DNA from: Haloarcula vallismortis ATCC 29715
GTDB lineage: Archaea; Halobacteriota; Halobacteria; Halobacteriales; Haloarculaceae
Reading direction: 5' to 3'
Assembly: GCF_000337775.1 (NCBI RefSeq)
Contig: NZ_AOLQ01000059.1
Location: 62,001-126,000 of the forward strand
DNA: 64,000 nucleotides
Part shown: positions 1-64,000 of the stretch, one piece after another
Position numbering within the stretch: position 1 is the first letter of the stretch
Layout of the letters: each line of letters begins with the position of its first letter
The notes under the pieces: model-generated
Seen by the model: the letters and a program-made list of their open reading frames with translations, nothing else
Databases searched by the model: none
Told to the model about the DNA's origin: nothing
Made by a program: the position numbers and the translations under genes

Positions 1-35
1 AAACCTTTGCTGGTGGCGGCTATCGCAACGCGTGT

Positions 36-206
36 ATGCCCTCCTACGAATACAAGACCCTCGACGTCGACACCGGGATGTTCGGAAGCAGTAGTGTCCC
101 CACCGAGAAACTGAACGAACTCGGCGCTGATGGGTGGGAAGTAGTCGCACCGATAACCGAAAACAGCGGGCAGACAGCCGGGTTGCTCCTCCAGCGCGAG
201 CGCTGA
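36..206 (+). CDS. DUF4177-like small protein
   Basis: A 56-residue ORF beginning MPSYEYKTLDV and ending LLQRER, complete inside the window. The pattern of an N-terminal YEYKTL strand, a central KLNELGADGWEVV helix/strand segment and a C-terminal hydrophobic strand LLLQRER is that of the DUF4177 family of small alpha/beta proteins of unknown function. It stands alone upstream of ileS, 84 bases before the ileS ATG. Family membership is by motif resemblance; the function is unknown. Confidence 0.7.
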   Translation: MPSYEYKTLDVDTGMFGSSSVPTEKLNELGADGWEVVAPITENSGQTAGLLLQRER

Positions 207-290
207 CTGACGCACGGGGCTGTCGGCCTGCTGTCTGAAGAGAACGCACACAACCGATTGTCCTTTATTGGAGGCGGCGAATGTGCCGGT

Positions 291-3200
291 ATGGAACGTT
301 TCGCCGCTGTCGACGACCAGTACGACCCCGACGCCGTCGAGGACGGCGTCTTCGAGTACTGGGACGACGTCGACGCCTACGAGCAGACGAAGGCCTATCG
401 GGCCGACGGCGAGGATTACTTCTTTGTTGATGGACCGCCCTACACCTCCGGCGCGGCCCACATGGGGACGACGTGGAACAAGACCCTGAAGGACTGTTAC
501 ATCCGCTACCTGCGGATGCAGGGCTACGACGTCACCGACCGGCCGGGCTACGATATGCACGGCCTCCCGATCGAGACGAAAGTCGAGGAGCGACTCGACT
601 TCGAGAACAAGAAAGACATCGAGCGCTTCGGCGAGGAGAACTTCATCGAGGAGTGCAAGGATTTCGCCGAGGAGCAACTCGAAGGCCTCCAGAGCGACTT
701 CCAGGACTTCGGCGTCTGGATGGACTGGGACGACCCGTACAAGACGGTGAACCCCGAGTACATGGAGGCCGCCTGGTGGGGCTTCCAGCAGGCCCACGAG
801 CGCGGCCTGGTCGAGCAGGGCCAGCGCTCTATCAATCAGTGTCCCCGGTGTGAGACCGGTATCGCCAACAACGAGGTCGAGTACCACGACGTGGGCAAGC
901 CCTCTATCTACGTGAAGTTCGATCTGAGTGACCGCGATGGCAGCCTGGTCATCTGGACGACGACCCCGTGGACCATCGTCGCCAACACCTTCGTCGCTGT
1001 CGACGGCGACTTAGACTACGTGGGCGTCGACGCCGAGAGTGAGGGCGAGACCGAACGACTCTACGTCGCCGAGGCCTGCGTCGAGGACGTGCTGAAGGCC
1101 GGCCGCTACGACGACTACGAGGTCGTCGAGGAACTCACTGGGGAGGAAATGGTCGGCTGGGCGTACGACCACCCGCTGGCCGAGGAAGTGCCGGACCACG
1201 CCCAGGGCGAAGGCTCCGGGCAGGTGTACACCGCTGACTACGTCGAGGCCGACCGCACGGGCCTCGTCCACTCCGCGCCCGGCCACGGTGAGGAGGACTT
1301 CGAGCGCGGACAGGAACTCGACCTCGAAATTTTCTGTCCGGTCGGGTCTGATGGCGTCTACACCGACGCCGCCGGCAAATACGAGGGCACGTTCGTCCGC
1401 GACGCCAACGACGATGTCATCGCGGACCTCGACGACAACGGCCACCTCCTCTCCAGTGAGCAGGGCCACACCGTCCGTGAGGGGCAGTGTTGGCGCTGTG
1501 ACACCGATATCGTCCGCATCGTCACCGACCAGTGGTTCATCACGGTCACCGACATCAAGGACGAACTGCTGGCGAACATCGAGGACAGCGAGTGGTACCC
1601 CCAGTGGGCGCGGGACAACCGCTTCCGGGACTTCGTCGAGGACGCGCCGGACTGGAACGTCTCGCGGCAGCGCTACTGGGGTATCCCCATCCCTATCTGG
1701 CTGCCTGAAGACTGGAGCGGCGACATGGACGACGCTATCGTCGTCGGCGACCGCGAGGAACTCGCCGAGCGCGTCGACCAGGACATCGACCCCACAGCTG
1801 TTGACCTCCACAAGGGAACTGTCGACGACCTCACGATCACTGAGGACGGTACGACCTACACCCGTGTCGGCGATGTATTCGACGTGTGGCTCGACTCCTC
1901 CGTCGCGACGTGGGGGACCGTCGACTACCCCGAACAGACCGAGGACTTCGAGGAACTGTGGCCTGCCGACCTCATCATGGAGGCCCACGACCAGACCCGC
2001 GGGTGGTTCTGGTCCCAGCTGGGCATGAGCACCGCCGCGACGGGCGAGATTCCGTACAAGCAGGTGCTGATGCACGGCTACGCCAACATGCCCGACGGCC
2101 GCGGTATGTCCAAATCGAAGGGCGTCCTCATCGACCCCCACGAGGTCATCGAGAAGCACGGCCGCGACCCGATGCGGCTGTTCCTCCTGTCGGTGACTGC
2201 CCAGGGCGAGGACATGAACTTCTCGTGGGAGGAGACTGCCGAGATGCAGCGTCGTCTCAACATCCTCTGGAACGTCGCACGCTTCCCGCTGCCGTACATG
2301 CGGGCTGACGACTTCGACCCCGAGGAAACGACGGTCGAGGACGTCCGAGACGACCTCGAACTCGTCGACGAGTGGGTCCTCTCGCGGCTCCAGAGCGTCA
2401 CCGAGGCGATGACTGACTCGATGGAGGACTTCGAGAACGACAAAGCGGTCGACGAACTGCTCGACTTCGTCGTCGAGGATGTCTCCCGCTTCTACATTCA
2501 GGTCGTCCGCGAGCGGATGTGGGAGGAGGAAGACAGCGCCTCGAAGCAGGCCGCCTACGCCACCCTCTATCGCGTGCTCGAATCCGTGGCCGCGCTGTTT
2601 GCACCGTTCACGCCGTTCGTCGCCGAGCAGGTGTACGGCGCGCTCACCGGTGACGCCGGCCACCCGACGGTCCACATGTGCGACTGGCCCGAGGTTGAGG
2701 ATGCCCTCCACGACCCCGCGCTCGAACGCGAGATTGAGGTCGTCCGCGAGGTTGAGGAAGCGGGCTCGAACGCCCGCCAGCAGGCCGAACGCAAGCTCCG
2801 CTGGCCCGTCACGCGCGTCGTCGTCGATGTCGACAGCGACGACGTGGCCGACGCGGTCCGCGCACAGGAAGCCATCATCGCCGACCGACTCAACGCCCGC
2901 GCCGTCGAGGTCGTCGGAGCCGACGAGGAGTGGGGCGAACTCCAGTACTCCGCCGAGGCCGACATGAGCGAACTCGGCCCGGCCTTCGGCGACGACGCCG
3001 GACGCGTCATGAACGCGCTCAACGAGGCCCGCGTCGCCGAGCAGTCACTCGATACCCTCGAAGGCACAGTCAGCGACGCACTCAGCGAGAACGTCGATAT
3101 CACAGAGGAGATGGTCGAGTTCCGCCGCGAGACTCCCGAGGGGGTCACCGGGACGGAGTTCGCCGCGCTGGACGGCGGCGGCGTCGTCTACGTCGATACT

Positions 3201-3515
3201 GCGCTCACTGAGGATATCGAGAGTGAGGGGTACGCCCGCGAGGTCATCCGCCGGGTCCAAGAGATGCGGAAAGACATCGAACTGGACATCGAGGCACGCA
3301 TCGTCGTGGACCTCGCTATCGACGACGAGCGCGTGGATTCGCTGGTCAGAGAGCACGAGGACCTGATCAAAGAGGAGGTCCGTGCCGACGAGTTAGATGG
3401 CGTCGAAGACGGCCACCGCAAGACGTGGGACGTCGAAGGAACCGAGATGGAGATCGCGATAGCGCCGTGCGAGGCCGACCAGCGGGAGGCCTCTGAACAG
3501 GCGAGCGGCGACTAA
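291..3515 (+). CDS. ileS: isoleucyl-tRNA synthetase
   Basis: Charges tRNA-Ile with isoleucine in the cytoplasm. The 1074-residue class I synthetase has the HIGH signature as HMGT at residues 57-60, just after the VDGPPYTSG strand. The KMSKS loop, GMSKSKG, lies near residue 605. A CP1 editing region sits between them and an anticodon-binding helical domain around residues 680-820. CPRCETG and CWRCD pairs suggest zinc sites. The frame stays open upstream to a TTG at 258, but the ATG at 291 (MERFAAVDDQ) fits the family N-terminus and is preferred. The length is typical of archaeal/eukaryal-type IleRS. Single-gene unit, convergent with prs. Confidence 0.97.
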   Translation: MERFAAVDDQYDPDAVEDGVFEYWDDVDAYEQTKAYRADGEDYFFVDGPPYTSGAAHMGTTWNKTLKDCYIRYLRMQGYDVTDRPGYDMHGLPIETKVEERLDFENKKDIERFGEENFIEECKDFAEEQLEGLQSDFQDFGVWMDWDDPYKTVNPEYMEAAWWGFQQAHERGLVEQGQRSINQCPRCETGIANNEVEYHDVGKPSIYVKFDLSDRDGSLVIWTTTPWTIVANTFVAVDGDLDYVGVDAESEGETERLYVAEACVEDVLKAGRYDDYEVVEELTGEEMVGWAYDHPLAEEVPDHAQGEGSGQVYTADYVEADRTGLVHSAPGHGEEDFERGQELDLEIFCPVGSDGVYTDAAGKYEGTFVRDANDDVIADLDDNGHLLSSEQGHTVREGQCWRCDTDIVRIVTDQWFITVTDIKDELLANIEDSEWYPQWARDNRFRDFVEDAPDWNVSRQRYWGIPIPIWLPEDWSGDMDDAIVVGDREELAERVDQDIDPTAVDLHKGTVDDLTITEDGTTYTRVGDVFDVWLDSSVATWGTVDYPEQTEDFEELWPADLIMEAHDQTRGWFWSQLGMSTAATGEIPYKQVLMHGYANMPDGRGMSKSKGVLIDPHEVIEKHGRDPMRLFLLSVTAQGEDMNFSWEETAEMQRRLNILWNVARFPLPYMRADDFDPEETTVEDVRDDLELVDEWVLSRLQSVTEAMTDSMEDFENDKAVDELLDFVVEDVSRFYIQVVRERMWEEEDSASKQAAYATLYRVLESVAALFAPFTPFVAEQVYGALTGDAGHPTVHMCDWPEVEDALHDPALEREIEVVREVEEAGSNARQQAERKLRWPVTRVVVDVDSDDVADAVRAQEAIIADRLNARAVEVVGADEEWGELQYSAEADMSELGPAFGDDAGRVMNALNEARVAEQSLDTLEGTVSDALSENVDITEEMVEFRRETPEGVTGTEFAALDGGGVVYVDTALTEDIESEGYAREVIRRVQEMRKDIELDIEARIVVDLAIDDERVDSLVREHEDLIKEEVRADELDGVEDGHRKTWDVEGTEMEIAIAPCEADQREASEQASGD

Positions 3516-3617
3516 GAGAAGCCGCGAGCCGTCGCTGCGGCTGAAGCGTCGGATTAAGCGGCACGCAGTCGCGTTGCAACGAGCGAGATTTTTCGGCCTC
3601 GTGTTTCAGACGGGTGT

Positions 3618-4472
3618 CTACAGTTCTTCGGAAACGATGGGTGCGGCGCTGACCTCGCTGACGGCGCGTTCGAGCGTGTCGGTCCCGTAGACGGCTTCGA
3701 CGCCGGCGCTGTTCAGTTTTGTCAGGGCGTTGCTGGCGAGCATCGGGTGGACGCAGGTGACAAAGATTCGCCGGGCGTCGCGGTCGTCGAGGACGCCGAC
3801 GGACTTGCTCATCGTCGACCCCGTGGCAATGATATCGTCGACCAGCACGACGTCCCGGCCCTCGACCGGCGCGTCGCTGGGGCTGATTTCGATACTGCCG
3901 GTGTCGTAGTCGCGTTCCTTCTCGAAGAAGTCCGTCTCTCCCTCGCCGTAGGCGTCCCGGACTGTCTTCGCGAGGCCGATTGCCCCCTCGTCTGGCGAGA
4001 GGAAGAGGGGGTCCGTCAGGTCTGCAGGCAGTGGTTCGGCGAGGACGCTCGCGGCGTCGACGTGGGTGGCCGGCACGTCGAAGAAGTCACAGACAGCCGG
4101 TTCGTGGGGGTTCACCGTCACGACGCGGTCGGTCCCGGTCGAGATAGCGCGGGCCACTGCCCGCGAGGAGACCGGCTCGCCGGGCTTGAACGCCTCGTCC
4201 TGCCGGGCGTAGCCCATGTACGGGATGACGGTGACGACCTCGCTCGCGCCGCTCTCGCGGGCCGCGTCCTGCAACTGGAGCAACTGCAAGTGCGCGTCGC
4301 TGTCGACGGTGGAAGCGATGACGACGGCACGCTCACCGGAAACCGTCTCGGGCACCTGAACGACGTGCTCGCCGTCGGGGAACCGCTCGTACTCGACCTG
4401 TCCCAGCCGCTCACCGGTCGCCTCGGCGAGGGTCGCCGCGAACGCCTGCGTGTCCGCCCCGGGGATAATCAT
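3618..4472 (-). CDS. prs: ribose-phosphate pyrophosphokinase
   Basis: Makes PRPP from ribose 5-phosphate and ATP for nucleotide, histidine and tryptophan synthesis. The 284-residue protein carries the PRPP-binding loop VVLVDDIIATGST at residues 208-220. The catalytic-flap-like segment YARQDEAFKPGEPVSSR spans 88-104 and the KER catalytic motif lies near 185-187. It is shorter than bacterial Prs (about 315 residues), as usual for archaeal enzymes. The ATG at 4472 gives the canonical start MIIPGADTQAFA. Its PRPP links functionally to upp and rpiA elsewhere in the window. It converges with ileS. Confidence 0.96.
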   Translation of the reverse strand: MIIPGADTQAFAATLAEATGERLGQVEYERFPDGEHVVQVPETVSGERAVVIASTVDSDAHLQLLQLQDAARESGASEVVTVIPYMGYARQDEAFKPGEPVSSRAVARAISTGTDRVVTVNPHEPAVCDFFDVPATHVDAASVLAEPLPADLTDPLFLSPDEGAIGLAKTVRDAYGEGETDFFEKERDYDTGSIEISPSDAPVEGRDVVLVDDIIATGSTMSKSVGVLDDRDARRIFVTCVHPMLASNALTKLNSAGVEAVYGTDTLERAVSEVSAAPIVSEEL

Positions 4473-4707
4473 GTGCGGTGGGTGGCTGTCCGGGCTAAAC
4501 CCTGTTTCGGTTCCTCGACAGCGTGATTGATTCGATATCTAATCCACGTATCAGAATTCTATCACTCTCTGCAGACGACGCTCACGTAGCTTTTGTGTCC
4601 ATGCCGATACCACGATGAGCCGACATATTTGGATAATAGCATTAATATTTAAGTGATATATTTATTACTGTTCGCCTTTATGTCAGAAACAGAGCGGGAC
4701 TCTCTGT

Positions 4708-5820
4708 ATGATAACCATATTACATGTAGATGACGAGCCCGGCTTCGCGGATTTGACTTCGCAGTTTCTCAAACAGGAAGACGAGCGGTTCGAAGTCCGA
4801 ACGGCGACAAGTGGGACCGACGGCCTCGCCATTCTCCAGGCGGAGGCCGTCGATTGCATCGTCTCAGACTACGATATGCCAGGGATGGACGGGCTGGAGT
4901 TTCTGTCGGCGGTTCGCCAAGAGCACCCTGACCTGCCCTTCATTCTCTACACCGGAAAAGGGAGCGAAGAGATCGCGAGCGAAGCCATTACCGCTGGCGT
5001 GACGGAGTACATACAGAAGGAGCACGGAACCGAGCAATACGCAATCCTGGCCAACCGGATCACGAACCTCATTGAACGGCACCGCGCCGTCCGCACAATC
5101 GACCGTAGCTACCGGGCGATGAAAACTGCTAGCGAGGGGATTAGCCTCATCGACCCGGACGGGCGGTTCTCGTACGTGAACCCTGCGTTTGCGGACCTGT
5201 TTGGATACGGGCCGGACGAACTGACCGGCGAACACTGGACAGTTCTGTATCACGACGACGAAGCGGATCGGCTGGAGAACGACATCATCCCGGCGGTCCA
5301 AGCAAACGAGTACTGGTCGGGCGAAACAGTTCGACTAATGAAAGGCGGAAACAGGCTCGTCACAGACCATCGCCTGGCTCACGCTGACGACGGGGTGATC
5401 GTGTGCACGGCGCGGGACATCACGCCTGAACGGACGCAATCGACGGAGCAGAGCACTCAGTTCGACGTGCTTATCGATGCTATGGACGACCACGCCTTCT
5501 TCACCCTCGACCACGAGGGATACGTCACTCGCTGGAACGACGGTGCTCGACGATATACGGGTTACGGTGTGGATGAGATACTTGGAGCACACGTTTCGAC
5601 GGTCCTCGGGGAATCAGACCCGGCGAACCCACTCTCAGAGCGCCTCCTCGAAACAGCGAAAACAGCGGGGTCTGCCGCCCACGAAGGGCTGCAGGTCCGA
5701 CAGAACGGTACGCGCCCCGGGACAGACGTCACGGTCTCTGCGAGCTTTGACGAGTCCGGAACGCTTCGAGGCTACGGGATTATTTTGAAAGAAGCCGACG
5801 AACAGCAGATACCGCAGTAA
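4708..5820 (+). CDS. response regulator with REC-PAS-PAS architecture
   Basis: A 370-residue cytoplasmic signalling protein. Residues 1-115 form a receiver domain: acidic pair D8/D9 (HVDDE), phospho-acceptor D54 in VSDYDMPG, switch Thr in YTGKG, and Lys in YIQKEHG. Two PAS domains follow, about residues 130-240 (SEGISLIDPDGRFSYVNPAF) and 255-365 (DDHAFFTLDHEGYVTRWN). There is no histidine kinase, DNA-binding or GGDEF output, so any output must pass through a partner protein. Such REC-PAS stand-alone proteins are abundant in haloarchaea. No kinase gene is adjacent. AT-rich promoter DNA (ttaatatttaagtg) lies about 60 bases upstream. Domain assignment is firm; the sensed signal is unknown. Confidence 0.85.
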   Translation: MITILHVDDEPGFADLTSQFLKQEDERFEVRTATSGTDGLAILQAEAVDCIVSDYDMPGMDGLEFLSAVRQEHPDLPFILYTGKGSEEIASEAITAGVTEYIQKEHGTEQYAILANRITNLIERHRAVRTIDRSYRAMKTASEGISLIDPDGRFSYVNPAFADLFGYGPDELTGEHWTVLYHDDEADRLENDIIPAVQANEYWSGETVRLMKGGNRLVTDHRLAHADDGVIVCTARDITPERTQSTEQSTQFDVLIDAMDDHAFFTLDHEGYVTRWNDGARRYTGYGVDEILGAHVSTVLGESDPANPLSERLLETAKTAGSAAHEGLQVRQNGTRPGTDVTVSASFDESGTLRGYGIILKEADEQQIPQ

Positions 5821-5901
5821 GGAGGTCCGTCCACCAGCTAGCGCTGGTCTGTTCGGTGAACCGAAGTAGGGCATAGTCTCACTCTGCCACTGCCGTCCGA
5901 A

Positions 5902-6720
5902 TCAGGCCACCGCGACGCCAACGACGTCGGGGACGCCCAGTGAGCGCTGTCGCCAGCCACCCTGTCCGTCGGCGGTCGCCTCGGCCGCGGTCGCAACGAG
6001 GAAGGTGCCGTTCTCGGTGATAGCGTAGGTGTCGTCGCCGTAGGTCACGTCGACGACGCGCTCGGTCGCCGGCAACGCACAGGGCTCCCACGCGCCGTTT
6101 GCCAGTTCGTACAGGCCGTCCGCCGCGGCGGCGTGGACCCGGTCGCCGTCGCTTGCAACCGCCAGGTGTCGGCCTGACCGGACCTCGATCCACTCGCCGT
6201 CGCTGTCGGCGTTCTCGCCTTCGTAACGGTACAGCCCGCTCTCGGTCGCGGCGTAGTCGCCGGCCACGTCGGCCACGTCCACGAGACCGAGTCGGTCGAG
6301 GTCGGGCAGGGCGTACACCCCTTCTGCCGCGGCTAGGCGGTCGCCGTCGATGGCACGCACGTCGTCGACGTTTCCGAGCTCGGTCCATTCGCCGTCGTCG
6401 TACCGAGCGACGCGACCGCCGCCGGCTGCGAGCAGCCCGTCGCCGTCGTAGCCGACGGCGGTGGCCGGCCCGAACCCGGTCGGGACGAAGCCGTCGTCGG
6501 TCAACACGAGCACGTCCTCGTCGGTGGCGACCGCGACCTCGCCGCTTGCGCCGGCGACATCACGGGCGTTGCACCGTTCGCTCAGGCTGAAGCGCCCGAT
6601 CTGGCCGCCGGCGGTCTCGACGCGGGTGACGCCCAGTCCCGACGCGACATACGCGTGGGTCTCCGGGCGTTTCTCGCCGTACATCCGCTTCTCGGAGAGT
6701 GCGATGTCGTCGTCGCTCAC
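5902..6720 (-). CDS. beta-propeller-like protein (HVO_0234 type)
   Basis: A conserved haloarchaeal protein of 272 residues made of repeated short blades such as VAVATDEDVLVLTDDG, AVGYDGDGLLAAGGG and YDDGEWTEL. These suggest a seven-bladed propeller-like fold. No signal peptide or membrane segment is seen, so it is probably cytoplasmic. The frame is open to an ATG at 6753 inside hemL. The GTG at 6720 (VSDDDIALSEKRMYG) begins one base after the hemL stop codon and removes the overlap, so it is preferred. It is co-directional with hemL and probably translationally coupled to it. Function unknown. Confidence 0.75.
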   Translation of the reverse strand: MSDDDIALSEKRMYGEKRPETHAYVASGLGVTRVETAGGQIGRFSLSERCNARDVAGASGEVAVATDEDVLVLTDDGFVPTGFGPATAVGYDGDGLLAAGGGRVARYDDGEWTELGNVDDVRAIDGDRLAAAEGVYALPDLDRLGLVDVADVAGDYAATESGLYRYEGENADSDGEWIEVRSGRHLAVASDGDRVHAAAADGLYELANGAWEPCALPATERVVDVTYGDDTYAITENGTFLVATAAEATADGQGGWRQRSLGVPDVVGVAVA

Positions 6721-6721
6721 C

Positions 6722-8059
6722 TCATATCGCCTCTTTGTATGCTTCGAGCGCATTCTCTATGTCTTCACCTGTGTGGGCATCACAGATGAACTGTGACTCG
6801 AACTGGTTCGCCGTGAGGAACACGCCCTGGTCCTTCATCGCGGGCCAGAACAGCCGCTCCCACCGTTCGGTCTCGGCCTGTGTCACGTCGCCCCCGGTCT
6901 TCGGACAGTAGTCGAAGCGCGGACAGGATTCCCGCTGCCGGCAGCCAGCCTCGCAATGTCCGTCGAAGGAATCCGGGCCGTCGCGGGTGAAGATGATCTT
7001 GAACATCGAGTCCCGGCCGACGACGGTGTACTCGGGGGCCTGATCTTCGAGGATATCCTGCAGGCCTGCCCGGAGGCGGTCGCCGAGCTCGTTGACGTGG
7101 TCGTATACGTCGTGTTCAGCTGCATACTGTAACGTCTCCAGACCGGCCGCCATCGTCACGGGGTGGCCCGAGAACGTCCCGGACTGGAACACGTCGCCGG
7201 CGGGCGTGAACTGCTCGATGATCTCGCTTTTGCCGCCGATAGCTCCCACGGGGAAGCCGCCGCCGACGATCTTGCCGAAGGTGGTGATGTCGGGATCGAT
7301 GTCGAACGCGCCCTGGGCGCACTGGAGGCCGCCGACGCGGAAGCCGGTGATAACCTCGTCGAAGATGAGCAGCGAGCCGTGGTCGTCACACAGCTCCCGG
7401 AGCGTGTCGTGGTAGCCCTCGACCGGGTGAACGATGCCGTAGTTCCCGAGGATGGGTTCGGTGAGAACGGCCGCGATGTCGTCACCGTGTTCCTCGAACA
7501 CTTCGTGGGCGGCCTCCTCGTCGTTGAACGGAACGGTCAGCGTGTGTTCGGCGAAGCTCTCGGGGATACCGGGGCTGGAGGGTGCGGTGTGGTCGCCCTC
7601 GCCCTCGACCAGCGTGGACTCCTGTGCGCCGTGGTAGCCGCTTTGCATCACGACGATCTTGTCCCGGCCGGTGTAGCCACGAGCCAGTCGGACCGCCGAG
7701 ACCGTCGCTTCGGTCCCGCTGTTGACAAACCGCAGCATCTCGACGCTGGGGACGTGCCGCGTGACAAACTCGGCCAGTTCAACCTCAACTTCGGTCGGCG
7801 CGCCGTACATCGGCCCTTCGGCGGCGTGTTGCTGGATGGCTGACTGGACCTGTTCGGGGAGGCTGTGGCCAAGCAGCAGCGGCCCGTAGCCCATGACGAA
7901 GTCGATATATCGGTTGCCGTCGGCGTCGATGACGTGCCCGCCGTCCCCCTTCTCGACGAAGAACGGGTAGGGCCGCGTCGCTCGCACGGAGGAGTTGACG
8001 CCGCCCGACAGCACCGACAGGGCGCGGTCGTACAGCGCTCGTGACTGCTCGTGGTTCAT
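6722..8059 (-). CDS. hemL: glutamate-1-semialdehyde 2,1-aminomutase
   Basis: PLP enzyme that converts glutamate-1-semialdehyde to 5-aminolevulinate, the first committed tetrapyrrole precursor. The 445-residue protein has the aminotransferase signature [11 protein letters not shown] at 231-241 and the PLP-binding Lys at K263 in [17 protein letters not shown]. The substrate-pocket motif FVNSGTEA starts at residue 111. An insertion near 365-390 carries four cysteines (C369, C373, C379, C385; spacing C-x3-C-x5-C-x5-C), which bacterial HemL lacks. Its partner in the same pathway, hemB, lies about 17.5 kb away. Start at ATG 8059. Confidence 0.95.
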
Positions 8060-8147
8060 ACGCTGCCGTTTGACCGCTGTCAGAAAGAAACTGTTGTTAC
8101 CCGGCGGTGCTACCGATCTAGTGGACGGATGTCACATACGCTTCGGT

Positions 8148-8186
8148 GAAATAAGTATTTCGTAAAGAGACACTGTTATACAGTGT
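8148..8186. promoter_or_regulatory. two palindromes upstream of nasA, candidate operators
   Basis: Two perfect inverted repeats sit in the AT-rich gap between hemL and nasA. One is GAAATA-AG-TATTTC at 8148-8161, the other ACACTGT-TAT-ACAGTGT at 8170-8186 (7-bp arms, 3-base spacer). They lie 96-134 bases upstream of the preferred nasA GTG. Their position fits operator sites for nitrate/ammonium control, but no known binding motif was matched. Confidence 0.5.
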
Positions 8187-8281
8187 GTATTCATCTATGT
8201 ACATACGACAATGGCATCCGAACGTACTGTAATCTTATGCCAAACTGGACGAATGGGCGTCGGCACGGCGCGTGGGTGGCT

Positions 8282-10345
8282 GTGAGCGACTGGGTTCCGA
8301 CGACGTGTATGCGGTGTGCCGTCGGCTGTGGACACATGCACCAGGGGGCCGATGAGGGCTACGGCATCGACGCCGTTCGCGGCGATGCCGCCCATCCGGT
8401 CAGTCAGGGACTCGCCTGTGCCCGTGGCCTCAGGGAGAGCAAGGCCCCCGACGGGGAGTGGCTCACCCGGCCGATGGTCCGCAGTGACGGCGAACTCCGC
8501 CAGACGCAGTGGGATGTGGCGCTGGCCCGCGCCGTCGAGGGGCTCCAGGCCGTCCAGCAGCGGGACCCCGATTCCGTCGCTGTCCTCGGAAGCGGCCAGC
8601 AGACCAACGAGGCCGCCTACGCGCTGGGAAAGGTCGCCCGCGGCGGCTTCGGCACGACGAACTACGACGCCAACACGACGCTGTGTATGGCGAGTGCCGT
8701 CACTGCTTACTACCAGGCCTTCGGCAGCGACGCGCCGCCGTGTACCTACGCCGACATCAGCGACGCCGACCGCCACGTCGTCTGGGGGGCGAATCCGGCG
8801 GTCGCCCACCCCGTGATGTTCCGCTGGATTCAGCAGTCCGCCGACGAGGACGGCGTCGAAATCATCGTCGTCGACCCTGTTCGCTCCGAAACTGCGGAGA
8901 ACTCCGAGCACCACGTCGCACCCGACCCGGGGAAAGACCTCGCGCTGGCCCGCGCCGCCCTCGCCCGCATCGTCGAGACGGAGCGGGTCGACCGCGAGTT
9001 CGTCGACGCGGCGACCGACGGGTTCGAGGACCTGCTCGCGACCCTGCCCGATGCCGCCGACGCGGCCGCCGAGGCTGGCGTCGAGATGGCCGAAGTGGAC
9101 CTGCTCGCCGACGCGATGGACCAGCAATCGCTGGTCTACTGGGGGATGGGCATCAATCAGCACATTCAGGGAACCGAGACCGCCCGGGCGCTTATCGACC
9201 TGACGCTGGCGACGGGGAACCTCCGGCCCGGCGGCGGCCCGTTCTCGCTGACCGGCCAGGCCAACTCGATGGGGACCCGCATCTGCTCCTCGAAGGGGAC
9301 CTGGCCCGGTCAGCGGGCCTTCGAGGACCCGGACCACCGCCGGCTCGTCGCCGACCACTGGGACGTGCCGGTCGACCGCCTCCCCGACGACACCGGTCCC
9401 GGTCCGGTCGGGATGCTCGAAGAAGGCCCCGAGGCCGTCTGGGCCGTCGCAACGAACCCCGTGGCCGGCATGCCCGAGGCCGATTCGGTCCGCGAGACAC
9501 TCGAAGACGCCTTTGTCGTCGTTCAGGACGCCTTCCACACCGAAACGACGGAAATCGCCGACGTGGTCCTGCCCGCCGCGACGTGGGGGGAAAGCGACGG
9601 GACGACAACGAACATGGAGCGGACCATCTCCCGGGTCCGGTCAGCGACCGACGTCCCAAGCGGCGTCCGGTCGGATCTGGACATCATCGCCACTATTGGC
9701 TCGCGGCTGTTCCCCGGCCTCTTCGACGGCAAGACCTCTCCAGACCCGTCGGCCGTGTTCGACGAGTTCGCCGCGCTCACTGAAGGGACGGTCGCCGACT
9801 GCTCGGGCATCACCTACGAGCGGCTGGACGACGTCCACGCGGTCCGGTGGCCGGCACCGGACGAGGCGAGTTCGGGCGGCTACCGCTACTACGACGACGA
9901 GTCGTGGTCGTTCCCGACGCCGTCCGGCCGGGCGCAGTTCTCGACCAGTCGTCAGGGGTCGCTCCCGGAGCCGACCGACGACGACTACCCGCTGACGCTC
10001 ACGACGGCTCGCGAGGCCGACGGGTACAACACCGGCGTCCGGTCCCGCGGCGGGGAGGCCGGCACGCTGGTGGCCCGCATCCATCCCGAGACGGTTGCGG
10101 AACACAGCGAACACGTCTCCGATGAGACGCTGACCGTCGAGACTCGCCGCGGCTCTGCGACGGTCGCTATCGACCGGGATGAGGGCGTTCCCCGCGGGAT
10201 GGTGTGGCTCCCGATTCACCATCCGGCGACGAACCGGCTGACACTTTCGGACCGGGACCCCCAGTCCGACGAACCGAACTTCAAGCAGTGTGCTGCCCGC
10301 CTCGTGGCGGCCGAGGCTGAACTGCCGCCGGCGACGGCTGACTGA
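8282..10345 (+). CDS. nasA: assimilatory nitrate reductase catalytic subunit
   Basis: Reduces nitrate to nitrite for assimilation. The 687-residue protein belongs to the molybdopterin (bis-MGD) oxidoreductase family. The N-terminal [4Fe-4S] motif is C9, C12, C16 and C46 (TTCMRCAVGCGH and GLACARG). The Mo-ligand cysteine is near C135 in LCMASAV, as in NapA/NasA. No Tat signal is present, so it acts in the cytoplasm with ferredoxin as likely donor. The frame is open to an ATG at 8183; the GTG at 8282 (VSDWVPTTCMRC) places the cluster motif at the very N-terminus, as expected. It begins the nitrate-assimilation region with the narK-type and nirA genes. Confidence 0.93.
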   Translation: MSDWVPTTCMRCAVGCGHMHQGADEGYGIDAVRGDAAHPVSQGLACARGLRESKAPDGEWLTRPMVRSDGELRQTQWDVALARAVEGLQAVQQRDPDSVAVLGSGQQTNEAAYALGKVARGGFGTTNYDANTTLCMASAVTAYYQAFGSDAPPCTYADISDADRHVVWGANPAVAHPVMFRWIQQSADEDGVEIIVVDPVRSETAENSEHHVAPDPGKDLALARAALARIVETERVDREFVDAATDGFEDLLATLPDAADAAAEAGVEMAEVDLLADAMDQQSLVYWGMGINQHIQGTETARALIDLTLATGNLRPGGGPFSLTGQANSMGTRICSSKGTWPGQRAFEDPDHRRLVADHWDVPVDRLPDDTGPGPVGMLEEGPEAVWAVATNPVAGMPEADSVRETLEDAFVVVQDAFHTETTEIADVVLPAATWGESDGTTTNMERTISRVRSATDVPSGVRSDLDIIATIGSRLFPGLFDGKTSPDPSAVFDEFAALTEGTVADCSGITYERLDDVHAVRWPAPDEASSGGYRYYDDESWSFPTPSGRAQFSTSRQGSLPEPTDDDYPLTLTTAREADGYNTGVRSRGGEAGTLVARIHPETVAEHSEHVSDETLTVETRRGSATVAIDRDEGVPRGMVWLPIHHPATNRLTLSDRDPQSDEPNFKQCAARLVAAEAELPPATAD

Positions 10346-10665
10346 GTCCGTCTACGGCGCAGCCCACCCAGTTCGTCAGTCAGGCGAACTCTGGCGCAGT
10401 GTGACGGGATCCAAATATGTCAAATTATCTCTGTGAAGATTGGGCGTTCAATGTCCTTAAACAGGGGATATCTGATGATATATTTGCTTACCATCCACTC
10501 AGCCGGACTATAATACCCGTTATGTAAAGGGATATTGTTATTAAATGGTAGTACCTTCGCATTTCATGTACTGATGTGGTCACACATCCAAAATATAATC
10601 GGATTGGTGGACAAAAATTCGTTAATAACCGTGAATAAGCCTCATTCCGTAACTGAGGTGTTGCC
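10346..10665. other. gene-less spacer between nasA and the nitrate transporter
   Basis: 320 bases without a credible gene. The first 70 are GC-rich nasA trailer; the rest is AT-rich promoter-like DNA with several TATA-like stretches (atatttgc, gactataat, aaatataatc). A GAGGTG ribosome-binding sequence stands about 8 bases before the transporter ATG at 10666. The size suggests the transporter has its own promoter. Confidence 0.55.
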
Positions 10666-11988
10666 ATGGGTCTGATCAAGATGACGAAATACCGGACGCT
10701 GCTGCTGGCGACCATCGGCTTCAATTTCTCGTTTCTCATCTGGTTTTCCTTCGCGCCGTTTACCGGCCCGATGGCCGAAGAGTTCGGGCTGTCAACCGCT
10801 GAAATCGGTATCCTGGCGAGTTCGGCCATCTGGATGGCTCCGTTTGGCCGGATGCTCACTGGGTGGCTCTCAGATAAGTTCGGTGCGCCGGCCATCTTCG
10901 CCATCGTGTTGGCCTACGTCGGCGTGTTCTCGATAGGGAGCGCCTTCGCACAGAACTACTCCGTGTTCTTCGTGTTGCGCCTCATCGTGGCGACGGCCGG
11001 CATCACGTTCGTCATCGGTATCCAGCACGTCGCCGAGTGGTTCGAAGAGGAGAACCTCGGCCTTGCGGAGGGCATCTACGCCGGCGTCGGGAACGCCGGT
11101 GCCGCCGGGGGCGCGCTCATTCTCCCCCGCGTGTTCGGCACCGGTTGGAACGGGCCGCTGTTCTCGACGAACTGGCGAGCCGCGTTCTTTTACACCGGCA
11201 TTGTCTCTATCCTCCTCGCAATCGCCTACTACACGCTCGGTGAGGCCGCAAAGAGCGAGGAGAAACGTCAGGCGACCAAAGAGAACACCAGCTTCAGAGG
11301 CTGGCTGCACACGGCCACGCGGTACGGGACTGTCGTCCTCGCCGCCGCGTACATCATGTCGTTCGGTCTCGAACTGTCGATGAACGGGTGGCTCGCCACC
11401 TACTACCGCGAAGCGTTCAACCAGGACAACCTCGTCATTGCGAGCACCTTCGCGGCGACGTTCTCGATTGCGGCGGGGCTGCTCCGGCCGTTCGGTGGCT
11501 ACGGCAGCGACCTGCTGGCTCGCAAGGAGAAGAACATCCTGCCGTTCTTCGAGGGCCAGTACCGCGGACAGTGGACGTTCCTCGGGCTCTGTTTCATCGT
11601 GGTGATGATGTTCGCCATGACGCTGGCCGGCCTCTCCGGAGTCCTGCTGAACGCGGTCGTCATCGGCTTCCTCGTGGGCACGGGGTGTGCTTGGGCTGAA
11701 GGCGCTATCTTCGCGCAGGTGCCCGCGATGTTCCCCAACGACTCCGGCTCGGTCGCGGGCGTCGTCGGCGGTGTCGGCACTGTCGGTGGTATCGTCTACC
11801 CGCTGTTTTACTCCGCCCCGTGGCTGTCGAATCTCCACATCGGGTACTCCGTGACCGCTCTCACTATGCTCCCCATCGTTGCGCTGTCGGCGTGGGTGTT
11901 CCGGCCGGAGATCGCAAAAGTCGCCAACACGGCCGGGTTCACCGGGAGCACGCAGGAAGGCACCAGCGTGGCCTCTGGCGACGACTGA
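10666..11988 (+). CDS. narK: nitrate/nitrite transporter, MFS (NarK/NasA family)
   Basis: Integral membrane transporter of 440 residues with about 12 hydrophobic segments. The first runs from [22 protein letters not shown]. The nitrate-porter-type glycine-rich motifs are present: [16 protein letters not shown] near 142-157 and [22 protein letters not shown] near 363-384. It imports nitrate, and possibly exchanges nitrite, to feed the adjacent nasA and nirA enzymes. The ATG at 10666 is preferred because of the GAGGTG ribosome-binding site before it; an ATG at 10681 is the alternative. The symbol is given on family resemblance. Direct measurement would be needed to tell uptake from efflux. Confidence 0.9.
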
Positions 11989-12413
11989 CGCCTATCGGCC
12001 TCGAACGACGCTTCTCTCTTTTGTGCAGACGTTCAGACTCGACCTGTGGAACGGCTGTCGCGCCGTCGTTCTTCGGTTCGCGCGCAACTGACACCTCAGT
12101 TCTACGGGGTCACGGACCCCGTGGGCGAACCACCCTCCCGAAGCGTGCCGACGTACCGTTCCAGCACTCGACCGGCAATCCGACTGCCGTACTGCGGTTT
12201 CGACCGCTCCGCCGGTGTGGTGTATAACTTCCTTAAACACCTCTCAGACGGTATAATTCTGGACGGCCGTTTTCTAACCCATCCCCACTCTTTATTTCTT
12301 TAACGAATAGGGTTATAAGGAATCAAGCTCAGTAATTAGACGTGAATTAGCGGACATTCAGGTAAATATGAGAGATAAAAAGCTACATCCATTAAGATTG
12401 GGGGTTCACGACG
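11989..12413. other. gene-less spacer before nirA
   Basis: 425 bases. The first 240 are GC-rich with open frames on both strands, but no start context or recognisable protein, so none is called. The last 180 are AT-rich and hold a probable promoter (tttatttctttaacg, then ggttataagg). A short AT dyad TAATT-agacgtg-AATTA follows near 12335-12351. This leader-like region suggests that nirA is transcribed separately. Confidence 0.5.
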
Positions 12414-14180
12414 ATGGCACATAAAAAAGAGGAGTACAAGGCGGAGCTGTACGGCGACGAGGTGCGGGAGAAATTAGCGGAGTTCGCGGAACAGGGCTGG
12501 GAGTCGATTCCCGAGGACGAACGCGAGAAGTGGTTCTCGCGGTTCAAGTTCTGGGGCGTGTTCCATCACCGCAGCGGGCAGGAGTCGTATTTCATGATGC
12601 GACTGACCAACTGCGGTGGCGTCTTGGAGCCCGACCAGCTCCGGGCCATCGGCGAGGTCGCTCGCGACTACGCCACGGGACCGGCCGAGAACCCCGAATT
12701 CGGCAACGGCTGGATCGACTTCACGACGCGCCAGTCCATCCAGCTGCACTGGCTCAAGCTAGAGGACATCCCGGACATCTGGGAGAAGCTCGAAGCCGTC
12801 GGCGTCTCCTCGCGGTCGGCTGGCGGAGATACGATGCGGAACATCTCGGGCTGTCCGGTCGCCGGCAAGGCAGCGGAGTACGTCGAGTCCCGCCCGATCC
12901 TCGACGAGATTCAGGAGACCATCCGCGATGATAACGACCTCTCCAACATGCCCCGGAAGTTCAACATCTCGGTGACGGGCTGCAAGCAAGGGTGTGCTCA
13001 GGACAGCATCAACGACATCGGGCTGGAGCCGGCCCACAAGTTCATTGACGGCGAAGAAGTCGAGGGATTCAACGTCCGTGTCGGTGGCGGCCTCGGCGGC
13101 CGCGAACCGCGCGAAGCCCGTCCACTCGACCTGTTCATCCGGCCCGAACACGCCGTCAAGACCGTCCGGGCGTTCGTCGAATACTACCACGAGGCGGGTA
13201 ACCGTCAGAACCGCTCGAAGAACCGTGCACGCTTTTTCGTCGACGAGCACGGCACCGACGCCATCCGCGCGGAACTCGACGAACGGCTGGATTTCGAGTT
13301 CGAAACCGCCGGGACCGACTTCCGCGGGGAGTACACGTACAACGCCGGTACGGCGACCGAGTACGGTGCCCACGATCACGTTGGTGTCTACGACCAGAAC
13401 GACGGCAGGAACTATGTCGGTCTCTCGGTACCGGTGGGCCGACTTTCCGCTGAGGACACCATCGAACTGGCTGACCTCGCCGACGCCTACGGCTCCGGCG
13501 AGGTACGACTCACCCGCCGGCAGAACCCGCTCATCATGGACGTGCCCGACGACAGGCTCTCGAACTTGCTCAACGAGCCGCTGCTGGAGAAGCACTCGCC
13601 TGAGCCCAATCCGTTCGTTCAGGGCGCGATGGCCTGTACCGGCACGGAGTTCTGCTCGCTGGCGCTGACCGAGACGAAAGCGCGGATGGCTCGCCTGCTC
13701 CGCTGGCTCGGTGACAACGTCGACGTGCCCGACGACGTGGACCGTATCAAGATGCACTTCTCGGGCTGTACGGCCGACTGCGGCCAGGCGATGACGGCCG
13801 ACATCGGCCTGCAGGGGATGCGCGCCCGCAAGGACGGCCAGATGGTCGAGGCCGTCGACGTGGGCGTCGGCGGCGGCATCGGCGCGGAGCCGACGTTCAT
13901 CGAGTGGGTCCGCCAGCGCGTGCCCGCCGACGAAGCACCAGGCATGATAAAGAACATCGTCGAGGCCTACGCCGCGCTCCGCTCTGAGGGCCAGACGTTC
14001 CGCGAGTGGGTCGACGCCACCGGCCACGAGACCATCGTGGAACTGGCCGAGCCCCACGAGGTCGAAGGATACACCGACCCGTGTCTGGCCGACGGCAAAC
14101 AATCGTGGTATCCCTTCGACGACGGCGACAGCCCGGCCCCGACCGACGCCGAAGGCCAGCCGATTTCCGCGGACGACTGA
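12414..14180 (+). CDS. nirA: ferredoxin-nitrite reductase (siroheme, 4Fe-4S)
   Basis: Six-electron reduction of nitrite to ammonium in the cytoplasm. The 588-residue protein has the duplicated nitrite/sulfite reductase half-domain arrangement. The siroheme/[4Fe-4S] cysteines are two pairs, C-x5-C in ACTGTEFCS near residues 408-414 and C-x3-C in FSGCTADCGQ near 452-456. The first repeat carries ISVTGCKQGCAQD. No flavin domain is present, so ferredoxin is the expected donor. Haloarchaeal orthologues are also called NasD. A 32-codon ORF begins two bases after its stop. The nitrite made by nasA is its substrate. Confidence 0.93.
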   Translation: MAHKKEEYKAELYGDEVREKLAEFAEQGWESIPEDEREKWFSRFKFWGVFHHRSGQESYFMMRLTNCGGVLEPDQLRAIGEVARDYATGPAENPEFGNGWIDFTTRQSIQLHWLKLEDIPDIWEKLEAVGVSSRSAGGDTMRNISGCPVAGKAAEYVESRPILDEIQETIRDDNDLSNMPRKFNISVTGCKQGCAQDSINDIGLEPAHKFIDGEEVEGFNVRVGGGLGGREPREARPLDLFIRPEHAVKTVRAFVEYYHEAGNRQNRSKNRARFFVDEHGTDAIRAELDERLDFEFETAGTDFRGEYTYNAGTATEYGAHDHVGVYDQNDGRNYVGLSVPVGRLSAEDTIELADLADAYGSGEVRLTRRQNPLIMDVPDDRLSNLLNEPLLEKHSPEPNPFVQGAMACTGTEFCSLALTETKARMARLLRWLGDNVDVPDDVDRIKMHFSGCTADCGQAMTADIGLQGMRARKDGQMVEAVDVGVGGGIGAEPTFIEWVRQRVPADEAPGMIKNIVEAYAALRSEGQTFREWVDATGHETIVELAEPHEVEGYTDPCLADGKQSWYPFDDGDSPAPTDAEGQPISADD

Positions 14181-14182
14181 CC

Positions 14183-14281
14183 ATGGCGGACAGTTCGACC
14201 GACAAGGATGACGCGGCCGACCCGTCGGAACCTGTAATCAAGGGGGTGGCATACGACGCGGCACCGGAGCTACTGGAGTAA
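14183..14281 (+). CDS. 32-residue acidic miniprotein behind nirA
   Basis: ATG two bases after the nirA stop opens a 32-residue frame: an acidic N-terminal half (MADSSTDKDDAADPSEP) followed by VIKGVAYDAAPELLE. Codon use (GAC, GCG, CCG) matches neighbouring genes, and the spacing suggests translational coupling with nirA. It is too small to assign a domain. It could be a genuine microprotein of the nitrite-reductase operon or a chance frame. Confidence 0.5.
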   Translation: MADSSTDKDDAADPSEPVIKGVAYDAAPELLE

Positions 14282-14439
14282 CGCGGCCCCGGCTCCGAAA
14301 GCCGGTCCCAGCGACGTGACTCGCCCGTCTCAGGGCGTGTCCGTCCGCCTCTGACAGACGGGGACAGCTCGTGTCCATATCCCCGTTTGGTTCTCTGTTT
14401 GCTGTCCGTTCCGCTGCGCAGTAACGCCACACTCCGGCT

Positions 14440-15795
14440 TTAGTCCCCGTAGCCTCCGAGCTCGCACTCGGCGGCCGGGCCACTGTCGCAGTCGTATCCG
14501 ACCGCCTTCGTGACACTGAGGAGGTCATAGAACCGACCGAGCGACTGCTCGGACTCAGAGAGCCCTTCGACCACTGGCACGCCACGCTGGGCCTGATGAT
14601 CACAGCTCCGCATCGTCTGGCTGCCCAGCCCGACCGAGTACTCGTGGTCTTCCAGTTCTCGGATAACCGCTGGCGGGTAGAAGGTACCGGCCCGTTCTGC
14701 GGCCGCGGCGAACTGGAGCGTCTGTGCGTACGCCAGATGGGCCACGCCGGAGGGGCGCTGTGCGTTCCCGTATTCGGCGGTGAAGGCGTTCTTGAACTCG
14801 TCGGAGAGATCCGAGGAGATGCTGGTGTCCCACGCCACTGTCCCGACGACGCCGTCGAGTGCCTTCGAGGCGTTCTGTGCCACGATGCGGTTGTACAGCG
14901 GCACCACAATCCCCACCTCGTCCGGGAGGATTTCCTGAGCCGTTGTCAGCGAGTTCGCGGCGTCGAGTCCGTAGTGGTCGAGGAAGACGACCTCCGCACC
15001 GGCGTCCCGGGCCTGCTTGAGCGGTTCCTCGTAGTCTGTCGTCCCGAGACGCGTCGGGATGCTCGTGAGTTCGACCCAGCCACTCGACGTGAAGAAATCG
15101 CGAATCGACGACTCCATCGTCTTGCCCCAGTTGTAGTCCGCGTAGATCTGGACGTACTGGGCATTTCGGCCGAACCGTTCCTTGAGGACCGGCATCAGCG
15201 CCTGTGCGGTCATGTACGCGTTGAACATCTCCCGGAAGCTGTAGCGGACACAGTCTCTCCCTGTCGTGTCGTTCGAGTGAGTCAGACAGCACATATACGG
15301 GACTTTCTGGGCCTGTGCGACCTCCTGCTGAGCGATGGCGACGGAACTGGACGAGCCGCCGGAGAACATGACGACATCGTCTTGCTTGACCATCTCCTCG
15401 GCGTTGGCCGTCGCGACATCCGGTTTCGTCTCCGTGTCCCCAGTGACGTACTCGACGGTCTTTCCGAGCACGCCGTCGCCGCTGAGTACGTCGAAGGAGC
15501 GCTGGCCGACCCAGCCGCCGCCCTCGTTGAGGTGCGTGACCGCGAGCTCATACCCCCGGAGTTCGTCGCGCCCTTCGGCGGCATAGGTCCCGGACTGTGG
15601 GACGTTGAAGCCGAACGTGACCGCGTCGCCGTCGACAGGATAGTTCCCGAGCGGTGGATGCTCTGGTGTGTTTTCGGCTCTCGATCCCCCGCCCTGGTAC
15701 CCCGCCAGCCCGGCGAGTCCCGCTGTCCCGACCCCACCGGCAATCTGTAGTAGCGACCGCCTGTCAACCGCTGCGCCCCCTTTTTCCAATCGCAT
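14440..15795 (-). CDS. ABC-type substrate-binding protein (LivK/UrtA-like), no transporter genes adjacent
   Basis: A 451-residue periplasmic binding protein of the type I (branched-chain amino acid / amide / urea) fold. It has a Tat-like N-terminus, DRRSLLQIAGGVG, then a domain starting VTFGFNVPQSGTYAAEGRDELRGYELAV. The lipobox position reads LAGLAGY: the codon is TAC (Tyr) where haloarchaeal lipoproteins normally have TGC (Cys). It may therefore be secreted or kept by another anchor. No permease or ATPase gene is nearby; instead cheC lies next to it. Haloarchaea use orphan binding proteins (BasB, CosB) with chemotaxis transducers, so a sensory role is possible. The ligand is unknown. Confidence 0.85.
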   Translation of the reverse strand: MRLEKGGAAVDRRSLLQIAGGVGTAGLAGLAGYQGGGSRAENTPEHPPLGNYPVDGDAVTFGFNVPQSGTYAAEGRDELRGYELAVTHLNEGGGWVGQRSFDVLSGDGVLGKTVEYVTGDTETKPDVATANAEEMVKQDDVVMFSGGSSSSVAIAQQEVAQAQKVPYMCCLTHSNDTTGRDCVRYSFREMFNAYMTAQALMPVLKERFGRNAQYVQIYADYNWGKTMESSIRDFFTSSGWVELTSIPTRLGTTDYEEPLKQARDAGAEVVFLDHYGLDAANSLTTAQEILPDEVGIVVPLYNRIVAQNASKALDGVVGTVAWDTSISSDLSDEFKNAFTAEYGNAQRPSGVAHLAYAQTLQFAAAAERAGTFYPPAVIRELEDHEYSVGLGSQTMRSCDHQAQRGVPVVEGLSESEQSLGRFYDLLSVTKAVGYDCDSGPAAECELGGYGD

Positions 15796-15966
15796 ACCAG
15801 TTGTTTTGATAATAAATATATATAATACTTATTTCAGTAGAAAAGGGTGATCAAGTAGTACAGACAGTGCTGGCCTCAGGTAGTGACGGCTGCTGGTCGT
15901 ATTCCCGGCGGTTACAGTAACGACGGAGGCGCGATGAAACGAGATCGCAGAAACAGCGTGCCGATA

Positions 15967-16611
15967 TCAGTCAAGAATGTCGCTGGCTTCGGTGTCTACC
16001 GCTACGTCGGTGTCGAGGTCGATATCCTGAATCAACGCGACGAGGTCTTCCAGTTCGGGGAACGTGTACACGGTCATCCCGAGGTCGCCGTCGTCAACAG
16101 TGATACGCGAGTCGACGACGAACACCAGATCTGAGTCCGGCCAGCCACCCATTTCGTCGATGATGCCGTCGGCCGGCCCGAACACGAAGTTCGGCGTCCC
16201 CATGTCGATGGTCGTCTCCAGCACGTTGGCCCACCCGTCGATGAACGCGGAGGTCATGATGTTGCCGATTTCCTGCATCGCCGACCGTTCCATGTCGGAG
16301 AACCCCTCGCCCTCGCTTGGCTCACCCATTCCACCCATCATTGCGCTGGCCATCTGCTTGCTGTCGGCCGGTTCGAGCAGAAACAGGACGTAGCCGTAGG
16401 GCGGTTCGTTCAGTTCGACGTAGATGCCGACGCCCTTGTCGTCGCCGATGTGTGTTTTGACGTCTGCAATGTCGAGAAAATTGATCTGTGAGGTCCGAAC
16501 TGTCGCGTCGAGTCCGGTCAACTGACCGAGGTTCTCCGCGACCGTCCCGGACCCCTCCTTTGCCATCTGATTGAAAAGGTCCAGCTTCCGCACGTCGACT
16601 TTCAAGCCCAT
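15967..16611 (-). CDS. cheC: chemotaxis protein CheC
   Basis: CheY-P phosphatase / adaptation protein of archaeal and Bacillus-type chemotaxis, 214 residues. The second phosphatase motif is intact (S-A-M-Q-E-I-G-N, the S/D-x3-E-x2-N pattern, about residues 110-117). In the first half the equivalent segment FNQMAKEGSG has lost the Glu and Asn, so only one active site is expected. It stands apart from any che/arl operon here, between the binding-protein gene and the nitrogen regulatory genes. An extra start upstream is unlikely; ATG 16611 gives MGLKVDVRKLDLFNQM. Confidence 0.87.
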   Translation of the reverse strand: MGLKVDVRKLDLFNQMAKEGSGTVAENLGQLTGLDATVRTSQINFLDIADVKTHIGDDKGVGIYVELNEPPYGYVLFLLEPADSKQMASAMMGGMGEPSEGEGFSDMERSAMQEIGNIMTSAFIDGWANVLETTIDMGTPNFVFGPADGIIDEMGGWPDSDLVFVVDSRITVDDGDLGMTVYTFPELEDLVALIQDIDLDTDVAVDTEASDILD

Positions 16612-16812
16612 ATCTACCGGAACGTCGCAAGCGGCTTAACGCCACCGCTGGGAGCCACACTCACCAGCGGCCCGGATTTGTCGCTATTTATCTCGGTTCC
16701 GCAGTATTGAATTCGGCCTCCCTCGTCACGGAGTCACTACAGACGCGTCCCACCGCACTGTCGCCGCGTCTCACCGAGTCGGCCCAACAACAAAAACACA
16801 GTGCAGGCGTCG

Positions 16813-17271
16813 TCAGGCGTCCGTTCCGTCGACCGGGAACTGCTCGTGCTCACACACCGTGTTCAGTACGACTGATGTCGAAGCAGAGCGGATATCCTCG
16901 TCGGTCAGCAGCGTCTTTATCCGCTCGTTCATCGACTGCGTATCGGTGAACTTCCCGACGGCCACGATGTCGTGGTCGCCGGTCACTTCGTAAACCGCAA
17001 CCATCTCGCGTCGGTCACGTAGCTGCTCCACCACCCGTCCGAGCCCGTCGCCCTCGACGGAGAGCTGGAACACAGCGGTCACGTCGTAGCCCAGCGCCCC
17101 GTAGTCGATGTCGACGGTGTATTCGTCGATCACACCGGTCGACTCCAGGTCGTCCATCCGGCGCGACACCGTGGTCGCCGCGATGCCGGTCGCGGCGGCG
17201 ACGTCACGGGCGCTCGCCCGGCCGTCCTGGAGCAGTGCGTTCACTACCTGTCTGTCGGTATCATCGACCAT
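16813..17271 (-). CDS. Lrp/AsnC family transcriptional regulator
   Basis: A 152-residue protein. The N-terminal winged helix-turn-helix runs from DDTDRQVVNALLQDGRASARDVAAATGIAATTVSRRMDDLE (about 3-45). A C-terminal RAM/ACT-like domain follows (TAVFQLSVEGDGLGRVVEQL ... YEVTGDHDIVAVGKF). It begins nine bases after the glnK stop, so amt-glnK-lrp reads as one operon. This points to a nitrogen or amino-acid response. The targets may be the operon itself or the nas genes (inference). Confidence 0.9.
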   Translation of the reverse strand: MVDDTDRQVVNALLQDGRASARDVAAATGIAATTVSRRMDDLESTGVIDEYTVDIDYGALGYDVTAVFQLSVEGDGLGRVVEQLRDRREMVAVYEVTGDHDIVAVGKFTDTQSMNERIKTLLTDEDIRSASTSVVLNTVCEHEQFPVDGTDA

Positions 17272-17280
17272 TTCGTCCGC

Positions 17281-17646
17281 TCAGACTGCCTCTGGGCCTT
17301 CTTTACCGGTTCGGACCTGGTAGGCGTTGTCCACAGGGAGGACGAATATCTTGCCGTCACCTTTCTCACCGGTGTGGGCACCGTCGGCAATAGCGTCGAC
17401 GACATCCTCTGCGGGGATGTCTGCGACCACTGTCTCGACTTTGACCTTCTGGTGCAGGTCGACGACGTACTCCTCGCCGCGCCACTGCCCTTTCTTCGCG
17501 GGCTGTGAGCCGCGGCCGGAGACGTTCGTCACTGTCAGCGAGGGCGCGCCGACCTCCGCGAGCGCCTTCTTCACGTCGCCGAGTTTGTCCGGTCGAACCA
17601 TTGCGACTACCATCTTGATTTCGGAGTCGTCGGTTTCGTCAGTCAT
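17281..17646 (-). CDS. glnK: PII nitrogen regulatory protein
   Basis: Trimeric PII signal protein of 121 residues that binds 2-oxoglutarate and ATP/ADP and gates the Amt channel. Key features are the [20 protein letters not shown]-terminus, the T-loop [19 protein letters not shown] (about 53-71) and the C-terminal [18 protein letters not shown] signature. At the position of the classical uridylylation Tyr51 the sequence has Trp (KGQWRGEEY versus TELYRGAEY in enterics); the nearby Tyr remains. The start overlaps the amt stop by eight bases, so the two are translationally coupled. Confidence 0.95.
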
Positions 17647-18967
17647 CTTTGGAACCTCCGTCAGTACGCATGCTCGGGCTCACTTTACCACCATCGGCGA
17701 CAACACTCTCGCCGCCACCGAACTCGGGGTAGGTCTCGACGCCGTGCTCGCTGACGTCCAGCCCCTCCTGCTCGTGTTCGGGCGTGACTCGGGCCTGCCC
17801 GGCTGCCTTGAGGGCGTACCAGACAACCCCGGTTGCGACAATCGTCCAGCCCGCGATGGCCACGACGCCGATCAGCTGTGCGATGAAGGCGTTGACGACT
17901 GACCCGACCGTGCCGGACGTGGCGACGAACGGGAACAGCAGCGTGCCGAGCACGCCGGCGCTTCCGTGGACCGGGAAGACGGCACAGACGTCGTCGATTT
18001 TCATCCGGTTCTCGATGAAGCTGAAGACGACCGGTAGCTGTCCGCCTGCGAGGCCGCCAACGACGATTGCGCCCCACCACGTCGTGGTGTCGGGAATCGC
18101 CGTGATGCCGACCAGCCCGGCGAGCAGTCCGTTCGCCACGTACAGGGTGTCAACCTTGCCGGTCTTCAGCCACGCGACCAGTCCGGCACCCATCGCACCA
18201 CAGGCCATCGCAATGGTCGTGGTCATCGCGACACGGCCGACCGTTGCGAATGCTCCGAGAGCCAGCGATCCGTCCTCGACGACGAAGACGGTCGCCGCCG
18301 TCCCGACGTTGAAGCCGTACCAGCCGAACGCGAGGATGAGCGTTCCCAGCACGGCGAAGGTCAGCGAGTGGCCCGGGATGACGTTTGCGGAGCCGTCCTC
18401 GTTGTACCGGCCCATGCGTGGACCGAGAACGTACGCCGCCGTGAGGCCCGCGATGCCGCCCATGCCGTGTACGATCATTCCGCCAGCGAAGTCGTGGAAG
18501 GCCTCGCCGCCGAAGCTAATGTACGCGCCGGCCCACGTGATTCCGGTGACGACGGGGTAGATGACCGCCGCCAGCAGGAAGGTGTACGTGATGTACGCGC
18601 GGAGCTTGGCTCGTCCGGCGACAGCACCGGAAACGATGGTCGCTGCCGTCATCGCGAAGACGGCACCGAATAACCAGCCGACGTAGTCGTTTGCGGCCCC
18701 GGCGCCGAAGGCCGGCGAGAACCCGCTGCCGCCGACTAGGGCACTGATCCCTGAGCCGATCAGGAAGAACACCGTTACGCCGACCGACCAGGTCAGGAGG
18801 TTCTTCGTCAACTGGTTCGCGACGTTCTTCGAGCGCACCTGGCCCGCCTCAAGCATGGCGAAGCCCGCGTGCATGAAGAAGATCAGGAACGATACTGTAA
18901 GGACCCACAGAAGATTGACACCTTCTGCGAGTACGCTCGGGTCGACCTGTAGTGCAGTGTAGCTCAT
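17639..18967 (-). CDS. amt: ammonium transporter
   Basis: Amt/Mep/Rh family channel of 442 residues with about 11 membrane helices. The family motif [13 protein letters not shown] contains the first pore histidine; a second is in VFPVHGSAG. The start [31 protein letters not shown] gives a periplasmic N-terminus and a first helix. It takes up ammonium under nitrogen limitation, and the co-encoded GlnK would block it when nitrogen is sufficient. First gene of amt-glnK-lrp, divergent from the transducer-KaiC gene across a 464-base region. Confidence 0.96.
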
Positions 18968-19431
18968 TTCTAGTTCACCTGTTTCGTTTTGTTATCGACT
19001 GCCGTCTGCATGTCCAACTTTCCCCCATTCTGGCTCAACTTCTTCAACTCTTTCACGAGAAAGGCTCTGGTAACACCACTACATAAGGTTTGCCTTTATG
19101 AACACGGAAATTAGAGGGGATGTGGTAGACGACCGTCCAAATTATGGTATGATATTATGGATATAAGGTTGTTCTCCGTAAAGAAAGTCCGTATATGTAT
19201 ACTGGAATTTTGGACGTTTGTCGACCCCAGTTCCGCCCGCAGGGGGCCAAATAGGCCGTTTTTGCTTGCGCGCGCTCTCGGCTGGCGGGTGTTGCCAGCG
19301 CCAACAGGGTTATACTTCGCGGCCACAGATTCGAATCCAGTATAAATGTCCGGAAAACAGTGGGGAGACGTGGCACAATGTCTCGATAAACTGTACAAAT
19401 CGAACATGTATTGGAGGGTTCGCAGCTGATT
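18968..19431. promoter_or_regulatory. divergent promoter region between amt and the transducer fusion gene
   Basis: 464 bases without a gene. An imperfect dyad CATAAGG-TTTG-CCTTTATG lies at 19082-19100, about 115-133 bases upstream of amt. Direct repeats ATTATGG occur at 19141-19147 and 19154-19160, one helical turn plus apart. A TATAAAT box at 19341-19347 precedes the fusion gene, which also has GGAGGG at 19412-19417. A GGCC-aaata-GGCC plus T5 stretch at about 19244-19261 resembles a terminator. The regulatory roles are inferred. Confidence 0.45.
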
Positions 19432-21042
19432 ATGGCTTCGGACCACTACCCCTCCGTTCCGGACCAGTCATCGGCTGTGACAGAGGAACGGGCAGTCGCG
19501 AATGCACAGGGGGCACTGGATGTCGTTCAGGCGGCGTCGATGACTGTCGGCGAGCAGCTCGCGGCGATTGATGACCGTGCAACAGCACAGGCGACCGACG
19601 CACAGCAGATTGCCGACAATGTCTCGTCGCTTTCCGCCACAATCGAGGAGATCGCCGCGACCGCGACCGAGGTCAGCGAGCAGAGCCAGCGGGCGACGGA
19701 CGCAGCGAACGACGGTCGAGAGGCCGCGGCCGATGCCATCGAGTCGATGGACGAGGTCCGCGAACTGGGCCAGGCGGTCGCTGCCGAGGTGGCCGCCCTG
19801 CAGGACCGGGTCGACAGTATCGCCGACGCGCTGGCCGGCATCGACCGCATCGCCGACCAGACAAATATGCTCGCGCTGAACGCATCAATCGAGGCCGCGC
19901 GAGCGGGCGATACCACCGATACGGACGGGTTCGCTGTTGTTGCAGATGAAATCAAGGCGCTCGCTGAGGAGTCCCAGCAGCAGGCTGAAGAAATCGATAC
20001 GACGCTGACGGCGGTTCGAGACGCCACAGGGGATACCGTCGAACAGCTCGATGCGGCCATCGACGGCATCGACACCGGGGCCGAGCAGGTCACCACGGCG
20101 ATGGCACGGCTCGACGACGTGGCCGACACCGTTGCGGAAACGGCCGACGGCATTGCATCTGTCTCGGCGGCGACCGACGAGCAGGCGACGACGAGCGAAG
20201 CGGTTGCCCAGCGGTGTGAAACGGTGTCGGACCGCGCCGCTGCCATCGAAGACGACCTTTCCGAGATACGAGCCGCTCGCGCCGAGCAGACTGCTATGCT
20301 GGACGAGATCGACGACGTGCTCGCTGCCGCCGAGGCCGACCGGCAGAACCGACTGGCGGACGCGCCGACAGTTTCGACCGGCATCGACGGCCTCGACGAC
20401 CTCTGTGGCGGCGGGCTTGTCATGGGCGGTCAGGCCGTGGTCCGGTACGCCGATGGGACGCAGGTCGACGGTGTCGTTTCACAACTGTGTGCCACGGCTG
20501 TTGCTGCCGGCCGGGCGGTTTCGCTGACACCGCCGCCGTCGCTGGACCGGTCGACGCTGGCCGCTGCGTTCGCGGCGACCGACCACTCGCTCGAAGACGC
20601 GCTCGACGACGATGCCCTGTTCATCCTCGACCCGTTCGGGCACTGGGACGCCCGGTACAACGTGTTCGACCTGGAACGGACCTCGCTCGCTGCCGCCAAC
20701 GAGACGACGGCCACCAGACGGGACGCCCCGCTGGTTATCGTCGGGAACATTCAGGGAGAAATACAGCTGATGGGCGAACAGGCGGCCAGAGAAGCCCGGT
20801 ACGAGAACGACGATGGCGTCTTCGAACCCCACGACACAGTGGTCAACGTCATCGACGACAATGCGGTCCCGGAAACGCTCGGGGCCTTTTACTCCGGCGC
20901 TGCCGATCAGGAACTCACGCTGACACGGACTGACGGCCACGAGCACTTGACGCTCACCGCCTCGCCGCGTGGCACTGTGGGAGCGAAACAACCGGTATCA
21001 CAGCTGTCGAGTCCACCTTTCCTCCGACTCAGAGACAACTGA
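19432..21042 (+). CDS. soluble chemotaxis transducer fused to P-loop-less KaiC-like domain
   Basis: 536 residues with no membrane segment and no recognisable sensor domain. Residues 1-300 are an MCP signalling coiled coil: the hairpin tip IADQTNMLALNASIEAARAG at 140-159 and GFAVVADEIKALAEES at 166-181. Residues 310-536 resemble a RecA/KaiC-family domain: it opens STGIDGLDDLCGGGLVMGG like KaiC/GvpD proteins and has a Walker-B-like DDALFILDPFG near 394-404. At the Walker A position it reads VRYADGTQVDG, with no GK[TS]. It would couple to CheA/CheW through the tip. The stop overlaps the start of the next kinase gene (TGATG). An alternative TTG start at 19411 adds seven residues. Confidence 0.8.
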   Translation: MASDHYPSVPDQSSAVTEERAVANAQGALDVVQAASMTVGEQLAAIDDRATAQATDAQQIADNVSSLSATIEEIAATATEVSEQSQRATDAANDGREAAADAIESMDEVRELGQAVAAEVAALQDRVDSIADALAGIDRIADQTNMLALNASIEAARAGDTTDTDGFAVVADEIKALAEESQQQAEEIDTTLTAVRDATGDTVEQLDAAIDGIDTGAEQVTTAMARLDDVADTVAETADGIASVSAATDEQATTSEAVAQRCETVSDRAAAIEDDLSEIRAARAEQTAMLDEIDDVLAAAEADRQNRLADAPTVSTGIDGLDDLCGGGLVMGGQAVVRYADGTQVDGVVSQLCATAVAAGRAVSLTPPPSLDRSTLAAAFAATDHSLEDALDDDALFILDPFGHWDARYNVFDLERTSLAAANETTATRRDAPLVIVGNIQGEIQLMGEQAAREARYENDDGVFEPHDTVVNVIDDNAVPETLGAFYSGAADQELTLTRTDGHEHLTLTASPRGTVGAKQPVSQLSSPPFLRLRDN

Positions 21043-22391
21043 TGTTCGGTATCGACGACACCGGTCGGTTCACGTTTGCGACGGCTGAGTTCGCTGCACT
21101 GCTCGACCGAACACCCGCCGAACTTGTCGGCACGCCCGTCGACGCGCTGGTCGTGGCCGAGGACAGAGAGACACTGACTGACGCCAGACAGGCCGTCAGC
21201 AACGCGTCGGGCCGGGTGACGCGGACCTGCCAGGTCACACTCCGCCAGAGCGTCCGCTCTCGTTCGGTTACGGTCGAACTTACGACCGCAGACGACGGGT
21301 CCGTGGTCGGCTCGCTCTGTCAGACGGCCGAGGCAGCCGACCCGTTTCAGTACCTGTTCGACCTCATTCAGGATGCGGTCGTCGGCTTCGAAATCGTCAA
21401 CTTCGTCCCGATTGTGCGGACGGTCAACCCTGCGTTCGTCGAGACCTTCGGGTACGACTGCGAGGAGATCGTCGGCGAACCACTCAACGACTACATCGTC
21501 CCTGGCGACCGCGTCGAGGAGGCGGTCAACTACGACCAGCGGACGGCCGCCGGGGAAGTCAACTACGCCGTCGTCTCTCGAAAGACGGCTGACGGCTGCC
21601 GCGAGTTCATCTACCGCGGCGTTCCGTACGACACGGCCGACGGCCGTCGCTGTGGGTTCGCAATGTACACGGACGTGACGGATAGCCGGCGGCAAAAGCG
21701 GCGGCTTCGTGTTCTCCACCGCGTCCTGCGGCACAATCTCCGGAACGAGCTTTCGGTCGTGTTCGGGACGGCGGAATACGTTCGTGCCAACGTAGCCGAC
21801 TCGTCGGTCTCGCTTGCCGCGTCCCGGGCCCTCGATGCGGCTGACCGCCTTGCCGCCGTCAGCGAAAAGGCCCGGAGCGTCGAAACTGCATTCGATGGGG
21901 ACGCTGACCAGTCGGTCGACGTGGCGGCACTGGCCCGGGCTGTCGCCGACAGCTACCGCCCCGACGCAGCGGTCGAAACGGCACTTCCGAGCACACTCCC
22001 TGTCACTGGTGGGACGGCCGTCTACGACGCCATCGACAACCTCGTCGAGAACGCAGTCGAACACACGCCGCCGGATACGGCCGTCCGAATCACAGCCGAA
22101 CAGGCTAACGGCGACGCGCTCGTCCGTGTCCTCGACGACGGCCCCGGTATTCCCGCTGTCGAGCGGGCCGTTGTGTTTGAGGACGCAGACATCACCAACC
22201 TCCAGCACGGCAGCGGCCTCGGTATCTGGCTTGCCCGGTGGGTCGCAGAGACAGCCGGCGGCGGCATCGAGTACGACCGAACCGACGGATGGACGACCGT
22301 CTCGCTTCGGTTCCCGCTGTCTGATGCCGATGCCGAGGACGTGCTTACGGTGGTCAATTCTCCGGAATCAGCGGCTGAGCCGACACGGTAG
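21042..22391 (+). CDS. PAS-domain sensor histidine kinase
   Basis: 449 residues, cytoplasmic. A short PAS-like segment sits at 1-95 (MFGIDDTGRFTFATAEFAALL) and a clearer PAS domain at about 100-215 (DLIQDAVVGFEIVNFVPIVRTVNPAF). The H-box is VLHRVLRHNLRNELSV with the phospho-accepting His near 227. A HATPase domain follows: N-box NLVENAVEHT, G1 VLDDGPGIP and G2 HGSGLGIWLARW. No receiver domain is fused. The ATG shares one base with the stop of the transducer-KaiC gene, so the two proteins are made in a coupled way and probably work together. The ligand and response regulator are unknown. Confidence 0.88.
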   Translation: MFGIDDTGRFTFATAEFAALLDRTPAELVGTPVDALVVAEDRETLTDARQAVSNASGRVTRTCQVTLRQSVRSRSVTVELTTADDGSVVGSLCQTAEAADPFQYLFDLIQDAVVGFEIVNFVPIVRTVNPAFVETFGYDCEEIVGEPLNDYIVPGDRVEEAVNYDQRTAAGEVNYAVVSRKTADGCREFIYRGVPYDTADGRRCGFAMYTDVTDSRRQKRRLRVLHRVLRHNLRNELSVVFGTAEYVRANVADSSVSLAASRALDAADRLAAVSEKARSVETAFDGDADQSVDVAALARAVADSYRPDAAVETALPSTLPVTGGTAVYDAIDNLVENAVEHTPPDTAVRITAEQANGDALVRVLDDGPGIPAVERAVVFEDADITNLQHGSGLGIWLARWVAETAGGGIEYDRTDGWTTVSLRFPLSDADAEDVLTVVNSPESAAEPTR

Positions 22392-22461
22392 TCGCTGTGA
22401 TGTGTTTAGAAGCACCCCGTCCCAGTCGCCAAGCCGGCCGAGACCGACCCAGCCCGGGCCG

Positions 22462-22944
22462 CTATCGCCTGAGCGCCGCGGTGAGTGCGATTGCGCCCAG
22501 CACGACGCTTGCCAGCGCCAGCGGCGACAGCGGTGGCACGTCGAGCTGAAAGAGCAGGGTCGTCACGACGACGCTCCCGCCGACCAGTCCTGTCGTTCCC
22601 GCAACATGGGTGAGTTCAACGGGCGTTCCGGGGGCGGTCCCAAGGTCCGCGTGGATGTCGATAGCCGCGTGGGCGAACGTCCAGGCCAACACCGTCGCGC
22701 CGCCGGCAAGCAGCACCGTCGTCGTGGTTGCCCCCTGCAGGGCGGCCACTAGCAGCGCCAGAAACAGCGACGCGCTGGCGAGGTCGACCAGCCGCCCGGA
22801 CTGAATCAGCTGCCCGCCGGCGAGCAGCACCACGCCAACGAGGGCGGCGGCGGTCGAGACGGCGCTGATACCGGCGACGAACAGTGTCACAACACCCGCC
22901 GTCAGCGCCGCACCGCCACAGACGGCTCCGGTTCGCGATATCAT
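22462..22944 (-). CDS. haloarchaeal membrane protein (DUF7519-like)
   Basis: 160 residues with about five hydrophobic helices, beginning MISRTGAVCGGAALTAGVVTLFVAG and ending in a double-Arg tail. Last gene of a four-gene operon; its ATG overlaps the DUF58 stop by four bases (ATGA). Small membrane proteins like this one accompany DUF58 genes in many haloarchaea; the family name is by context and memory. Function unknown. Confidence 0.7.
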   Translation of the reverse strand: MISRTGAVCGGAALTAGVVTLFVAGISAVSTAAALVGVVLLAGGQLIQSGRLVDLASASLFLALLVAALQGATTTTVLLAGGATVLAWTFAHAAIDIHADLGTAPGTPVELTHVAGTTGLVGGSVVVTTLLFQLDVPPLSPLALASVVLGAIALTAALRR

Positions 22945-24197
22945 CGGCCACCCCGCCAGGCCCGTTCGGTCACCTGTTCCAGCGGCTCAGTCCCGCCCCA
23001 ATCGTGGACCGATATCCCGGCCGCACGCAACCGACGGAGCCGCTCGCGGCGTTCGAGCCGCGCCAGCCGGTGTCCCGCCGTGTCCGTCGCGGTCGGGTCG
23101 GGACTCAGGACCGTCACCGGGTGGCCGCTGGCGGCGAGTCGGCGGACCAGCGCCTCGCTGTCGTCGTCACACAGCGGGCCGAGGAAGACGACGTTCGCCG
23201 CCGTCGGCAACTGCGCGATGAGCTTCGTCGTATCCGGCGTTCGGGTGACCGATGTCGCGGCGAACGCGCGGTCGGTCCTGAGCAGGTCCCGGGCCTGCTG
23301 CTGGTGGGCGGCGCTCGTACCCGGTGCGAGCCACGCGTCATGTGGTGAGTACGCCGCGACGCCGACCTCGTGGCCGTCATCCGGGAGCCCCTCGACGAGG
23401 GCGACGGCGGCCATCGTCGACCGCTCGATTGCTGTCTCGGCGTCCGGTCGCGGGGCCAGTGCGGCGGCTGACCTGGCGTCGACGACGACCACGACCGTCG
23501 CCGACTGTTCGCGGCGGAACTCGACGGTCCGCAGGTCACCGGTGCGGGCGTACTGGTTCCAGTCGACGCGCGAGAGCGGGTCGTTCGAGCGGTGCTCTCT
23601 GACCGCGTAGAAGGAGAGGCCCTCGCCGCCCTCGTCCACAGGCACTGTCCCGGGCCGGCGGGCCACTGCGGGGACCAGCGGCAGCAGCGCCGAACTGGTC
23701 GGCTGCTCCCAGGTAACGGTGTCTGGTTCGGCCGTGACAGATGTCCGTCGGGCGACGACGCCGACCACGTCCCTGACGATCACTGTCGCCGGGTCGAACA
23801 CGCAGCGGTCGGTCCCGCCGGTAATCTCGTAGGTGATCGTCGTCGACGCGCCGGGCCGAAGCGCTGTCCCGAGCGACGCCGACCCGTCGACTACCCGAAC
23901 GGAGTTGGGGACGCCGTCGGCCAGCCGGAGGTCCGGAATCGTCCGTGACCCGTCGTTTCGGACAGTCAGCGCGACCGTCACTCGCTCTCCCAGCGCCGGC
24001 TCTGTCGGTGTAATCGAGCGCTGTATCGACACGTTCGCCGCCGGCGGGACAGAGACCCGGTCGTACGCACTCAGTGTGACGCCGAGCCCGCCAAGCAACA
24101 CGAGTGCGGGGACCTGCCCAACCAGCCCGACACCGACGGCGACCAGCGCGGCCCCGGCCAGCCCGAACCAGCGGCCGGTGCGGTGGGTCTCGCTCAT
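22941..24197 (-). CDS. DUF58 domain protein (vWA-like)
   Basis: 418 residues. Two N-terminal membrane helices (GRWFGLAGAALVAVGVGLVGQVPALVLLGGLG) precede a CARDB-like beta domain (TVALTVRNDGSRTIPDLRL). The DUF58 segment follows, YAVREHRSNDPLSRVDWNQYARTGDLRTVEFRRE (about 200-235), then a von Willebrand-like strand VVVVVDARSAA. DUF58 proteins usually pair with a MoxR AAA+ ATPase; none is encoded in this cluster. It overlaps both neighbours by four bases. It is thought to serve envelope or complex assembly, but this is not established. Confidence 0.85.
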   Translation of the reverse strand: MSETHRTGRWFGLAGAALVAVGVGLVGQVPALVLLGGLGVTLSAYDRVSVPPAANVSIQRSITPTEPALGERVTVALTVRNDGSRTIPDLRLADGVPNSVRVVDGSASLGTALRPGASTTITYEITGGTDRCVFDPATVIVRDVVGVVARRTSVTAEPDTVTWEQPTSSALLPLVPAVARRPGTVPVDEGGEGLSFYAVREHRSNDPLSRVDWNQYARTGDLRTVEFRREQSATVVVVVDARSAAALAPRPDAETAIERSTMAAVALVEGLPDDGHEVGVAAYSPHDAWLAPGTSAAHQQQARDLLRTDRAFAATSVTRTPDTTKLIAQLPTAANVVFLGPLCDDDSEALVRRLAASGHPVTVLSPDPTATDTAGHRLARLERRERLRRLRAAGISVHDWGGTEPLEQVTERAWRGGR

Positions 24198-24721
24198 CGC
24201 TCCTCGTCGCGCCGTCGGAGTTCAGCTGTCGCGTGGGCGACGCGCCGCTGGAACGGGTGGACGCCCGAGAGCCACCCGGACAGCCGCGCCCGAAGCGATA
24301 TCGGCGTCCCGTCGAACAATTCCTGCGCTGGCTTCCTGTCCGTCCACGCACCGGAGCGAAGTGCGTCCATCGCATCATCGGGCGAGAAGCCGTCCCGCTG
24401 GAGCACGGTGACTGCGACCCCCTCGACACGTTTCCGGATCGCCTCCTGTCCAGCCCCGGCAGCAAGCGCTTCGTCGATATCGTCGCCCGGGACCGTGACG
24501 TACTGGCTGTCAGTGTCCGGCAGCGCCATCCCGCGTTCGCTGTCGAGGGAGCGAACGAGGAGCGCAAGCAGCGCGACACCGCCGGCGAAGACAGCCGCGG
24601 CGAGTATCGGGAGGTCCGAGACAGCGCCAGCGGGCAACAGCGGCGCGCCGAGAGCGGTGAGACCGATGCCGATGGCTGTCGCGACGAGGCCGAGCGCCAG
24701 CGGGACCCGACGCAGCGTCAC
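24194..24721 (-). CDS. haloarchaeal membrane protein (DUF7269-like) of the DUF58 cluster
   Basis: 175 residues. Two N-terminal hydrophobic helices (PLALGLVATAIGIGLTALGAPLL and LPILAAAVFAGGVALLALLVRSL) are followed by a charged cytoplasmic part with VPGDDIDEALAAGAG and AVTVLQRDGFSPDDAMDALRSGAW. It overlaps the DUF4129 gene before it and the DUF58 gene after it by four bases each, so it is a fixed part of this operon. Function unknown. Confidence 0.72.
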   Translation of the reverse strand: MTLRRVPLALGLVATAIGIGLTALGAPLLPAGAVSDLPILAAAVFAGGVALLALLVRSLDSERGMALPDTDSQYVTVPGDDIDEALAAGAGQEAIRKRVEGVAVTVLQRDGFSPDDAMDALRSGAWTDRKPAQELFDGTPISLRARLSGWLSGVHPFQRRVAHATAELRRRDEER

Positions 24722-25413
24722 GGCTCGGCCTCCGTTTCGGACTCGTCACCGATGTCGTCGGGACTCGCCGTGACGGCATCCGTGTCGTCAGTCGCCCGTT
24801 CCAGCGCCTCGCGGGCCTGCGATTCCAGATCCGCATCCGGCTGGTCTCGGCCGTAGCGGACCCGCTCGAACACCGACCGTAGCGAGGCGACGGCGTCGGG
24901 GTCGGCACCGGCAGCCGCCGCGTCCGCCTCGATGTCCTGTGGCGTCGAGGAACTGCGTTCCGGGGCGACCGCGTTTTCGAGGGCGGCCCACGCACGGTAC
25001 ACGTCGTTTGTGAGCGGAATCTCGATCTCGCTAGCACTATGGGACAGGCGTCTCTCGGAACCCGTCGCTGTGACGGCTGGCGTCTCGCCGCCCGCCTCAT
25101 CGATTGTCCGGCTCTGACCGGCCAGTCGCCAGAGGACGACCAGACCCACTGCGAGGCCGACGGCGAGCGCACCGACTGCCGGGGCGGGGACGCTCGGCAG
25201 CAGCGCGCGGGCACCGCCGTCACTTTCCGGCGGGTCGATGCTACCGGGCGGATCGGTGAGGCCCTGTCCGTCGGGGTTGTCGATCTCGCTGTCGTCCCTG
25301 GTCATCTCTGCCTGCTCGGACCCGGTGGCAGCATCGAGGCTCGCGGCCCCGACGCTGAACGACAGCAGCGCAATCGCGGCGACAACCGCCACGAGGAGGG
25401 ACTGTCGCTGCAT
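24718..25413 (-). CDS. DUF4129 domain membrane protein
   Basis: 231 residues. An N-terminal signal/anchor (QRQSLLVAVVAAIALLSFSVGAAS) leads into a Ser/Asp-rich outside region, then a membrane helix around residues 75-100 (VPAPAVGALAVGLAVGLVVLW). The C-terminal cytoplasmic domain has the DUF4129 pattern VYRAWAALENAV, an STPQDIE helix and SVFERVRYGRD. The ATG at 25413 has GGAG seven bases upstream and is preferred over ATG 25437. First gene of the DUF58 operon. Confidence 0.78.
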   Translation of the reverse strand: MQRQSLLVAVVAAIALLSFSVGAASLDAATGSEQAEMTRDDSEIDNPDGQGLTDPPGSIDPPESDGGARALLPSVPAPAVGALAVGLAVGLVVLWRLAGQSRTIDEAGGETPAVTATGSERRLSHSASEIEIPLTNDVYRAWAALENAVAPERSSSTPQDIEADAAAAGADPDAVASLRSVFERVRYGRDQPDADLESQAREALERATDDTDAVTASPDDIGDESETEAEP

Positions 25414-25509
25414 ACAGCCACTCCGCTCCTGTCGCATGAATAGGTTGGGGACCTGTGACTTGTCGTGGGTTTCCCACGGGTGTGGTCGAACAGCCCGAAA
25501 GCCACCGAG

Positions 25510-26490
25510 TTAGAGTTCGTCAGCGAGGTCCTCGGCGAAGTAGGTCAGAATCAGGTCCGCGCCGGCCCGCTTGATAGACAGCAGCGACTCGTAGGCGACC
25601 GCTTCGAGGTCGAGCCACCCCTTCTCGGCGGCGGCGTGGAGCATCGCGTACTCGCCGGAGACATTGTAGGCGGCAACGGGATGGTCGTAGGACTCGCGGA
25701 CTTCCTTGACGATGTCCAGATACGGCAGCGCGGGCTTGATCATCAGCACGTCAGCGCCCTGCTCGACGTCGAGGTCGACCTCGCGGCGGGCCTCGCGTGC
25801 GTTCGCGGGGTCCATCTGGTAGTGTCGCCGGTCGCCGAAGGCCGGCGCGCCGTCGGCGGCGTCCCGGAACGGGCCGTAGAAGGCCGACTCGTACTTCGCG
25901 GCGTAGCTCATGATTGGTACGTCGGTGTCGCCCTGGGCGTCCAGCGCCGCTCGAATCGCGCCGACCATGCCGTCGATCATCCCCGACGGCGCGACCATGT
26001 CGGCCCCGGCCGCGGCGTGGCTCGCAGCGATTTTCCCCAGCAGGTCCAGCGTCTCGTCGTTGCGCACCGTCAGCCGCGGGTCCTCGGCGGCGGCGTCTTC
26101 GAGGACGCCGCAGTGGCCGTGGTCGGTGTACTCACAGAGACAGACGTCCGTGATGACGTAGGCGTCCGTCTCGCTTGTAATCTGGCGGGTCGCCTCCTGT
26201 ACGACGCCGTCCTCGGCCCAAGCGCGGCTGCCGCGCTCGTCTTTCGACTCCGGGACGCCGAACAGCATGACGGCTTCGACGCCGGTCTCGCGGACCTCCT
26301 CGACACGCTCGACCGCGTCATCGATAGGGACCCGTTCGTGGCCCGGCATCGTCTCGATAGGGACCCGTTCGTCAGTCGTCGCGTCGACGAACACTGGGGC
26401 GATGAGGTCAGATGCCGAAAGGTCAGTTTCGCGCACCAGCGGTCGGACGCCGTCGGTCCGCAGGCGGCGCGGGCGCTGTGTCAGGTTCAT
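25510..26490 (-). CDS. hemB: porphobilinogen synthase (delta-aminolevulinic acid dehydratase)
   Basis: Condenses two 5-aminolevulinate molecules into porphobilinogen. The 326-residue enzyme has the zinc-type metal site C117, C119, C127 (DVCLCEYTDHGHCG). Schiff-base lysines are K199 in MSYAAKYES and K252 in LMIKPALPYLDIV. It uses the product of hemL at 6722-8059. It stands alone; the ATG at 26490 (MNLTQRPRRLR) fits the family start. Confidence 0.97.
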   Translation of the reverse strand: MNLTQRPRRLRTDGVRPLVRETDLSASDLIAPVFVDATTDERVPIETMPGHERVPIDDAVERVEEVRETGVEAVMLFGVPESKDERGSRAWAEDGVVQEATRQITSETDAYVITDVCLCEYTDHGHCGVLEDAAAEDPRLTVRNDETLDLLGKIAASHAAAGADMVAPSGMIDGMVGAIRAALDAQGDTDVPIMSYAAKYESAFYGPFRDAADGAPAFGDRRHYQMDPANAREARREVDLDVEQGADVLMIKPALPYLDIVKEVRESYDHPVAAYNVSGEYAMLHAAAEKGWLDLEAVAYESLLSIKRAGADLILTYFAEDLADEL

Positions 26491-26734
26491 ACTGCCATTT
26501 CAGACCGTGGCCGGCATCAACCCACCGCTTGTATGCTTAAATAGAGCCAATATTTTCGCCGACGGCGGCACATATCCAGTTAGTCATTCCGTCTTCGTGG
26601 CCCGATTTGCGAATATATCGGAGAACTAGCCTGTAATTGAGTATTTTGGTTGGTATGGACCGTCAGTCAGGCCATGCACTGCACACAGACTCGGGCGCAG
26701 CTATCCCATTCATACACTGGCTTGTCTCGGACTA

Positions 26735-26768
26735 TTTCCCTCATTGACTGAAGCCTCAATAGGGGAAG
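26735..26768 (-). terminator. hairpin behind the lipoprotein gene
   Basis: An 8-base loop is closed by a stem of two 5-bp blocks (TTCCC/GGGAA at 26736-26740 and 26763-26767; ATTGA/TCAAT at 26743-26747 and 26756-26760) with a two-base interruption. It starts about a dozen bases after the lipoprotein stop at 26779. No clear U-tract follows, so a transcript-end or stabilising role is only suggested. Confidence 0.35.
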
Positions 26769-26778
26769 AAGGCACAAT

Positions 26779-27204
26779 TTAGCAAGGAGCTATAGTATCA
26801 CCGGACAGCCTTTCAGTCTTCGTTTTGGTTACGAGATAGCGGGCATAGTGCTCTACGTCAATTTCCTTTTCGCCCTTTGCCATTGCATATGGGCGTCTGA
26901 CCCGGATAATAATTCCACGATCCGATTGGTTTACTACGGTCTGCTTTGGACCCGCAGTAAATGAACCTACGTCCCAGCTATCAAGGCAACTCGCACTCTG
27001 AAGCCGATCAGTCACATAGTTCGTTTCCGAGCGTAATACGCGTTCTTTTGCTTCAGAGACATTGATCTGTGCGCCAATAGTTGGAGTTTCTTGACCACTG
27101 GCTACGGCTGATTTCGGCGTTGCCGGGTCGTCTGAAAGCGTCGAACATCCTGTGAATGCAAGGCTACAGGCAATAGCGAGAAGTAGGACCATTCGATGGT
27201 ACAT
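26779..27204 (-). CDS. small lipoprotein, AT-richer than its surroundings
   Basis: 141 residues. A Sec-type signal ends in a clear lipobox (MYHRMVLLLAIACSLAFTGCSTL), with the modified Cys at about residue 20. The mature part has two cysteines plus a C-terminal Cys (SASCLDSWD and DTIAPC), which may form a disulfide outside the cell. Codon use and base composition are visibly AT-richer than neighbouring genes, and its upstream side overlaps a broken PIN-domain gene. Both suggest acquisition by transfer. Function unknown. Confidence 0.68.
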   Translation of the reverse strand: MYHRMVLLLAIACSLAFTGCSTLSDDPATPKSAVASGQETPTIGAQINVSEAKERVLRSETNYVTDRLQSASCLDSWDVGSFTAGPKQTVVNQSDRGIIIRVRRPYAMAKGEKEIDVEHYARYLVTKTKTERLSGDTIAPC

Positions 27205-27244
27205 ATGGCGAAATTACTGGTACCTGACAAATATTTTGTGGGCA

Positions 27245-27445
27245 ATGCTATTCCGTGATATGTTCTTCATCGGCCGTGCCCTGTTTTTTGAGGGTGTGGC
27301 TGTCCGGGAGCGGTACGAGGATCACTGTCTGAGTTTCACCGATGCGACAACGATTGCCCTGGTGGAACACCACGACTTTGATTACGTGCTGTCTTTCGAC
27401 GACTTCGACGGCCTCGTCTCGCGGCTGGACCCCACTGACCTCTAG
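27245..27445 (+). pseudogene. remnant of a PIN-domain (VapC-like) toxin gene
   Basis: A 66-residue frame whose second half, RYEDHCLSFTDATTIALVEHHDFDYVLSFDDFDGL, matches the C-terminal half of PIN-domain ribonucleases. The conserved SFTDA and the SFDDFD motif with its acidic residues are present. The N-terminal catalytic Asp region is missing. The sequence just upstream is the AT-rich lipoprotein segment, which probably replaced it. No VapB antitoxin gene is adjacent. Its stop overlaps the stop of the convergent CinA-like gene by four bases. Judged non-functional. Confidence 0.65.
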
Positions 27446-28182
27446 TACTCGTCGGCCGTCTCGATTCGCTCGCGGAGCCAGGCCGCCGCGTCGGCGACGG
27501 CCGCCGGATTGTCGCCGGTAATCTTCACCCGTCCCGGCGCGTCGTCTTTGCGCGGATAGCTCCCGACGGCCACGTCGAACTGTTCGCGGGCTTCGGTAAC
27601 ACGGCCGACCAGCGCGCCCTCGGGCGCGGGCGTGTGAATCGTCTCCGTCGTCCGGTCGCCGTCGAACTCGTCGGCGACGGTCTCGTACATCGCTTGCAGT
27701 TCCTCGGGGATGCCCGGGAACACGTACACGCGGTCGATGACACAGCCGGCGGCGAAGCTCTCGTCCGTCAGCAGCGCCTGCCCGCCCTCGGGGACCGACG
27801 CCCACGCATCGAGGTCGAGGTCCATATCGTAGCGGTCCACCATCTCGGGGTTGTCATCAGCGAACCGCTCGGCCTTCGCTTCGAGGTGTGCCCGAACGTC
27901 CTCGGGAACGACGAGGTCGCGGCCGAACGCCCGCGCCACAGCAGCCTTCGTGATATCGTCGGGCGTCCCGCCGATGCCGCCGGTGACGATGACCGCGTCG
28001 AAGGCGTCGTGGAACCGCGCCACGGCGTCGGCGATGACCGCCTCGTCATCAGGCACGGTCAGGACGCGAGTCACGCTCGCGCCGGCGGCCGTGAGCTGGC
28101 GGCCCAGCCACGACGCATTCGTGTTCTCCGTGTCGCCAGCCAGCAGTTCGTCACCGACAGTGAGCAGTGCGACCTCCATCAT
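27442..28182 (-). CDS. CinA N-terminal-like / molybdopterin-binding domain protein
   Basis: 246 residues with the MoaB/MogA-CinA fold. The start is MEVALLTVGDELLAGDTENTNASWLGRQLTAAG, then VIVTGGIGGTPDDITKAAVARAFGRDLV near 63-90, the typical GGxGxTxDD loop. The nicotinamide-nucleotide amidase domain of full CinA is absent. Candidate roles are nucleotide-derivative hydrolysis (CinA COG1058 pyrophosphatase) or pterin binding. The track start is MMEV; the second Met is equally possible. Single gene. Confidence 0.85.
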   Translation of the reverse strand: MMEVALLTVGDELLAGDTENTNASWLGRQLTAAGASVTRVLTVPDDEAVIADAVARFHDAFDAVIVTGGIGGTPDDITKAAVARAFGRDLVVPEDVRAHLEAKAERFADDNPEMVDRYDMDLDLDAWASVPEGGQALLTDESFAAGCVIDRVYVFPGIPEELQAMYETVADEFDGDRTTETIHTPAPEGALVGRVTEAREQFDVAVGSYPRKDDAPGRVKITGDNPAAVADAAAWLRERIETADEY

Positions 28183-28358
28183 CTCGCTGTGAGTGTCTGG
28201 CGGCGTTAAGAGTTTGGCTGGAACGCGTACGTGGACACGAGCTCCGATGTCGTGAGCCTGCTGCGGACCGAACGCATATGAATGGTGTATAATGACATTA
28301 TATCTAGCCTAGCCATATTTCGGTAACATACATATACTGGGTCCGGCAATTCAAAATC

Positions 28359-28496
28359 ATGGTACTTGTCACCAATTGTGTTGATTGTGTCAAACGGGTG
28401 TACCCGAAAAGAAGTCGTATGCCGAGCACGGACCGCGACAGCGCTGACCCGGTCGACGAAGCGTCCACAACATCCGCTGAAACGCTGACAGACTGA
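28359..28496 (+). CDS. possible 45-residue small protein
   Basis: A short frame beginning MVLVTNCVDCVKRVYPKRSR with a C-x2-C pair, then an acidic Ser/Thr/Asp-rich tail ending in ETLTD. It lies in the 399-base gap between the CinA-like and TrkA-N genes. The AT-rich DNA upstream could hold a promoter, and the codons in the second half are haloarchaeal in style. The internal ATG at 28419 is an alternative start. No family is recognised; it may be spurious. Confidence 0.35.
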   Translation: MVLVTNCVDCVKRVYPKRSRMPSTDRDSADPVDEASTTSAETLTD

Positions 28497-28581
28497 CGCT
28501 GCTGGCAGCACACCGCGTCGGCTCGATATCGGGCGCGTCGCGGTGTGTCGTAACGGCAACTCTTGATAGGTAGCTACAGCA

Positions 28582-29331
28582 ATGGAACGAAGCGACAGCA
28601 GCACAGACACGGACCGGTCGTTGCTCCGGCAACTCTCGAAACCGGTTCTTGCGTTCGTCGGACTGGTCGCCGCCGGCGTGATTGGCTTCGTCACGCTGGG
28701 CGGGGTCGGCGTCGTCAACGCCCTGTTCTGGCTGCTCGACCCCACGAGCATTGAACTCCACTTCCGGACCCACGACGGGCCTGCGACGCTGGTCAAAGGC
28801 TATGCCATCGTCGTCCTGACTGGTCTTGTCGTCGCCGGTCTGTGGACCGGCGAGACAGCGCTGTCGGCGGCTTTCGGCGGCCAGATTCAGACAGAACTCA
28901 CACGTATGCAAATCGCACAGCGAATCGAAGACCTGAACGACCATATCGTCGTCTGTGGCTACGGGACGTTCGGACAGACTGTCGCGGAGCAGATAGGCGA
29001 TACAGACACCCGAGTGGTCGTCATCGAACAGCAGGCGGAACAGTACGAACGGGCGCTCGACGACGGCCACCTCGCGCTGGAGGCCGACGCGAGTCGCGAG
29101 GACGCGCTGACAGATGCGGGTGTCAAGCGAGCCGACACGGTCATCGGTGCAATCGACGACACGAACGCGAACATCCAGATAGCGGTGCTAGCGAGCCAAC
29201 TCGCGCCCACGGTCCAACTCATCGTTCGAGCCGGCGACCGGCAGGACGAGACTGTGGCTCGCCGTGTAGGCGCGGACGAGGTGATAATCCCCGAGGTTGT
29301 GAGCGGGAAGCAGGTGTGTGAACGGCTGTGA
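28582..29331 (+). CDS. membrane-anchored TrkA-N (NAD-binding) protein, channel-like but filterless
   Basis: 249 residues. Two membrane helices (about 21-50 and 72-90) precede a TrkA-N/RCK Rossmann domain with GYGTFG at 126-131 and the acidic VVVIEQQ strand end. The layout is that of two-helix K+ channels with an RCK domain. The pore loop between the helices (DPTSIELHFRTHDGPAT) has no TVGYGD-type selectivity filter, and the RCK_C domain is missing. It may be a regulatory subunit or a redox/nucleotide sensor rather than a channel. Confidence 0.8.
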   Translation: MERSDSSTDTDRSLLRQLSKPVLAFVGLVAAGVIGFVTLGGVGVVNALFWLLDPTSIELHFRTHDGPATLVKGYAIVVLTGLVVAGLWTGETALSAAFGGQIQTELTRMQIAQRIEDLNDHIVVCGYGTFGQTVAEQIGDTDTRVVVIEQQAEQYERALDDGHLALEADASREDALTDAGVKRADTVIGAIDDTNANIQIAVLASQLAPTVQLIVRAGDRQDETVARRVGADEVIIPEVVSGKQVCERL

Positions 29332-29345
29332 CTCCGGGCTGGCCG

Positions 29346-29549
29346 TCACTCCTCGGCTAACTCGGATTCGAGTGTCTCGACCTTGCGTTCGAGTTCGGAA
29401 ATGCGCTTTTCGTAGCCGCGTTTCCCGTCGAGAAAGTTGTAGATGAGTATCATGCCGGCGGCTGGGAGTCCGACGTACAGTGCTAGTGCTATACCCATGA
29501 CAAGAAGTTCCGTTGCGCCGGGTAATCCCGGAATCAGGAGGAGGACCAT
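29346..29549 (-). CDS. small membrane protein with C-terminal coiled coil
   Basis: 67 residues. A hydrophobic stretch MVLLLIPGLPGATELLVMGIALALYVGLPAAGMILIYNFL is followed by a charged heptad-like helix KRISELERKVETLESELAEE. The GATELL start of the helix recalls TatA-like small proteins, but the usual hinge is not clear. The ATG at 29549 is preferred over 29585. It lies upstream of, and co-directional with, no close partner; the Fe-S oxidoreductase ends downstream on the same strand. Function unknown. Confidence 0.65.
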   Translation of the reverse strand: MVLLLIPGLPGATELLVMGIALALYVGLPAAGMILIYNFLDGKRGYEKRISELERKVETLESELAEE

Positions 29550-29594
29550 AGTGGTCCTTTTCATTTCAGCTATTTGGAAATTCACATCCGAGAG

Positions 29595-31682
29595 TCAGAC
29601 TCCCGCTTCCCCGACCGCCTCCGCCAGCAGTTCCGTCACACCGACGATTTCGAGGTCGTCCTCGTAGCCGCCGGTCTTGCGTCCGTCCTCGTACATCGTC
29701 ATGCACATCGGGCAGGCGACGACGAACTTCTCGACGGCTGCGCCCGCTTCGGTGTCCTCTAGGGCTTCCCGTAGGCGCTCCTCGCTGGGCTTCGTCTCCT
29801 CTTCGAGGTCCATCCAGAGGCCGCCACCGCCCCCGCCACAGCAGAAGGAATCGTCGCGGTTGCGCGGCATCTCGTGGAGGTCCGCGCCAGTCGCGCGGAT
29901 GAGGTCCCGCGGGGCTTCGAACTCGCCGTTGTACCGCCCGAGGTGGCAGGGGTCGTGGTAGGTGACGGTGTAGTCCAGTTCTATCCCGGCGAGGCCGAGT
30001 GCGCCGGCACCGGCGAGGTCAGCGACGACCTGCGTGTAGTGGAACACGTCGTCTTCACCCCATTCACAGGCCTCGAACTCGGGGTACTCGTTCATGAACG
30101 TGTTGTATGCGTGGGGGTCCGTCGTGACAATGGACTCGAACTCACAATCCAGCATCGCGGCGGCGTTGTCCTCGACGAGCATCTCGTAGAGGCCCTCCTC
30201 GCCGACGCGGCGCACGTCGTTGCCGTCGGTCTGTTCGGCCTCGTAGAGGATGCCGTAGTCCACGTCTGCGGCCTCGAAGACGGTGGCGAGCGCCTGCGCG
30301 ATCTTCTGGTTGCGCTCGTCGTAGCTCGGGTAGTCGCCGACGTACCAGAGGTACTCGACCGGTTCGTCGCGGGCGTCGGGCACCTCGAAGTCGAGGTCCT
30401 CGGTCCAGTCCGGCCGGGCGCGTTCGGGGTCGCCGAAGGTGTTGCCGTGCTGGAACACGTTCATCATCGCGTCCTGCACGTGTTCGTCCATCTCGCCGGC
30501 CTCGGTCAGCCGGCGGTTCATCTCGGTGAACTGCGTGACGTGCTCGATGTCGACCGGGCAAGCGTCCATGCAGGCCATACAGGACATGCAGGACTCCATC
30601 GTGTGGGCGTCGATGACTGAGGTGCCGCCGTCGGCGATGATGGGTACGTCCTCGCCGCCGGCGTCGCGCTCCTCCCGGTAGCGTTTCAGGTCGAGGATGA
30701 CGTTCCGCGGGTCTAGCGGCCGCCCGGACGCTTTCGCCGGACAGACTGAGGAGCAGCGCCCGCACTTGGTACAGGCGTCGTGGTCGAGCAACTGTTTCCA
30801 GGAGAAGTCATCAATTTCGCTGGGACCGATATCGTCGGGGTCAGCGTCCGCCGGGACACCGGGCAGTCGCACGCCGGCTTTCTCGTCGCGGGCGACGAGG
30901 TTGGCAAACGACGAGAGCATGTGGAACGGCTTCGCGTAGGGAATCCAGGCGACGAACCACAGCGCGACCAGCGAGTGGCTCCACCAGACGAAGGGGTACG
31001 CGCCCGCTGCCATCTCCGGTGTCATCCCGGCCACGATGAGCACTTCTTTGACCGACCAGCCGACGAAGCTCACCGTCTCGAAGGAGACATCCCGGACCGT
31101 CGAGGTCCCGAGAATGCGGATGCCCTCGGTAAGGTAGCCGCCAACGCCGAGCACGAACAGCGAGCCCAGAAACAGGTCGTCCTCGCGGGAGGTGTGCCGG
31201 TCGTGCAGGCGGTCGAGTTTGCGGCCGTAGCGTCGCCACAGCGCCACGCCGACGCCGACGACGAACAGTAGCCCCATGGCGTCCATGACGAACGAATAGG
31301 AGAGGTAGAACTGGCCGACGAAGAAGGACTCGCCAGCCAGCGGCCGGTAGAGGTCGATGTCGATACCCAGAATCGTCGTCCCGATGAGCAGTGTCAGAAA
31401 CCCCCAGACGATGAAGGCGTGCATCACACCGGCGACAGTGTCACGGTCCAACTGCTTCCGATTTGACAGCGCCAACTTCGCCGCTGCGACTGTCCGCTGT
31501 GGCAGTTCGTCCAGTCGCTCAAAGGGGTCCTCGCTGCCCTGACTATAGCGGGCGACGCGGTTGTACACACCGTACAGAAAGACGATGACAGCGAGTGCTG
31601 CGAGATAGTAGAACAGCACCTTCCCCACGTCGCCGATACGCCAGAACGTTGGGCGCGTGGTTGTTTGGATTATTGATGACAT
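29595..31682 (-). CDS. HdrD/GlpC-like Fe-S oxidoreductase with NarI-like membrane domain
   Basis: 695 residues from ATG 31682 (MSSIIQTTTRPTFW). The N-terminal part (about 1-270) holds six hydrophobic helices with histidines, as in NarI-type cytochrome b. Two [4Fe-4S] motifs follow, CTKCGRCSSVCP and CMSCMACMDACP. Two CCG-type domains come next. The second is intact (HDPCHLGR ... FCCGGGGGG ... CPMC). The first has lost its cysteines (YVGDYPSY, TDGNDVRR). It probably moves electrons between membrane quinones and a soluble redox partner, for example in acyl-CoA, lactate or glycerol-phosphate oxidation; the partner is unknown. ATG 31721 is an alternative start. Confidence 0.87.
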   Translation of the reverse strand: MSSIIQTTTRPTFWRIGDVGKVLFYYLAALAVIVFLYGVYNRVARYSQGSEDPFERLDELPQRTVAAAKLALSNRKQLDRDTVAGVMHAFIVWGFLTLLIGTTILGIDIDLYRPLAGESFFVGQFYLSYSFVMDAMGLLFVVGVGVALWRRYGRKLDRLHDRHTSREDDLFLGSLFVLGVGGYLTEGIRILGTSTVRDVSFETVSFVGWSVKEVLIVAGMTPEMAAGAYPFVWWSHSLVALWFVAWIPYAKPFHMLSSFANLVARDEKAGVRLPGVPADADPDDIGPSEIDDFSWKQLLDHDACTKCGRCSSVCPAKASGRPLDPRNVILDLKRYREERDAGGEDVPIIADGGTSVIDAHTMESCMSCMACMDACPVDIEHVTQFTEMNRRLTEAGEMDEHVQDAMMNVFQHGNTFGDPERARPDWTEDLDFEVPDARDEPVEYLWYVGDYPSYDERNQKIAQALATVFEAADVDYGILYEAEQTDGNDVRRVGEEGLYEMLVEDNAAAMLDCEFESIVTTDPHAYNTFMNEYPEFEACEWGEDDVFHYTQVVADLAGAGALGLAGIELDYTVTYHDPCHLGRYNGEFEAPRDLIRATGADLHEMPRNRDDSFCCGGGGGGLWMDLEEETKPSEERLREALEDTEAGAAVEKFVVACPMCMTMYEDGRKTGGYEDDLEIVGVTELLAEAVGEAGV

Positions 31683-31826
31683 ACGGTAACACCCGATTTG
31701 TGTCCGCTTAAATCTTGCCACGACCCCGTCGCGGTCCTGCGAGAATTTGAGAGCTGTTGAAAGTTTCTCCGAATCACGTTGCTCGTCCGACAGATATATC
31801 CCTCCCGAGAAGTAGTATCATGTTCG

Positions 31827-32447
31827 ATGGACGAGAAGACTGAAGAACTCCGTGACATCTTCATGGACGTCTCCGGCGAGGAGGCTGTGACGGAGTCCCA
31901 AGAAGCGTCGAGAGGGTCCCTGACCGGCACTGACGAGGCCGGTGTCGTGGACCGACTCGGTGATGTCATCGAGCGGATGCGCGAGCGGTACGAATTCCGA
32001 ACCGAACTCGCTGACGATAATCTGGTGACAGTGGTCCGCCTGTTCTACGAGGGGAGCGACGACGCGACCATCGCGGCCGAGATCGACGCGGACGAGCCCG
32101 ACGTGGTCGAAGCGCGACTGGACCTGCATCTTCTCCGCGAGGAGGACACAGAGGCACCGTTTGACCTGCCCGCGTTCCGCCGTCGTGTCGCCGACAGCGA
32201 CCCGTCCGCCGCCGAACTCGCGGCTGAGTTCGATATCGACGAGTCCCGGGCCGCCCACTACCGGCGCGTCGTCGCCGCACAGGGCGCTGCCCGGCGTGTC
32301 TCTCACCGGTTCCAGAGTGAGTTCGAGGACGTACTCACCGACGCCGGGCTGTCGACACAGCACGCCGCCGCCCTCCGCGAGGACGGCCTCGACGAGGCCA
32401 CCGAGGACATCGATTCGCTTGACTCCGGCGCTGACGTGTCGATGTGA
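31827..32447 (+). CDS. cmi4: conditioned-medium-induced protein 4 family (haloarchaeal)
   Basis: 206 residues beginning MDEKTEELRDIFMDVSGEEAVTESQEASRGSL, the recognisable start of the haloarchaeal family annotated as conditioned medium-induced protein 4. The rest is acidic and helical, with two helix-turn-helix-like segments: VRLFYEGSDDATIAAEIDADEPDVVEARL and SAAELAAEFDIDESRAAHYRRVVAAQ. A DNA-binding role is therefore plausible. The ATG at 31827 is preferred over an open-frame ATG at 31779. It is divergent from the HdrD-like gene. Family name recalled, function unknown. Confidence 0.72.
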   Translation: MDEKTEELRDIFMDVSGEEAVTESQEASRGSLTGTDEAGVVDRLGDVIERMRERYEFRTELADDNLVTVVRLFYEGSDDATIAAEIDADEPDVVEARLDLHLLREEDTEAPFDLPAFRRRVADSDPSAAELAAEFDIDESRAAHYRRVVAAQGAARRVSHRFQSEFEDVLTDAGLSTQHAAALREDGLDEATEDIDSLDSGADVSM

Positions 32448-32552
32448 CCCGCTGACATCTTCTGTCGCGGTAGAGTTGGCCGACTGCGCGGCTGTTTCAC
32501 AACCCAGAGGTGCGCCGAACCTTCTTGTGGGAGAACACGACCACGCATCCCC

Positions 32553-33215
32553 ATGTCGACACACACGTTCAGGGAACTGGAAACGGCCGCCTACTGCCCG
32601 CGGAAGCTCTATTACCGCCGCCGCGACGGGGCAAGCGAGATTCCTGACGAGGTCGAGTCGGTTCGCCGGCTCGCTCGGGAGTACGAGCGGCTGCTAACTG
32701 ACGATGCCGCCCTGCTGGCAGCCCCTATCGAAGTTGGACCGGACGAGTATCGCGACCGGCTCAGGGGGCTTCGAGAGCGGCTGGTTGACTGGGACGCGCT
32801 GGTCGCCCCGACAGCGACAGACGCGTATCTCGAAGGGAAGGACGCCCGCGGGATCGCACACAAGGTCGTCGCCGGGCAGGCCGGTCCCGCACCGTCGCTC
32901 GTGTTCGCTGGTCGGCCGCCCGAAGACGGAGTCTGGGAGCCCCAGACTGTGCGGCTTGTCGCCGCCGCGAAGGCGCTCTCCTGGGAGCGCGAACGCGACA
33001 TTGATACCGCCTACGCCGAGTATCCGGCGTACGGCGTCATCCGGCGTATCGAGGTGAACACGCGGCGAGCCGGGGTCTATCGCCGGGCAATCAGAACCGC
33101 CGACAGCATCGACGGGCCGCCGGGGCGGGTGCGAAACGACGCCAAATGCAAGCCCTGTGAGTTCAGCGACGACTGCGGGGTGAAAACGCGGTCGTTGCGG
33201 TCGATGATACGGTGA
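32553..33215 (+). CDS. Cas4-like (PD-(D/E)XK family) Fe-S protein, stand-alone
   Basis: 220 residues. The N-terminus FRELETAAYCPRKLYYRR and the C-terminal CKPCEFSDDCGVKTRSLRS supply the four cysteines of a Cas4-type Fe-S cluster. The central part has the conserved helix QTVRLVAAAKALSWERE and the strand YGVIRRIEV. The nuclease metal ligands are not apparent: the usual G-x-x-D position reads GIAHKV, and no ExK follows. It is not linked to cas genes or a CRISPR array in this window. It is more likely a haloarchaeal housekeeping or repair relative of Cas4, possibly catalytically degenerate. Confidence 0.75.
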   Translation: MSTHTFRELETAAYCPRKLYYRRRDGASEIPDEVESVRRLAREYERLLTDDAALLAAPIEVGPDEYRDRLRGLRERLVDWDALVAPTATDAYLEGKDARGIAHKVVAGQAGPAPSLVFAGRPPEDGVWEPQTVRLVAAAKALSWERERDIDTAYAEYPAYGVIRRIEVNTRRAGVYRRAIRTADSIDGPPGRVRNDAKCKPCEFSDDCGVKTRSLRSMIR

Positions 33216-33246
33216 GCCGGCGCGACTCGAAACGGTGACCCGGCAG

Positions 33247-33831
33247 TCAGTCTTGCTCTGCAAGCCACGACTCGACGGCGTCGGCGTGTGCGCCGCGGCG
33301 GTGTATCGTTCCGCTGTCGACGTTCACGACCGTCGAGCCGGTGCCGCCGTCAGTTTCGCCGTCGTCGAGTACGACGGCAGCACGCTCGCGGATGGCGTCG
33401 AGGTCACCAACGGTGCGGGCGCTCGGGTTCCCGGAGACGTTAGCGCTCGTTGCCGTGAGCGGCCCCGTTTCTGTGAGGAGTTCGAGCGCGAGGTCGTGGT
33501 CGGGGATGCGAACCCCGACACGGTCCCGACCGGCGACCAGCACGTCCGGGACCACGTCCCGGCGCTCGACGACGACGGTGACCGGGCCGGGGAGGAACTC
33601 GCGCATGAACGCCAGCTCGCGCTCGCTCGCGCGTGTGTACTGGCGAGCGGTCTCGACATCGGGAACCGCCATCGAGATCGGCTTGTCACGGTCACGGCCC
33701 TTCGCCTCGAACACGCGCTCGACAGCAGCGGCGTCGAGCGCGTCCGCGCCGAGACCGTACACTGTTTCCGTGGGATAGATGACCAGCGCTCCGTCGCGAA
33801 CCGCTGCTGCGGCGTCGTCGACTGTCGCCAT
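33247..33831 (-). CDS. L-threonylcarbamoyladenylate synthase (Sua5/YciO/YrdC)
   Basis: 194 residues. Makes threonylcarbamoyl-AMP for the t6A37 tRNA modification. Signatures are YPTETVYGLGADALD near the N-terminus and LTATSANVSGNPS near 135-147. The Sua5 C-terminal domain is absent, so it is the short YrdC form. ATG 33831 (MATVDDAAAAVRDG) leaves a two-base gap after the redoxin stop and is preferred over the ATG at 33879, which overlaps the redoxin gene. Last gene of the glutaredoxin-redoxin-yrdC operon. Confidence 0.92.
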   Translation of the reverse strand: MATVDDAAAAVRDGALVIYPTETVYGLGADALDAAAVERVFEAKGRDRDKPISMAVPDVETARQYTRASERELAFMREFLPGPVTVVVERRDVVPDVLVAGRDRVGVRIPDHDLALELLTETGPLTATSANVSGNPSARTVGDLDAIRERAAVVLDDGETDGGTGSTVVNVDSGTIHRRGAHADAVESWLAEQD

Positions 33832-33833
33832 GG

Positions 33834-34343
33834 TTAGAGCTGGGCTTCGATGTCGTCGTAGTCCGGGAAGTCGGGCCACTCCTCAGCGACCCACGCGTAC
33901 TCGATAGTCCGGTCGCTATCGAGGACGAACACGGCCGGCCGCGGCTCCTCGATACCGGCCATCCCGTCGAGGTTCATGTCGATGCTGTACTGCTGTGCGA
34001 CGCCGTTGGCTGGGTCCGAGAACAGCCGGTAATTCCCCTCGATCTCCCGCTCTTCGAGCAACTGCTTGTGCTCGTACGGCGTCGAGATCGAGACGCCGAC
34101 GACGGTGGCCCGCTCGTGCCACGAGCGGTCGCGGATCTCGTTCCAGATGTAGGTTGCCGGGAACGCGCCGTCCATCGCGTGGAACACGAGGACGACCCGG
34201 TCGCTATCGGCACACAGCGACGCGAGCGACTCATCCTCCCAGAACTCCTCGTTGACCAGCGGGCGCGTGAAATCCTGCGCGGTGTCGCCTTCTTCGGGGT
34301 GGTCGACCGGGTCGAGGTCGACGACGTCGAAATCGAGGTCCAT
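33834..34343 (-). CDS. redoxin-domain (AhpC/TSA-like) protein lacking the peroxidatic cysteine
   Basis: 169 residues with a thioredoxin-fold redoxin layout: a DFTRPLVNEEFW start, the VVLVFHAMDGAFPATYIWNEI strand-helix, VVGVSISTPYEHKQ, then YRLFSDPANGVAQQYSI and PAVFVLDSDRTIEYAWV. At the place of the peroxidatic Cys (normally F-x-x-x-C) the sequence is HAMDGAFPAT, and the only Cys is in SLCADSD. It overlaps the stop of the glutaredoxin gene by one base. It is likely a non-peroxidase redoxin partner or chaperone-like protein. Confidence 0.82.
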   Translation of the reverse strand: MDLDFDVVDLDPVDHPEEGDTAQDFTRPLVNEEFWEDESLASLCADSDRVVLVFHAMDGAFPATYIWNEIRDRSWHERATVVGVSISTPYEHKQLLEEREIEGNYRLFSDPANGVAQQYSIDMNLDGMAGIEEPRPAVFVLDSDRTIEYAWVAEEWPDFPDYDDIEAQL

Positions 34344-34621
34344 CAGGCCGCACCTCCCGCTGTCTCTTCGCCCTCGCCGTAGGTCCGCTCCAGATACGCG
34401 ACGATGTTCGCGCTCTCGGACATCGTGACGCCGGTGTTCTCGTCGACGATCGCCGGGACGGTTCGCTTGCCGGACAGTCGCTTGACCACGTCGCGGTCGG
34501 CGTGCATCGGCTCGACGAACCGCGACTGGTAGTCGAGATCGTAGGCGTCCAGCGTTCGGACGACGCGCTCACAGAACGGACACGCCTGCAGCCGGTACAG
34601 CGTGATGTCGGGCTCGCTCAT
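34343..34621 (-). CDS. glutaredoxin / GST N-terminal domain protein
   Basis: 92 residues with a thioredoxin fold. The active site ACPFCERV (C-P-F-C) sits at residues 13-20, the cis-Pro in RTVPAIVDENTG, and the C-terminal SESANIVAYLERTYG is typical of glutaredoxin/GST-N domains. First gene of a tight operon with the cysteine-less redoxin and the YrdC enzyme. It is probably a thiol-disulfide reductant working with the gamma-glutamylcysteine of haloarchaea (established knowledge of the group, not shown here). Confidence 0.88.
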   Translation of the reverse strand: MSEPDITLYRLQACPFCERVVRTLDAYDLDYQSRFVEPMHADRDVVKRLSGKRTVPAIVDENTGVTMSESANIVAYLERTYGEGEETAGGAA

Positions 34622-34719
34622 ACTCTGGGCGGCGATACGCGCGAAAGCCGGGTAAGGGCTTCGCTGGCAACCCGTTCATGACAAGCCTTAATCCCCGCCC
34701 ATTACAACTTCGACCGTTG

Positions 34720-36108
34720 ATGGCCCTGGATCCACCTGCGCCGTTTGAGCTGTCTACAGCGACGTTGCAGGCTATCGAATACGCCGGCGTCACGATACCA
34801 CAAGACGCGGTGCTGGTCGGTGGTGTTGTCACGCTCGTCGCACTGGTTGTCCTCTCAGCGTTCTTTTCATCTTCAGAAATTGCGATGTTCTCGCTGCCAG
34901 CACACCGGACGGAAGCGCTCGTCGAGGACGCTGTTCCGGGTGCGAAGACACTCAAACAACTCAAGTCGGACCCCCACCGCCTCCTGGTGACGATTCTCGT
35001 CGGCAACAACCTCGTCAACATCGCGATGTCCTCCATCGCTACTGGGCTCCTCGCGATGTACGTCGATAGCCAGGGGCTGGCTGTCGCCATCGCGACGTTC
35101 GGAATCACCGCCATCGTGCTGCTGTTCGGCGAGAGTGCGCCCAAAAGCTACGCGGTCGAGAACACCGAATCGTGGGCGCTACGTATTTCCAAGCCGCTCA
35201 AGGTCGCTGAGAAGGTGTTGCTGCCGCTCATCCTCCTCTTTGACTATCTCACCCGCGTCGTCAACAAGATTACCGGCGGCCGCTCGGCCATCGAGACATC
35301 CTACGTCACCCGTCAGGAGATACAGGACATCATCGAGACGGGTGAGCGCGAGGGCGTCTTAGACGAGGACGAACGCGAGATGCTCCAGCGCACCCTCCGA
35401 TTTAACGACACCATCGCCAAGGAGGTGATGACCCCGCGGCTGGACATGACTGCCGTCGCAAAGGAGTCCTCCGCCGAGGAGGCCCTGGAGACCTGCATCC
35501 AGAGCGGCCACGCCCGAATCCCCGTGTACGAGGGGAGTCTGGACAACGTCATCGGCGTCATCCACATCCGCGACCTCGTTCGGGACCTCAACTACGGCGA
35601 GGCGCTGGCAAAGGACATGGATTTGGAGGACCTCATCGAGCCGACACTGCACGTCCCCGAGTCGAAGAATGTCGACGACCTACTGACCGAGATGCGGGCC
35701 GAGCGCCTCCACATGGTCATCGTCATCGACGAGTTCGGGACTACCGAGGGGCTGGTGACGATGGAGGACCTGACAGAAGAGATTGTCGGCGAGATACTCG
35801 AAGGCGAGGAGGAAGAGCCAATCGAGTACGTCGGCGACGACACGGTGACGGTCAAAGGCGAGGTCAACATCGAGGAGGTCAACGAGGCGCTGGACCTGGA
35901 CCTGCCCGAAGGCGAGGAGTTCGAGACCATTGCCGGCTTCATCTTCAACCGTGCCGGACGGCTCGTCGAAGAGGGTGAGACCATCACCTACGACGGCGTC
36001 GAGATCCGCGTCGAACAGGTCGAGAACACGCGCATTATGAAGGCTCGCGTCGTCCGCCTCGAAACCGACGCAACGGAGCCGGTCGACGCCGAAGAAGCCT
36101 CGGACTGA
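34720..36108 (+). CDS. CNNM/CorC (HlyC) family membrane protein with CBS pair
   Basis: 462 residues. A DUF21 (CNNM) membrane domain at about 1-170 starts with the helix DAVLVGGVVTLVALVVLSAFFSSSEIAMFSL, whose FFSSSEIA motif is diagnostic. Two CBS domains follow (KEVMTPRLDMTAV to HMVIVIDEFGTTEGLVTMEDL), then a C-terminal CorC_HlyC domain. The family mediates Mg2+/Co2+ or Na+ transport. ATG 34720 (MALDPPAPFEL) lies 98 bases from the divergent glutaredoxin start. ATG 34678 is an alternative but would sit in the promoter. Confidence 0.92.
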   Translation: MALDPPAPFELSTATLQAIEYAGVTIPQDAVLVGGVVTLVALVVLSAFFSSSEIAMFSLPAHRTEALVEDAVPGAKTLKQLKSDPHRLLVTILVGNNLVNIAMSSIATGLLAMYVDSQGLAVAIATFGITAIVLLFGESAPKSYAVENTESWALRISKPLKVAEKVLLPLILLFDYLTRVVNKITGGRSAIETSYVTRQEIQDIIETGEREGVLDEDEREMLQRTLRFNDTIAKEVMTPRLDMTAVAKESSAEEALETCIQSGHARIPVYEGSLDNVIGVIHIRDLVRDLNYGEALAKDMDLEDLIEPTLHVPESKNVDDLLTEMRAERLHMVIVIDEFGTTEGLVTMEDLTEEIVGEILEGEEEEPIEYVGDDTVTVKGEVNIEEVNEALDLDLPEGEEFETIAGFIFNRAGRLVEEGETITYDGVEIRVEQVENTRIMKARVVRLETDATEPVDAEEASD

Positions 36109-36158
36109 GATCTCGCGGTAGCAGTCGTTTTACGTCGGTCGCCATCGACACCGGTAGC

Positions 36159-36530
36159 ATGGGATACCACCATATCTCCGTCGACGACATCGAACCGACA
36201 CCGGACCGACCCAGCGTCCAGCGCTCCATCAGCGATGCGGCCGGTCTGGAAAACGCCGCCGTGAACGTCTACGAGGTCGCCCCTGGCGAGGACATCCCGC
36301 TCGCGTATCACTACCACGACGACCAGGAGGAACTGTTCTACGTCCTCTCGGGAACGCTGGCTGTCGAAACGCCCGAGAAGACCTACGAGGTCGACAAAGA
36401 CGAGGCGTTCGTCGTCGAACCGGACAGCCCCCAGCGGGCGCACAACCCCGAGTCGGCGACCGAATCAGTACGGACGCTCGTCGTCGGCGCGCCCGCAGTG
36501 GACGACGTCCATCCCTACGACCCCGAGTGA
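36159..36530 (+). CDS. cupin domain protein
   Basis: 123 residues, one conserved beta-barrel. Motif 1 reads PLAYHYHDDQEELFYVLSG: two His, the acidic group and a Tyr that typically hold a metal. Motif 2 region is VEPDSPQRAHNPES. The start GYHHISVDDIEPTPDRPSVQRSIS is typical of haloarchaeal cupins. The metal site is probably filled, but the substrate is unknown. It lies 50 bases after the CNNM gene on the same strand, so it may be co-transcribed. Confidence 0.88.
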   Translation: MGYHHISVDDIEPTPDRPSVQRSISDAAGLENAAVNVYEVAPGEDIPLAYHYHDDQEELFYVLSGTLAVETPEKTYEVDKDEAFVVEPDSPQRAHNPESATESVRTLVVGAPAVDDVHPYDPE

Positions 36531-36555
36531 GCGTTGCGACCACTGGGCGGGACCG

Positions 36556-36768
36556 TTACTGGAGCGTAATAGCGTAGGTCAACGCGAACAGCAGTATCGC
36601 CCCGGTCGCGACGTTGATCGCGGTGAGTTCCGCCGCGCCGATGACGCTCAGCCCCCAGACGATAGTGGCTGCAAACGCCGTCGACAGCACGACGTTCATC
36701 GCGATGAGTACCCGCGGATCGCCCTGTGACCCGCTTGCGCCCTCTTCGAACCCGTTCGCGTCGCTCAT
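36556..36768 (-). CDS. small two-helix membrane protein
   Basis: 70 residues: an acidic N-terminus MSDANGFEEGASGSQGDPR, then two hydrophobic helices (VLIAMNVVLSTAFAATIVWGLSVIG and LTAINVATGAILLFALTYAI). The frame stays open to an ATG at 36870, but ATG 36768 removes a non-conserved GC-rich leader. No family is recognised. It converges with the cupin gene. Confidence 0.65.
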   Translation of the reverse strand: MSDANGFEEGASGSQGDPRVLIAMNVVLSTAFAATIVWGLSVIGAAELTAINVATGAILLFALTYAITLQ

Positions 36769-36892
36769 GCCCACGAACACGGACGGGACACTCCTTAGCT
36801 CTTTGGCAGTGCCCGGCGCGTTCGCTCCGCTCGCGCTGGCTGTACGGGGCGGAGTCGCGCAACTAAACACGTTCGGGGTCCAACACGGGCGT

Positions 36893-37207
36893 ATGAACGC
36901 TCAGAACCGTCACGGGGACCCGGTCGACCCGGTTCCGTTTCTCGTCTGCACCGCGACGGCGGTGATGCTACTGTTCTCTGTCGGCCCGCTGTACGGCCTC
37001 GCCTACGGACTTCCGGTGTGGGCCGGTCTAACAGTTGCGACAGCCGGGACCATCACTGTCGCCGTTGTTTCCTATCACCGGCTGGTCTGGACGGCCCCGC
37101 CGCCCTCGGTACACATCGCCCCGGAGCTTCGTTTCCAGCGCCTCATCTACATCGGCATCGGGTTCGCTGTTTTGCTGGTCGCTGTTTCGGCCCCGCTGGC
37201 CCTGTGA
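36893..37207 (+). CDS. small membrane protein with three helices
   Basis: 104 residues from ATG 36893. Hydrophobic segments are FLVCTATAVMLLFSVGPLYGLAYGLPVWAGL, VATAGTITVAVVSYHRLVW and LIYIGIGFAVLLVAVSAPLAL. A short basic/acidic N-terminus (NAQNRHGDPVDPV) faces one side. The frame is open further upstream, but that part is the shadow of the gene at 36556-36768. Function unknown. Confidence 0.65.
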   Translation: MNAQNRHGDPVDPVPFLVCTATAVMLLFSVGPLYGLAYGLPVWAGLTVATAGTITVAVVSYHRLVWTAPPPSVHIAPELRFQRLIYIGIGFAVLLVAVSAPLAL

Positions 37208-37237
37208 TTTACCACCCCGGTACACATGTGGACTGGT

Positions 37238-37651
37238 ATGCGCGAGGTCGAACGCTCTCGGTTCGTGATGGCGCGGCCGCCGGCTGTCCACCGCACGCTC
37301 TCGCCGGAGGCGGTCGTCGCGGCGGAGGGGACGTTTACCGTGACGGCTGTCGAGGAAACTGAGACGGGAACACTCGTCACCGCGGCCGGTCCAGGGATGT
37401 CGGTCCCGCTTCGCTTCGAATCGAGGGACGACGGGCTCCGGTACACCGCTGAGGGCGAGGTCGGCCCCTTCGACCATCTGGAGACCCAAATCACCGTCAC
37501 GCCGGAGGACAACGGCTCGCGGATCACGATGCGGTCGACCGTCTCACTGAACCTGCCGCTCCCCTTCGCTGACCGCATCGCCGCCTGGAAGCGCGGCAAC
37601 GAGCTAGAGCGGGCCATCGAAGACCTGGTGGCGGACGTACCCGGGGCCTGA
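37238..37651 (+). CDS. SRPBCC (START-like) family protein
   Basis: 137 residues. The start MREVERSRFVMARPPAVHRTLSPEAVV, a central beta-rich region and a C-terminal long helix (FADRIAAWKRGNELERAIEDLVADV) fit the helix-grip SRPBCC fold used to bind hydrophobic ligands. ATG 37238 is chosen over ATG 37226 because the MREV start resembles the family pattern; the two are four codons apart. No ligand can be suggested. Confidence 0.72.
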   Translation: MREVERSRFVMARPPAVHRTLSPEAVVAAEGTFTVTAVEETETGTLVTAAGPGMSVPLRFESRDDGLRYTAEGEVGPFDHLETQITVTPEDNGSRITMRSTVSLNLPLPFADRIAAWKRGNELERAIEDLVADVPGA

Positions 37652-37751
37652 AGCGGTGAAGAGCGCCACTGAACGGCCCGCCTGTCGCTGGTCGTGAGAC
37701 GGTTGCACACAACCACGATAGGTTTAGTAGACGCAACATAAACATACAATC

Positions 37752-37958
37752 ATGAGCATCATCGACAGCGTCAAGGAGGCGCTCACGTCACAGCCGGAGA
37801 CGAAGTCCCGCCCCGACGACGGCTCGAAGGGCGCGTACTGGTGTGACGACTGCGGCGTTCGTATCAGGGACGTCGAACTCGACGGCGAGCCGATCTGCCC
37901 GGACTGTGGCGAGGAGATGCGCTTCGAGCGTGCGGCCGGTCGGGACTGTGCCTGTTAG
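37752..37958 (+). CDS. small double-CxxC zinc-ribbon protein
   Basis: 68 residues with two zinc knuckles, WCDDCGV and ICPDCGE (about residues 31-34 and 50-53), plus a C-terminal CAC. It is a typical haloarchaeal mini zinc-ribbon, likely a nucleic-acid or protein-binding adaptor. Its 3' end overlaps the end of the convergent CobW-type GTPase by four bases. AT-rich promoter DNA (aggtttagtag) lies about 35 bases upstream. Confidence 0.82.
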   Translation: MSIIDSVKEALTSQPETKSRPDDGSKGAYWCDDCGVRIRDVELDGEPICPDCGEEMRFERAAGRDCAC

Positions 37959-39256
37959 GGGCTCCGGATCACTGTCTCGTCGCCCTGTTCTGCCGGGAAC
38001 GGCCCCGTGAGCGACTCGCTGTCCGTCCATTCCGCGTCCGTAACGAGCGCATCATCCAGCGCCGTCCGAAGGGCTTTCTCGTCGTACTCCGTTCCGATGA
38101 ACACCAGTTCTGTCCGACGGTCGCCGTACTCGTCGTGCCAGTCGAGCTCCGGCCGGTTCGAGCGATACATCTCCCGCTCGACTTCTGGGAGGCTCGCAAT
38201 CCAAGGCCCCTGCGCTTCGGCCCGTATCGAGGGGCCGGCCTGGCCGAGGACGACACGGAACTCGGTGCCTGCCAGCCAGACGGTCCCCTTCGAGCGGACG
38301 ACACCCGACGGGAGGTCCTGAAGCACGTCGGCCAGCCGGCCGGGGTGGAACGGCCGGCGGCGGCGGTAGGTGAAGGAGGTGACGCCGTACACCTCTTCGG
38401 GGTGGTGGTGGCCGGCGTGTCCGTTGCTGCTGTCGCCCGCATGGCGCTCGTCATCGTGGACATCGCCATTGTGGTCGTGACTGCCTTCGCTGTGGCTGTG
38501 CCCGGCCTCGGCCAGGGCTCGCTTCCAGCCCGGCAGGTCGTTGATTTCGTTCTGGTCGAACAGTTCTCGGTCGAACAGCTGGTCGGGGTCGACCTGTGAG
38601 AACGTCGTTCGGACCGTCTCGGCGTCGGGCTGGAGCGCCCGCACCAGCTCTTCGGCCTCGTCGAGTTCCGATTCGGAACAGAGGTCAGCCTTGTTCAGGA
38701 GGACGACGTTCGAGAGTTCGACCTGTTCGACCATGAGGTCAGAGAGGGGGCGGTCGGTGTCGTCGGCCGCTGTGTCGTCGCCATCACCATCGGCGTTCGC
38801 TACCCCGGCACCGCGACGCTCCGGCGTCTCGCCGGCGAATGCGTCGAGGAACAGTCGGGTATCCAGCACGGTCACGAGCGTGTCGACGCGATAGAGCGCG
38901 GCTACGCGCGACTCTGTGGTGAACAGCCGCGCGACGGGGGCCGGCTCGGAGATGCCAGAAGATTCGACGACCAGCGCGTCGAAATCGCGGTCGTTCGCCA
39001 GGCGGACGACCGCCGTTTCGAGGTCGTCCTGCAGCTCACAGCAGATACAGCCGTTCGACAGTTCCGCGACGCCGTCGTCCACGTCCAGTTCTGACCCCTC
39101 CGCAATGAGCTCGGCGTCGACGTTGACCGTCCCCATGTCGTTGACGAGGACGGCGATGTCGCGGTCGCCGGCTTCTGTCAGCAGATGGTTCAGCAGCGTC
39201 GTCTTCCCGGCCCCGAGGCTCCCCGAGAGAATCGTGACGGGAATGGTGTCGCGCAT
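37955..39256 (-). CDS. CobW/COG0523 G3E GTPase with His-rich loop
   Basis: 433 residues. The P-loop is GSLGAGKTTLLNHLL, the CXCC metal motif is NGCICCELQDD, and LLNKADLCSE supplies the NKxD guanine motif. The segment between the GTPase and CobW_C domains (about residues 292-324) holds ten histidines with acidic residues, a likely zinc-buffering loop. Members are metal chaperones (zinc, cobalt). ATG 39256 (MRDTIPVTIL) is preferred; the frame to 39475 is only a GC-rich leader. Its end overlaps the zinc-ribbon gene, so metal-related genes face each other here. Confidence 0.92.
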   Translation of the reverse strand: MRDTIPVTILSGSLGAGKTTLLNHLLTEAGDRDIAVLVNDMGTVNVDAELIAEGSELDVDDGVAELSNGCICCELQDDLETAVVRLANDRDFDALVVESSGISEPAPVARLFTTESRVAALYRVDTLVTVLDTRLFLDAFAGETPERRGAGVANADGDGDDTAADDTDRPLSDLMVEQVELSNVVLLNKADLCSESELDEAEELVRALQPDAETVRTTFSQVDPDQLFDRELFDQNEINDLPGWKRALAEAGHSHSEGSHDHNGDVHDDERHAGDSSNGHAGHHHPEEVYGVTSFTYRRRRPFHPGRLADVLQDLPSGVVRSKGTVWLAGTEFRVVLGQAGPSIRAEAQGPWIASLPEVEREMYRSNRPELDWHDEYGDRRTELVFIGTEYDEKALRTALDDALVTDAEWTDSESLTGPFPAEQGDETVIRSP

Positions 39257-39401
39257 ACCCCCTGTTGTGGGTCGGCTCCCTTCAAATCGCGCCTCGTTTC
39301 CGGTAGCTGGACACGACCGCCGTCCCGCCACGGCGCGTGGGCGGCGGCGACGGGTAACTGCGACAGCTTTTACTCCGTGCCTCTCGCACACACGACCCAC
39401 G

Positions 39402-39698
39402 ATGGAACTGGCCGACCGAATCGAGCGCTTTCGCCGGACGTTACGGGAGTGGGCCCGCGGACTGTACCACGGCATGATAACGCATCCGGCCTACGAGAAA
39501 ATCGAGAAGGAGGCCGAGGACACCGAGGACGCGTTCATGCTGGCCTGTTTCCCCGACGCCTTCGGCATCCCGTCGCCGGTGTCGTACTACACCGCCGAGC
39601 TGCTGCCCTACCTCGAAGACACCTTCGAGGCCTGGGAGCGACGGCTGTGGGACCGGGGGTCGTACATCGAACGCAAGGGCCAGCAGTATCACTTCTGA
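39402..39698 (+). CDS. conserved haloarchaeal 98-residue protein, coupled to ArsA-type ATPase
   Basis: 98 residues with an N-terminal amphipathic helix (MELADRIERFRRTLREWARGLYHG), then CFPDAFGIPSPVSYYTAELLPYLEDTFEAWERRLWD. No domain is recognised. The last base of its stop is the first base of the next ATG (TGATG), so it is translationally coupled to the ArsA/Get3-like gene and is probably a partner. GC-rich, haloarchaeal codon use. Confidence 0.7.
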   Translation: MELADRIERFRRTLREWARGLYHGMITHPAYEKIEKEAEDTEDAFMLACFPDAFGIPSPVSYYTAELLPYLEDTFEAWERRLWDRGSYIERKGQQYHF

Positions 39699-40672
39699 TG
39701 GAGCCGTTCGTCTTCTTCGGCGGGAAGGGCGGGGTCGGCAAGACCACTGTCTCCTGTGCCTACGGCGTCAAGTCTGCGCGGGCGGGCTTGGAGACGCTCG
39801 TCGTCTCGACGGACCCGGCCCATTCGGTGACAGACGTGTTCGACCAGCGCTTCAGCGACGACCCCGAGTCCGTCGAAGGTATCGACGGGCTCGACGCCAT
39901 GGAGATCGACCCCGAAACCGAGAGCCAGCGCCACCTCGATGGCATCCGCAACGACCTCTCCGAGCAGGTGTCGGCGGCGATGGTCAACGAAATCAACCAA
40001 CAGCTGGAGATGGCCCACCAGACGCCGGGGGCCTACGAGTCGGCCCTGTTCGACCGCTTCGTCGACGTGATGCGCAACGCCGACCCGTACGACCGGGTCG
40101 TCTTCGACACGTCGCCGACCGGCAGCACGCTCCGGCTGCTTGGCCTGCCGGAGTTCCTCGAAGGGTGGATCGACCGGCTGATGCACAAACGCGAGAAGAG
40201 CATCGACCTCTTCGAGAAGGCCGCAATCGGCAACAACGAGCCCCGGCGCGTGATGGACGGCGACCCGGTGCTTGCGCGCCTGCAGGACCGCAAGGAGTTC
40301 TTCGAGTTCGCCGGCGGCGCGCTCCAGTCCGACGCCGCCTTCTTCCTCGTGCTCAACCCCGACCAGCTCTCGGTCAACGAGACGCGGCGTGCCATCGCCG
40401 AGATGCGCGAGCGTGACCTCTCGGTCCGGGGGCTCGTCGCGAACAAGCTCACGCCCGAACCGGAGTCCCACGAAGATGGCCGCGGGGCCCGGTATCTCCG
40501 GGACCGGGTCGCCACTGAAAACGAGCGACTGCAGGAGGTCCGCGAGACGCTCGACCCGCCGCTGGTCGCCGAAATCACGACCCGTACGGCGGAGGTGAAA
40601 GGCGACCTGCTCGGAGATGTCGCAACCGAACTCGACGTGGAAACAGACGCCGAGGTGCCGACGTTCGTCTGA
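39698..40672 (+). CDS. ArsA/Get3 family ATPase
   Basis: 324 residues. Deviant Walker A GGKGGVGKTT at residues 8-17; switch I TDPAHSV; switch II/Walker B VFDTSPTGSTLRLL; and LVANKLTPEPES. It is a single-domain ArsA-type ATPase as in archaeal Get3/TRC40 homologues, which target tail-anchored proteins; arsenite export is the alternative. No ars operon genes are nearby, and no paired CxxC for Get3 zinc binding is seen. It is encoded in a two-gene coupled unit with the 98-residue protein. Confidence 0.87.
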   Translation: MEPFVFFGGKGGVGKTTVSCAYGVKSARAGLETLVVSTDPAHSVTDVFDQRFSDDPESVEGIDGLDAMEIDPETESQRHLDGIRNDLSEQVSAAMVNEINQQLEMAHQTPGAYESALFDRFVDVMRNADPYDRVVFDTSPTGSTLRLLGLPEFLEGWIDRLMHKREKSIDLFEKAAIGNNEPRRVMDGDPVLARLQDRKEFFEFAGGALQSDAAFFLVLNPDQLSVNETRRAIAEMRERDLSVRGLVANKLTPEPESHEDGRGARYLRDRVATENERLQEVRETLDPPLVAEITTRTAEVKGDLLGDVATELDVETDAEVPTFV

Positions 40673-40873
40673 TACGAATTGGTGTAGCGATGTACCGATA
40701 TGCGCCGTCCGGGGCTGGCACAAGCTTGAACTGATTTACGACAATCCGTACAAGCTACTCGCCGGCGCTCGTGTACAGGCCGCGCATGACCGATAAGTAA
40801 TCAGATATTAGATTTTCGTTGATAGTCGAAGCTGTGTAGCCAAGCGTATTCTGACGGACTTGAGAAGTATAAG

Positions 40874-40883
40874 AAATATATAA
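40874..40883 (+). promoter_or_regulatory. TATA-like element upstream of cstA
   Basis: AAATATATAA stands about 43 bases before the cstA ATG in a sharply AT-rich stretch, matching the position of a haloarchaeal TATA box with a short leader. No second element is resolved. Confidence 0.45.
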
Positions 40884-40926
40884 TAACTATTAATAGCTTG
40901 ATGTTGGTTACCATTCATGCACACAC

Positions 40927-42792
40927 ATGACACAGGTAATCTGGATCGTTCTGGCAGTACTGGTGACGTTCAGCGTGGGGTACCTGGGGTATTCGAAGTA
41001 CCTCGCACGGTTCCTCGAACTCGACGCGGACAGCGAGACACCGGCACACAAATATGAGGACGGGCAGGAATACGTCCCGTCGAAGAAACCGGTGCTGCTG
41101 GGACACCACTTCTCAAGTATCGCGGGTGGGGCACCGATTGTCGGTCCGATTACCGCAGGCGTAATCTGGGGATGGGTTCCCGCGCTCCTGTGGATTGCCA
41201 TCGGCAACCCGCTGATGGGCAGTGTCCACGACTTCGTCTCGCTGTCGAGTTCGCTTCGACACGAGGGGAAGTCAATCGGCTACATCATCGGCGAGTACGT
41301 CGGTGAGGGCGGGAAGAACATGCTGCTCTGGTTTGCCTTCCTTACCATCATCCTCGTCGTCGCGGTGTTCGCACTCGTCGTCGGAATTGTGTTCAACTCC
41401 TACCCCGAGGTCGTGACAGCGTCACTGGTCTACATAGCCCTTGCGCTGGCGTTTGGTGTGTACCTCTACCAGTTGAACGGCCCGTTCCTGCCGGGGACGG
41501 TCCTGTTCGTTGCTGGTGTCTTCGCCGGTGTCTGGGTGGGTATCCAGTACCCCATTGCACTGTTTGAGCCAACGGCAGGACGGACTGCAGACATGGCGGT
41601 CACAGTGCTGATCGGCGGCAGCGGGTCGTGGGTTCCCGGTGCATCTGCCCTCGGCGGCAACACCGCCGCGTGGATTCCGGTCATTATGCTTTACGCAGCG
41701 GTGGCGAGTGCCCTTCCCGTGTGGGTGCTCCTCCAGCCGCGTGACTATCTCTCGTCGTTCTTGCTGTACGCCGGTGTCGGTGGCGCACTGATTGCAATCA
41801 TCGCTGGCACCCTGCTTGGCTCGGCTAGTCAGCCCCTCGTCGTCGATAGTTCCATCGGAGCGTTCAATGGCTTCTGGGGCGCTGAAAGCGCGGGCCTGTT
41901 CCCGCTGTTCCCGCTGTTGTTCATCACAATCGCCTGTGGGACAATCAGTGGATTCCACTCGCTCGTCTCTTCGGGGACGACTGCGAAACAATTGGACAAA
42001 GAGACCGACGCGCGACTGATCGGCTACGGCGGCATGCTCGGCGAGGGACTGCTCGCGTCCGTGGCACTCGCGACCCTCGCCGTGGCTGGCCTCCCGGAGG
42101 CGTCCGGTGGTATCGGCGCCGCACTGCCGACCTTTGCGGGCGGCGGTGGGATTGTTCTGACCAGTCTGGGTATCCCAGCCTCGTTCGGGGCACCGTTCAT
42201 GGCGCTGGTGCTCGTGAGTTTCCTGCTTACCTCGACTGACACGGCCGTTCGACTCGGGCGGTACATGATGGAAGAGATTGTCGGCCTTCCGGCCGGACAG
42301 ACCACCAGCGGATTCAGCGTCGGTGGGGGCCTTCGCTCGACGCTTGGCGAACTCGGTCGCGGACGGTACACTAACCCGGTGATTCAGTGTGTCTTCGCCT
42401 ACATTATGGTCGTCTCGGGTCAGTGGACCGTCCTGTGGGGTCTGTTCGGTGGTGCGAACCAGCTACTGGCTGCCCTTGCACTGCTTGCAGGGACCGTCTG
42501 GCTGGCTAACTGGAGCGACGACAAGCAACTCTACTCGACCGGCGTCCCGATGGCCATCATGGTCACAATCACGGTTCTCGGACTCGCGTGGCTAGCGTTC
42601 TTCCAGAACATCTACCAGACAATCATCGTCGGCGGCGCCTCGGGAGTCCAGTTGTTCGCAACTGTGGTACAAAGCCTCTTGGCACTTGTTCTCATTGGAC
42701 TTGCGCTAGCGCTCGTCAAGAAAGGCTACGATAACATTGGCACGGTCCGTGACCGTGGTCCCGCTGGCGCGGTCGAGCCGGGCGACGACTGA
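40927..42792 (+). CDS. cstA: carbon starvation protein A (pyruvate/peptide transporter family)
   Basis: 621-residue membrane protein with about 16 helices. The CstA signature follows the first helix: YEDGQEYVPSKKPVLLGHHFSSIAGGAPIVGPI (about 39-71), including HHF(S)SIAG. Next come GNPLMGSVHDFVSLSSS and ISGFHSLVSSGTTAKQL. CstA/BtsT proteins import pyruvate or peptides in carbon-limited cells. Single gene with its own AT-rich promoter, and followed by a T6 run. Confidence 0.94.
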   Translation: MTQVIWIVLAVLVTFSVGYLGYSKYLARFLELDADSETPAHKYEDGQEYVPSKKPVLLGHHFSSIAGGAPIVGPITAGVIWGWVPALLWIAIGNPLMGSVHDFVSLSSSLRHEGKSIGYIIGEYVGEGGKNMLLWFAFLTIILVVAVFALVVGIVFNSYPEVVTASLVYIALALAFGVYLYQLNGPFLPGTVLFVAGVFAGVWVGIQYPIALFEPTAGRTADMAVTVLIGGSGSWVPGASALGGNTAAWIPVIMLYAAVASALPVWVLLQPRDYLSSFLLYAGVGGALIAIIAGTLLGSASQPLVVDSSIGAFNGFWGAESAGLFPLFPLLFITIACGTISGFHSLVSSGTTAKQLDKETDARLIGYGGMLGEGLLASVALATLAVAGLPEASGGIGAALPTFAGGGGIVLTSLGIPASFGAPFMALVLVSFLLTSTDTAVRLGRYMMEEIVGLPAGQTTSGFSVGGGLRSTLGELGRGRYTNPVIQCVFAYIMVVSGQWTVLWGLFGGANQLLAALALLAGTVWLANWSDDKQLYSTGVPMAIMVTITVLGLAWLAFFQNIYQTIIVGGASGVQLFATVVQSLLALVLIGLALALVKKGYDNIGTVRDRGPAGAVEPGDD

Positions 42793-42811
42793 CACGGCGA
42801 CGACTTCTCCG

Positions 42812-42817
42812 TTTTTT
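42812..42817 (+). terminator. T6 run after cstA
   Basis: Six thymines about 20 bases after the cstA stop and ahead of the convergent lipoprotein gene. Haloarchaeal transcripts usually end in U-rich tracts without a hairpin, so this is a plausible 3' end. Confidence 0.5.
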
Positions 42818-42836
42818 CAAGCGTCGACAGCGACAG

Positions 42837-43436
42837 CTACGCGTCTCGCGTAACCGCCTCGAACGGCGGCGCGTCGTCGTCCGGGTCGGTCGCTACCGCC
42901 GTCACCGAGTCTTCACCGGCACGAACGCGAACACGAGCGAGGGCCTCCTCGCTGCCGCTGAGCGTCGCCGCTGCTGCCATCTGTGTCGTCTCGGTTCCGA
43001 GAAGGGTTGCCGACCCGTCCTCAGACCACTCCGAGAGGGCCTCGACATCGGTATCGGTCGCGAGCACGACGACCCGAGCGTCGTCAACGGCCGTCAGCGG
43101 GTCGCGGACGACCTCAGGCTGGTCGACGACCCGAACGGCCGGGGCAGTCAGGAGCCCGAACCGCGCCCCGCTCGCCGACTCGTACACGCGCTGGAACACC
43201 GTGGCAATCACATCCTGCCGCGATGTCAGCTCCACGTCGCCGGAGAAATCCACTGTCACTGTCGTTTCGATGGTGGGGCTACTTTCGGCAACGAGCGAGT
43301 ACTCGCTCGACCCGGGAAGCACCGCCGGTGCGCTGGCGCTGGCCTCGATAGGCTCGCTCTCCTCCGGCAGGACGCTACAGCCGGCCAGCGCAGCCGTGCA
43401 AGCGACGACAAAACTGCGCCGGCTCGGCGGCATCAT
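42837..43436 (-). CDS. Tat-type lipoprotein (DUF6517-like)
   Basis: 199 residues. The signal MMPPSRRSFVVACTAALAGCSVLP has twin Arg and lipobox LAGC with Cys at about 20. The mature domain is rich in beta strands (SSPTIETTVTVDFSGDVELTSRQDVIATVFQRV, then ARFGLLTAPAVRVVDQPEV). It overlaps the 227-residue gene before it by four bases (ATGA). The family label is tentative; function unknown. Surface lipoprotein. Confidence 0.75.
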   Translation of the reverse strand: MMPPSRRSFVVACTAALAGCSVLPEESEPIEASASAPAVLPGSSEYSLVAESSPTIETTVTVDFSGDVELTSRQDVIATVFQRVYESASGARFGLLTAPAVRVVDQPEVVRDPLTAVDDARVVVLATDTDVEALSEWSEDGSATLLGTETTQMAAAATLSGSEEALARVRVRAGEDSVTAVATDPDDDAPPFEAVTRDA

Positions 43437-44116
43437 TTCCAGAATCGCTTGGCGAGCCGCGAGAGCACCCCTTCCTCGGGCTGGGCGACGTCATCCCAGA
43501 GGACGAACGCCTCGACCACGTCGGCGGCCTCGCCAGCGACGGCCACTTGCTCGTCGGGAACGATGACGCCCAGATTGACCTCGTAATGGCCGTAGTAGCC
43601 GTACTTCAACAGCGTGCGTTCACGCTGGCCCTCGACGAACGACCGGACCTCGTCGGGCAGTTCGTCGGCGATGAGGACGAATGTGAAGTCGGTGCGGTAG
43701 TGTTCCTCGTTGGCGGTCACGCGCTCGTCGGCTAAGTCGTGGCCCAGCTCGACCAGCCGCTTCAGTTCGCCGACCGTCGGTCGGCCGACGCGACGGGCGT
43801 AGAGGTACTCCTCGGACTCGTGGTCCCCGTAGGACAGCGCCGGGTGGAAGAACTGTTTCTGATTGAGGACCCGCATCTCGCCGTAGAGGTCCCAGCGCTC
43901 GCCCCGGAGCCGGTGGTCACGCTCCAGCGTGTAGTTGTACATCAGCCGGTCGCTCACCCGGTCGAAGTAGGGGTCGTCGTCCCAGTGTGGGACCTCCTCG
44001 ACGATCTCGTCGGGGAGCTCCGATTTCGGGACTGCCCCGGTCACGGGGTCCTCCCAGTCGTCTGCACCGTACTCCGGCGATTCCCCGACCGACTTGGACT
44101 CGGTTTCCTCGCTCAT
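43433..44116 (-). CDS. conserved haloarchaeal protein of unknown function
   Basis: 227 residues, soluble and acidic, with repeated Trp/Tyr motifs (PHWDDDPYFDRVSDRLMYNYTLERDHRLRGERWDLYGEMRV). A C-terminal part contains SFVEGQRERTLLKYGYYGHYEVNLGVIVPDEQVAVAGEA. No domain is recognised. First gene of a two-gene operon with the lipoprotein downstream. Confidence 0.72.
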   Translation of the reverse strand: MSEETESKSVGESPEYGADDWEDPVTGAVPKSELPDEIVEEVPHWDDDPYFDRVSDRLMYNYTLERDHRLRGERWDLYGEMRVLNQKQFFHPALSYGDHESEEYLYARRVGRPTVGELKRLVELGHDLADERVTANEEHYRTDFTFVLIADELPDEVRSFVEGQRERTLLKYGYYGHYEVNLGVIVPDEQVAVAGEAADVVEAFVLWDDVAQPEEGVLSRLAKRFWK

Positions 44117-44262
44117 CGTGCCGAGTCGCGTGGGCGCTCAGTTCGCACCGGTCCCATGCTGCGGTAGCTCATACCATGCCGATGCCGTGTCGGCATCTTA
44201 AGCGCGTCGGTCAGCCGACGGTCGTCCACGGGCCGTACACGACCGCCGCGGCAGGTTTTTGA

Positions 44263-44275
44263 TGCTGGCCCAGCA
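44263..44275. promoter_or_regulatory. 13-bp palindrome upstream of a small gene
   Basis: Perfect palindrome TGCTGG-C-CCAGCA at 44263-44275, spanning -30 to -18 relative to the ATG at 44293. If transcription starts near the ATG, this covers the core promoter and could be an operator. Similar start-proximal dyads occur before the genes at 54731 and 58687. Confidence 0.45.
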
Positions 44276-44292
44276 ATTAGTCACCAACAATC

Positions 44293-44508
44293 ATGGCGAA
44301 AGACACCGAGGCCTGCGGCCGCTGCTCGATGACCGTCGTCGTCGACGCTGTCGACGAAACTACCGACGAACAGCTCCACGGCCCCTTCGGCGAGGACCGC
44401 ATCGAGGTCGACCGGCGGGACATCGAGCGCGTCTCGCCCGAAGCCTGGATGGGGCGGCTCTCGACCCGCCTCAACGAGGCCGTGAATCGCTACGTCTGGG
44501 GTCGCTAA
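44293..44508 (+). CDS. small haloarchaeal protein with CxxC
   Basis: 71 residues: MAKDTEACGRCSMTVVVDAVDETTDEQLHGPFGEDRIEVDRRD and a C-terminal basic/aromatic segment AWMGRLSTRLNEAVNRYVWGR. One CxxC pair (C8/C11) may bind metal together with another ligand or as a dimer. Downstream is the convergent phosphate transporter, six bases from its end. Function unknown. Confidence 0.68.
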   Translation: MAKDTEACGRCSMTVVVDAVDETTDEQLHGPFGEDRIEVDRRDIERVSPEAWMGRLSTRLNEAVNRYVWGR

Positions 44509-44513
44509 GCGAG

Positions 44514-45713
44514 TCAGAGGAGTGCGTCGATAATCCAGAACAGCCCGTAGCTCAGCGCGAACGCCAGCGCGAGCGAGCCGACCCAGGCAAGCACCGTCTT
44601 GCCCATCTTCTCTCGACTGACCTCGCCGCCGCCGGCGGCCGCGCCGGAGCCGACAATAGCGGAGACGATAATTTCGTTGAACGACACCGGAATCCCGAAG
44701 AAAACGGCCGCCTGCGCGATGATGAAGCTCGGAATCAACGCGCCGATAGACCGCCGCGGGCCGAGCGAGGAGTAGTCCTGTGCCAGCGCCTTGATCATCC
44801 GTGGCGCGCCCGTCCACGAGCCGATGAGGAGGCCGAGCCCGCCGAACAGCAGGACTCCGGTGATGGGGATGGCTGCCGTCGGCCCCTCGCCGAGCAGGGG
44901 CACAAGCGGTCCCAGCGCCAGCCCGACCTGGCTCCCGCCGGCGGAGAACGCCACGAGCCCGCCCATCACCAGCAGGAAGTGCCGCTGCCCGGCGGCCGCA
45001 TCTGACCTGATATCCAGATAGAGCAGTCCCCCCGCGAGTACGCCGATAAGGAGCGTCACGACGACTATGGACGAGAGCATCGGCGTCCCGGCCGCCCGCG
45101 CGACGGCCCGGGCCACTGACGCCTGCTCGCTGCCGGGTGCCAGCAGGACGAACTCGATGTTCGCCAGAATCACTCCGACCAGCCCGCCAAGCAGCGGTAC
45201 GAGCCGTTCCTCGGTCGTGGCCTCGTGGCGGAGCGACCACGCCGTCCCGAACGCGATGCCGCCGCCGACGAAGGGGGTCAGCACCCACAGCGAGACGATT
45301 TCGATGTATTTCGCCGTCGCCGGCTGGCCGCCCATCGCCAGCCCGACGCCGACGACCGCGCCGGTGACGGTAAACGCCGTCGCGATGGGGTAGCCGGTGA
45401 AAATCCCGACGGCGACCAGCACCGCCGCGGTTATGAGGGCAACGATAGCGGCGACAGCAGAGAGGCCACCGCCGCTCGGGAACAGGACGAGTTCGCTCCC
45501 GACGGCTTCGGTGACGTTGGCCCCCTGCAGGACCGCGCCGGCCAGTCCGAGGAGACCGACGAAGAACCCGGCCCGCATCACCGAGATCGCGTTCGCACCG
45601 ACCGCCGGCGCAAACGGCGTGGACCCGGACGACCCGGCACCGATAGCCCAGGCCATGAACAGACTCGCGGCTGACGCGACAACAAGCGTCGCAATCGTAC
45701 TCGTCGCGACCAT
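44514..45713 (-). CDS. inorganic phosphate transporter, PiT family
   Basis: 399-residue membrane protein. The duplicated PiT signatures are present: FAPAVGANAISVMRAGFFVGLLGLAGAVLQGANV near 33-66, and a second set in the C-terminal half, DYSSLGPRRSIGALIPSFIIAQAAVFFGIPVSFNEIIVSAIVGSG. It imports phosphate with H+ or Na+. No PhoU-type partner is adjacent. The ATG at 45713 (MVATSTIATLVV) opens the first helix. Confidence 0.92.
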   Translation of the reverse strand: MVATSTIATLVVASAASLFMAWAIGAGSSGSTPFAPAVGANAISVMRAGFFVGLLGLAGAVLQGANVTEAVGSELVLFPSGGGLSAVAAIVALITAAVLVAVGIFTGYPIATAFTVTGAVVGVGLAMGGQPATAKYIEIVSLWVLTPFVGGGIAFGTAWSLRHEATTEERLVPLLGGLVGVILANIEFVLLAPGSEQASVARAVARAAGTPMLSSIVVVTLLIGVLAGGLLYLDIRSDAAAGQRHFLLVMGGLVAFSAGGSQVGLALGPLVPLLGEGPTAAIPITGVLLFGGLGLLIGSWTGAPRMIKALAQDYSSLGPRRSIGALIPSFIIAQAAVFFGIPVSFNEIIVSAIVGSGAAAGGGEVSREKMGKTVLAWVGSLALAFALSYGLFWIIDALL

Positions 45714-45841
45714 CTGTCACGGCGTTTGCCCCGCCCTGCAATGAGCCTACCGTTCGCGCGCCCGTCACGAACCGACTGCCGACTGCCGACATCCGACAGC
45801 ACGGCCAAACGTTCAGGTGGCAGGGCGTAGTTCGCTCGCAT

Positions 45842-46123
45842 ATGTCCGCCACTGAAGAAACGGTCCGCGTCTGGCTGGTCGAACGGACCTACTCCGACGA
45901 CGAACAGAACCTCATCATCCTCACGTACGCGACCCCCGACGGCGACCAGTACTTCCGGAAGGAGCGCGCCCTGACCTCCTTTTCGGATGTGCGGGAGACG
46001 ACGGCCGCCGTCGACGCTGACCCGGACAACCTCGGGTCAGTCGACGACCCGGACCTGCAGGCCCAGTACGCGGCCGAAGCGACGCGGATGGCCGAGAAAC
46101 ACGACCCTGACGACGCTATCTAG
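45842..46123 (+). CDS. conserved small haloarchaeal protein
   Basis: 93 residues, acidic, with a beta-rich N-terminal half (VRVWLVERTYSDDEQNLIILTYATPDGDQYFRKERAL). A helical C-terminus runs through DPDLQAQYAAEATRMAEKHDPDD. No membrane segment. No family known to me. It is convergent with the DUF5828-like gene across the repeat array at 46147-46315. Confidence 0.7.
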   Translation: MSATEETVRVWLVERTYSDDEQNLIILTYATPDGDQYFRKERALTSFSDVRETTAAVDADPDNLGSVDDPDLQAQYAAEATRMAEKHDPDDAI

Positions 46124-46146
46124 CGACCAGCACGGCCGAATCCACG

Positions 46147-46315
46147 CTTAGTTCGTCTTCGCCTCTCGGACACAAAACCGATGCCGGCGGCACGGACCGC
46201 CTTAGTTCGTTTTTGCGTCGACGATGCTGGAAGCCGATGCCGCTCGCACTACGGCGAGCTTAGTTCGTCTTCGCATCTCGGACACAAACACAATGCCGGC
46301 GGCACAGAGGCCGCC
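46147..46315 (-). repeat. three tandem stem-loop repeats in the 3' trailer of the DUF5828-like gene
   Basis: Three imperfect units of 54, 58 and 57 bases (46147-46200, 46201-46258, 46259-46315) repeat on the minus strand behind the stop codon. Each ends in a copy of the gene's own last codons and stop (read GCRAARACGAACTAAG). Each carries a 5- or 6-bp hairpin with a 6-base loop: GGCGG/CCGCC at 186-190/197-201, GCTCGC/GCGAGC at 242-247/254-259, GGCGGC/GCCGCC at 298-303/310-315 (add 46000). The middle stem differs in sequence but keeps pairing. Confidence 0.75.
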
Positions 46316-47014
46316 CTAGTTTGTTTTTGCGTCCGTCCCCTCGCCCGGCTCTGTCGCATCCACACCCTCTGCGGCCTCGACAGCCTCAGTGACTTTCTCG
46401 GTATCGACGTGCCAGCGGTCGACGGCCTGCTCGAAGTCGGCGAGCTTGTTCGAGACGCGCATCTTCAGGTCGTCGTCGTTGACGTTGACCTCGAAGACGT
46501 ACTCCGGGCGGTCGTCGTCGCCGACGCGGCGGAGGTTCGCGCTGATGAGGTCGTTGTCGAAGTAGTAGGGCGCGATCTGTGTCATCACGTTCCGGTAGAC
46601 GGTGTCCTCGACCTTCCGCAGGGCCTTCCGGCTGGCGGAGTCGGCCGCGCGGGCCACGTAGTCGACGGACTCGCTCCAGCGCTCCATCGCCTCGTCCGGT
46701 TCGTCGAGGTTCTCGTAGGACTCGCTGAGCTTCTCACCGGCGGTCTGGAGGTCCTCGTCCGGCCCTTTGCCGGCCTGCTCGCCCTTGCCCTCGTCGACAC
46801 TCGCCTGGTCCGCCGTTTTCTCGTTGACGTCCTCGTCCAGTCGTTCGTGGCTTTTGGGCCGCCACTCGTCGAACTCACTGAGGGCGTCCTCGTCGACACC
46901 TTCGCCCGAAGCGATGTCTTTCAGCGCCTGTGTGATGCGCTCGCCGTGTTCAACGATGTCGACCCAGCCGCCTTTCGTCTTGAATCCTGAAACGCTCTCT
47001 TCGATGTCTGCCAT
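46316..47014 (-). CDS. DUF5828-like haloarchaeal protein
   Basis: 232 residues from ATG 47014 (MADIEESVSGFKTKGGWVDIVEHGERITQAL). The middle is acidic and Gln/Glu-rich (DQASVDEGKGEQAGKGPDEDL); the C-terminal part has RKALRKVEDTVYRNVMTQIAPYYFDNDLISANL and YVFEVNVNDDDLKMRVSNKLADFEQAV. The ORF starts further upstream at 47128, but that leader is not acidic and is rejected. Its final codons (AKTN, stop) are copied three times downstream in the repeat array. Function unknown. Confidence 0.78.
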   Translation of the reverse strand: MADIEESVSGFKTKGGWVDIVEHGERITQALKDIASGEGVDEDALSEFDEWRPKSHERLDEDVNEKTADQASVDEGKGEQAGKGPDEDLQTAGEKLSESYENLDEPDEAMERWSESVDYVARAADSASRKALRKVEDTVYRNVMTQIAPYYFDNDLISANLRRVGDDDRPEYVFEVNVNDDDLKMRVSNKLADFEQAVDRWHVDTEKVTEAVEAAEGVDATEPGEGTDAKTN

Positions 47015-47272
47015 GGTATAATAGATCGGTCTATGACAGCCGCGGAACCTGCTGCAGTAGGCTGTCCATCTGTACACACCGGATTGCTGCTCAGTGAGGT
47101 TAAACGTTTCCGCCATGGCGGCAGACACGATACACTCCCGCCGAACACCTCCCCAGTCCTCGATATCGACACGTAGGTGGAGTGTTGCTCCCGTCCAGCG
47201 ACCTGCCCGCTCGTCCTGCTTCGCTCAGCACCGAACGGCCGCTTATAAGGATTGCACACGAATAGTAGTTTG

Positions 47273-47965
47273 ATGTCATCCGCACTATTCGTCGTAAGCG
47301 AACACGGGTACTGGGGCGAGGAATGTATCGAGCCGCTGACGACCCTCTCAGACGCTGGCCTTGATATCACGGTGGCGACACCGACCGGCGAGCCGCCGGT
47401 GCTTGACGAGCGCTCCGTTGACCCCGAAGAAGTCGGCGAAGACCTCTCGGAACACGTTCGTGAGGTCCACGAGACCGACGAGCGCCTGAACAACCCGATT
47501 CCGCTGGCACAGGCCGACGCCGGCGACTATGACACCGTCGTATTCCCCGGCGGCCACGGCGCGGAATGGGATATCACGCAGGATGTCCACGCCCGCGAAC
47601 TCCTGCGCGAGAGCGTCGCTGACGACGACGGCAAAGCACTCGTCGTCTGTCACACGGTCGGGATTCTGGCCTTTACTCGCGACGGCGACGGCGAGTTCCT
47701 CGTCGACGGCCGCTCGGTTACCGGCTTCCCGAACGCCTGGGAGGAGGGCATCGTCGACGAGAACGACCTGCTCCCCGACGGCCGCAAGCTTCCGTACTGG
47801 GTCGAAGACGAAGTGAAGGCCGCCGGCGCGGACTGGGACGCCGAACTCGACGCCGACACAAGCGTCACCGTCGACGGCGACCTCATCACGGCCCGGGGCC
47901 CGCCGTCGTCGGCTGCAGCCGCCCGGACGCTCCTCGACGAACTCGGTATCGAGACACCTGCGTAA
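47273..47965 (+). CDS. DJ-1/PfpI (class I glutamine amidotransferase-like) protein
   Basis: 230 residues. The nucleophile-elbow cysteine is in ALVVCHTVGIL, the upstream acidic residue in EEC near GYWGEECIEPLTTL, and VVFPGGHGAEWDI holds the oxyanion-side loop. The insert with WEEGIVDENDLLPDGRKLPYWVEDEVKAAGA is typical of the Hsp31/glyoxalase III-like subgroup. It is probably a chaperone or methylglyoxal-handling enzyme. ATG 47273 (MSSALFVVSEHGYWG) is preferred over 47252. Confidence 0.9.
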   Translation: MSSALFVVSEHGYWGEECIEPLTTLSDAGLDITVATPTGEPPVLDERSVDPEEVGEDLSEHVREVHETDERLNNPIPLAQADAGDYDTVVFPGGHGAEWDITQDVHARELLRESVADDDGKALVVCHTVGILAFTRDGDGEFLVDGRSVTGFPNAWEEGIVDENDLLPDGRKLPYWVEDEVKAAGADWDAELDADTSVTVDGDLITARGPPSSAAAARTLLDELGIETPA

Positions 47966-48163
47966 CGGGTCCGGCACGCCAGCCACGGCCACACATCAAT
48001 CTGGCTGAATTTCTCGAAACAGATAATATTTCGTCCAGTCGAGCGCTTCCGTACAGTCGCCGTCCCCGAGAATACGGTGGCATACGGTATCGCACAATAT
48101 AGTCAAATAACGACTGTGTACTAGCTAACCTTCTTGAAGGCCCCGTGCAACGTAGACATACGT

Positions 48164-49216
48164 ATGACTAACAACTCCACGCGGAGGCGGTTCCTCAAGA
48201 CAGCAGGCGTTGCAGGTGTCGCGGCACTCGCTGGCTGTGGCGGCGGCGATGGCGGCGACGGCGAGGGCGGCGACGGCGAGATGACTGAAGGCGACGACAT
48301 GACCGAAGGCGACGACATGACCGAAGGCGACGACATGACCGAAGGCGACGGCGGCGACATGGAGACGCGCCTCTCCTGGCACGCCGGCGGGACCGGCGGG
48401 ACCTACTTCCCGCTCTCGAACGAGTTCAAGACGGTTGTAGAAGACAATACGGACTTCACGCTGAACGTCCAGTCGACCGGTGCAAGCGTCGAAAACGTCG
48501 GCAGTCTCGCCAGCGGTGACGCCGACTTCGCGCTCATCCAGAACGACATCGCCTCGTTCGCGAAGAACGGCACCGGTATCGATGCGTTCGAGGACAACGC
48601 CGTCGAGAATCTTCAGGGCGTTGCGACCCTGTACCCGGAGACCATTACGCTCGTCACCCTCGCGGACACGGGGATCACGCAGCTCTCCGACCTCGAAGGC
48701 GCGACCATCAACACCGGTGACCTCGGGAGTGGGACCCAGGTCAACGCGCTCCAGATCCTGGAATCGGTCGGCATCTCGGACTTCTCCGAGCAGAACGCCT
48801 CGTTCTCACAGGCCGCAGATCAGCTCCGAAACGGCGACATCGACGCCGCGTTCGTCGTCGGCGGCTGGCCGGTCGGTGCCATCGAGGACCTTGCGAACAC
48901 CAACGACCTCGTCATCGTCCCCATCTCCGGCGACAACCGCGAAGCGGCAAAGGAGGACGCGTCCTGGTTCGCCGACGACACCATCCCCGGCGGCACCTAC
49001 ACCGGTGTCGAGGAGGACGTCGAAACAGTCGCCGTTCAGGCGATGATCGCGACGAACGCTGAACAGCCCGAATCGACGGTCGAAGGCGTCACCGCGGCCA
49101 TCTTCGACAACGTCGACGACCTCTCCATCAAGACGGACTTCATCAGCAAGGAGTCCGCACAGGATGGGATGTCCGTCGAACTCCACCCTGGCGCAGCGGC
49201 CTACTTCGACGCGTAA
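48164..49216 (+). CDS. TAXI-type TRAP transporter solute-binding lipoprotein
   Basis: 350 residues. The Tat lipoprotein signal NNSTRRRFLKTAGVAGVAALAGCGGG has lipobox LAGC. A flexible linker of four repeats of MTEGDD(D/G) follows (see the separate entry). The TAXI domain begins LSWHAGGTGGTYFPLSNEFKTVVED and continues through GDADFALIQNDIASFAKNG. It is the extracytoplasmic receptor of the TRAP system encoded downstream; substrates of this class include glutamate-like anions, here unknown. ATG 48164 is preferred over 48134. Confidence 0.93.
   Translation: MTNNSTRRRFLKTAGVAGVAALAGCGGGDGGDGEGGDGEMTEGDDMTEGDDMTEGDDMTEGDGGDMETRLSWHAGGTGGTYFPLSNEFKTVVEDNTDFTLNVQSTGASVENVGSLASGDADFALIQNDIASFAKNGTGIDAFEDNAVENLQGVATLYPETITLVTLADTGITQLSDLEGATINTGDLGSGTQVNALQILESVGISDFSEQNASFSQAADQLRNGDIDAAFVVGGWPVGAIEDLANTNDLVIVPISGDNREAAKEDASWFADDTIPGGTYTGVEEDVETVAVQAMIATNAEQPESTVEGVTAAIFDNVDDLSIKTDFISKESAQDGMSVELHPGAAAYFDA
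48281..48352 (+). repeat. four 18-base in-frame repeats in the TRAP receptor linker
   Basis: Four adjacent 18-base units (48281, 48299, 48317, 48335) encode MTEGDD in the first three and MTEGDG in the last, forming an acidic linker between the lipobox and the binding domain. The near-identity of the units suggests recent slippage expansion, so linker length is likely to vary between strains. Confidence 0.85.
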
Positions 49217-49277
49217 CGCCGCCGACTGACGTCACCAGTATTGTTTACTAACCGTCTTCTACTATCCAGCAACCGGA

Positions 49278-49766
49278 ATGAGACGACGATATGTTGCCAT
49301 CGCGGTGCTCGTTACCCTTCTCCTCATCGGGACTGTAGCGGCGCTTCCCGGCGGGCGTGCACTGGTCGTCGAAGACGCTGAATCCGGTGAGCAGTACCTA
49401 ACAGTCCCGGTCGAGGACGGAACAACCGTGGCGCTGGAGTACATGCACAGTGTCGAAAAAACGCGCGTCTACGACGAGTACACGGTCCGTGGCGACCATC
49501 TTGAGATGACCCGTATGGAGTTCGAATCGTTCGGCTGGGGACTCCCAAGTGGAGCCAACGTCACCCGGCAAGACGGGATGTATGTCTTTGACCCACCGGG
49601 TAACTACACACGTGTGACAGTCTCTCCCGGTGATGTTGCAGGACATAACCTTCACGTCGGAGGCGAAACCTACGACTTGGTAGCCCGCACCAACGGCCAC
49701 TCGGTCCACCTCTATGTGACCCAGCGCTCGTCGTTCGGTGCCGCAAAAGACCAGTTCAACACATGA
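49278..49766 (+). CDS. DUF1850 protein of the TRAP operon
   Basis: 162 residues. N-terminal helix/signal MRRRYVAIAVLVTLLLIGTVAALPGGRALVVEDAE, then a conserved domain with VALEYMHSVEKTRVYDEYTVRGDHLEMTRMEFESFGWGLPS. DUF1850 genes are commonly found beside TAXI-TRAP genes, and this one sits exactly between receptor and permease. It is probably an accessory, extracytoplasmic, membrane-anchored subunit. Its end overlaps the permease start by four bases (ATGA). Confidence 0.88.
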   Translation: MRRRYVAIAVLVTLLLIGTVAALPGGRALVVEDAESGEQYLTVPVEDGTTVALEYMHSVEKTRVYDEYTVRGDHLEMTRMEFESFGWGLPSGANVTRQDGMYVFDPPGNYTRVTVSPGDVAGHNLHVGGETYDLVARTNGHSVHLYVTQRSSFGAAKDQFNT

Positions 49767-52474
49767 CTGACACCACACGACCTGACGACGGCGGGGAGGC
49801 CGTATCGGACGAGGAAGTCGATGAAGTACTGCAGGAAATCGAGCGGAAACGCTCGCTCACAGGCTGGGCGGTTGTCCTCGTCGCGCTCATCGGCATCTCG
49901 TTTTCGGTGTTTCAGATGTGGCTCGCGGCGAAAGGGTTCGTCCTCTCGATTTCGCTTCCCGGCGCTGGTGATGTCGTGTTCGCGTCACTGCAACTGCTCC
50001 AGATAAACGCCGTCCACGTCTCTTTCGGTCTCATTCTGACGTTCTTGCTGTATCCCGGCAGTACCGGCGATGGCCCGCTCTCTCGACGCTGTATCGCGCT
50101 CGGGTCGCTGGTCGACGAGAAACTCGGCCCGGAACATCCGGTATCTCGCGCTGTTCACGCCGTCGGGGACGCGCTCGCCTGGGTGTTCCTCGACCGCGAC
50201 ATGGACCGCGTGACACCGTCTGATTTCGTCTTCATCGCTCTGTCGGTACTGTCGGCCGCGTACTTCATCACCGACTTCGACGAGATTCAGCGCATGCGTG
50301 CGCTGGGCGTCCAGCGCGGCCGCCCGATTCAGGAAGTATTCACCTTTCTTGAGCCGATAGCGGGCCTGCTCGGACCGCTCGCCGACACTTCCTACGCGTT
50401 CGTGCTTGGCGTGCTCGGCGTCCTGCTCGTCCTCGAAGCGACCCGCCGCGCCATCAGCCTCTGGCTGATGGTCATCGTCGCAGCCTTCGTCGTCTACGCC
50501 CGCTTCGGCGTCCTCATTCCACAGGACGCCGCCTACGTGGGCGTCCTCTCCATCCCGGAACTGTCCTGGCCCTCTATCATTCAGAACCTCTGGTACAACA
50601 CGGAAAACGGGGTGTTCGGGATTCCGGTCACCGTCTCCGTGCAGTTCATCTACATCTTCATCCTCTTTGGCGCGTTCCTCGAGATGTCCGGCGCGGGGCA
50701 GTGGTTCATCGACCTCGCGTACGGCGCGACGGGGACGCGGAAGGGCGGCCCCGCGAAGGCCTCTATCCTCGCCAGCGGTTTCATGGGAACCATCTCCGGT
50801 TCGTCCATCGCGAACACAGTGACGACCGGCGCGTTCACGATTCCGTTGATGAAGCGGTCGGGCTACTCGCCAGAGTTCTCCGGCGGCGTCGAGGCGTCTG
50901 CCTCCTCAGGAGGGCAGATTCTCCCGCCGGTGATGGGGGCTGCCGCGTTCCTCATCGTCCAGTACACGGCGACACCGTTCGCCGATGTCATCGTCGTCGC
51001 GACGATCCCCGCCATCGTCTTCTTCTTCGGCGTCTGGGTGATGGTCCACTTCGAGGCGGTCAAGGAGAACATCGGCGGGCTCGACCCCTCCGAACTCGTC
51101 GACCTCCGCAGTCACTTCCGTAGCGGGTGGTTCTACCTCGTCCCGCTCGGCCTGCTGTTGTACTACCTCATCATCGAGCGGCTGTCGGTCGCCCGCTCGG
51201 CGTGGTTTACGCTCATCGCTATCGGAGCGCTCACCACGCTCGTCGCGGCCTACAGCGACGAGACACGCGGTCGCCTCGGAGCAGTGTTCGGCGTGCTGTT
51301 TGGCGCGTCGCTCCTCTCACAGTTCCTGTTCGGCGCTGGCGTCCTGGCGGCGCTGGCCGGTGACGGGACCGGGGCGCAGTCGATTGTGGACGCGTTCTCG
51401 GCCACTATCGGCGACCTCGGAACGCTGTTGATTCTGTCCGGCGTCCTCACGCTCATCACCAAGCCGCGCCTCGACTCGCCGCTGCTGTCGTTCGACAACG
51501 CTGTCGACGACGCTGCTGAGACGACCGCCGACGCCGTCGGTCGCCCGGACCTGGCCTCGAACGGGCTGTACAGGCTCGGCGTGTTCCTCGGAAAATCAAT
51601 GGAGAGCGGGGCCAGAACCGCGGTACCGGTCGTTATCGCCGTCGCCGCCGCCGGTATCATTCCGGGGGTCATCAGTGTCTCCGGCCTCGGCCCGAACCTC
51701 GTCTCCCTCATCACGGCCGTCGCGGGCGGGTCGCTCGTCTTGCTGCTGGTCGTCACCGCGTTCTCGTCGATTATCCTCGGGATGGGGATGCCGACGACGG
51801 TGACCTACATCATTCTCGTCTCTCTGCTCGCGCCGGCGCTGACGGCGTTCGGCGTGCCGCTGCTGGCGGCACACCTGTTCATCCTCTACTTCGGAGTCAT
51901 CGCCGACATCACGCCGCCGGTCGCGGTGGCCGCCTACGCCGCGTCCGGCGTCGCGAAGTCAGACGCTTTCGAGACCGGTATCGAGGCGTTCTCGCTGTCG
52001 CTCAACAAGGCAATCGTCCCGTTCGCGTTCATCGTTACGCCGGGCATCATCCTGCTCCGGCGGAACCCTGACGCTGCTACCCTTGATGTCGGAGACAAAT
52101 ACCGGGTCGTTGGGACCGCAGACCTCCTCGATATCGGCTACGCAATCCCCGAGATACTGATACCCGTGATCGGCGTCTTCCTCGGCGTTGTCGCGCTGGC
52201 CGCGACAGTTATCGGATTCGCGTACGCACCCGTCTCCCGCGGCGAGCGGGCAGCGTTCGCGTTCAGCTCGCTGCTTCTGATGGCCCCTGGTCTCGCAGTG
52301 TCTGGAACGTACGACATCCTCGGACTAGTCGGTCTCGCTGGCGGCGAGATGACGGTGTTGCTCGACATCGCGCTCCGCGGTGTCGGTTTCGCTCTGTTCC
52401 TCTTCCTCATGGCCAAGAACCGCCAGCGCGGCGGTGACCCTGCGGTACGGTCTGGCACGGCTGAGCCGGCGTGA
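49763..52474 (+). CDS. TRAP transporter permease, 4TM-12TM fused (TAXI type)
   Basis: 903-residue integral membrane protein. The fused small (DctQ-like, about first 200 residues) and large (DctM-like) subunits include the TRAP signatures GFMGTISGSSIANTVTTGAFTIPLMKR and GGVEASASSGGQILPPVMGAAAF near 335-400. The late motif SSIILGMGMPTTVTYIILVSLLAPAL corresponds to the second half. About 18-20 helices are visible. Works with the TAXI receptor at 48164; energised by Na+ or H+ gradient. Third gene of the operon, coupled to DUF1850 by a four-base overlap. Confidence 0.93.
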   Translation: MTDTTRPDDGGEAVSDEEVDEVLQEIERKRSLTGWAVVLVALIGISFSVFQMWLAAKGFVLSISLPGAGDVVFASLQLLQINAVHVSFGLILTFLLYPGSTGDGPLSRRCIALGSLVDEKLGPEHPVSRAVHAVGDALAWVFLDRDMDRVTPSDFVFIALSVLSAAYFITDFDEIQRMRALGVQRGRPIQEVFTFLEPIAGLLGPLADTSYAFVLGVLGVLLVLEATRRAISLWLMVIVAAFVVYARFGVLIPQDAAYVGVLSIPELSWPSIIQNLWYNTENGVFGIPVTVSVQFIYIFILFGAFLEMSGAGQWFIDLAYGATGTRKGGPAKASILASGFMGTISGSSIANTVTTGAFTIPLMKRSGYSPEFSGGVEASASSGGQILPPVMGAAAFLIVQYTATPFADVIVVATIPAIVFFFGVWVMVHFEAVKENIGGLDPSELVDLRSHFRSGWFYLVPLGLLLYYLIIERLSVARSAWFTLIAIGALTTLVAAYSDETRGRLGAVFGVLFGASLLSQFLFGAGVLAALAGDGTGAQSIVDAFSATIGDLGTLLILSGVLTLITKPRLDSPLLSFDNAVDDAAETTADAVGRPDLASNGLYRLGVFLGKSMESGARTAVPVVIAVAAAGIIPGVISVSGLGPNLVSLITAVAGGSLVLLLVVTAFSSIILGMGMPTTVTYIILVSLLAPALTAFGVPLLAAHLFILYFGVIADITPPVAVAAYAASGVAKSDAFETGIEAFSLSLNKAIVPFAFIVTPGIILLRRNPDAATLDVGDKYRVVGTADLLDIGYAIPEILIPVIGVFLGVVALAATVIGFAYAPVSRGERAAFAFSSLLLMAPGLAVSGTYDILGLVGLAGGEMTVLLDIALRGVGFALFLFLMAKNRQRGGDPAVRSGTAEPA

Positions 52475-52514
52475 GTGAGAACCGTTTAACCCATCGGGGG
52501 TCAACGGGCACGAT

Positions 52515-53192
52515 ATGCCAATCGAACAGCGCGGCGACGCCTCTGTCGTCACGCACGCGCTGGCGCGAGACGAACTGACTCGGATACGAAACGTCGAGAC
52601 CGAACAGGTCGCGTTCCGGAAGGGACTGGTCCGTCTCGGCCGTATCTGTGGCTACGAAATCATCGACGGCCGGATGGAGACCGAGTATACGGAGATCCAG
52701 ACACCGTTGACCACGACGATGGGTGAGCGAGTCAAAGGGCTCGACGACGTGGTCATCGTCAACGTCCTCCGCGCCGCGACGCCGTTCGTCGAGGGACTGC
52801 TCAAGGCGTTCCCCCGCGCTAGACAGGGCGTCATCTCCGCCAGCCGGGACGAGGAGGCCGGGATGAACGACGACGGCGAGTTCCCCATCTCAGTCGAGTA
52901 CGTCAAACTGCCCGAAATCACCGAGGACGACACCGTCATCATCGCGGACCCGATGCTTGCGACCGGGTCGACGATGGCCACGGTACTGGACTACATCACT
53001 TCGGAGAAGACAGAGCCGGAGAACCTGCTCGTCCTGGCCGCGGTTTCCGCGCCCGAGGGCATCGTCCGCGTCTCGGAAGCCCAGCCGGACGCTGACATCA
53101 TCAGCGTCGCTATCGACGATGAACTCGACGAGGACGGATTCATCGTTCCGGGGCTCGGCGACGCCGGTGACCGGGCCTTCCGGACGACCTGA
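52515..53192 (+). CDS. upp: uracil phosphoribosyltransferase
   Basis: 225 residues; makes UMP from uracil and PRPP (the product of prs at 3618-4472). The PRPP-binding motif is [21 protein letters not shown] near residues 140-160, and the C-terminal uracil loop is [14 protein letters not shown]. The start [26 protein letters not shown] is canonical. It lies 40 bases behind the TRAP permease and could be in the same transcript or alone. Confidence 0.95.
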
Positions 53193-53234
53193 ACGGTCGC
53201 GGCTCGCTCGACCTGTCGGCTGAGGGACGAAACG

Positions 53235-53239
53235 TTTTT
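53235..53239 (+). terminator. T5 run after upp
   Basis: A run of five thymines about 43 bases behind the upp stop, followed by an AT-rich stretch. A plausible U-rich transcript end, with no hairpin. Confidence 0.4.
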
Positions 53240-53456
53240 ATATTCGGCCCGAATTCGCTGATGATGTCGCGATTTTCTGGCCACCCACAGCTGCTGTACC
53301 CCCTCACTTCACCTGGAAACCAAAGGACGGCGGCACATTTTCGGTCCAGTTGAAACGTAGAAGACAGCTGTAAATATCCCCGCGGCGAGTGGGCGTCCTT
53401 CTTGTTAGACAGTGGCGGACCGGGAGACTTTCCTGTTGACGGGACAGCAACCCGGT

Positions 53457-53894
53457 ATGGTTCGACGCCGATACCGGGTCGCGGACACTGCCCAGCAACT
53501 CGTCGGCGGGTTCCTGCTCGCAGGACCGTTCGTCGTGACTGAGGAGGTGTGGGTGCTGGCCGAGAACATGTCCTGGTATCACGCGGTGCTCGTCGTCGGT
53601 ATCGTGTTCGCTATCGGCTACGGGGCGCTGTACAAGGCTGACGCCGACCGTGACGTGGACTCCGAGGCGGAGGTAGCCGGAATTCCGGTACGGTTCGTCT
53701 CACTGATGGGCGTCGCGTTCGGGTCGGTCACCATCCTCGCGTTCTCGCTGACCGCACCTGATACGTTTCTCGTTGACGGTGGAATTCTGCCGGACCCGAC
53801 GCCGATGGCTGTGTTCCTGACGACGCTGAAAGCCATCACTGTCGGCGCAATTTTCAGCGTTGTCGGGGCTGCGACGGCGGACAGCGTATTCTGA
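53457..53894 (+). CDS. DUF2391-like integral membrane protein
   Basis: 145 residues, four hydrophobic helices: QQLVGGFLLAGPFVVTEEVWVLA, WYHAVLVVGIVFAIGYGALYKAD, FVSLMGVAFGSVTILAFSLTAP and MAVFLTTLKAITVGAIFSVVGAATAD. The layout fits the DUF2391 (TIGR02587-like) family; the label is tentative. The ATG at 53457 (MVRRRYRVADTAQ) is preferred; a GTG at 53412 would add 15 residues. Function unknown. Confidence 0.7.
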   Translation: MVRRRYRVADTAQQLVGGFLLAGPFVVTEEVWVLAENMSWYHAVLVVGIVFAIGYGALYKADADRDVDSEAEVAGIPVRFVSLMGVAFGSVTILAFSLTAPDTFLVDGGILPDPTPMAVFLTTLKAITVGAIFSVVGAATADSVF

Positions 53895-53940
53895 CTGCGA
53901 CCCGCACACTTAATTGGGTTCCCCACTCCTTGATGTGCAT

Positions 53941-54525
53941 ATGGAGTATACGCTGGCTATCGACAACGCGCCGGAGACAGTTCCAGGTGGCACGGGAATC
54001 CTGCTCCTGCACCCGAGTACCGGTGAGACGGACCGACTGGACACGGACTTCCTCGCGACCGACACGGACTCGATGCTCGTCATCTCGACCCGGACTACCG
54101 CCCGGGAAGTCAAGCAGAAACTGGAGTACTACGAGGTCGATGAGTCGAAAGCGACCATCCTCGATACGCTGTCGGTCGAACGGGGCTACACCCGCCGCCG
54201 TTCCGAGGGTGTTCGGTACGTCTCCGCGCCGGACGACCTGTCCGGTATCGTCTCGGAAACCGAGACGTTCCTGCAGGACCACGACGGCAAACTCCGCGTG
54301 ACCTTCGACTCGCTGACGGAACTCATCTACTACGCTGACGAAGATGGCGCGCTGTCGGCCGTTGGGGACATTCTCGATCTGCTTGCGGAGTACGACGCCG
54401 TCGGGATGTTCCATCTCGCCGACGAGGTTCACGACGAGGAGACGGTCGCGAGGTTCCGGGAACTCTTCGACGGTGTCATCGAACTGTCTGAGGACGGAAC
54501 TGTCTCGAGTTCCTTCGAGGCGTAA
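53941..54525 (+). CDS. RecA/KaiC-fold protein without a P-loop
   Basis: 194 residues from ATG 53941 (MEYTLAIDNAPETVPGGTGILLLHPSTGETDRL). The pattern of alternating strands and helices, the SMLVISTRTTAREVKQKLEYY segment, KLRVTFDSLTELIYYADEDG and the AVGMFHLADEVHDEETV strand follow the RecA/KaiC-type domain. The Walker A site is replaced by LLHPSTGETD. The same degeneration occurs in the C-terminal half of the transducer fusion at 19432-21042. It may be a ligand- or partner-binding domain. Function unknown. Confidence 0.6.
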   Translation: MEYTLAIDNAPETVPGGTGILLLHPSTGETDRLDTDFLATDTDSMLVISTRTTAREVKQKLEYYEVDESKATILDTLSVERGYTRRRSEGVRYVSAPDDLSGIVSETETFLQDHDGKLRVTFDSLTELIYYADEDGALSAVGDILDLLAEYDAVGMFHLADEVHDEETVARFRELFDGVIELSEDGTVSSSFEA

Positions 54526-54709
54526 CTGACCACGATCCGTCCCGAATCCGTTGTTCCTTCGAGCGGTTCCCAACAGATAACCGACACTATGGGCTCACTG
54601 AGGGCTCCGATAGCGGTTCCCGCTCCCAAACGAAACGGTGTTTTCCCCCGGCAGCGCCGCCAACACCCCGTATGCGAACTCTTACCAGACCAACAACAAT
54701 TAAGAGGGT

Positions 54710-54730
54710 ATAACCCACATACAGGGTTGT
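54710..54730. promoter_or_regulatory. dyad directly abutting the start codon of the zinc-finger gene
   Basis: ATAACCC (54710-54716) and GGGTTGT (54724-54730) pair over seven positions, one G-T wobble, around a 7-base centre, ending immediately before the ATG at 54731. AT-rich DNA with a TATA-like aattaag element lies just upstream. If the transcript is leaderless, the dyad is an operator over the core promoter; otherwise it is a start-codon hairpin. Confidence 0.5.
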
Positions 54731-54889
54731 ATGCCGGAATGCCAGAACTGCGGTAATTTTGTAACGGCTGACTACGCGCGTGTGTTCACGCCGAACGGGG
54801 TCGAAAAGCCCAGGGTCTGTCCGCAGTGCGAGGACAAGATTCGTGACGGGGCAGATGTCCGTGAGGCCCGGTCCACACGCCGTGGATAG
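54731..54889 (+). CDS. mini zinc-finger protein (DUF7563-like)
   Basis: 52 residues with two zinc knuckles, ECQNCGN and VCPQCED (C4/C7 and C30/C33), basic C-terminal tail. It is a paralogue of the 49-residue gene at 58687-58836: both begin MPEC-x2-C and continue with a FARVF/YARVF segment. Likely DNA- or RNA-binding zinc protein; function unknown. The start ATG immediately follows a dyad. Confidence 0.75.
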   Translation: MPECQNCGNFVTADYARVFTPNGVEKPRVCPQCEDKIRDGADVREARSTRRG

Positions 54890-54992
54890 AACCGATCAGG
54901 AACTGCCGCCCTGTGACCTGACGGTTGCGGGGACGCTTTCCTCGCCGGCTGCACTCGCTTCCACTCGCTGTACTGGACAGGCGTTTCAGGGT

Positions 54993-56309
54993 CTACACTA
55001 GCGCGTCTGTCAGGCGTGTCCGTGCTTCTTCAAACACCGCGTCAGCACGGTCTGTGTCGCGGGCCTCCGCGGTAATCCGAACGAGTGGCTGTGTGCCGCT
55101 GGCTCGCAAGAGGAACCACGCGTCGCCGAGGTCGACGCGGACGCCGTCGAGCGTCGTCACGTCGTCGTAGGCGTCGGTTACCGTCTCCCGAACGCGGTCC
55201 ATCACAGTTTCCTTCTGCTCGGTTTCGATGCTGTCCCGTCGGATGGGGTAGTCCGGCACGTCGTCGGCGCGCTCGGCCAGCGAGCGCTCGCTGTCCAGGG
55301 CCGCAACGGTACAGGCCGCCAGCGGCCCGTCCGGACACAGCGTTCGCTCGGGCCAGATCCACGCACCGCTTGGCTCGCCACCGAAGGCCACGCCCTCGGC
55401 GCTCGCGGCCTCGGCGACGTACACGTCCCCGACCGGGGTGTACTCGACAGAGACATCAATATCACTGAGGTGGTCTTCGACGACGAGGCTCGTGTCGACC
55501 GGGACGGCGACCCGCTCGCCCGGTGCCGCCGCGGCGCGGGCGAACACGGCCAGCAACACGTCGCCGGAGAGAAAGGTCCCGTCGGCCGCGACCGCCCGCA
55601 TTCGGTCGGCGTCGCCGTCGTGTGCGATACCGAGGTCGGCGTCGGACTCGGCCACCAGCGTCGTCAGCGACTCGCAGTTCTCGGCTTTCGGCTCCGAGGG
55701 CCGACCCGGGAACGCGCCGTCGGGCTGGCCGTTGAGCGTCTCGACGGAACAGCCCAGTTCCGAGAGCGCGTCGACGCTGACCCGCCCCGCACCGTTGCCG
55801 AGGTCGACGACGACGTGGCTGTCGAGGTCGCTTTCGCCAATCTCCGCGACCAGCGCGTCAACATGACGCTGACTGGCGTCCCATGACTCGCTGTCGCCGC
55901 TTTCGTCCCACGACGCTGGCTCGAATGCGCCCTCGTCCAGTCGCTGCTCGATAGTCGACCGGAGGTCCGCGTCGAAGGCTTGCCCGCTAGGTTGCCAGAG
56001 CTTGATGCCGTTGTCTTCCGGCGGGTTGTGGCTCGCCGTCACGGCGACGCCGGCATCGGCGTCCTGCCACGCAACCGCCCGGCCGATAGTGGGTGTCGCC
56101 GCATTGCCGAGGTCGACCACGTCGACGCCGCTCTCCCGGAGGCCGGCCGCCAGCGCCGCCTGCAGGTACTCGCCGCTCGCTCGCGGGTCCCGGCCCACGA
56201 CGACCCGCTCGCAGTCGATGCCCAGCGCCCGCCCCACGGAGAGCGCCACCTCGGCTGTCACCGTCTCGCCGACGGGACCCCGAATCCCGCTCGTTCCGAA
56301 CTGTATCAT
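54993..56309 (-). CDS. phosphohexomutase (phosphoglucosamine/phosphomannomutase family)
   Basis: 438 residues of the alpha-D-phosphohexomutase superfamily. The phosphoserine loop is TASHNPPEDNG near residue 88, the metal loop is AHDGDADRM near 229-236, and FGGEPSGAW is the sugar-binding loop. RASGTQPLVR is the C-terminal phosphate-binding loop. It interconverts hexose-1-P and -6-P forms; GlcN versus Man/Glc specificity cannot be told from sequence alone. ATG 56309 (MIQFGTSGIRGP) is preferred over 56345. A second family member lies at 59240. Confidence 0.9.
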   Translation of the reverse strand: MIQFGTSGIRGPVGETVTAEVALSVGRALGIDCERVVVGRDPRASGEYLQAALAAGLRESGVDVVDLGNAATPTIGRAVAWQDADAGVAVTASHNPPEDNGIKLWQPSGQAFDADLRSTIEQRLDEGAFEPASWDESGDSESWDASQRHVDALVAEIGESDLDSHVVVDLGNGAGRVSVDALSELGCSVETLNGQPDGAFPGRPSEPKAENCESLTTLVAESDADLGIAHDGDADRMRAVAADGTFLSGDVLLAVFARAAAAPGERVAVPVDTSLVVEDHLSDIDVSVEYTPVGDVYVAEAASAEGVAFGGEPSGAWIWPERTLCPDGPLAACTVAALDSERSLAERADDVPDYPIRRDSIETEQKETVMDRVRETVTDAYDDVTTLDGVRVDLGDAWFLLRASGTQPLVRITAEARDTDRADAVFEEARTRLTDALV

Positions 56310-56393
56310 TACTGCTCTCTGCGTCGGGCCGGCCCTAAAATCCATCCGGCCTCGGACAGGGACTGCGGGCCGGCGGTCCCGGCGCTTGGTCTG

Positions 56394-56570
56394 TCACTGC
56401 GCTGGCGACCACTCGCAGGCCGTGCCGGTCGTCAGGCCCGCCTCGTCGATGTGAGCCGAGAGGCAGCCGTAGTTACAGAACTGCGCTGTCGGCTCTCCGT
56501 CGGGCGACTCGCTGACGAACACAGGGTCGTGGGTCTCGACCGGACAGCCACAGTACGTGCAGGCGGTCAT
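56394..56570 (-). CDS. small CxxC zinc protein
   Basis: 58 residues: MTACTYCGCPVETHDPVF, then FCNYGCLSAHIDE and CEWSPAQ. Four or more cysteines (C4, C7, C9, and the FCNYGC pair) suggest a zinc-binding treble-clef-like or ribbon protein. It starts 58 bases from the divergent rpiA. The very long antisense frame over rpiA is a shadow; this start is chosen because it gives the compact cysteine protein. Confidence 0.7.
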   Translation of the reverse strand: MTACTYCGCPVETHDPVFVSESPDGEPTAQFCNYGCLSAHIDEAGLTTGTACEWSPAQ

Positions 56571-56628
56571 ACGGACGCTTGCGGCCGGGAGAACAAACGT
56601 TTTGTCCGCGTCTGTCGACCCACCGCAC

Positions 56629-57315
56629 ATGAAACAGGGCGGCTCCGACGCAGCGAAACAGGCAGCGGGGGAATCAGCGGCCGAAGCAGTCGAGGACGGC
56701 ATGGTCGTCGGTCTCGGGACGGGATCGACGGCGGCCCACGCCATCCGCGCCATCGGGCGGGCAGTCGACGCCGGACTGGATGTGGTCGGCGTCCCCACGT
56801 CCTTCCAGTCCCGCCAGCTGGCCCGTGACTGTGGCATCCCGCTGGCCGACCTCGATGACGTGTCGGTCGACCTCGCCATCGACGGGGCCGACGAGGTGGC
56901 CGACGGCGACCTGATCAAGGGCGGCGGCGCGGCACACGCCCGAGAGAAGATCGTCGACGCGAATGCCGACCGCTTCCTCGTCGTCGCCGACCCGACGAAA
57001 GAAGCCGAGCGGCTCTCGGTGCCGGTACCTGTTGAAATACTGCCGATGGCCCGCTCGACGGTCGCCACGGCGGTCGAGGACGTGGGTGGCAACCCGGTGC
57101 TCCGCCGTGCAGAGCGCAAGGACGGCCCCGTCGTCACCGATAATGGGAACCTCGTCCTCGACTGTGACTTCGGTTCCATCGACGACCCCGCCACGCTCGC
57201 CAGTGACCTCGCCGCGCTCCCCGGTGTCGTCGAGCACGGGCTGTTCGTCGACACGGCTGACGAGATTCACCTCGGCACGGCAGACGGCGTCACCGTTCGA
57301 ACGCTATCGAAGTAG
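56629..57315 (+). CDS. rpiA: ribose-5-phosphate isomerase A
   Basis: 228 residues; interconverts ribose 5-phosphate and ribulose 5-phosphate, which links to prs via ribose 5-phosphate. Signatures are VVGLGTGSTAAHAI, DLAIDGADEV and LIKGGGAAHAREKI, the RpiA active-site set. ATG 56629 (MKQGGSDAAKQAAG) has the normal family start. Divergent from the small CxxC gene. Confidence 0.96.
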   Translation: MKQGGSDAAKQAAGESAAEAVEDGMVVGLGTGSTAAHAIRAIGRAVDAGLDVVGVPTSFQSRQLARDCGIPLADLDDVSVDLAIDGADEVADGDLIKGGGAAHAREKIVDANADRFLVVADPTKEAERLSVPVPVEILPMARSTVATAVEDVGGNPVLRRAERKDGPVVTDNGNLVLDCDFGSIDDPATLASDLAALPGVVEHGLFVDTADEIHLGTADGVTVRTLSK

Positions 57316-57337
57316 CTGTCGCTGGTCGGCTTGCGTC

Positions 57338-57343
57338 AAAAAA
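57338..57343 (-). terminator. T6 run behind the DUF1931 gene (minus strand)
   Basis: Six adenines on the plus strand give six U on the minus-strand transcript, about 20 bases after the stop at 57363. A plausible U-rich transcript end. Confidence 0.5.
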
Positions 57344-57362
57344 TACGCTGCTTGAAACGACC

Positions 57363-57530
57363 TTACAGGTCGCGCGGCTGGACCGTCTTCCGGTCGTTCT
57401 CGTCAGCTCGTCGGGCTGCGTCCTGGAGCAGCTCTTCGACTTCCTCGTCGAGTGCGTCGTAGAAGTCGGACGCTACGTTCATGTCGTTGAGCTCTTCCTT
57501 AACGGCGGCTTTGACGATTAGGTCTGCCAT
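57363..57530 (-). CDS. DUF1931 / histone-fold-like miniprotein
   Basis: 55 residues (MADLIVKAAVKEELNDMNV, then SDFYDALDEEVEELLQDA, ending DENDRKTVQPRDL). The helical pattern and the RKTVQPRDL end resemble the end of archaeal histones and DUF1931 proteins, whose fold is histone-like. It may bind DNA or form a fold partner. Upstream, 82-98 bases away, is the perfect inverted repeat at 57612-57628. Function unknown. Confidence 0.78.
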   Translation of the reverse strand: MADLIVKAAVKEELNDMNVASDFYDALDEEVEELLQDAARRADENDRKTVQPRDL

Positions 57531-57611
57531 ACAGACGAGGTATCGACGGGGGTTACTTATATACTTTCTCCAATTAGTTCGCTCTCGACCCTATTACCGG
57601 CAGTTTGAGGC

Positions 57612-57628
57612 GTTATACGACATATAAC
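57612..57628. promoter_or_regulatory. inverted repeat in the divergent rpiA/larB-side region
   Basis: GTTATA-CGACA-TATAAC, perfect 6-bp arms with a 5-base spacer, in AT-rich DNA between the DUF1931 gene (start 57530, minus) and larB (start 57820, plus). It could be an operator or a pair of overlapping divergent TATA elements. Confidence 0.45.
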
Positions 57629-57819
57629 CCCTTATAAATCCGGAATTGTGTTGGCAGTAATCCATCAGAATACGCCTTCTGGGCTGTGCTAGACGGCTAT
57701 TGTCCCGTTACTCCGGCCGAGCGTCGCTCACGCGCGCTCGCACAGGCCCGGCCCTGATTGGGACGAGACGACGACTGGGGACCGACGGATAGGAGTGGTC
57801 GTATCCCTGAGTGGGTCCC

Positions 57820-58584
57820 ATGCGCGATATACTCGATTCGGTTGCGGCGGGCGACCTCTCTCCGGCAGAGGCCGAGGCGGCGCTTGCGGGCTATGCGACC
57901 AGTGGGGCCGGACGGTTCGACGCTGCCCGGGAAGACCGTGCCGGCGTTCCCGAAGCCGTCCTGGCAGACGGAAAGACACCGACGGAAGTGGCGGATCTGG
58001 CGGCGACAGCTATCGAAACGACGGGACGAGCTATCGTGACGCGACTCGATACGGCCGACGCGACCGCGGTCCGGGAGCGGTTGGACGAGACCGCCCCGGA
58101 CGCGACGGTCCGATGGGATGACCGTTCGAACTGGCTGGTAGCGACAACGCCCGCGTTCGAACGTCCGTCACTGGATGCGTCAGTGGGTATCGTCACCGCC
58201 GGGACGTCCGACGCCGTTCCAGCCGGTGAAGCCGCGCTCATCGCCGAGGAGATGGGTGCGACGGTGACCCGTATCGACGACGTCGGCGTTGCGAGCCTCG
58301 CCCGGACGATAGACGCTGTCGATGGCTTCCGAGACCAGGACGTGCTCATCGTCGCAGCGGGTCGCGAAGGCGCGCTGCCGACGGTCGTCGCCGGCCTCGT
58401 GGACGTGCCGGTCATCGGCCTGCCCGTCTCGACCGGCTACGGCCACGGTGGCGAAGGTGAGGCAGCCCTTTCGGGACTGCTTCAGTCCTGTACCGCCCTC
58501 TCTGTCGTGAACATCGACGCCGGCTTCACTGCCGGAACGCAGGCCGGCCTAATCGCAAGACAGCTCGACGATGCGCGGTCGTAG
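57820..58584 (+). CDS. larB: nickel-pincer cofactor biosynthesis protein LarB
   Basis: 254 residues. LarB carboxylates and hydrolyses nicotinic-acid adenine dinucleotide toward the pincer cofactor of lactate racemase-type enzymes. The PurE-like AIR-carboxylase domain is seen in VGIVTAGTSDAVPAGEAALIAEEMG (about 118-142) and in VIGLPVSTGYGHGGEGEAALSGLLQSC. No larC or larE is adjacent. ATG 57820 (MRDILDSVAAGDLSPAEAEAAL) is preferred over the GTG at 57811. Confidence 0.88.
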   Translation: MRDILDSVAAGDLSPAEAEAALAGYATSGAGRFDAAREDRAGVPEAVLADGKTPTEVADLAATAIETTGRAIVTRLDTADATAVRERLDETAPDATVRWDDRSNWLVATTPAFERPSLDASVGIVTAGTSDAVPAGEAALIAEEMGATVTRIDDVGVASLARTIDAVDGFRDQDVLIVAAGREGALPTVVAGLVDVPVIGLPVSTGYGHGGEGEAALSGLLQSCTALSVVNIDAGFTAGTQAGLIARQLDDARS

Positions 58585-58606
58585 ACGCCCCCGCCACCCG
58601 CAAGCA

Positions 58607-58624
58607 TACCCAAGTATTTGGGTA
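58607..58624. promoter_or_regulatory. 18-bp palindrome behind larB / before the zinc-finger gene
   Basis: TACCCAA-GTAT-TTGGGTA, perfect 7-bp arms with a 4-base spacer, 23 bases after the larB stop and 63 bases before the zinc-finger ATG. It may be an operator for the downstream gene or a larB end structure. Confidence 0.5.
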
Positions 58625-58657
58625 AAGAGCTATGGGAACAACGCGCGTACGCGTATA

Positions 58658-58680
58658 CGTCGGCGGTGGTGTCGCCGACG
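58658..58680. promoter_or_regulatory. strong hairpin / dyad six bases before the start codon of the zinc-finger gene
   Basis: CGTCGGCG (58658-58665) and CGCCGACG (58673-58680) pair perfectly over eight bases around a 7-base loop, ending six bases before the ATG at 58687. The only sequence between is AACACG, which has no ribosome-binding site. A CGCGTACGCG palindrome sits at 58644-58653. Either an operator over the start region or a translation-blocking hairpin. Confidence 0.55.
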
Positions 58681-58686
58681 AACACG

Positions 58687-58836
58687 ATGCCTGAATGTGA
58701 TCATTGCGGCGCGCACGTCTCAGACCAGTTCGCCCGAGTGTTCGCGGATGAACGCGGGCATATCAGGGCTTGTCCCAACTGCTCGGCAAACGCTGGCATT
58801 GCCGAGGTATCGAGAGAGCGCGCCCAACAAGTGTGA
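58687..58836 (+). CDS. mini zinc-finger protein, paralogue of the gene at 54731
   Basis: 49 residues: two CxxC knuckles, ECDHCGA and ACPNCSA (C4/C7 and C29/C32), with the shared QFARVF segment between and a basic/acidic end SRERAQQV. Belongs to the same small haloarchaeal family (DUF7563-like) as 54731-54889. The start follows a hairpin. The longer frame from 58618 is not supported. Function unknown. Confidence 0.72.
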   Translation: MPECDHCGAHVSDQFARVFADERGHIRACPNCSANAGIAEVSRERAQQV

Positions 58837-58863
58837 GGCCCACTGGGCCACCAGCATCGTGCG

Positions 58864-59148
58864 ATGACTACCGCGCGGAGCCCTTACCACGTGTACGTCC
58901 TCCGGTGTGACGACAACACGTTTTACACCGGTTACACAACCGACGTAGAGCGTCGCGTCCGCGAACACGACGCCGGTGACGGCGCAAAGTACACGCGCGG
59001 CCGAACGCCAGTCGAACTAATCTACGTTGAGTCGTTTGACTCACAGTCCGACGCAATGAGCCGTGAATACGAGATCAAACAGTACACGAGAGCTGAGAAG
59101 GAACGGCTCGTCGAATCCAGCGACGCCGAAGCGGACTTCGATATCTGA
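58864..59148 (+). CDS. GIY-YIG domain protein (UPF0213/YhbQ-like)
   Basis: 94 residues. The GIY-YIG motif is HVYVLRCDDNTFYTGYTTDVERRVREH with the catalytic Arg and His, then KYTRGRTPVELIYVE with the third strand; a C-terminal helix carries SREYEIKQYTRAEKERLVES. It is the length of the compact single-domain YhbQ-like nucleases of unknown role in DNA repair. The ATG is 27 bases after the zinc-finger gene stop. Confidence 0.9.
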   Translation: MTTARSPYHVYVLRCDDNTFYTGYTTDVERRVREHDAGDGAKYTRGRTPVELIYVESFDSQSDAMSREYEIKQYTRAEKERLVESSDAEADFDI

Positions 59149-59239
59149 GTCGCCGCTCACCTCCCGCTGTCGATACCGGGAACATGACCGCTTACCGATG
59201 AGGCGTGACTTTTTGTCTGGGGGCTGAGAACCGCGGGCT

Positions 59240-60637
59240 ATGGACAACGATGCGGATGCCGACGCAGGTGCAATCGCCTTCGGGACGGACGGTTGGCGGG
59301 CGACGCTGGACGTGTTCACGAAGCCGCGGGTTCGGATGGTGGGGCAGGCCGTTGCCACGACGCTCGCCGAGCGCGGGGCGACCGGGACCGTCGCTATCGG
59401 GTACGATGCCCGTGAGACCTCGCCCGGGTTCGCCGACGAACTCGCGCACGTCCTGCGTGCGAACGGTTTCGACGTACTCTTGCCGGACCGGGACACGCCG
59501 ACACCGATCCTCGCCTGGACGGTGAAAGACCGCGACCTCGCGGGGGCACTCCAGATCACGGCCAGCCACAACCCACCGGAGTACAACGGCGTGAAGTTCA
59601 TCCCCGGCGACGGGTCGCCGGCTTTGCCCGACTGGACGGCCGCCTTCGAGGAAAACCTCGCCGTCCTCGACCCGCTCCCCGAAGACGAGTGGGGCGAACG
59701 GACTGAGGAAGACCTCATCGGCCCGTTCCACGACCACGCGTTGGAGTACGTCGACACCGACCTCGACGGCTTGCCTGTCGCCTACGACGCGCTGTACGGC
59801 AGCGGCCGCGGCGTCACCGACGCCTTGCTCGAAGCGGCTGGGGCCGACGTAACGCGGCTCAACTGCGAGCAGGACCCCGAGTTTGGCGGTGGCTCACCCG
59901 AACCGTCCGCGGAGAACGCCGAGGGCCTCGTTGCTGAGGTCAGCGACGGCGACGCCGCGCTGGGAATCATCAACGACGGCGACGCTGACCGAATCGGCGT
60001 CGTCACGCCCGATCGGGGCTATCTGGACCCCAACCTGTTTTTCGCCGCGATGTACGACTTCCTGCTTGAGGACGGGGCGGGCGACGTGGTCCGGACGGTG
60101 TCGACCTCCAGTATCGTCGACCGCGTCGCCGAGGCTCACGGACAGAACGTCCATGAAGTCGCCGTTGGATTCAAATGGGTCGCCGAGGCGATGGCCGAGC
60201 ACGACGCGCTGTTCGGGGGCGAGGAGTCCGGCGGCTTCGGCCTGCCGGACCACCTGCGGAACAAGGACGGCGTGCTGGTGGCGCTGGTCGCCGCTGCCGC
60301 CGAGCGCGAGGAATCACTTGACGCTCGTGTCGACCGACTGCTGAACGAACACGGCAAAATCCATCAGGACCGAATCAGCGTGGACTGTCCGGACGACCGA
60401 AAGGAACCAGTCCTCGACGACCTCGAAGTCGCGCTCCCGGACACGCTTGCGGGGGTCGCCGTCGACGGTATCAACACTGTTGACGGGTTCAAAATCCGGC
60501 TCGAAGACGGGACGTGGGTGCTCGTTCGCCCTTCGGGCACGGAGCCAAAACTCCGTGTCTACGCTGAGGCCGGGAGCGACGCCCGGGTCGACGAACTGCT
60601 TGATGCCGGTCGGGATCTGGTTGAACCCCTCGTTTAA
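59240..60637 (+). CDS. phosphohexomutase, second copy
   Basis: 465 residues. Phosphoserine loop ITASHNPPEYNGVKFIPGDG near residue 110; metal loop IINDGDADRIGVV; sugar loop FGGEESGGFG; phosphate loop VRPSGTEPKLR near the C-terminus. It is longer than the paralogue at 54993 and of the phosphoglucomutase/phosphomannomutase (pgm/manB) type. Substrate assignment is uncertain. Start ATG 59240 (MDNDADADAGAIAFGTDGWRATLDV). Confidence 0.92.
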   Translation: MDNDADADAGAIAFGTDGWRATLDVFTKPRVRMVGQAVATTLAERGATGTVAIGYDARETSPGFADELAHVLRANGFDVLLPDRDTPTPILAWTVKDRDLAGALQITASHNPPEYNGVKFIPGDGSPALPDWTAAFEENLAVLDPLPEDEWGERTEEDLIGPFHDHALEYVDTDLDGLPVAYDALYGSGRGVTDALLEAAGADVTRLNCEQDPEFGGGSPEPSAENAEGLVAEVSDGDAALGIINDGDADRIGVVTPDRGYLDPNLFFAAMYDFLLEDGAGDVVRTVSTSSIVDRVAEAHGQNVHEVAVGFKWVAEAMAEHDALFGGEESGGFGLPDHLRNKDGVLVALVAAAAEREESLDARVDRLLNEHGKIHQDRISVDCPDDRKEPVLDDLEVALPDTLAGVAVDGINTVDGFKIRLEDGTWVLVRPSGTEPKLRVYAEAGSDARVDELLDAGRDLVEPLV

Positions 60638-60661
60638 GCCCACAGCGCGCACCGTCGACAC

Positions 60662-61114
60662 ATGGACACCGACATCGCGTTCGCCTACACAGAGGGGATG
60701 CCCGACGACGTTGTCCGAGACCGCCTCGCTGCGAGCGAGCGCGGTGTGCTCGCGCTGGCTGACGGCGACGACGCCTACGCCTTCCCGGTGTTTCACCACT
60801 ACGAGGACGGGTCGCTGTATTTCCGCTTGGGCGAGACGAGGGGAAGCGAGAAGTCGGCGTACCTCGACGCAACTGAAACGGCGACGTATGTCGTCACCGA
60901 GACAGAGGCGACACCGGACGCGGAGTCGTGGACCGGATGGAGCATTATCGCCCGGGGACCGATAACGGCTGTTCCCGACGATGATCCGGCCTACGCGGCC
61001 GTCGAGATAAATGAGCGCTACGCGCCCATTCGGGTGTTTGAGGAGGCGACCGACGAGATGGACGTGACGCTGTACGAACTATCAATCGAGGTACTGACTG
61101 GCCGGCAGAACTGA
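60662..61114 (+). CDS. pyridoxamine 5'-phosphate oxidase family (flavin-binding) protein
   Basis: 150 residues with the split-barrel FMN-binding fold: ERGVLALADGDDAYAFPVFHHYEDGSLYFRLGETRGSEKSAYL, then ATYVVTETEATPDAESWTGWSIIARG. No catalytic residues are firm enough to call it PdxH; it may be a nitroreductase-like or heme/flavin-binding relative. It follows the phosphohexomutase by 24 bases. Confidence 0.82.
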   Translation: MDTDIAFAYTEGMPDDVVRDRLAASERGVLALADGDDAYAFPVFHHYEDGSLYFRLGETRGSEKSAYLDATETATYVVTETEATPDAESWTGWSIIARGPITAVPDDDPAYAAVEINERYAPIRVFEEATDEMDVTLYELSIEVLTGRQN

Positions 61115-61126
61115 TCCTGACGGGGG

Positions 61127-61510
61127 CTACTCGCGAATGCCGCGACACCGGTCGCCCCCGTTGCCGAGGGACTCCACGTCGAACCCCAGTGCCTCGTAGA
61201 ACGGCCGTACGTCCGCGTCGAACTCGGCGGTGACCCGGTCACGCCGGTCGAGTGCGGCCTCGATGAGTGTCGTTCCGATGCCCTGTCCGCGCCGACGCCG
61301 CCGGACGGCGACGGCTTCGATGTGAGACCCGTCGAGCACGAGTGCGCCGAGAATACGCCCGTCTGCCGAGTCGTCGCCCGACACCGCGACGAGCGTGCCA
61401 CCGTCTTCGATACCCGCCCGGACAGTCGCGACGGCTATTGACAGGACCGCGCCGTCGAGGACGTTCATCACCGCAGGCACTTCGTCGGCGTTTGCTGGAC
61501 GGACGTGCAT
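61127..61510 (-). CDS. GNAT family acetyltransferase
   Basis: 127 residues. Acetyl-CoA-binding motif A is AVRRRRRGQGIGTTLIEAALDRRD (V-x-x-x-x-R-G-x-G-x-G/A). Start MHVRPANADEVPAVMNVLDGAVLS. It lies 24 bases behind the SAMP2 gene on the same strand, so it is probably co-transcribed. Substrate unknown. Confidence 0.88.
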   Translation of the reverse strand: MHVRPANADEVPAVMNVLDGAVLSIAVATVRAGIEDGGTLVAVSGDDSADGRILGALVLDGSHIEAVAVRRRRRGQGIGTTLIEAALDRRDRVTAEFDADVRPFYEALGFDVESLGNGGDRCRGIRE

Positions 61511-61534
61511 AGCTGTGCTGACTACTACCGCGCC

Positions 61535-61735
61535 TTACCCGCCTTTGATGAGACGCACGACCTGAACGCGGTTGGCCGTGACAGGCTGGTCAGTCGGCAC
61601 GTGCTCGCCGTCGACGAGAACCGACACCTCGTGGGGGCTCAGGTCGACCGGTGCGAGCAGGTCGCCGTAGGTCGCGTCTGCGTCCACCTCCAGTTCGTGG
61701 GTATCCTCGCCGGCGATTTCGACGGTGATGTGCAT
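61535..61735 (-). CDS. samp2: ubiquitin-like small archaeal modifier protein SAMP2
   Basis: 66 residues with a beta-grasp layout: [27 protein letters not shown] and [14 protein letters not shown]. The C-terminal di-glycine tail is VRLIKGG. SAMP2 in Haloferax acts as both a protein modifier and a sulfur carrier for tRNA thiolation (established for that family). It is divergent from rfcS across 79 bases and upstream of the GNAT gene. Confidence 0.9.
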
Positions 61736-61814
61736 ACCCGGCCGTACACCACCGACGCACCTGAGACTGTCGACTCTCGCGGGGTTTAAGACCGGCCCAC
61801 GCCTCCAATCGTCC

Positions 61815-62792
61815 ATGAGTGAGGCCGAGTCCGAGTCGCGGGCGGGACGCGAGGAGGTCTGGATCGAGAAGTACCGCCCGCAGACGCTCGACGACGTGAT
61901 GGGCCACGAGAACATCGTCGGGCGACTCAAAAGCTACGTCTCGCGCAACGACCTGAGCCACATGCTGTTTTCCGGGCCGGCGGGGACGGGGAAGACGACG
62001 TGTGCGACGGCTATCGCCCGCGAACTGTACGGCGACGACTGGCGCGAACACTTCCTCGAACTGAACGCTTCCGACGAACGCGGGATCGACGTGGTCCGGG
62101 ACCGCATCAAGAACTTCGCCCGGACGAGCTTCGGCGGCGTCGAGTACCGCATCATCTTTCTCGACGAGGCCGACGCCCTGACAAGCGACGCTCAGTCGGC
62201 GCTGCGCCGGACGATGGAGCAGTTCTCGAACAACGTTCGCTTCATTCTCTCGTGTAACTACTCCAGCCAGATCATCGACCCGATCCAATCGCGCTGTGCG
62301 GTCTTCCGGTTCTCGCCGCTGGCCGATGACGCCGTGGCCGAGGAAATCCGAAATATCGCCGCACAAGAGGACATCGAACTGACCGAGGACGGACTCGATG
62401 CACTAGTCTACGCCGCCGACGGCGACATGCGAAAAGCCATCAACGGCCTGCAAGCCGCGTCGGTCAGCGGTGACACGGTCGACGAGTCGGCGGTGTACGC
62501 CATCACCTCGACGGCTCGCCCGGAGGAAATAAGGACGATGGTGCAGTCCGCACTTGACGGCGATTTCACCGCATCCCGGGCGACCCTCGATAGACTGCTG
62601 ACCGAGGAGGGTATCGCGGGCGGCGACGTCATCGACCAACTGCACCGCTCTATCTGGGAGTTCGATATTGACGACGAAGCCGCCGTCCGGGTACTCGAAC
62701 GCATCGGCGAAACCGATTATCGAATCACCCGCGGCGCGAACGAGCGCGTCCAACTCGAAGCGATGCTGGCCTCGCTCGCACAGGGCGAATAG
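61815..62792 (+). CDS. rfcS: replication factor C small subunit
   Basis: 325 residues; AAA+ clamp-loader subunit that places PCNA on DNA. Walker A is [10 protein letters not shown] near residues 55-64, Walker B IIFLDEAD and the SRC motif [10 protein letters not shown]. No intein is present at Walker A, a common site in haloarchaea. ATG 61815 ([22 protein letters not shown]) is preferred over the frame's 61725 start. Partner rfcL is outside the window. Confidence 0.96.
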
Positions 62793-62816
62793 GGTGCTAC
62801 TCCCCTCTGAACCCAA

Positions 62817-62821
62817 TTTTT
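62817..62821 (+). terminator. T5 run after rfcS
   Basis: Five thymines about 25 bases after the rfcS stop, in front of the archaellin promoter. A plausible U-rich 3' end. Confidence 0.4.
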
Positions 62822-62884
62822 CACACCTGATAACTGGCAGGTGAGCTTTATGAAGAAAGGAGTATAAGGATATCAACAACTGAA

Positions 62885-63514
62885 ATGCAACGTTTACGAC
62901 CAGCTACAGACGGGACGGGTGAGGACCGCGGACAGGTCGGGATCGGGACGCTTATCGTGTTTATCGCGATGGTGCTGGTCGCGGCAATCGCGGCCGGCGT
63001 GCTCATCAACACGGCGGGGTTCCTGCAGAGTTCCGCGCAGGCAACGGGCCAGCAGTCTAGCGATTCGACGACCAACCGCATCCAGGTCGTCGGGATGACC
63101 GGTGACCACTTCACCGACAACAGCGAGGTCGGCGTGGTTGATATCGTCGTCAGGCGGGCACCAGGGGCAAGCAACGTCGACCTTGACAAGACAACAATCC
63201 AGTGGATCGGTCCGAGCGGCTCGTACTACCAGCTCGCGGCTGGCGGCGCAGATGGCAACCCCGATGGTCGGTTCGTCGTCTCGACCGTACAGGATAACGA
63301 CGGCTCACAGCCAGTGCTGAACGACGTCGAAGACCGGTTCAGAATAACGCTTGACCTGGGTGACGATAGTTCCGTCGGTGCTGTACCATTCGGTGAGGAA
63401 TTACCCGAAGGCGAGACCGCGACACTGCGTATTACCTCGCCTGCAGGTGGGATGACGACCGAGGAAGTCGTCGTGCCGAAGACGCTCTCCGGGGAATCCT
63501 CGGTCACGCTCTGA
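62885..63514 (+). CDS. archaellin (archaeal flagellin) precursor
   Basis: 209 residues. Class III signal: basic/acidic N-terminus with [28 protein letters not shown]. Processing by the prepilin-like peptidase is expected at G-Q (residues about 17-18), leaving the conserved hydrophobic helix at the mature N-terminus. The rest is beta-rich, with Thr/Asn sites (e.g. [10 protein letters not shown]) that could carry glycans. It is an isolated archaellin gene, with a TATA-like tttatg and a GGAG sequence upstream. No arl genes are nearby. Confidence 0.9.
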
Positions 63515-63578
63515 CGGCTGTGGATATCGCCGGTCCCTTCGGAACAGTTTTAGGCGAACGTGGGCCAACTGAACACCA

Positions 63579-64000
63579 ATGAGCGACCTCGACGAGGCCT
63601 ACCAACTCGACTACTTCGAAGAGGAAGGCTTCCACAGACAGGAGTGTGCCTCCTGTGGCGATATGTTCTGGTCCCGCGTCGAGCGCGAGACCTGCGGCGA
63701 ACCGCCGTGTGCGGAGTACGACTTTATCGACAACCCCGGGTTCGACGAGTCCCACTCGCTGACAGAGATGCGCGAGGCGTTCCTTTCCTTTTTCGAGGAA
63801 CGCGACCACGAGCGCATCGAGCCATACCCCGTCGCCGCTAACCGCTGGCGCGACGATGTGCTCCTGACACAGGCGTCGATATACGACTTCCAGCCGCTCG
63901 TGACCTCGGGAACGACGCCGCCGCCGGCGAACCCGCTGTGTATCAGCCAGCCCTGCATCCGGATGCAGGACATCGACAACGTCGGGAAGACGGGCCGGCA
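63579..64000 (+). CDS. alaS: alanyl-tRNA synthetase, N-terminal part (cut by the window end)
   Basis: The first 140 codons only. [32 protein letters not shown], with CxxC zinc-like pairs, is the archaeal AlaRS N-terminal extension. Next comes the class II catalytic start [39 protein letters not shown]. Charges tRNA-Ala. Runs on beyond base 64000; nothing about its end can be said. Confidence 0.95.

Follow-up and report, generated by a model that had tools for sequence, protein, structure and literature searches.

The window is a 64,000-nucleotide stretch of the Haloarcula vallismortis ATCC 29715 genome. It carries two overlapping genes on the forward strand, the first coding for an MCP signalling hairpin joined to a KaiC-related domain and the second for a soluble histidine kinase, beside a divergently oriented amt gene (Table 1). 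The initial annotation had read the first gene as a transducer-KaiC fusion and had named amt, glnK and lrp as neighbours. The neighbours were confirmed by domain matches. Both halves of the fusion were also borne out, the N-terminal part by its PF00015 match and the C-terminal part by homology to KaiC, as described below. As a whole, the fusion protein scores 121.1 bits against the MCPsignal model PF00015, above the curated cut-off of 34.6 bits. Because an identical two-domain architecture was read at 47 loci, the fusion is not a product of chance.

Table 1. Features of the fusion-kinase pair and its amt flank, in window coordinates.
Feature	Position	Strand	Basis or remark
Transducer-iKaiC fusion gene	19432..21042	+	536 aa; read at 47 loci
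MCP signalling coiled-coil hairpin, residues 1-303	19432..20340	+	PF00015 E 5.7e-35, residues 83-266
Methylation-type motif SATIEEIAAT, residues 68-77	19633..19662	+	46/47 fusions
Hairpin tip IADQTNMLALNASIEAARAG, predicted CheA/CheW contact region	19849..19908	+
Inactivated KaiC-family domain (iKaiC), residues 304-536	20341..21039	+	phmmer, profiles, hhalign
Lost Walker A position, RYADGTQV	20443..20466	+	alignments
Lost catalytic glutamates, position LTPPPSLD	20524..20547	+	alignments
Lost Walker B aspartate, APLVIVGNIQ	20725..20754	+	position inferred from KaiC alignment
Soluble PAS histidine kinase, partner gene	21042..22391	+	449 aa; HATPase_c 1.7e-17, PAS 7.1e-13
TGATG stop/start overlap, translational coupling	21040..21044	+	sequence
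TATA-like box TATAAATG, 5' of fusion gene	19341..19348	+	sequence reading
amt, divergent neighbour, probably positional	17639..18967	-	PF00909 2.3e-95
Conserved 26-bp element upstream of amt, separate from pair	19161..19186	-	follows amt

The fusion was also said to lack a membrane anchor. No membrane span was detected in either protein by 19-residue hydropathy, with maxima of 1.31 for the fusion and 1.38 for the kinase as compared to 2.12 for Amt. The hairpin tip IADQTNMLALNASIEAARAG is kept in most of the 47 fusions, and a methylation-type motif is found on the N-terminal side in 46 of the 47 and another on the C-terminal side in 10. The TATA-like box TATAAATG aligns in close Haloarcula relatives only. 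In three fusions of family f3 (L118, L123 and L125) the tip is changed to NASIQAAQAG or NASIQAAKAG, so that the E and R that make trimer contacts in Tsr are gone; judging from these tips, signalling through CheA may be absent in this family. The fusion of genome G018 (L045:8950-10518) is split into two open reading frames by an in-frame stop, which reflects either a pseudogene or a sequencing error.

The kinase was said to start on the last base of the fusion's stop codon, and the fusion stop TGA (21040-21042) indeed overlaps the kinase start ATG (21042-21044). Its description as an intact PAS kinase likewise agrees with the matches to PAS and HATPase_c and with the motifs in the protein, which include RHNLRN at residue 230 (putative H-box at 21729), an N-box and the G-boxes DDGPGIP and GSGLGI. 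The Pfam HisKA model did not match the kinase, though RHNLRN stands at residue 230.

Homology and catalytic motifs of the C-terminal domain

The C-terminal domain of the fusion falls outside all Pfam families. Its score against PF06745 (10.6 bits) is below the Pfam gathering cut-off of 26.6 bits, and three members of the fusion-domain set match MEDS, at best with an E-value of 1.4e-4. Comparison of the single sequence with KaiC by phmmer gave an E-value of 6.4e-5. A profile built from 20 orthologues of the domain gave 5.7e-7, and a profile that included distant relatives gave 2.3e-15, with a match spanning both KaiC domains. By hhalign, the domain aligned with the second domain of two-domain KaiC-like proteins over 227 columns (E 4.5e-42), as compared to a probability of 0.1% for a control profile of the unrelated MCP part. 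The profile of the fusion domain matched the active first KaiC domain only weakly when the two were compared directly (probability 24%). The case for homology to KaiC is therefore made by the wider profile and by the link through the second domain, and not by the direct first-domain comparison.

In the aligned fusions, other residues occupy the positions of the Walker A motif, the two catalytic glutamates and the Walker B aspartate. Polar residues conserved in at least 95% of the 47 fusions are W405, N410, R430, N439, E443, E449 and R453, together with Y457, N459, D460, D468, Y487 and D492. Retention of near-invariant polar residues despite the loss of catalysis indicates that the domain is under selection. 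Since homology to KaiC is combined with lost catalytic motifs and conserved polar residues, we assign the C-terminal domain as an inactivated KaiC (iKaiC) domain, with a predicted RecA/KaiC fold that rests on this homology. This assignment accords with the original proposal of a KaiC/RecA-family domain that has lost its Walker A motif, as the Walker A site is occupied by RYADGTQV. An AlphaFold2 model of the domain, built with seven similar sequences, was poor (pLDDT 44.7).

The distant relatives of the domain are two-domain proteins in which an intact KaiC domain (PF06745 down to 3.8e-46, Walker A GGPGTGKT) is followed by a second domain without a Walker A motif. The second domain of these haloarchaeal KaiC-like ATPases is homologous to that of the fusion over approximately 227 columns, and Walker A is absent in both; the two differ in that the domain lies behind an intact KaiC ATPase there and behind an MCP hairpin here. 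That the iKaiC domain is found in both of these contexts suggests an exchangeable input module, one that can be joined to more than one kind of output. Two-domain relatives also occur in genomes without CheW (G035, G047, G070 and G077). In the source genome, one two-domain KaiC-like gene (G000 C38, L200:1638-4532) is followed after 6 bp by a PAS histidine kinase and forms a second KaiC-kinase pair in this genome. A kinase partnership of the two-domain genes in general was considered and found unconvincing, with an adjacent kinase at only 3 of 19 loci.

Distribution, CheW and the partner kinase

A class-wide search across haloarchaeal genomes at a domain E-value below 1e-40 placed the fusion in 48 of 391 sampled genomes, which represent 15 of 84 genera and four families. 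A scan of viral contigs found no relative. Within a 116-genome family sample, CheW was present in all 26 genomes with the fusion as compared to 87 of 116 overall (hypergeometric probability 1.8e-4, a naive value in which kinship is ignored). All 25 further fusion genomes also encode CheW, for a total of 51 of 51 carriers checked, and the source genome has three CheW-domain matches. This co-occurrence fits a role in taxis and is in part a reflection of shared ancestry.

The 47 loci used as tree rows, each coding for the MCP-iKaiC protein, fall into clade I (n=31) and clade II (n=16). Linkage of the kinase was followed through these relatives. Of the 31 clade I fusions, 29 have a related kinase as neighbour. 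It mostly lies downstream in the same direction, overlapping by 1 or 4 bases; in genus g9 the two genes are convergent, and in genus g24 divergent. The genomes of the two exceptions (L054 and L130) have related kinases elsewhere. No adjacent kinase of the related kind was found in clade II (16 of the 47 rows). The kinase tree contains one operonic group and a sister group that adjoins the fusion in g9, g24 and g57, suggesting that related kinases probably became neighbours of the fusion more than once. In genus g40, which belongs to a family other than f1, the fusion and the kinase are both nested among f1 genes in their trees, as would be expected under transfer as a pair.

In genome G407 (L195:6478-8316), an in-frame internal deletion has cut a clade I transducer to a 98-aa stub that still overlaps an intact kinase gene at TGATG, indicating that the kinase can persist without the transducer. 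Conversely, the lack of a linked kinase in clade II indicates that the kinase is dispensable to the core of the system. The kinase is a favoured partner of clade I and lies outside this core.

Comparison with known signalling systems

A major role as signalling hubs in archaea has been proposed for KaiC-like proteins, whose links to other pathways are poorly known. Cytoplasmic transducers of haloarchaea include Car/HtrXI and HemAT, and some soluble MCPs of bacteria, such as TlpD-CZB, carry a sensor domain at the C-terminus. These proteins resemble the fusion in joining a soluble MCP hairpin to a cytoplasmic input domain, and TlpD provides a precedent for C-terminal placement of the input; however, the input domain of the haloarchaeal fusion belongs to the KaiC family, and the literature searched describes no chemoreceptor with a domain of this type. 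The KaiC-SasA system and archaeal KaiC-histidine kinase pairs also combine a KaiC-family protein with a histidine kinase, as does the L200 pair of the source genome. The pair described here differs from both in that its KaiC part is dead and contained within a transducer, and in that its kinase has PAS domains. No KaiB-like SasA domain was detected in the partner kinase.

The iKaiC domain has been described in archaeal signalling proteins, including MEDS, DUF835, HalOD1-iKaiC and iKaiC-REC (Galperin et al. 2018, PMC5847659, which cites Makarova et al. 2017 mBio). Like the fusion, these proteins join a KaiC-superfamily domain that has lost its ATPase motifs to signalling domains, but the response-regulator tables of PMC5847659 pair iKaiC with REC and HalOD1 and not with MCPsignal. 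The literature searched does not describe an MCP-iKaiC fusion; Makarova et al. 2017, which lay outside this search, might mention one. Cytoplasmic MCPs and iKaiC domains are each of a known kind, and it is the fusion of both that is new to the searched literature. The fusion adds an input-domain type that was missed by the family models used. By uniting a KaiC-family domain and a chemotaxis transducer in one conserved polypeptide across 15 genera, it makes a link from KaiC to taxis directly testable in genetically tractable haloarchaea.

Candidate signalling roles and gene neighbourhood

On the sequence evidence, we favour with moderate confidence a cytoplasmic chemotaxis transducer that has a dead iKaiC domain as its C-terminal input and is coupled with a soluble PAS histidine kinase. 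In the mechanism that we infer, including the direction of the signal, its coupling to CheA and the contact between kinase and transducer, the iKaiC domain, its ATPase lost, would recognise a cytoplasmic cue, which may be a small molecule, the partner kinase or a KaiC-family protein. The resulting conformational change would be passed along the MCP hairpin as far as the tip that binds CheA/CheW and would bias archaellum switching, with adaptation through methylation of the hairpin. The kinase would share this input or pass it on to gene control.

Other roles for the same proteins can be envisaged. The initial annotation suggested a transducer of nitrogen status. Under this reading, the fusion and the kinase would sense GlnK/Amt or ammonium and direct taxis or the expression of nas. 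Its appeal lies in the neighbourhood, as amt-glnK adjoins the fusion divergently in four genera (g1, g13, g14 and g18). In one g18 genome the gene order has changed and glnK is nearest to the pair, which is the single observation that speaks for a genuine link. In g1, the amt flank also contains nirA, a gene for a lone substrate-binding protein and a CheC-like gene. The association with amt and glnK held to the extent that they adjoin the fusion in these four genera, but it failed in seven others, where the pair occurs without amt (g2, g9, g20, g24, g28, g40 and g57, with the fusion alone in g28). In no clade II case does amt stand beside the fusion, and elsewhere the pair is found among unrelated genes such as those for MoaE/MobB, ADH, aconitase and metallo-beta-lactamase-fold proteins. 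In g1, g13 and g14, hemB flanks the pair on the side away from amt. Where the pair is missing, amt and hemB lie close together nonetheless, approximately 450 bp apart in G356, G357 and G408, so the pair probably lies within an amt-hemB neighbourhood that is older than itself. The conserved 26-bp element goes with amt and is also present in genomes lacking the fusion. The nitrogen reading as it was stated is not supported by these observations, and we consider a nitrogen-sensing role quite unlikely. Beyond the kinase and amt, no recurrent neighbours were found across genera.

The dead domain could instead bind an active KaiC-like protein, a type of partner that the initial annotation had also raised and for which the support is circumstantial, with the receptor array reading the state of that ATPase. 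In the two-domain relatives, the homologous domain belongs to the same polypeptide as an active KaiC domain, and the source genome has nine KaiC-family domain matches over the cut-off. A KaiC gene with an intact Walker A lies 110 bp from cheW, and the two are within 1 kb in 60 of 62 genomes tested; in Haloferax, the KaiC homologue CirA affects motility (PMC13286277). Docking partners could be, for example, the cheW-adjacent KaiC-like protein or ArlH. However, many genomes have the cheW-linked KaiC without the fusion, and G054 and G029 carry the fusion yet have no match to the cheW-linked KaiC at 1e-60. Docking of this kind seems unlikely to us, and we are equally doubtful that the array senses an active KaiC-family ATPase, such as the cheW-adjacent one, through its nucleotide or phosphorylation state. 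If it did, a KaiC-based signalling hub would directly steer archaeal swimming. In the remaining candidate role, which departs from taxis altogether, the MCP hairpin would form a dimeric signalling rod through which the coupled kinase and an output in gene expression are controlled. The close coupling and the repeated association with related kinases would suit such a scaffold, as would the altered tips of family f3 and the two-domain KaiC gene and PAS kinase that stand 6 bp apart in the source genome. This role is nevertheless difficult to reconcile with the tip and methylation motif kept in nearly all fusions, with CheW in every carrier, with a clade II that has no linked kinase and with the G407 kinase that persists after transducer loss, and we judge it very unlikely.

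The cheW-adjacent gene of the source genome (L196:17375-18638, G000 C7) codes for a KaiC-family ATPase with an intact Walker A motif and is located approximately 110 bp from cheW within the arl/che cluster; its product may be a CirA orthologue. The 26-bp block ATATAAGGTTGTTCTCCGTMAAGAAA upstream of amt (window 19161-19186) is conserved across genera. A promoter element shared between amt and the fusion was ruled out, as the block stays with amt, and it is possibly an amt-glnK operator or promoter. Genus g13 (L042, L043 and L044) has two tandem amt-glnK-lrp sets, and the closest match to the block is at the amt farther from the fusion rather than at the adjoining one. A Peripla_BP_6 gene and a CheC-like gene (window 14440-16611) adjoin lrp-glnK-amt, with no ABC permease seen beside them; the Peripla_BP_6 protein is possibly a binding protein for taxis.
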